Below are positions 1 to 20,614 of a stretch of 20,614 bases of DNA, piece after piece. Below the pieces are notes generated by a model. The model ran no database searches, was not told where the DNA came from, and was given only the letters and a program-made list of their open reading frames with translations. How positions within the stretch are numbered: the stretch's first letter is position 1; each line of letters begins with the position of its first letter. The translations under genes and the position numbers were made by a program. The DNA is taken from IMG/VR virus record IMGVR_UViG_3300034418_002410, positions 1 through 20,614 of that record; one strand, written 5' to 3'. Source of the stretch: a virus.

Positions 1-157
1 CCATCGCGATGCAGTCGGCGTTGGTATCGGCATGAACCAAAAGTCTGAGATCAACTACGTCCCAGAAAAGACATCGTTCCTTGTGTCATCAATGTTCTCT
101 GCCGGTGCAGTAGCCATTGATGCCGAAGGTATCGTTGCCATTTCTTGCACTGAATAG
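1..157 (+). CDS. Major capsid protein, C-terminal end (partial)
   Basis: Only the last 51 codons lie in the window, ending at TAG 155-157; the gene begins upstream. The peptide starts HRDAVGVGIGMNQ, continues with INYVPEKTSFLVSSMFSAG and ends AIDAEGIVAISCTE. This pattern (HRDAVGV near the start, then PEKT, a small hydrophobic run and a closing ID-x-EG-IV strand) is what I recall for the C-terminus of HK97-fold major capsid proteins of T7-like marine podoviruses, where it helps form the axial domain of the capsomer. Context agrees: a small virion protein, a strong terminator and the tail adaptor follow, as T7 places its capsid gene before terminator and gene 11. The fragment is too short to identify the family firmly. 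Confidence 0.75.
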   Translation, partial: HRDAVGVGIGMNQKSEINYVPEKTSFLVSSMFSAGAVAIDAEGIVAISCTE

Positions 158-172
158 GAAGGAGATTAAAAA

Positions 173-445
173 ATGGCTTTCTCTTCAGCAGGATGGAATG
201 TGATCGGTGCAGCTAAAAAAGGCAACGCACCATCAATGTACACCTACACATCAGCAGACGCGATTGCGACTGTGAACACCGAAGGTTATTTCAATGACCT
301 GTCAGACACTCTGGCAGTCGGCGATGTGATCTTTGTTCACGACAGCGCGACACCAACAATGTCAATCGTTGTTGTTCTGTCAAATGCCGCTGGTGTTGTT
401 GACGTATCAGACGGCACGGCTGTATCAGTCGCTGACGCTGACTAA
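173..445 (+). CDS. Small virion protein, probable capsid decoration/head protein
   Basis: A 90-residue protein preceded by a strong ribosome-binding site (AAGGAG at 159-164) and 15 bases after the capsid stop codon. It has no membrane segment or signal peptide. Its centre reads YTYTSADAIATVNTEGYFND followed by LAVGDVIFV, a Tyr-Phe/GD pattern I recall from many short proteins encoded beside phage capsid genes; the second half is alternating Val/Ser/Asp, predicting beta strands. The position between capsid protein and terminator implies high expression together with the capsid protein, which suits a decoration or capsid-stabilising subunit. That role is inferred from position and composition; another small structural protein is possible. 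Confidence 0.6.
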   Translation: MAFSSAGWNVIGAAKKGNAPSMYTYTSADAIATVNTEGYFNDLSDTLAVGDVIFVHDSATPTMSIVVVLSNAAGVVDVSDGTAVSVADAD

Positions 446-453
446 CTTTGAGC

Positions 454-480
454 GGGGCTGGGCAACCAGCCCCTCTTTCT
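454..480 (+). terminator. Intrinsic terminator after the capsid genes (GCAA tetraloop)
   Basis: Bases 454-461 (GGGGCTGG) and 466-473 (CCAGCCCC) form a perfect 8-bp stem closed by a GCAA tetraloop (462-465), followed by TCTTTCT. The hairpin starts 8 bases after the stop codon of the small virion protein. GNRA loops on GC-rich stems are very stable. The U-tract is interrupted by C, so some read-through into the tail genes is likely, which is how T7 uses the terminator placed after its capsid gene. Confidence 0.85.
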
Positions 481-499
481 CTATTCTTGGAGTGGCTCG

Positions 500-1114
500 A
501 TGGCGGCTGGTGATACCAAACTATCAATATGTTCTGAAGCACTAATTATGCTTGGGGCGGCTCCGCTCTCATCATTCGCCGATGGCACTGATGAGGCGCA
601 AGTCGCAGATCGTCTTTATGGTGATGTGCGCGACACTCTCTTAATGCAATACCCTTATTCTTGGTCGGTTAAAAAAGTAAAGCTGGCGCGTCTTGTCGCT
701 GCCCCCATCAATGAATGGAAATATAACTTTACTCTGCCCGGCGATATCCTTGGAAACCCAAAGGCCGTATTTAATAATGGCAATGTCGGCGCAAGATCAG
801 TGCGCGAGTTTGAAATTTACAGCGGCGGCATTTTCTCCGATTACGAAGAAATCTGGATCGACTACCAGTTCCGGCCAGAGCCTGCCCTATTCCCGCCATA
901 CTTTGTGCGGCTGTTAAAGACGGCGCTTGCATCAGAATTTGCCGAGCCAATTACAGATCAGACCACCAAGGCAGAATATTATCACACCAAGGCATATGGT
1001 TCAGCCGCTGAAAATATGCGCGGCGGTCTGGTGCGCGTAGCCATCAACATTGACGGCGCTGACAGACCAGCGCAGCAAATCCAAGAGTTTCCGATTTCAG
1101 ACATAAGGTTCTAG
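500..1114 (+). CDS. Tail adaptor / tail tubular protein A (T7 gp11-like)
   Basis: A 204-residue protein close to the length of T7 gp11 (196). The ATG at 500 has GGAG at 489-492. Diagnostic features are the N-terminus (LSICSEALIMLG), the Asp/Glu-rich helix with a DVRDTLL motif about residues 35-50, the YPYSWSVKKVKLARL segment at about 52-66, and the LPGDILGNPKAVF strand near 80. In this family these belong to the helical bundle and beta insertions of the ring of twelve subunits that joins portal to nozzle. The C-terminus (QEFPISDIRF) is short and polar. The nozzle gene follows at one base spacing, as expected for gp11-gp12 pairs, so the two are translated together. Confidence 0.9.
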   Translation: MAAGDTKLSICSEALIMLGAAPLSSFADGTDEAQVADRLYGDVRDTLLMQYPYSWSVKKVKLARLVAAPINEWKYNFTLPGDILGNPKAVFNNGNVGARSVREFEIYSGGIFSDYEEIWIDYQFRPEPALFPPYFVRLLKTALASEFAEPITDQTTKAEYYHTKAYGSAAENMRGGLVRVAINIDGADRPAQQIQEFPISDIRF

Positions 1115-1115
1115 C

Positions 1116-3323
1116 ATGAGCCGGATCATTCAGATACAAAATGATTTCACGGCTGGCGAGCTTGATCCAAAGCTGAGAGCGCGTACTGATTTGGCTCAGT
1201 ATAAGTCTGGCCTGTCTACAGCGCGAAACATCACAGTCCAACCGCAGGGCGGCGCAAAGCGGCGTGACGGCAGTAAGTTTATCACGGCATTAGACAGCGG
1301 CGCGGCAGATGCAGTGCGGATGGTTTCGTTTGAGTTTAGCATCGCCGACAGCTATATATTGGTATTCACGCCCGGCAAAATGTATGTGTTTAAGGATGGC
1401 GTGTTAATCACTGACATTAATGGCAGCGGCAATGACTATTTGACTGTCGCCAGCCTAACCAGCGCAATTTTGCCTGAGATGAACTGGGTGCAGTCAGCCG
1501 ACACTGTTATTGTGGTGCATGAGGATTTAGCGCCTGTCAAGATTGTGCGCGGCGCGACTGACAGCGACTGGACAGCCAGCGTTATTGCTTTTGATTTTAT
1601 CCCTAAATACGCATACACGATAACTACTTTAAGCCCAGACTTTACCATTACACCTGACGGCACAACCGGCAACGTCACGCTTACCGCGTCAGCAGTTACA
1701 ACTGACAATGGCACGGCGCAGGGCGGCTCATCGACTACAATTATATTGAAGGCTGCAACCAGCTACACGACTGACGATGCGTGTAATGGTTTTTCTCTGC
1801 ACATTACGGCTGGCACTGGCTCTGGTCAGCATAGGCTTGTGTCTGATTATGTGGCGGCAACAAAAACAGCCACAGTGTCCAAGGCGTTTGACACAGCGCC
1901 TGATGCAACCAGCCAATATGAAATTAAAGCGTGGGGCGAAAACAGCGTTGATGAATATGTAAACGCTGTTAATGGCTTTGGCCGCGCTAGAATTACAGAG
2001 TATGTCAGCAATACAGTCGTTAAGGCTTACGTTGAAATCCCATTTTTTGACACTGATGACATTGTTGCCGGTGACTGGGAAATAGAAAATGGTTACGAGG
2101 ACGTGTGGTCGGCGACTAGAGGCTATCCGCGCTCGGTTACTTTCCACGAGGGTCGCTTGTATTTCGGCGGCACTAAGAGCAGACCGTCAACATTGTTTGG
2201 CTCTCGCGTCTCTGACTTTTTTAACTTTAACCCCGGCGAGGCTCTGGACGATGCGGCTGTTAGTGCAACGCTAGACACCGGCACATTTAACGCAATCATA
2301 GATATTTTCTCTGGGCGTCACTTGCAGATATTTACCAGTGGCGCTGAGTTCTATGTGCCGCAGACGCTAGACACGCCAATCACGCCGAGCAACCTGATCG
2401 TCAAGCAGCAGACTGCCTTTGGCATGAAGGCTGGCATCCGCTTGCAGAACGTGGACGGCTCGACCTTGTTTGTGCAAAGACAGGGCAAGGCGCTGCAAGA
2501 GTTCTTGTTCAGTGACACGGTGCAGGCTTACACGTCAGCCAAGATTTCGCTGCTGTCATCGCATCTGCTGAAAAACCCCGAAGAAATGGCAGTGCGTGTC
2601 GCCACATCAACTGATGAGGGTGACCGGCTGATGATCGTGAATGGCGATGATGGCACGATTGCCTGCTATACTTTGCTGCGCAGCCAGAACGTCATCGCGC
2701 CGTCAGAGTGGACGACAGACGGCGAGTATATAAATATCGGCGTTGACGTTGATGACATTTACACTGTGGTAAAGCGCACAGTAAATGGCGCGGCTGTTTA
2801 TTACGTTGAGTTATTCGATGCTGATATTCTGGTTGACTGCGCCATAACCGGCGGCGCGGCAAGCTCAGTGAATGTGACGCATCTTGAGGGCAAGACTATT
2901 AATATTATCCGCGATGGCGTCCACGAGCCAACGCAAGTTGTGCCAGCGTCACCTTACACCGTGACGTTTGCGCGGCCAGCCACTGCCAGCTACGAGGTTG
3001 GTCTGAACTTTACGCCGGAGATCAAGACGCTGCCGGTCGAGCCTAACCTTGCCAGCGGCTCACTCAAGGGCTTTAAGAAGCGTATCTTTGAGGTAAATGC
3101 CGAATTATTTGCCACGCAGTCATTAACGATTGACGGCAAATCTGTGTCATTTAGAAACTTTGGCACAAATGTTCTTGACAGTTCAGTGCAGGAGTTTACT
3201 GGACTAAAGACATTACACGGTATTTTAGGTTATACTTACGATGGTCAAATCACAATCGGTCAAGACGTGCCATTAAAAATGACACTGCTTGGCCTCGATT
3301 ATAAAGTTAGTGTAGGACAATAA
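1116..3323 (+). CDS. Tail nozzle / tail tubular protein B (T7 gp12-like)
   Basis: A 735-residue protein, similar in size to T7 gp12 (794). The N-terminus is highly characteristic: IQIQNDFTAGELDPKLRART, then ARNITVQPQGGAKRRDGSKF at about residues 36-55. This family forms the hexameric beta-propeller nozzle at the tip of the short tail, the conduit for DNA and the platform for fibres. The rest is beta-rich, with the TRGYPRSVTFHEGRLYFGGT segment near residue 335-354, a conserved blade of the propeller. The ATG at 1116 lies one base after the adaptor stop, with AAGG at 1104-1107. The gene continues the + strand virion operon without a gap. Confidence 0.9.
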   Translation: MSRIIQIQNDFTAGELDPKLRARTDLAQYKSGLSTARNITVQPQGGAKRRDGSKFITALDSGAADAVRMVSFEFSIADSYILVFTPGKMYVFKDGVLITDINGSGNDYLTVASLTSAILPEMNWVQSADTVIVVHEDLAPVKIVRGATDSDWTASVIAFDFIPKYAYTITTLSPDFTITPDGTTGNVTLTASAVTTDNGTAQGGSSTTIILKAATSYTTDDACNGFSLHITAGTGSGQHRLVSDYVAATKTATVSKAFDTAPDATSQYEIKAWGENSVDEYVNAVNGFGRARITEYVSNTVVKAYVEIPFFDTDDIVAGDWEIENGYEDVWSATRGYPRSVTFHEGRLYFGGTKSRPSTLFGSRVSDFFNFNPGEALDDAAVSATLDTGTFNAIIDIFSGRHLQIFTSGAEFYVPQTLDTPITPSNLIVKQQTAFGMKAGIRLQNVDGSTLFVQRQGKALQEFLFSDTVQAYTSAKISLLSSHLLKNPEEMAVRVATSTDEGDRLMIVNGDDGTIACYTLLRSQNVIAPSEWTTDGEYINIGVDVDDIYTVVKRTVNGAAVYYVELFDADILVDCAITGGAASSVNVTHLEGKTINIIRDGVHEPTQVVPASPYTVTFARPATASYEVGLNFTPEIKTLPVEPNLASGSLKGFKKRIFEVNAELFATQSLTIDGKSVSFRNFGTNVLDSSVQEFTGLKTLHGILGYTYDGQITIGQDVPLKMTLLGLDYKVSVGQ

Positions 3324-3324
3324 G

Positions 3325-3825
3325 ATGGCAGCAGTTATTCCAGCAGTGATGGCGTCAGTATCAGCAGCCCCAGCATTATATGCAGTTGCTGGCCTTCAAG
3401 CCGTTACTGGCATGATGGCAGCAAGAGCGCAGGCCAAAGGCTACGCGGCGCAGGCAACTATGGCGCGGATGCAAGGCGCACAAGAGGCGCTCAAGTATAA
3501 GCAGCAAGGTGTGCAAGTTCTGGATAATATTTTGCGCACACAATCCGCAGTCACTGCTAGGGCAGCGGCGGGCGGCATTGACCCATTCAGCGGCAGTGCT
3601 GGTGCGCTTAACCAGTATGCTATGGCGAAGGGCGCAGAAGAGCTTTACACGACCCGCGAAGGTCAGGTTATTGCCAGACGCGGCGGCGAGATGAAGGCAG
3701 GCCAGCTTATGTCTGCGGCTAAAAGCACAATGGCACAAGGGCTTGTTGGTGCGGCTACAGCATTTGGCGGTGCTTACTCAACGCAGAGCCTGATTGGCGG
3801 TCAGCAGACGTTAGGTACGGTTTAA
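3325..3825 (+). CDS. Internal virion protein, small (T7 gp14-like position)
   Basis: A 166-residue Ala/Gly/Gln-rich protein. The N-terminal 35 residues are hydrophobic and alanine-rich (PAVMASVSAAPALYAVAGLQ), followed by a helical region with AQAKGYAAQATMARMQGAQE at about 36-55 and a conserved-looking AAAGGIDPFSGSAGALN segment near 85-101. In T7-like phages the gene after the nozzle is the small ejection protein gp14 (196 aa), inserted into the outer membrane during infection; length, alanine-rich hydrophobic start and location match that role. No sequence signature proves it. It begins one base after the nozzle stop and overlaps the next gene by a single base (TAATG at 3823-3827). Confidence 0.7.
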   Translation: MAAVIPAVMASVSAAPALYAVAGLQAVTGMMAARAQAKGYAAQATMARMQGAQEALKYKQQGVQVLDNILRTQSAVTARAAAGGIDPFSGSAGALNQYAMAKGAEELYTTREGQVIARRGGEMKAGQLMSAAKSTMAQGLVGAATAFGGAYSTQSLIGGQQTLGTV

Positions 3826-5537
3826 TGGCAGAGCTTCCTAGATATCGCCCACTAGGCGCAGCAATACCGTCAATGCCAAGCGTTGACCTGACTGTCGCTG
3901 GCCGTGCGCAGGCTGGCGTATTTAGGGAAGTATCACGCGGCTTAGACGTGATGTCTCAATATCTCACAAAGACGGCAGAGTTTGCCGCTTTGGCAGAAGG
4001 CCAGCGTTACGGCGCTGAAAACGCTCCAACGCAGGCGCAGCTTGATGAGGCTAAGAAAGAGGGCGCAGACATTTCGGCAATGCTGCCCGGCGATGATTAT
4101 ACGGTGTTTGGGCGCAGCGCTAGAAAAACATCGCTTGATGTTATTACTGATCAGTCTGAGATGGCAGCGCGTCAAGCGCTGACTGCATTGCGCCTTGAGG
4201 CAGATCAGACAGATATGCCAGCCGCTGAATTGAGCGCCAAGATCAACGGCCTGATTTCGGGATATTCTAGCAATCTGTCTCAACTCAACCCAGCGGTCGG
4301 CTCAAAGTTCCAAGCGGCTATGTCAACTGTCGGTAACACGGCGCTGTTGTCACACTCGCAGTCACTAGCAAAAAAAGCAGAAAAACAGCAAGAGGTTGTC
4401 GCGCTTGGCGCGATTGATAGTATTATTAACGATACATTGCCTGACATTATCCGCGCTGGCTCAACAATCAATCAGCAAACAGGAGAGTTGGTTTCTATTC
4501 AGCAAAAGATTGAACTTGAGCGCGACCGCATATTTAAATTTAGCTACGCTATTGGCGACAAGGCATTGGCTAATCAACAGATTAAAATATTTGATGAAGC
4601 AGTATTAAAGGCAAAAGTTGGTGCGGTTACAGATTTTGTGGCTGAAGACCCGATGAAGAACTTTAATGCCTTGCGCCTCGGAAAGACAGTCTCTGACCCA
4701 CATATTCAAGATGTTATTAACAATCTCGATGAGACAGAGCGCCGCGCAGCATTAAAGGCGGCGCGTGACCAGATCAGCAGCGAGCTTTCGCTTGATGCGT
4801 CTATTGAAAGCGCCAATGAGCGCAAGCGTACTCAGGGTGCAGAAGCGCTATTGCCCTCAATACAAGACGCAATCCAAGCCGGTAATACACCAGAGGTTGA
4901 TCGTTTGATTGGCGTAATGGAATTGCTTGATCCAAAGCTGGCATACTCAACCGGCAATGCTATTTATTCTGAGGGCGGCGTTGATGATCCGCAGATTGTT
5001 GATGGATTGCGTATGCGGCAAGCTCGCGGTGATTTGACAATCAATGATGTCAATGAGGCGCGTAGTGCGGGCGGTTTGGGCAGAACAACATATAATGATT
5101 TCTTGTCTAAGGTCGGCGCACAAAATGATGCAGATCATAAAGACGCGATGACAATTGTAAAAAATACTTTGAACCCTATGCCGTCAATTATGCCGGGCAA
5201 GGCAGAAAAACAAGCCAATATTAAAATTGGAAATATTGAAACAAGGCTAATTAAAGCGCAGCGCAAAGCAAAAAAGCAGGGTATTGAGTTCGATCCATTT
5301 GACTTTGTTGAAAAAGAATTAAAGTCGATTGGCGACACCAAATATTCAACAGAAGATGTTTCAGATGCAAAGGCAAAAGTGGCAGAATTGCGCATAAAAC
5401 TTGGCCTTGATGCAACCGCAAGCACTACAGCTTTGCGCTCCAAGATGATGATGGCTATTGAAGGTGGCGACAAGGGTTTGTTTACAGATAGCGCAAAATA
5501 TAATGATGCCCTAGATGTCTTGGAGGCAACACAATAA
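3825..5537 (+). CDS. Internal virion protein (T7 gp15-like position)
   Basis: A 570-residue, mainly helical, charged protein with no signal peptide or membrane segment. It starts in a TAATG overlap with the preceding gene and ends in another TAATG overlap at 5535-5539, so translation is coupled on both sides. The N-terminus (RYRPLGAAIPSMPSVD) is a proline-containing arm of a kind I recall at the start of internal core proteins of marine podoviruses; the remainder is repeated amphipathic helix (for example EKQQEVV near 186-192 and AKKQGIEFDPFDFVEKELK near 483-501). By position it is the middle ejection protein, which would extend the tail channel across the periplasm. Function is inferred from order and composition. 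Confidence 0.65.
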   Translation: MAELPRYRPLGAAIPSMPSVDLTVAGRAQAGVFREVSRGLDVMSQYLTKTAEFAALAEGQRYGAENAPTQAQLDEAKKEGADISAMLPGDDYTVFGRSARKTSLDVITDQSEMAARQALTALRLEADQTDMPAAELSAKINGLISGYSSNLSQLNPAVGSKFQAAMSTVGNTALLSHSQSLAKKAEKQQEVVALGAIDSIINDTLPDIIRAGSTINQQTGELVSIQQKIELERDRIFKFSYAIGDKALANQQIKIFDEAVLKAKVGAVTDFVAEDPMKNFNALRLGKTVSDPHIQDVINNLDETERRAALKAARDQISSELSLDASIESANERKRTQGAEALLPSIQDAIQAGNTPEVDRLIGVMELLDPKLAYSTGNAIYSEGGVDDPQIVDGLRMRQARGDLTINDVNEARSAGGLGRTTYNDFLSKVGAQNDADHKDAMTIVKNTLNPMPSIMPGKAEKQANIKIGNIETRLIKAQRKAKKQGIEFDPFDFVEKELKSIGDTKYSTEDVSDAKAKVAELRIKLGLDATASTTALRSKMMMAIEGGDKGLFTDSAKYNDALDVLEATQ

Positions 5538-7369
5538 TGCCTAATTTTGAAAATGAATTTATGAAAACCATCATTGCAAATGATAGCGGTTTGCCCAGCG
5601 CTATTGAATTGCAAGCAGATGGCACGTCTGTTTTGCGTACTATTGACCCGACTGCTGAGACTTTGGGTATGGCTGATGTGTTTGGCGGCGGTGTGAAACC
5701 TGACATCTACGCGCTGTCAGAGGCTGCCGGTGCGCCTGTTACTGAGGCAGAGGTCGCTGGCACTATGAGCGGCGTAGTTCCCGGCGCTGCTATTGGCGCA
5801 GCAACTGCTATTCCTGATATTGCGGCTCTGGTTAAAGGCGGTGTGCAAGCGGCGACTGCCGAAGAGGGTAGCCGCATTGAGGAGTTCCTAAAGGGATTTA
5901 GCAGCATCTCTGGCGTCATTGGGTCAGAGAAAGCGTTTGAGCTTTATGATGCTGGCGTTGATATGTTGCCAATTAGCGATGAGGCCAAGCAGGGATTGAA
6001 GCAAGGCGCATTGGTTGGTGAGGTTATTGGCTTTGGCACTGGCGCTAAGAAAGGCGCAGAGGCTGTCGGTGGATATGTAGAGGGCGCACCAGCGCGGCTA
6101 GAAGAGGCCAAGAGCGGCGTTACGCTTGGTATGGGTGTCGATCCTATGACTGTGCTTGATGAGACTATTGTGGCTATGTCAAAGAAAACACCGCCTGCCA
6201 AGAACAGTGATTTAATAAATGTATTAAATTTACGCGCAGATCAAATGAAATTAAGCCCAAAAGATCGTATTCAGCCATCTGGTCAAAACCCATTATTTGA
6301 CACAACGCCAGATGCGTATCAAAGAAATTTGCCAGAACAAATTGAAACACCAGTGCCGCGTGCGCCAGAAGGCGCAAAACTACCTTTAGGCAACAGAGCT
6401 GCCAAAGTTGTGGAAATGACACCGCAAATCGCAGATAAACTTGCTGAAAAAATGCGCCCATATCTTGGCACTCCAGCGCAGTATTTTTATAACACCGGCC
6501 CCATTATTGACAAGGCTGTAGGGTTAGGTGTGCCTGAAGATATTGCGCGAAAGCAGTTAAAAAGATTTGCTCTCAACTATGCGGCGACAAGCCCAAGAAC
6601 ACAAACAGAGCCAAACCTAAGAAGCGCGTCAATTGTGTCTGCTAAAGAAACGCAAGGCATAAATTATGATGAAATTGTTGGGCCGGGTGGCGAAGGCATA
6701 AATGAAAAAGGTTATCCAATGATGATCCAGCCCGCCTCTCCGGGCAAGGCAGAAGGTATTCATAGGAAACTTATTGAGGCTGTTCGCGCTGGTGGTATTG
6801 ATTACAATACAAATCCGAAGCCAGCAACATTTGCCGAAAATGTTACCGGGAACCTTGCTGGTGTCACTGTTGATACCCACGCAATTCGCGGCGCTCTTGA
6901 TGCTATGAACGAGGTAGAACCCGGATCAATTCCAGAAGGTTTTATTGCTAAAGAGTTTAGAGAGCAATATAAGGCAGACCCATCTACATTCAATCCAGCC
7001 ACAATGGTCATTGATACGCTTGGAGATCAAAAAGTTGGTGGCGTAAAGATGCAAACAGAATATGCCGTGTTTAGTGATCTTTACAAAGAAGCTGCCAAAA
7101 AGTTAAATGTATCGCCAGCAGAGGCGCAAGCACTTGGCTGGTTTGGCAGTGGCAAAAGAACTGGCCTCGCGTCAGACCTAAAAACTGTTGCTGATCTTAT
7201 TGATGAGCGCGTTGATGTAACAGCGCAGGCGCTTAACAGACCAAAAGAGGAAGTGTTTATTGATTTCTTCTCTGGTAAAATACCGTTGTTGTCGCTTGGC
7301 GGTCTAACATTGCTAGACACAGGCGCAATAACAGACAATCAGGAAGGCGCAGACGATGGCAATATCTAA
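5537..7369 (+). CDS. Internal virion protein with HhH-GPD/DNA-glycosylase-like domain
   Basis: A 610-residue protein that looks like two parts. Residues 1-215 are Gly/Ala-rich with weakly hydrophobic helices (GVVPGAAIGAATAIPDIAAL, 79-98). Residues about 290-540 resemble a phage family I recall as DUF7178-like, related to HhH-GPD glycosylases: an ALNYAATSPRTQTEPNL segment at 345-361, a PKPATFAENVTGN segment at 427-439, VTVDTHAIRGAL at 443-454 (compare VDTH in endonuclease III), and YKEAAKKLNVSPAEAQALGW at 516-535. The start overlaps the previous stop (TAATG), and the last 14 bases overlap the next gene. GC drops from 39/60 at 6061-6120 to 21/60 at 6181-6240, close to the domain boundary, which suggests acquisition of the second part. 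Ejection with the DNA would deliver the domain to the host; enzymatic activity is unproven. Confidence 0.6.
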   Translation: MPNFENEFMKTIIANDSGLPSAIELQADGTSVLRTIDPTAETLGMADVFGGGVKPDIYALSEAAGAPVTEAEVAGTMSGVVPGAAIGAATAIPDIAALVKGGVQAATAEEGSRIEEFLKGFSSISGVIGSEKAFELYDAGVDMLPISDEAKQGLKQGALVGEVIGFGTGAKKGAEAVGGYVEGAPARLEEAKSGVTLGMGVDPMTVLDETIVAMSKKTPPAKNSDLINVLNLRADQMKLSPKDRIQPSGQNPLFDTTPDAYQRNLPEQIETPVPRAPEGAKLPLGNRAAKVVEMTPQIADKLAEKMRPYLGTPAQYFYNTGPIIDKAVGLGVPEDIARKQLKRFALNYAATSPRTQTEPNLRSASIVSAKETQGINYDEIVGPGGEGINEKGYPMMIQPASPGKAEGIHRKLIEAVRAGGIDYNTNPKPATFAENVTGNLAGVTVDTHAIRGALDAMNEVEPGSIPEGFIAKEFREQYKADPSTFNPATMVIDTLGDQKVGGVKMQTEYAVFSDLYKEAAKKLNVSPAEAQALGWFGSGKRTGLASDLKTVADLIDERVDVTAQALNRPKEEVFIDFFSGKIPLLSLGGLTLLDTGAITDNQEGADDGNI

Positions 7370-10220
7370 CGTCACAGAAGAACAGATTGACATCCTGACC
7401 GGCACACCAGCCGAGCCAGCCCTTGAGCCTGTTCCAGAGACCGCAATCAGCGATCCACTTGTGACTGATGCCGCCATCGCTCCTGAAGCAATCCCAGTGC
7501 CTGAGATTGATCCAGAGGGTGTGCAAGTTGCCGGTCTGAAGGATGACATTGTTACCGGCATCGCCAAGCGCGTAGCTGCGGCTGAAAAAAAGGTTATACC
7601 GCCGCTGCCTGATAAGCCGGTGCAGGACATTGGTGGTCAGTTAATTGTGCGTGAGGCCAGTCCAGAAGAGGTCGCCGACTTTAACAGGGCGGCTGGCGGC
7701 GAATACACCAAAGGAATTAACTTTCCACAGATTGCCGAGAACCTTGGCGACTTTGATATGGGTCAATATATTGATCAGATCAAAACATCAAACGCTGAAC
7801 TTTTTGAAAAAGCCAGACGCGGCACACTTAATTTTGATGCGCTGCTAAAACTAGCAGAAAACCAAGGCGCAGATAATCTTGTAGTTGAGTGGCTGCAACG
7901 CTCGCCCGGCGATGGCGAGACTGCCGAGAAAGTTCTGGGCGGTATGCTTGCGGCTATGCAAACATCCAAAGAAACACAGAACGCATTTGAATTAGCGCGT
8001 GGCCTGCCTGTTGGTGATGAGCGCACAGCCGCACTTGCCAAGGCAAAGCAGTTAATGACTGTTGAGGCTATGCTTTACGCTAACCTATCAGGCGCAGGCT
8101 CAGAAGCTGGACGCACAATGTATATGCTGCGTGAGGCGCAGCGGCGTTTAGGCGCTGAGAATGTTGGCGAAAGGGCTGACGAGCTAATCAATCTGTTTGG
8201 CGCAGAAAATGCGCAAGACCTAGAATATTTGGGCGATTTATATTTGGCATTGCCAAAGAACGCTCGCGGCAGATTTGTGCAGCAGGGGCTTGGCGCAAAG
8301 ACTATGGACGTTATCGCCGAGGTATGGATCAACAGCATCTTAACATCACCGGCCACGCATATGGTCAACATTGCCGGTAACTCTATGTTCTACGGCACTA
8401 GAATGGCTGAGACTGCTTTGGCTGGCACAGTGGGAAAGGCGCGTACTGCACTTGGCCTTGGCGGCAAAGAGCGCGTCAGGACACGCGAGGCGCTGATCCA
8501 GATGCAGGCGATCCAAGAAAGCTGGAAGGACGCGCTAACCGTAGCAGGAAAGACATTGCTGACAGAAGAAACTGGCGATGTTGCGTCTAAGATTGATTTG
8601 CGTAATCGCCGTGCTATTGGCACGACAGGCGATCCGCGTATGCTCATGCAAAAAATCAGGCAAGGCAACTTTGGCGCTGCCGCTGTCAATGCGCTGGGCA
8701 TCTATTTTCGCCTCGGTGGCCGTTTCTTGCTGGCAGAGGATCAGTTCTTTAAGGGCATTGGCTATCGCTCCGCATTGCGTCAGGACGCATACACACGCGG
8801 GGCTAATATGTATGACCAAGCCATTGAGGCTGGCAAGACCGCAGATGAGGCCAAGGCTGCCGCAGCGGCAGAAGAGGCTCGCATCTTAACAAACCCGCCT
8901 GTTGGTATTGTTGAGAACGCACAAGACGCGGCGCGTGAATTGACGTTCCAAGGCGATCTGCCGGGCAGATTTGGACAGGATGCTTTCTCGCATCCAGTGG
9001 CAAAACTATTTGTGCCGTTCTACAAGACACCAATGAACATTATGAAAGAAACCGCAAAGCGCAGCCCACTGATGCTGGCCTATCCCGGCTTTTATAAAAA
9101 GATTGCCGCTGGTGGCCGTCAGGCTGATATGGCTATTGCGCAGTTCTCTATGGGTTCGCTGATTATGGGTGGCTTTGCCGCCACATCAATGGGTCTCGAT
9201 ACAGCAGAGCAAAATGTCATCATTATGGGTTCAGGCCCAACAGACCCAAAAGCCAAGCAGGCAATGCAGCGCAAAAAAATGCAGCAATTTTCTGTGAACA
9301 TCAAGCAAGAGGACGGCACATATCTGTCTATCCCTTACTCGCGGCTTGACCCTATTTCTGGAATGTTGGCTATGTCTGCTGACTTTGCGTATTACGCGCA
9401 ATATGAAGATGACCAGTCTGTCTTGGATAGCCTTGCTATGGCTGCGACACTGGGCATTTCGCAATACGCTATGGAAATGCCTTTCTTGCAGGGCGTGTCT
9501 GAGTTGACTGCTATATTCCGCAATCCTGATCCCAAGGTTATGGCTGATGAATTTATGAAAATGCTGGGCGAAAAACCGACTGAGGCAGTCTTGTCTCTTG
9601 CGCCCGGCGTGTCATCATTTAGCGCGGGCATTGAGCGTATGCAAGACCCAACTGTTAGCTCTTACTTGTTGCCAGAGGATTTGGGCGATCCGACACAAAT
9701 GCCAGCGTTTATGCGCGGCTTTTATACTGCGCTGCAAAAAGCAAAGGCTCGCCATCCATTCTTTAGTGATCAAGTGCCGCCACGTCTCAACTTGTGGGGT
9801 GAGAAAATGCAAGCTGGCGAGGGTACAGGCTGGGAGTTTGTTTCGCCTATCCGCATCCAGCAAACCAAATATGCGCCTGTTGATGACGAACTTATGCGGC
9901 TCGGTGGCGGCGTTCCTATGCACCCCAAGAAGATTGACGGCGTTGTGCTTAGTGCCGAGCCTTACAATGAGTGGGTCACACTAACCAATCAGCTTGACAG
10001 TGAAGGCAAGCTGCCCGGTCAAAAGGGCTATGATGTAACGTCTACCTTGCTGCCAACATTGGCAAAAGAAATAAAAGGCAAGGAATACAAGACAGAATTA
10101 ACAGATGATGACCGGCTGGATTACATTAGAAGCATTGTCGGATTATATCGCAAGGCTGCCAAGAATATCTTGCTTGAGGCTAATCCTGATTTGGCGAAAC
10201 GAGTGTTAGCAGTACAATAG
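7356..10220 (+). CDS. Large internal virion / DNA-ejection protein (T7 gp16-like position)
   Basis: A 954-residue protein, the largest in the window. The ATG at 7356 has an AGGAAGG site at 7341-7347 inside the preceding gene. Residues 1-60 are an acidic Pro/Glu/Ala arm. The motif WINSILTSPATHMVNIAGNS (324-343) is typical of large phage polyvalent and ejection proteins, as is the preceding GSEAGRTMYMLREAQRRLG (248-266). A later stretch, PVAKLFVPFYKTPMNIMKE (about 548-566), is followed by a hydrophobic, Gly-rich segment near 592-614 that could enter a membrane. Size and last position among the core genes suggest the gp16 role of spanning the inner membrane to pull in DNA. Unlike T7 gp16, no lytic-transglycosylase signature is visible. 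Confidence 0.7.
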   Translation: MAISNVTEEQIDILTGTPAEPALEPVPETAISDPLVTDAAIAPEAIPVPEIDPEGVQVAGLKDDIVTGIAKRVAAAEKKVIPPLPDKPVQDIGGQLIVREASPEEVADFNRAAGGEYTKGINFPQIAENLGDFDMGQYIDQIKTSNAELFEKARRGTLNFDALLKLAENQGADNLVVEWLQRSPGDGETAEKVLGGMLAAMQTSKETQNAFELARGLPVGDERTAALAKAKQLMTVEAMLYANLSGAGSEAGRTMYMLREAQRRLGAENVGERADELINLFGAENAQDLEYLGDLYLALPKNARGRFVQQGLGAKTMDVIAEVWINSILTSPATHMVNIAGNSMFYGTRMAETALAGTVGKARTALGLGGKERVRTREALIQMQAIQESWKDALTVAGKTLLTEETGDVASKIDLRNRRAIGTTGDPRMLMQKIRQGNFGAAAVNALGIYFRLGGRFLLAEDQFFKGIGYRSALRQDAYTRGANMYDQAIEAGKTADEAKAAAAAEEARILTNPPVGIVENAQDAARELTFQGDLPGRFGQDAFSHPVAKLFVPFYKTPMNIMKETAKRSPLMLAYPGFYKKIAAGGRQADMAIAQFSMGSLIMGGFAATSMGLDTAEQNVIIMGSGPTDPKAKQAMQRKKMQQFSVNIKQEDGTYLSIPYSRLDPISGMLAMSADFAYYAQYEDDQSVLDSLAMAATLGISQYAMEMPFLQGVSELTAIFRNPDPKVMADEFMKMLGEKPTEAVLSLAPGVSSFSAGIERMQDPTVSSYLLPEDLGDPTQMPAFMRGFYTALQKAKARHPFFSDQVPPRLNLWGEKMQAGEGTGWEFVSPIRIQQTKYAPVDDELMRLGGGVPMHPKKIDGVVLSAEPYNEWVTLTNQLDSEGKLPGQKGYDVTSTLLPTLAKEIKGKEYKTELTDDDRLDYIRSIVGLYRKAAKNILLEANPDLAKRVLAVQ

Positions 10221-10271
10221 ACGTTGAGTAACAAATGGGTTATAATCCCAGCATTGAGATGAGGCAAACAT
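10221..10271 (+). other. Short intergenic gap before the fibre cassette
   Basis: A 51-base gap, unusual in this tightly packed block. It contains a perfect TATAAT (10241-10246) inside a small TGGG/CCCA inverted repeat, and a GAGG ribosome-binding site (10261-10264) for the fibre ATG at 10272. A TTGAGT at 10224-10229 stands only 11 bases from TATAAT, too close for an ordinary -35. It may be a weak promoter or simply a leader; evidence is thin. Confidence 0.3.
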
Positions 10272-12419
10272 ATGGCTGATTACAACATTAACGCAATTAC
10301 GCGCCGCGTGGTTTACACTGGCTCTGCCGGGCTGGGGCCATATGCGTTTTCGTTTGAGGTCATCGACCAAGCTGACGTTGGGGTGTATTTCAACCAGACG
10401 CTGTTAACGCTCTCCAGCGACTACACAGTCACAATCAATGCCAACGGCACTGGCAGCGTCAACATCATCACTGGCGGCAACGTGCCGTCAACCCCAACGG
10501 CCAATGATACAGTCATCATTATCGGCGCCAGAGACATTGAGCGCACGACAGACTTTGTGACTGCCGGTGACTTGCTCGCGTCTAGCCTCAATGAGCAACT
10601 CGACAGCAACATTATCTTTGAGCAGCAGATTGACGAGCGCGTTGACCGCTCAATTAAATTCCCTGTTTACGACAGCTTCACTGGCGACAATGTATTGCCA
10701 GCCGCTGCGACACGCGCCGACAAAATCCTCAAGTTCGATAGCTCTGGCAATATCGCCGTAGAAAGCGCATCAGCCTTGTTTGGTGGCGCAGTGGTGGGTG
10801 CTAACTTTACCAACAACACATTCACTGGCGATGGCTCTCAGACAGCCTTTACGACAACTGTAGAAGCTGGATCAAAGAACAACGCACAAGTCTACATTGA
10901 TGGCGTTTACCAGCTAAAGTCTAGCTTCTCTGTGTCTGGCACAACTCTGACATTCACCGAGGCTCCGCCGCTTAACTCGCAGATCGAGGTTATCATTGGT
11001 AATGCTATTGATACTGTTGATGCTGACAGCGGCAATGTGAATTACAACCAAGGCGGCACTGGCGCACAAACCCGCACAGTCGAGAACAAGCTGCAAGAGT
11101 TTGTTTCGGTCAAAGACTTCGGTGCTGTCGGTGATGGTGTGGCGGATGACACTGCGGCTATTCAGGCTGCGATTGATGCTGCTGACAAGGTGTTTTTTCC
11201 TGCTGGCACATACCAGTGCAGCAACATCCAGATTGATGGTGGGACAGAAAGCGCTGGAGGCAAAAGCATCGATGCCTCGTTGGCAAGCATTGTCAACGAA
11301 GCTGGCGATGGCAACTCTCTGTTTGTTATCGGCGCATCGAGTGCTGTAAACTTTCTGACGTTCAAAGGGCATCGCCTTCGTGTTGGTTCTGGCGGCGGTC
11401 ATGTGTTCGACATTCAAGGCACAATGAACCATTCGCAAATTGACGTTGATTATATCCGTCAGGTCGAAACCACAAAGAGCATCATCAATCATAACAACAC
11501 CAGCTTTTTCTTCAATAAAGTGAAGGGGCTTTTCTGGGCTATCAGCACCAGCCACACTGTCCCAGCCATTCGGTTTTCGTCCACATCAAACCTTGTCAGC
11601 GCCAACGAGTTTGACATTCTGCGCCCTGATCGCAGCGGCACTCGTCACTTTATGGAACTTCTCAGCACTTCTGCCTCGGATTACAATTACAGCAACCGCA
11701 TCTCGCTGCGAAACCCAGAAGTTTGCGGCGGTGGCGTGCTGAAAATACAGCGGGCGTTTAACACCATCGTTGATCAGATGCACTGCTTTGATACGGGAAC
11801 CACGGTCAACCACATGATTGAGGTTGGCGTGTCTGGCTTCCTTTGCCAAAACACCAAGATCAGGGATTACCAGCGCAACAGCGGCACACTCGGTTCTGGC
11901 CTTGTTGACATCTTCTTGGGCGATGCAAACTACACCTACATTGAGGCAGCGTCTGGCGTGTCTGCTTCAACGACCATTGAGATCGACATCAATAACGAGC
12001 CAAACACCATCATCACGGGTGCTGCGTTCTACAACGTATCCAACCCTGTTGCATCCAGCACGCTATTGCTTACGGCAGATGAAGGCGTATCAACGCCAAA
12101 ATTGCTGCTCACGCCGCAGTCAAGTATTTTGACCGTTGCATCTGGCGTTATCACGGCAACCGACAGTGTGCATCGTGTCGATACTGAAGCTGCTGCGGCA
12201 TCTGATGACTTGGATACTATCAACGGAGGCTCGGATGGTTATGTGCTGATCCTGAGAACCTCTGTCAATTCAAGGGATGTGACGCTGAAGGATGGCACAG
12301 GCAACCTGTATTTGGCAGGCGACTTCACGCTTTCTCATACCCAAGACACAATCATGCTGCGGTTTGACGCACTCATCAATGGATGGGTCGAAGTCTCTCG
12401 CAGCGACAATGAGACATAA
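10272..12419 (+). CDS. Tail fibre/tailspike: T7 fibre anchor plus pectate-lyase-fold domain
   Basis: A 715-residue receptor-binding protein of four visible parts. Residues about 4-131 match the T7 tail-fibre N-terminal domain that binds the nozzle/adaptor (start ADYNINAITRRVVYTGSAG, later ARDIERTTDF, a DLLASSLNEQLDSNIIFEQQ helix and ERVDRSIKFP). Residues about 178-243 form a small beta domain (FTGDGSQTAFT, VYIDGVYQ, LTFTEAPP) common in phage fibres. From about 277 the sequence FVSVKDFGAVGDGVADDTAA opens a pectate-lyase-superfamily beta-helix with AIDAADKVFFPAGTYQCS. The last 60 residues (LYLAGDFTLSHTQDT, NGWVEVSRSDNE) are a C-terminal beta domain often shared between fibres. It probably binds or degrades a surface polysaccharide; no catalytic residues could be assigned. 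Confidence 0.9.
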   Translation: MADYNINAITRRVVYTGSAGLGPYAFSFEVIDQADVGVYFNQTLLTLSSDYTVTINANGTGSVNIITGGNVPSTPTANDTVIIIGARDIERTTDFVTAGDLLASSLNEQLDSNIIFEQQIDERVDRSIKFPVYDSFTGDNVLPAAATRADKILKFDSSGNIAVESASALFGGAVVGANFTNNTFTGDGSQTAFTTTVEAGSKNNAQVYIDGVYQLKSSFSVSGTTLTFTEAPPLNSQIEVIIGNAIDTVDADSGNVNYNQGGTGAQTRTVENKLQEFVSVKDFGAVGDGVADDTAAIQAAIDAADKVFFPAGTYQCSNIQIDGGTESAGGKSIDASLASIVNEAGDGNSLFVIGASSAVNFLTFKGHRLRVGSGGGHVFDIQGTMNHSQIDVDYIRQVETTKSIINHNNTSFFFNKVKGLFWAISTSHTVPAIRFSSTSNLVSANEFDILRPDRSGTRHFMELLSTSASDYNYSNRISLRNPEVCGGGVLKIQRAFNTIVDQMHCFDTGTTVNHMIEVGVSGFLCQNTKIRDYQRNSGTLGSGLVDIFLGDANYTYIEAASGVSASTTIEIDINNEPNTIITGAAFYNVSNPVASSTLLLTADEGVSTPKLLLTPQSSILTVASGVITATDSVHRVDTEAAAASDDLDTINGGSDGYVLILRTSVNSRDVTLKDGTGNLYLAGDFTLSHTQDTIMLRFDALINGWVEVSRSDNET

Positions 12420-12431
12420 GGAGATCGAAAC

Positions 12432-13187
12432 ATGACGATTAAGCAGCAAGGCGGAGTGTTCGGTCGCAACCCGACGTTCAACGATGTTACTGTTGACGGA
12501 ACACTTTCTACAGGTGGGGCATTGTCTACAGGTGGCATTATAAGCACCACCAGCAACATAGTGATTGAAGCTGGAAGTCCAAATATTCGTTTTGCAGAAA
12601 CTGATACTACAGATCAGAATTATAGGATTAGAGTTCAGGCAGGGCAGTTTATTTTTGAAAAACTTGCAGACGATAATTCTATCGTCACCGAATGTTTTCG
12701 TGTTGATAGCAGTAATAATCTTGATCTAAAAACTGGAAGCCTTGCTGTTGCTAATGGCCAAGGCATCGACTTCTCTGCCACCTCTGGCACTGGCACAAGT
12801 GAACTGTTCTCGGATTACGAAGAAGGGACCTTTGATGTAACTTTTGATCCGCAAACTTCGGGAAGTATAACAATTAACTCCTCTTATAATACTATGTCAT
12901 ATACTAAGGTTGGTCGTGTAGTTACTATAACAGGTGAGATTAGAGTAGGCTCTGTTTCTAGTCCTGTGGGCAATTATTTTGTTATACGAAACCTGCCTTT
13001 TGTTGTTGCAGACTTAACAGATTCAGCAGGTAGATCATCGGGAAATTGTTACTTTTATGATGGCACATATGCAACAGCCTCTTTCAAAACAGTAGAAAAT
13101 CAAACCTATATCAGAATAAATGTTGATGCTTCTACAATAACTGCTGGCAATGAATTTGCCTTTTCTTTTTCATATCCAGCCGCATAA
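12432..13187 (+). CDS. Small modular tail fibre / receptor-binding protein
   Basis: A 251-residue protein with an AAGGAG site just upstream of ATG 12432. Residues 1-26 (MTIKQQGGVFGRNPTFNDVT, then VDGTLS) form a short hook seen at the start of many marine phage fibre proteins, followed by a Ser-Thr-Gly repeat (LSTGGALSTGG) and a beta-rich section. A conserved connector, GQGIDFSATSGTGTSE then LFSDYEEGTFDVTF (about 109-138), precedes a variable C-terminal domain with beta strands (VGRVVTITGEIRV, NYFVIRNLPF, and a closing FAFSFSYPAA) likely to bind the receptor. Composition is mosaic: 42/120 GC at 12601-12720, 48/90 at 12741-12830 over the connector, 22/70 at 12831-12900. It follows the anchored fibre and probably attaches to it or to the tail. 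Confidence 0.75.
   Translation: MTIKQQGGVFGRNPTFNDVTVDGTLSTGGALSTGGIISTTSNIVIEAGSPNIRFAETDTTDQNYRIRVQAGQFIFEKLADDNSIVTECFRVDSSNNLDLKTGSLAVANGQGIDFSATSGTGTSELFSDYEEGTFDVTFDPQTSGSITINSSYNTMSYTKVGRVVTITGEIRVGSVSSPVGNYFVIRNLPFVVADLTDSAGRSSGNCYFYDGTYATASFKTVENQTYIRINVDASTITAGNEFAFSFSYPAA
12505..12540 (+). repeat. Two tandem 18-bp units encoding LSTGGA/LSTGGI
   Basis: TCTACAGGTGG occurs at 12507-12517 and again at 12525-12535, an 18-base period inside the fibre gene that adds one copy of a Ser-Thr-Gly-Gly linker. Such in-frame repeats can change linker length by slippage. Confidence 0.8.
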
Positions 13188-13198
13188 GGATTGATCTG

Positions 13199-13220
13199 AT
13201 GGCACTGACAAAAGCAACTA
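13199..13220 (+). repeat. MALTKA coding repeat, copy 1 (spike start)
   Basis: The first 22 bases of this spike gene match the first 22 bases of the gene that follows it (15073-15094) at 20 positions; both encode MALTKA. See copy 2. Confidence 0.8.
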
Positions 13221-15061
13221 ACAGAATGATCTCAGGTGCAGTTTTTAACGTGCTTGACTATGGAGCTGTAGGAAACGGTAGCACTGATGATACAGCTTCT
13301 ATTCAATCAGCTATAAATGCTGCAAGTTCTGCTGGGGGTGGAACTGTTTATTTTCCATCAGGAACTTACAAAGTTACTAAGCAATCTGCATTGGACAGAA
13401 CTGACTATCCGGGCATTTCTGGTGGGGCAACAAAAATAGGTGCTTGCTTAGAAATGAAAAGCAATGTGCATCTCGATGGTGATGGACGTTCTTCTATTAT
13501 TGACGTTGGAGATACCAGCATCCCATCGGAATACTGGTCAATTTCTATTTTTGGAACAGCGACAGATGTAAAAATTGACAACTGGGAAATGTCAAATCTA
13601 AGGTTTCAAGGAGATGCTGGGTCTAGCAAGTTTAAGTTAGTTATTCTTGAGCAGTTCTATAATATCAATTTAAATCATTGCGATATTTATAGAGCAAATG
13701 GAATGAGGCTTGGATACAGTGACACAGCTACTGTTCACAATCTTCTCAAAGTTTCAAATAATACTATCAATGGCACTGGTTCATTTCTTGGATTGTTCTA
13801 TGTAAATCATTTTACAATTACAGATAATCTTGTGGAAGAAGATGATGTCGGCGCAGAATTGGTCGATATGCAAGCTGGTTGTCAATATGGGGTTGTTGGA
13901 AACAATCATGTTTACTGCAATGTTGGTGACGCAGGAATTGAATTAAACGCAGCAAAAGACATTTCAATCACTGGCAATGTAATTATTGTGGAAGGAACAA
14001 ATAATGATGGGATACGTGTAAATAATAAGCAAGTTCCACCTGATGCTGGAAGTCCTGCAACAGACAGCACAGATCGAGTTACGATTGATGGGAATATTAT
14101 CACTATAAAGTCTGGCGGCACTGGGCAAAGTGGAATATTCATAAGACCTACTGTTGCAGATGCTTCTGTAGAAATGTCTAATATTGTTGTTTCAAACAAT
14201 GTAATCACGGGCGGAAGTCAAGCTGGTTCAAAAGGCATTTATTTGGCTGGCGAAGGATTGGTTTGTATTGGCAATAATATCAGTTCTTTTGAAGATGGAA
14301 TTTTATTCGATCAGGCTGATGTAAATTATGAAAGCCCATTGAGAAGCATTATATCCAACAATACAATTGCTAATTGTAGTGACCAATCTGGGACTGGATT
14401 TGGGACGGGCATTACAATACGCCAAGCAAGAAGCATTATCATATCAGAAAATTATTTATTCGAATGTGGCAACGGCTCTGGCGGAGATGATTATGCTATT
14501 TACTTTTATTCATTAAATTCTAATGCTTTTTTTAGGCAATGCTCTAATAATATAATCCAAACATCGACAACTGGTATTAGAATTTCTGGCACGATAGCTG
14601 GTGAATTTCATATTAAAGGCAATGCTATACAAAATACCGCTACTCCATTCGGACTTCCAAGCGACACTGTGAATATTCGTGGGGAAAGTGAAAGTGTTTA
14701 TTTTGGAAGTGTTGGTGCTGGAACAGGTATTCAAAAACCAGTAATGGCAGCAGTGAAAAGCTGCATCATTACGAATTGGTATCTAACTAATAGTGCAGCA
14801 ATTACGCAGAGTGCGAGTAATTACAGCACATATACTTTACGAAAATCATCTGGTGGTGGCTTCCAAAATATATCGAACAACAACACAAACACGCTTTCAT
14901 TTGCAGAAGATGTGCCTGAGTTAATGGATGCTACTTTCCCTGCAACATCTGCTAATTCTTTTGTCTCTGCGGGTGATGCTATTGTCTTACAAAAAGCAGA
15001 TACAGGAACAGGACAAGCAAGCACAGATTTACTTGTAACTGTTGAATATATCACTCATTAA
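13199..15061 (+). CDS. Pectate-lyase-fold tailspike (right-handed beta-helix)
   Basis: A 620-residue spike. The N-terminus MALTKATNRMISGAVFNVLD leads into YGAVGNGSTDDTASIQSAIN and GGTVYFPSGTYKVTK (to about residue 62), the signature of pectate-lyase-superfamily beta-helices of phage spikes. From about 90 to 500 there are many Asn- and Gly-rich turns separated by I/V-x-x-N steps (for example ISITGNVIIVEG, VTIDGNIITI, MSNIVVSNNVITGG), which are parallel beta-helix coils. The final 110 residues (VKSCIITNWYLTNSAAITQS, then FVSAGDAIVLQKADTGTGQA) form a C-terminal beta domain likely to trimerise or bind the receptor. The gene is AT-rich (20/60 GC at 14281-14340) against 58% in the ejection genes. 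It lacks a T7-type anchor, so its short N-terminus must dock to another tail part. Polysaccharide depolymerase activity is possible, unproven. Confidence 0.85.
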   Translation: MALTKATNRMISGAVFNVLDYGAVGNGSTDDTASIQSAINAASSAGGGTVYFPSGTYKVTKQSALDRTDYPGISGGATKIGACLEMKSNVHLDGDGRSSIIDVGDTSIPSEYWSISIFGTATDVKIDNWEMSNLRFQGDAGSSKFKLVILEQFYNINLNHCDIYRANGMRLGYSDTATVHNLLKVSNNTINGTGSFLGLFYVNHFTITDNLVEEDDVGAELVDMQAGCQYGVVGNNHVYCNVGDAGIELNAAKDISITGNVIIVEGTNNDGIRVNNKQVPPDAGSPATDSTDRVTIDGNIITIKSGGTGQSGIFIRPTVADASVEMSNIVVSNNVITGGSQAGSKGIYLAGEGLVCIGNNISSFEDGILFDQADVNYESPLRSIISNNTIANCSDQSGTGFGTGITIRQARSIIISENYLFECGNGSGGDDYAIYFYSLNSNAFFRQCSNNIIQTSTTGIRISGTIAGEFHIKGNAIQNTATPFGLPSDTVNIRGESESVYFGSVGAGTGIQKPVMAAVKSCIITNWYLTNSAAITQSASNYSTYTLRKSSGGGFQNISNNNTNTLSFAEDVPELMDATFPATSANSFVSAGDAIVLQKADTGTGQASTDLLVTVEYITH

Positions 15062-15072
15062 CGGAGATAAAA

Positions 15073-15094
15073 ATGGCACTGACTAAAGCAATTA
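15073..15094 (+). repeat. MALTKA coding repeat, copy 2
   Basis: ATGGCACTGACTAAAGCAATTA here matches ATGGCACTGACAAAAGCAACTA at 13199-13220 at 20 of 22 positions. The two copies bracket the whole AT-rich spike gene as direct repeats 1,874 bases apart, so homologous exchange between them could delete or replace the spike while keeping the reading frame. Confidence 0.8.
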
Positions 15095-15321
15095 TCAACG
15101 ACAAGATCGAGATCATCAATCAGGGTGATTGGTCTGTTGTGCAAGTACGCACTGCGACTATCATCTCAGAGGATGGTACAGAGATCAGCAAGACCTTTCA
15201 TCGCCACACACTAGCACCTGACGCTGATCTGACAGCCGAGGATGCTGACGTTCAAGCTATCGCTGGAACTGTATTTACTGACGCGGTTAAGGCTGCTTAC
15301 GCAGCAGCACAAGCGGAGTAG
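15073..15321 (+). CDS. Small conserved phage protein after the fibre genes, unknown function
   Basis: An 82-residue protein with GGAG upstream of ATG 15073. It begins MALTKAIINDKIEI, sharing its first six residues with the spike before it. The middle, VVQVRTATIISEDGTEISKT then FHRHTLAPDADL, is a pattern (reactive-looking ATII-EDG-EIS-FHR-L-PD) I recall from many marine podo- and myovirus genomes, always near fibre genes and without a known role. The C-terminus is an Ala-rich helix (FTDAVKAAYAAAQAE). There is no membrane segment or signal peptide. Position suggests a fibre chaperone or a minor tail component, but that is a guess from location only. Confidence 0.7.
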   Translation: MALTKAIINDKIEIINQGDWSVVQVRTATIISEDGTEISKTFHRHTLAPDADLTAEDADVQAIAGTVFTDAVKAAYAAAQAE

Positions 15322-15325
15322 GTAA

Positions 15326-15478
15326 ATGGACAACGATGCACATACCGACATAGCTTTAGCAGCCGGTGCAATCACTAGCCCAGTTTGGTTGCACTCTCTG
15401 AACGAGTGGGTGACGCTGGTTGCTGGTCTTATTGGTATTGTGCTTCTTGTTGTCCGAATAAAGAAGGCACTAAAATGA
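15326..15478 (+). CDS. Holin-like small membrane protein (50 aa)
   Basis: A 50-codon gene from ATG 15326 to TGA 15476-15478, four bases after the previous stop, with GGAG at 15315-15318. Product: a polar N-terminus (MDNDAHTDIALAAGAITSPV), then WLHSLNEW, then one strong membrane segment about residues 29-43 (VTLVAGLIGIVLLVV) and a basic tail (RIKKALK). An SP-x-W-L motif before a single helix followed by R/K residues is a pattern I recall from putative holins placed after the fibre genes of T7-like phages. Its stop overlaps the next start (ATGA 15475-15478). Holin function is inferred; a second, three-helix holin candidate lies at 17326, so this could be an antiholin or accessory membrane protein. 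Confidence 0.7.
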   Translation: MDNDAHTDIALAAGAITSPVWLHSLNEWVTLVAGLIGIVLLVVRIKKALK

Positions 15479-15672
15479 ACCCGCTGCTGCTGTTCGTTGT
15501 GGTGGTTATCCTGCCAAACGGACAGCCGCAAGTAGACGCTGGCGTTGTCGATAAATGCCCAGACACGCAAGCAACCATTCAGATTTACGAGCAGGCAGTA
15601 TTGCGCGGTGACATACTCGACTGGCGAGCGCGATGCTACAACAGCGACCTGTTACGCCCCAGCAGCACATGA
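15475..15672 (+). CDS. Small exported-looking protein with two cysteines, unknown function
   Basis: A 65-residue protein. An upstream in-frame ATG exists at 15385, but ATG 15475 overlaps the preceding stop (ATGA) and places a hydrophobic stretch (NPLLLFVVVVIL) at the N-terminus, so I chose it. After this signal-like segment come Cys28 and Cys54, which could form a disulphide in the periplasm, with a helix between them (ATIQIYEQAVLRG). There is no lipobox cysteine right after the hydrophobic run, so it is not an obvious outer-membrane spanin. Its stop overlaps the next start (ATGATG at 15669-15674). It and its neighbour share size and layout, and both sit in the lysis region. Function unknown. 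Confidence 0.6.
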   Translation: MNPLLLFVVVVILPNGQPQVDAGVVDKCPDTQATIQIYEQAVLRGDILDWRARCYNSDLLRPSST

Positions 15673-15857
15673 TGGAATTTGTTTTAATAGTTTACCTTGG
15701 CGCGGCCAAGTGGGATGACAGTCACACGTTCAAAAGTTTTGGGCAATGTGTTACTCTGTCTAAAGAACTGGCGGCTCAAGACAGCATCCCGGCGCAGGCC
15801 GGTAATGGCACATCGACCGTCAGAGCCGTGTGTTTGCCTGTAGCCAAGGAGCAGTAG
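15669..15857 (+). CDS. Second small two-cysteine protein, unknown function
   Basis: A 62-residue protein starting at one of two adjacent ATG codons (15669 or 15672) that overlap the previous stop. An in-frame ATG at 15633 is less likely because it would run 36 bases into the neighbour and bury the hydrophobic start. The N-terminus MMEFVLIVYLGAAKW is a short hydrophobic segment, then two cysteines lie 28 residues apart (Cys26 and Cys54, counting from the second Met), with a helix at VTLSKELAAQ. The layout resembles the preceding protein (short hydrophobic start, two Cys, similar length) without clear sequence identity. Possibly periplasmic or membrane-associated; role unknown. Confidence 0.55.
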   Translation: MMEFVLIVYLGAAKWDDSHTFKSFGQCVTLSKELAAQDSIPAQAGNGTSTVRAVCLPVAKEQ

Positions 15858-15858
15858 G

Positions 15859-16335
15859 TTGGATCCAATTACCATAGGCGCAGCCATCAGCGGGGCTACA
15901 GCGGCGTTTAATACTATAAAGCAGATGGTTTCTGCCGGGCGTGACCTTGAAAGCTGTATAGGCGACGTGTCTCGCTGGATGAAGGCCGCGTCTGACATTG
16001 ATCAGGCTGAGAAACAAGCGAAGAACCCGCCACTATTTAAGCGCCTGCAAGGGGCAGACACAGTGCAACAGCAGGCGCTGCAAGTCTACGCCGCCAAGAA
16101 GCGGCTTGAGGCGCAACGTGCGGAGCTTAAACAGTATCTGCAAATGACGTATGGCCCGCAGGCTTGGGCTGACCTGATCCAGCTAGAGGGGCGCATCAGA
16201 AAAGAACGACAGGAGATGATTTACAAACAGCAAGAGGCGCGTCAGAAGATCATCGAGGCTATTGCTATTTTGGCGTTAGGCATTGTATCTTTTGGTATAT
16301 TTTTTTGGGTTATATGGTTGGCGTCTAAAAATTGA
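15859..16335 (+). CDS. Coiled-coil protein with C-terminal membrane anchor, TTG start
   Basis: A 158-residue protein beginning at TTG 15859, supported by AAGGAG at 15846-15851 seven bases upstream. The N-terminus (DPITIGAAISGATAAFNTIK) is a mildly hydrophobic helix; residues about 65-130 are a charged helix or coiled coil rich in Gln, Glu, Arg and Lys; residues about 131-154 (IIEAIAILALGIVSFGIFFW onward) are a single membrane helix ending in WLASKN. It would be a tail-anchored inner-membrane protein with its bulk in the cytoplasm, or the reverse if the N-terminal helix also inserts. I recall relatives in other marine phages, all uncharacterised. Its place between small exported proteins and endolysin suggests a lysis-related or late membrane role; spanin identity is not supported. 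Confidence 0.65.
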   Translation: MDPITIGAAISGATAAFNTIKQMVSAGRDLESCIGDVSRWMKAASDIDQAEKQAKNPPLFKRLQGADTVQQQALQVYAAKKRLEAQRAELKQYLQMTYGPQAWADLIQLEGRIRKERQEMIYKQQEARQKIIEAIAILALGIVSFGIFFWVIWLASKN

Positions 16336-16763
16336 GCGAGACCCGCACTGGACTGATTGGTGAGCATTTTGCTGCCGGGGCAATATTGTCGATGGGCTGG
16401 GCTTACGCCCCAGCGGCGCAAGATAAGATTGACGGTGTGGCTATCTCGAATAGCGACAATACTATATTGAGGATACAGGTAAAGACGGCCTCATACTTAT
16501 TGCAAAAAGGTAAGGTAAAAAGAGCGTATCACTTTCAACTTGGGTCTGGATGCTCGGCAAAGCATTTACCGCGAAACACAAAGGAATGGGCAGACTATGA
16601 CATACTTGTATTGTGTGGCAAAGAGCATCGAAGCTGCTTATTTTACCACGTCTCCCAAATACAACAGTACAGCAAGCGGCTCCAAGGCTCGGCGTTTACA
16701 CGCGAGGCTGAAGAAGATAGCTGGCTCAAGGCTGTCGCGCTGGCTAAAGAAATGAGGCTGTGA
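16332..16763 (+). CDS. PD-(D/E)XK-type nuclease
   Basis: A 143-residue protein with a TTG start at 16332 overlapping the previous stop (TTGA). The N-terminal half fits the PD-(D/E)XK fold: TGLIGEHFAAGAILSMGW has Glu11 in the GEH motif, Asp34 lies in KIDGVAI, and RIQVKTA supplies Gln49-Val-Lys51. The G-x-x-GE helix, D, then Q-x-K order is that of a group including the I-Ssp6803I-like homing enzymes and Hjc-like resolvases, where Gln replaces the second acidic residue. Length is normal for a stand-alone domain. It could trim replication intermediates, degrade host DNA or act as a free-standing homing enzyme. Lying between a membrane protein and the endolysin is an odd place for a nuclease. Substrate unknown. 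Confidence 0.7.
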   Translation: MSETRTGLIGEHFAAGAILSMGWAYAPAAQDKIDGVAISNSDNTILRIQVKTASYLLQKGKVKRAYHFQLGSGCSAKHLPRNTKEWADYDILVLCGKEHRSCLFYHVSQIQQYSKRLQGSAFTREAEEDSWLKAVALAKEMRL

Positions 16764-17212
16764 TGGATATCGAGAAGCTACGCGAAGAGCTAATCGCTGA
16801 TGAGGGCATGAGGCTGGACGTGTATAAATGCACGGCTGGTCACCTGACGATTGGCGTAGGTCATCGCATCATCGAGGGTGACGCAGAGTATGGCAAGCCA
16901 CTGGGCTACACAATTACTGAGCGCCGCATGAAGCAGCTATTCGATTTAGACATTGCCATTGTGCGCGAGGACTGCCATCGGCTCTATGAGGACTTTAGCG
17001 AGCTACCAGAAGAAGCCCAGCGCATCATCGCCAACATGATGTTTAATATGGGCTTGCCAACAATGAAAAAATTTAAGGGCATGAAGCGGTGTGTTGATGA
17101 GCGTCAATGGGCTGGGGCTGCGCTTGAGATGCTCGATAGCAAGTGGGCAAGGCAGCTTCCGAACCGTTCAGAGAGACTAGTCAAACGAATGAGGGCTTTA
17201 GCAGATGGCTAA
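16763..17212 (+). CDS. Endolysin, GH24 (T4-type) lysozyme
   Basis: A 149-residue muramidase that would cut the glycan strands of peptidoglycan at the end of infection. ATG 16763 is favoured over the adjacent GTG 16760 because GAGG at 16754-16757 is then five bases away; it overlaps the previous stop (TGATG). The catalytic region LIADEGMRLDVYKCTAGHLT then IGVGH gives Glu14, Cys23 and Thr29, the E-x8-(D/C)-x5-T pattern of this family; T4 has Asp at the middle place, and Cys is a known natural alternative. Length compares with T4 lysozyme at 164. There is no signal peptide or signal-anchor helix, so release depends on a holin. Confidence 0.92.
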   Translation: MDIEKLREELIADEGMRLDVYKCTAGHLTIGVGHRIIEGDAEYGKPLGYTITERRMKQLFDLDIAIVREDCHRLYEDFSELPEEAQRIIANMMFNMGLPTMKKFKGMKRCVDERQWAGAALEMLDSKWARQLPNRSERLVKRMRALADG

Positions 17213-17345
17213 AAGCCCTTGCGTTGGCATATGCGTTCTGGACAAGGATCGCGTCAGGTGCATTGGTTGCGGCAGAACCATTGATGAGATAATCAATTGG
17301 GGAAAAAAGAAACGAGGATCAAACAATGTTAGCTGTATTAGGTAA
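17205..17345 (+). CDS. DUF1289 family cysteine-rich protein (46 aa)
   Basis: A 46-codon gene from ATG 17205 to TAA 17343-17345. It overlaps the end of the endolysin by 8 bases and the start of the holin gene by 20 bases, filling what otherwise looks like a gap. The product (MAKSPCVGICVLDKDRVRCI then GCGRTIDEIINW) matches the DUF1289 pattern SPC-x-G-x-C...C-x-G-C-GRT-x-DEI-x-W throughout, with the four family cysteines at 6, 10, 19 and 22 and an extra Cys44. DUF1289 proteins are small bacterial proteins thought to bind metal or an Fe-S cluster, with unknown function; copies also occur in phages. Overlap with two lysis genes points to coupled late expression. Confidence 0.85.
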   Translation: MAKSPCVGICVLDKDRVRCIGCGRTIDEIINWGKKKRGSNNVSCIR

Positions 17346-17688
17346 GATACTAGGGTCAGATAGCGTCATCAGTCAGGGCATGAAGCTCATTGATGATATG
17401 CACACCAGCACAGAGGAAGAGATTGCGGCAAAAAGTAAAGCCAAGATTGATTTAATGGGCGCTTATGCACCGTTTAAAATTGCGCAGCGTTACCTTGCGC
17501 TGATGTTTGGCGGTGTGTTTCTAGGCAGCTATGTAATTGTGCTGACAATGACCATCAGTGGACAAGGCGACCCAGACGCAGTGACCAAGGTGATGGAACA
17601 ATTCAGCATTAACTATGCAATGCTAATCATTCTTGGCTTTTACTTTGGTGGCGGCGTAGTCGAAAGCATAAAGCAACCCAAAAAATAA
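17326..17688 (+). CDS. Holin, GTA-type 3TM family
   Basis: A 120-residue membrane protein whose start lies inside the DUF1289 gene. The N-terminus (LGKILGSDSVISQGMKLIDD) is a possible amphipathic helix, followed by an acidic turn, then the motif KIDLMGAYAPFKIAQRYLAL (40-59) leading into a first membrane helix to about residue 77 and a second at about 95-112 (INYAMLIILGFYFGGGVVES). The AY-PFK-AQRYLAL and FGGG segments are those I recall for the 3TM holin family common in alphaproteobacterial phages and gene-transfer agents. It would form the inner-membrane lesion that releases the endolysin. Last gene of the + strand operon, directly before a terminator. Confidence 0.8.
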   Translation: MLAVLGKILGSDSVISQGMKLIDDMHTSTEEEIAAKSKAKIDLMGAYAPFKIAQRYLALMFGGVFLGSYVIVLTMTISGQGDPDAVTKVMEQFSINYAMLIILGFYFGGGVVESIKQPKK

Positions 17689-17706
17689 AGGGGCTTTCGC
17701 CCCTTT
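17687..17706. terminator. Bidirectional terminator between converging operons
   Basis: AAAGGGGC (17687-17694) and GCCCCTTT (17699-17706) form a perfect 8-bp stem with loop TTTC. Read on the - strand the loop is GAAA and the stem is followed by ATTTTTT, a strong U-tract, so termination of the leftward operon should be efficient. Read on the + strand the stem is followed by ACTCT, so its stop depends on the stem's own T run. The hairpin overlaps the holin stop codon (17686-17688) and touches the HTH gene end. Confidence 0.85.
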
Positions 17707-17920
17707 ACTCTACCACCCTGATCGTTCTGATCTTGCCGGGCGTGTGTGTTATGATGCCATCCTCTATCAGCTTGTCTAGCTGAAACCTGACGGCGGTTCT
17801 TGATCGACCCACAGCGTAGGCTATTTCGTTTACTGTCGGGCCGTGGCCGTTGTGGCGGTGGTAAGCAGCCACAGCATCCACAACAGGCTTCCACGAGCTT
17901 TCTCGGCGTTGTCCAGCCAT
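17705..17920 (-). CDS. Small winged-helix DNA-binding regulator (LexA/MarR-like)
   Basis: A 71-residue protein. A helix-turn-helix is clear: GPTVNEIAYAVGRSRTAVRF followed by QLDKLIEDGIITHTPGKIRT, ending in a two-stranded wing (IRTIRVVE). The spacing from PT-x-x-EIA to A-x-R-x-x-L-x-KL-x-x-x-G-x-I is that of the LexA N-terminal DNA-binding domain and related phage regulators; no catalytic or dimerisation domain follows, so it is a bare wing-helix. It is the last gene of the leftward operon and its ATG overlaps the exonuclease stop (ATGA, 17918-17922 on the - strand). It may regulate this operon or the late genes; the operator was not found. Confidence 0.8.
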   Translation of the reverse strand: MAGQRRESSWKPVVDAVAAYHRHNGHGPTVNEIAYAVGRSRTAVRFQLDKLIEDGIITHTPGKIRTIRVVE

Positions 17921-18873
17921 CAGTCAATCTCCTTCAGCGTTAAAGTTTTCTGCCGCATGACAGTCTCAGGCTTGGCCGGTGTCACTCTCTCAGGTTGCGC
18001 GCGCATCTTGCGTGTCGGCCACTTAACTTGCACTCGGCGATTGCCGACAGTCGCAAAGGCCGTATCGTGGCTGCCCATTTTGTCCATAATAGCTGAAGTA
18101 GCTATTTCGATTTCACGCTCTGCCATCGCCTTGTTGGCTTTGGCCGTCATCAGGTGATCGACCCACATTGCATCGTCACCCTCAAGCTCCAATGGTGGTG
18201 CGTCATCGTCTGTTCGACTGTAGGCAACGGCGCCGTCCTCTGGTGACGTGACAGGATACCAGTCGATATTTTTTCTGCGGTTTTCAAAGTCGATGATGGC
18301 CTCGCGGATGCGGTTCTGCACAACCTCATCAGCGCGGTAAACAAACAGCCGCAGTTCTGTGCCTTGATATAGCACCGCGACACACCCATACGACAGGCCA
18401 GTACACATCATTTGAGCCTGCAATTGAAGCGGGCCTCTGTGCGGTGCCGGTATTTCCTCTGGCCGGGCTGACGTTAGCTTGGCCTCAAGGACGCCTTGGC
18501 CTGCCATCTCGACAATCCCGCCCTGCGGCACATAGATGCCATTAGCCCAGTCTGCCTTGACCGGCTTGTTGCCTACGCCAGTGCCATCTAGGCTGGCCGC
18601 AAAGGGCAAGTTATCGTGGTGGTAAGGCTTGTCAATGTCGATCTCAACATTGGTCAGGCCGAGACGCTTGGCGGCTTCCCGCAAGATAACCGGCTCCAAC
18701 GTATCGCCCCAGTACATCGCTTGGTTTTGATCAAACCATTCCTTTTCGCCGCCCTCATCCAGCTTGATCATCTCAGCCAGCAGTTCGTTGCGGGTCTGAT
18801 ATGGTGATGCGTTCAATAGCACAGGGGTGCGTGACGCGCTCAACTCGAAATCGCTAGTTAATTTTCCGACCAT
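17920..18873 (-). CDS. YqaJ/lambda-type exonuclease (viral recombinase nuclease)
   Basis: A 317-residue nuclease. The N-terminus ELSASRTPVLLNASPYQTRN (10-29) and MYWGDTLEPVILREAAKRLG (53-72) are the YqaJ signature, with Glu60, Asp96 in PFAASLDG, and Glu130-x-Lys132 in VLEAKLT as the metal-binding and catalytic set, then PLQLQAQMMCTGL (148-160) with the conserved glutamines. The last third (about 215-317) is a charged tail outside the core. Such enzymes resect DNA 5' to 3' for single-strand annealing recombination, normally beside a RecT- or Erf-type annealing protein, which is not in this window. Translation starts in a TAATG overlap with the GIY-YIG gene's stop. GC is high (39/60 at 18481-18540). 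Confidence 0.85.
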   Translation of the reverse strand: MVGKLTSDFELSASRTPVLLNASPYQTRNELLAEMIKLDEGGEKEWFDQNQAMYWGDTLEPVILREAAKRLGLTNVEIDIDKPYHHDNLPFAASLDGTGVGNKPVKADWANGIYVPQGGIVEMAGQGVLEAKLTSARPEEIPAPHRGPLQLQAQMMCTGLSYGCVAVLYQGTELRLFVYRADEVVQNRIREAIIDFENRRKNIDWYPVTSPEDGAVAYSRTDDDAPPLELEGDDAMWVDHLMTAKANKAMAEREIEIATSAIMDKMGSHDTAFATVGNRRVQVKWPTRKMRAQPERVTPAKPETVMRQKTLTLKEID

Positions 18874-18884
18874 TAGTTTGCTCC
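18870..18884 (-). repeat. 15-bp direct repeat, copy A (exonuclease start junction)
   Basis: CCATTAGTTTGCTCC on the + strand; on the - strand GGAGCAAACTAATGG, containing a ribosome-binding site, the stop codon of the GIY-YIG gene and the start codon of the exonuclease. An exact copy is at 20186-20200. Confidence 0.9.
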
Positions 18885-19865
18885 TTGTGATTTTCTAATA
18901 TTTTGATTACTTCCTATTTGAGGCTGTATTTTTAGAGCCTGCTCTATTGTCCAACCTGTTCGCAGTCTTCTAGATAATGTTTGCTGCTTGATGCCGTGCG
19001 CTTTCGCAGCCGCTGTTATTGTTGGATAACCAGCTATACTTTGTGGGGGTTGGTGATTTGTTTTTCGTGGTTCGAGCAATAAAGCTTGTTCCGCCGTCCA
19101 CCCAAAGACATTCATTCTATTCCAAACGTTTTGATAATTGACGCCATAATGTTCTGCGGCTTTTTTTATGCTACGGAAAGTTTTGCCTTGCACGGTTACT
19201 ATTTTTGCTTGCGGATCAGTGAAAGGTTTTTCACGAGGCTGTATTTCGAGCGCCTCTTCGGGAGACCAACCTTTCCATAAGCGATGACGAAATTTTTTAA
19301 TATCTATTCCGTATTTTCTGGCGGCTGCGGCACAAGATTTAAACCTTTTGCCGTTCACCGTAACTTCATTAAAATTACGGAGTGGGTCAAGCGGCGGTGG
19401 ATTTTCAAGGCCTAGTGCTTGTTTGATTGTCCACGGCTCTGGGGATCGCAGAATACGCCATCGCAAATTATGTGCGCTTGCGCCGTAGGCATCGGCCAGT
19501 GCTTGCATCCCATAGTATTTTTTACCGTCTACTTCATACAGCTTGTTGTTAAACATCCAATGCGGATTTGTGGATATGCCACCAGAGGCTATGTTGTATC
19601 CGTGCGGCCGCATTGTATTTAATTCGGCTATCCAGTGCCGTTCTGCGCGGTCTAATTGGCTTAGTGTTTCCACCTTGTCTATTATTTTAAATTTTATGTT
19701 GTCTTCACCATATTTCAAGATAGCTTCTTGAAAAGACCCTGCGGTGGGCTTCTTGGACTTTGCTTGAAGGAAATGCTCTGTGATCCGGCGATTGATATCT
19801 TTGCGCCGGGTTATGCCAACATACTGCATACCGTTGACCGTATTGGTCGCAACATAAATAATCAT
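18873..19865 (-). CDS. GIY-YIG homing endonuclease with four DNA-binding repeats
   Basis: A 330-residue protein. Residues 1-95 are a GIY-YIG nuclease: IIYVATNTVNGMQYVGITRR carries the paired Tyr motifs, followed by Arg26/27 and His31 (RRITEHF), Glu75 (DRAERHWIAEL) and YNIASGG with Asn91. The rest is four divergent 43-48-residue repeats (about 109-155, 166-211, 221-267, 276-316), each with a short strand (EVDGKKYYG, TVNGKRFKS, TVQGKTFRS, SIAGYPTIT), an A-x-x-YG helix-turn-helix and a closing GW-x-x-EQAL-x-x-P helix. They resemble IENR1/NUMOD-type modules that give homing enzymes their site specificity. The gene is AT-rich (23/60 GC at 19081-19140) between GC-rich neighbours. Its start overlaps the stop of the 40-aa gene (ATGA). 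Confidence 0.88.
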   Translation of the reverse strand: MIIYVATNTVNGMQYVGITRRKDINRRITEHFLQAKSKKPTAGSFQEAILKYGEDNIKFKIIDKVETLSQLDRAERHWIAELNTMRPHGYNIASGGISTNPHWMFNNKLYEVDGKKYYGMQALADAYGASAHNLRWRILRSPEPWTIKQALGLENPPPLDPLRNFNEVTVNGKRFKSCAAAARKYGIDIKKFRHRLWKGWSPEEALEIQPREKPFTDPQAKIVTVQGKTFRSIKKAAEHYGVNYQNVWNRMNVFGWTAEQALLLEPRKTNHQPPQSIAGYPTITAAAKAHGIKQQTLSRRLRTGWTIEQALKIQPQIGSNQNIRKSQGAN

Positions 19866-19984
19866 CCCGCACCCCCAAAGCGAACCATTAAAGCCCAGAA
19901 GTTATAGTCATTGCTGACTATGTTTGTGAAGAACGCCAGCCCAAAGGCCATTAACAAAAGCATCCCGATAGTGTCTTTAAGCAT
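19862..19984 (-). CDS. Hidden 40-aa single-TM membrane protein
   Basis: This 40-codon gene fills what looks like a gap between the GIY-YIG gene and the 70-aa gene. The ATG at 19984-19982 overlaps the last codons of the 70-aa gene, and the TGA at 19864-19862 overlaps the GIY-YIG start as ATGA, the coupling used at other junctions of this operon. A purine-rich AAAGGGAAAG lies just upstream. The product starts MLKDTIG, has one membrane helix about residues 5-22 (TIGMLLLMAFGLAFFTNI), then SNDYNFWALM and a Gly-rich tail (VRFGGAG). No family is recognised. Overlaps at both ends and a good membrane helix argue it is real; chance cannot be excluded at this length. Confidence 0.6.
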   Translation of the reverse strand: MLKDTIGMLLLMAFGLAFFTNIVSNDYNFWALMVRFGGAG

Positions 19985-20189
19985 TAGCTTTCCCTTTCCG
20001 GCTAAACGTGCCAAACCGCACACTTTCCTTTTTCTTGCGCCAAGCCTTCTGGCTGCGTGTCATTGGTGGCTCGCCGAGGTTTAGCGCAGACGAACCGCCG
20101 AGTTTATTTTCAAAAGTAAATGGATCAGCCTTTTTAAAGCTGCCCATCAAATCCGCAGATTGCGCCTGCGGGTCATCCTCAAACCCCAT
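19977..20189 (-). CDS. Small basic protein, unknown function
   Basis: A 70-residue protein with no family I recognise. The first half is acidic and polar (MGFEDDPQAQSADLMGSFKK) with a Gly/Ser loop (KLGGSSALNLGEPP), and the second half is strongly basic (TRSQKAWRKKKESVRFGTFS then RKGKANA), which suggests nucleic-acid contact. Its ATG overlaps the recombinase stop (TAATG) with GGAG seven bases upstream, all inside copy B of the 15-bp repeat. GC content (38/60 at 20041-20100) is like the recombinase and unlike the GIY-YIG gene. Position between recombinase and homing enzyme is the only functional hint. Confidence 0.55.
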   Translation of the reverse strand: MGFEDDPQAQSADLMGSFKKADPFTFENKLGGSSALNLGEPPMTRSQKAWRKKKESVRFGTFSRKGKANA

Positions 20190-20200
20190 TAGTTTGCTCC
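20186..20200 (-). repeat. 15-bp direct repeat, copy B (recombinase end junction)
   Basis: Exact copy of 18870-18884. On the - strand it carries the last codons of the serine recombinase (Gly-Ala-Asn-stop), a GGAG site and the ATG of the 70-aa gene. Because of the repeat, both the recombinase and the GIY-YIG protein end in Gly-Ala-Asn. Confidence 0.9.
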
Positions 20201-20614
20201 CATTAGATTGCGCACGCTGGATGCGTGCCAGTTACCGCCCAGTGCGGTAGGTATGCCAGCTTCATTGAGCTTGGCGGCGATGGTGCGTAGTGAGGCACCA
20301 GCCTCACGCAGCACCGAGACGATTGGCATTGCCTGCTTGGCAACGACATTGGTACGCGCCACGCGCTTGGCCGCTGACGCACGGCCAGCGGCGGCAGGGT
20401 TGGGCGAGCCGAGCTTGACGCCGCGAGCCTTGGCGGCAGCTAGTGCGGCTTTGGTGCGCTCGCTGATTTTGCGGCCTTCCCATTCGGCGAACACAGCGGC
20501 CATCTGCAAGAACGTGCGGTCGGCCTCTGGCATATCGGCGCAAACGATTGGCACGTTAGCCTCAAGCAGCCCGGTGATAAAGTGAACGTTACGCGCTAGG
20601 CGGTCGAGCTTGGC
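20189..20614 (-). CDS. Serine recombinase (resolvase/invertase family), partial
   Basis: The reading frame runs off the window edge; 141 residues are visible and the start, including the catalytic serine, lies beyond 20614. A GTG at 20554 is internal, because the upstream codons read AKLDRLARNVHFITGLLEAN, the conserved core with the active-site DRLARN arginines. VCADMPEADRTFLQMAAVFA, then EWEGRKISERTKAALAAAKA and RGVKLG complete the resolvase domain and its long E-helix. The remainder (SVLREAGASLRTIAAKLNEA then GIPTALGGNWHASSVRNL) is a short helix-turn-helix of the resolvase/invertase type, not the large C-terminal domain of phiC31-like integrases. It would resolve or invert DNA at specific sites; res sites were not located. 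Confidence 0.9.
   Translation of the reverse strand, partial: AKLDRLARNVHFITGLLEANVPIVCADMPEADRTFLQMAAVFAEWEGRKISERTKAALAAAKARGVKLGSPNPAAAGRASAAKRVARTNVVAKQAMPIVSVLREAGASLRTIAAKLNEAGIPTALGGNWHASSVRNLMGAN

Follow-up and report, generated by a model that had tools for sequence, protein, structure and literature searches.

The DNA examined here, referred to below as the window, is a 20.6-kb piece of the genome of a marine phage, and all coordinates are those of the whole stretch (Table 1). Judged by PHROGs matches and by synteny in relatives, its genes run in a T7-like order, with tail tubular proteins A and B followed by proteins in the gp14, gp15, and gp16 positions. The 610-aa protein that concerns us, hereafter the carrier, is flanked in this T7-like core by a 570-aa protein, for which a Pfam search gave no match, and a 954-aa protein. 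The initial annotation had placed a 610-aa product amid the core proteins; its ORF on the plus strand was confirmed, and the location is borne out by the gp14-like match upstream, which is weak, and the gp16-like match downstream. The stop of the carrier gene overlaps the start of the next gene by 14 bases, and no immunity gene fits beside the carrier before the gp16-like gene, which sets this arrangement apart from classical toxin-immunity systems.

Table 1. Genes, protein modules, and predicted catalytic codons of the carrier locus
Feature	Position	Strand	Basis
Tail tubular protein A-like	500..1114	+	phrog_394, E 3e-31
Tail tubular protein B-like	1116..3323	+	phrog_376, E 3e-132
T7 gp14-like internal virion protein	3325..3825	+	phrog_418, E 9e-4 (weak)
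570-aa protein, gp15 position	3825..5537	+	Conserved synteny
Carrier protein, 610 aa, third core-type gene	5537..7369	+	ORF, ATG start; gene order kept in relatives
N-terminal conserved module, residues ~1-213	5537..6175	+	Common to 51/62 unique slot proteins
Module/cargo recombination junction	6174..6181	+	DNA comparison with L059
Cargo, DUF7178 type A, predicted HhH-GPD DNA-glycosylase fold, residues ~225-601	6209..7339	+	Pfam, AF2, VIA-align
K428 codon, predicted Schiff-base lysine	6818..6820	+	51/51 type A, 56/56 type B, 70/70 solo
D446 codon, predicted catalytic aspartate, in VDTH	6872..6874	+	51/51 type A, 56/56 type B, 70/70 solo
954-aa internal virion protein, gp16 position	7356..10220	+	phrog_6651, E 1e-30

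The carrier consists of an N-terminal module and a C-terminal cargo. Its N-terminal module, which found no match in PHROGs, terminates in the motif GVTLGMGVDPxxxxDExIVA. Comparison with the DNA of a relative, L059, gave 92.7% identity over 5642-6173 and no relationship thereafter until 7355, one base ahead of the next gene. A second relative, L001, gave the reverse picture, with 91.2% identity over 5977-7337, which is the cargo, and no match for most of the module; against this relative the cargo is under strong purifying selection (dN/dS = 0.041). A fall in GC from 39 to 21 of 60 bases had been reported at about 6180. Both values occur, near 6120 and 6170, while the step at 6180 itself is from 28 to 21 of 60; steps as large are found at 23% of positions in the window when adjacent windows are compared, so, taken by itself, the drop is weak evidence. 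Its position is, all the same, that of the real module boundary given by the DNA comparison. The domain limits first proposed, residues 290 to 540, were too narrow, as the domain spans about 225 to 600.

The cargo belongs to Pfam family DUF7178 (PF23802), as the initial annotation had suggested: the whole 610-aa protein scores 36.7 bits where the curated cut-off is 27 bits, and each of the 37 sequences in the domain alignment is likewise a match. Most of the 62 loci returned by a first scan of viral contigs match the carrier from about residue 225 onward, while L059 and L060 match residues 3-216 only, at 85%. We call C-terminal domains of the window kind type A; in an alignment of 51 such sequences, S352, P353, N360, K428, F432, N435, D446, H448, Q531, and W535 are invariant, and the conservation of K428, N435, D446, and H448 in 51 of 51 shows that the motif is not a chance one. 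The C terminus of L059 differs from that of the window protein and is also DUF7178 (97 bits); relatives of this type B are encoded by 179 stretches. The family further includes solo proteins of about 200 aa, present in 169 phage records and more than 550 viral stretches. All three pairings are homologous by hhalign: type A with type B (E 4.7e-9), type A with the solo proteins (E 1e-8), and type B with the solo proteins (E 2e-32). A few solo proteins have been deposited as "glycosylase" or "N-glycosylase/DNA lyase", those under the former name including Microbacterium phage Cece gp22, Synechococcus phage S-CRES3 gp63, and Mycobacterium phage DroogsArmy gp83. DUF7178 was not found in 14 control genomes, nor in 297 of 299 genomes of one bacterial phylum, and is thus mostly a phage family. 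NCBIfam and PADLOC searches gave no matches, and we found no mention of DUF7178 in the open-access literature.

Sequence profiles by themselves give no significant link from the family to known enzymes. The 610-aa protein gave no match to Pfam HhH-GPD, PDB sequence searches with the domain and with a solo profile returned chance matches only, profile comparison with EndoIII/MutY was not significant (E 0.07-0.5), and a scan found no viral Ogg2 relatives. Comparison with a small Ogg2 profile gave a weak, suggestive match (E 0.0018; score 28.4, with the best unrelated decoy at 23.7). An AF2 model of residues 225-610, built from 37 sequences (pLDDT 86.6, pTM 0.85), had as its top VIA-align match MjaOgg of M. 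jannaschii, an 8-oxoguanine glycosylase/AP-lyase of the Ogg2 kind (Z 10.5, 177 aligned residues, 3.1 A), followed by TmOgg (9.8) and SsOgg (9.6), with DUF2419 (7.1), hOGG1 (6.4), AGOG (6.2), and the glycinyltransferase of phage PaMx11 (PUGT gp46; 3.9) lower. High scores can arise by chance among helical proteins, and the solo family was for that reason folded independently. The stand-alone model (pLDDT 89.6) matched MjaOgg (Z 12.9), TmOgg (12.8), SsOgg (12.6), AGOG (10.3), EndoIII (10.3), MagIII (9.2), and OGG1 (9.1), and HhH-GPD glycosylases account for 50 of the 50 matches listed. In Foldseek the first eleven rows for the solo model are Ogg proteins, with a probability of up to 0.98 (SsOgg), while for the 225-610 model alone TmOgg ranked only 19th (E 0.68); Foldseek alone gave no E below 0.001 with either model. 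The weak Foldseek ranking of the window domain is resolved by the solo model. Both predicted models have the all-helical two-domain EndoIII/Ogg fold. A fold unrelated to HhH-GPD, named beforehand as the outcome that would refute such a domain, was not obtained, Ogg2 glycosylases being the best matches. We take an HhH-GPD fold for the DUF7178 domain as established at the level of prediction.

The candidate active site points the same way. Across three divergent subtypes, all 177 sequences retain K428 and D446. They lie 18 residues apart within NPKPATFAENVTGNLAGVTVDTHAIR, and the catalytic lysine and aspartate of MjaOgg are also separated by 18 residues; VTVDTHAIRGAL, which contains the VDTH motif, was located at residues 443-454 as originally described. 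Chains mutated at the MjaOgg positions are present in the PDB, with K to Q in 3knt and K to S plus D to N in 9o02/9o01. From sequence, D446 would correspond to the catalytic aspartate that follows the HhH in HhH-GPD enzymes, and K428 to the catalytic lysine of their bifunctional members. Besides the predicted fold and this spacing, the window domain shares with the Ogg2 enzymes (MjaOgg 3fhf/3knt, SsOgg 3fhg, TmOgg 3n0u) a DxH after the aspartate and a C-terminal helix, SELDxxIWY-like in Ogg2 and PAEAQxLGWF in the window. It differs from them in its identity of only ~11%, in its fusion to a virion module, and in lacking the canonical GhG hairpin LPGVGxxTA, in place of which the window has NTNPKPATF and solo members G.K..F. 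Since the hairpin sequence is non-canonical, we class the domain as a divergent fold-level relative rather than a canonical HhH-GPD enzyme, and the replacement of GhG by NPKP means that its DNA binding may differ from that of canonical members.

The setting of the carrier in other viruses bears on how such a domain would be used. The carrier has a fixed slot in each of two unrelated cassettes, and in both of them type A is found in some members and type B in others: TTPA-TTPB-gp14L-570-carrier-gp16L-fibre, and terS-terL-portal-carrier-scaffold-coat, the latter, for example, in Roseobacter phages CRP-212 and CRP-738. At locus L027 the carrier starts with a cell-wall hydrolase, Hydrolase_2, to which the DUF7178 domain is fused. 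Type B also occurs within proteins of 1900-3400 aa bearing LPD38, LPD22, ART-PolyVal, C5 methylase, or GGDEF domains, and such giants are typical of polyvalent proteins, which are predicted to be injected (PMC5512222). The core-cassette position, the hydrolase fusion, and the polyvalent-type giants all argue for virion delivery of the carrier.

To read the slot without bias toward DUF7178, loci were fetched through the gp16-like neighbor, using a closer alignment; the 954-aa protein by itself as query found no loci, and a broad alignment of this neighbor was too diverse. DUF7178 (type A, type B, or solo-like) occupies 17 of the 75 slots read and something else the other 58. The window's N-terminal module recurs in 51 of 62 unique slot proteins at E 1e-33 or better, and the C-terminal parts of 50 module-sharing proteins form eight clusters. 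Two of these are DUF7178 A/B (K0, 10 members) and DUF7178-like (K5, 5 members; hhalign to solo E 3e-9), and a third is weakly DUF7178 (K3, 7 members, three with the K-18-D motif). The nine members of K1 carry NKxxSFxxLVxGRxDVxVxDR, with Lys-18-Asp in all nine and a suggestive Ogg2 match. K2 resembles ART-PolyVal ADP-ribosyltransferases (nine of nine members match, with scores around or below the Pfam cut-off), the single member of K7 is a Zeta-type kinase (Zeta_toxin 54.7 bits, cut-off 22.3), and K4 (5 members) and K6 (4 members) were assigned to no family. A tree of 48 modules, built quickly and with some long branches, requires no fewer than 29 changes of cargo type, where the minimum possible is 7 and the mean for shuffled labels is 33.0. 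By these sequence comparisons, cargo turnover is close to free exchange, and a kept N-terminal module with exchanged C-terminal domains is the layout of polymorphic toxins and effectors. That the whole C-terminal part is exchangeable goes beyond what the initial annotation had claimed.

HhH-GPD glycosylases, DUF7178, and injected polyvalent and MuF proteins are already known; what is new, to the extent of our checks, is a T7-like core with a slot for polymorphic effectors and glycosylases as payloads. The solo DUF7178/phrog_3842 proteins fall in the same family above the Pfam cut-off and have the same catalytic pair, but they stand alone at ~200 aa, whereas the window domain, at ~370 aa, contains insertions and is part of a core protein. 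Polyvalent proteins (Iyer et al. 2017, PMC5512222) are likewise multidomain and predicted to be coinjected with DNA, and some relatives of the window domain sit in LPD38/ART-PolyVal giants; the window slot, in contrast, swaps one effector per protein at a fixed position. The MuF polymorphic toxins of temperate phages (PMC5576092) also join a kept N-terminal virion module to a variable C-terminal enzyme, but the carrier has another N-terminal module, a T7-like core position, and no space for an immunity gene. Neither of these papers mentions a glycosylase in its main text. The anti-phage enzymes Brig1 and Brig3 (PMC11078745, PMC13160076) are DNA glycosylases in phage-host conflict too, but they act on the host side and belong to the uracil-DNA-glycosylase superfamily, not to HhH-GPD; identity with a Brig1-type defence glycosylase was rejected on this difference of superfamily.

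We consider it probable, from sequence and models, that the carrier is an ejected polymorphic effector built on a T7-like virion core chassis, here with a putative glycosylase/lyase payload; virion incorporation, ejection, base excision, and target are steps that we infer. The carrier would be a core protein acting as a delivery chassis, with its conserved N-terminal ~210 residues probably seating it in the core and bringing it into the cell with the DNA. By sequence comparison the C-terminal domain is swappable cargo; in this phage it would be a DUF7178-family DNA glycosylase, with a predicted HhH-GPD fold and a divergent sequence. Its chemistry would likely be Ogg2/EndoIII-like: the base would first be flipped out, D446 would activate K428, K428 would attack C1', and the base would depart, possibly followed by a strand nick through beta-elimination. 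Rather than being structural, the cargo would most likely serve host takeover or counter-defence as an effector, with host or competing DNA as its target during the first minutes. This role is favored over repair or structure because the slot also takes ART-like and Zeta-type domains.

We think it unlikely that the ejected glycosylase instead guards the phage's own DNA, repairing bases with oxidative or other damage just after the genome has entered. Phage particles in water undergo oxidative and light damage, and the nearest folds are those of 8-oxoguanine glycosylases. Yet the alternation with ART-like and Zeta-type domains, which are incapable of DNA repair, fits poorly with this idea; repair would presumably also depend on an AP endonuclease and a polymerase of the host, and nicking linear DNA before it is replicated would be risky. 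Quite improbable, in our view, is an HhH-GPD fold turned to other chemistry, either as a DUF2419-like nucleotide N-glycosidase (queuine salvage) or in hypermodification like that of PaMx11 PUGT. Both proteins are among the matches of the window domain, but they score far below Ogg2, and neither is among the solo-model matches listed; Pfam gave no match to hypermodification families, and MJing1 and CRP-212, in which many genes are unnamed, have no annotated hypermodification genes. That the domain is a catalytically silent DNA binder, aiding the packaging or guiding of DNA in the core, seems very improbable even with Mag2 of S. pombe, an HhH-GPD protein without activity, among the solo-model matches, given the invariant lysine and aspartate, the low dN/dS, and a slot that works with unrelated cargo, so that assembly does not need DNA binding by this domain.

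Extending the preferred reading, that of an ejected effector, from the window to its relatives, we hold at even confidence that this T7-like group has a dedicated ejected-effector slot in its core, in which payloads with a glycosylase fold, from several subfamilies (K0 and K5 on homology, K3 and K1 on motif), are more common than any other and would remove bases from host or rival DNA at entry. For DUF7178, which is represented in at least 169 sequenced phage records and in hundreds of viral contigs, this yields a specific activity that can be tested, that of a Lys-Asp glycosylase/lyase. The idea of phage-injected effectors would be widened to the internal core of T7-like phages, where a common module with swapped cargo amounts to a natural exchange experiment. 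If this is true, the cargo of these genomes could be read as a catalogue of early host-takeover enzymes.

The cargo K1, found in the carrier slot of L367 and eight relatives, measures about 490 aa and contains GIDNKVVSFILLVAGRDDVLVMDRIQ with an 18-residue Lys-to-Asp spacing. Its match to the 8-oxoguanine glycosylases of the Ogg2 type is suggestive, and K1 is possibly a second HhH-GPD family, one absent from Pfam. A Pfam search gave no match for the cargos K4 (L409 and L413) and K6 (L366); K4 matches phrog_2563, a PHROG of no assigned function.

DUF7178 itself also occurs in other settings. Its type B subtype lies inside a very large protein of a Rhodobacteraceae phage, deposited under the name "methyltransferase," and at L069 and L140 the carrier gene stands upstream rather than downstream of a portal-like gene, which is a third gene order for DUF7178 carriers.

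Features of the window and of related loci
Feature	Position	Strand	Evidence or detail
Tail-fibre start	window 10241-11098		91% identity to L001
143-aa protein	window 16332-16763	+	PD-(D/E)XK endonuclease match (PDDEXK_5, 16.9 bits, sub-threshold)
Phage lysozyme gene	window 16760-17212	+	PF00959, 46 bits
K1 example	L367:3674-5779		
Type B DUF7178 protein	L146:1010-10309		~3100 aa; phage LS06-2018-MD07

In the window, the lysozyme gene likely encodes the endolysin, and the gene of the 143-aa protein adjoins it.

Because the fibre start is so close to that of the relative L001, whereas the core gene preceding the fibre is near 68% identical or has no detectable similarity, sequence comparison indicates a recent history of exchange with L001 that is common to the fibre and the cargo.
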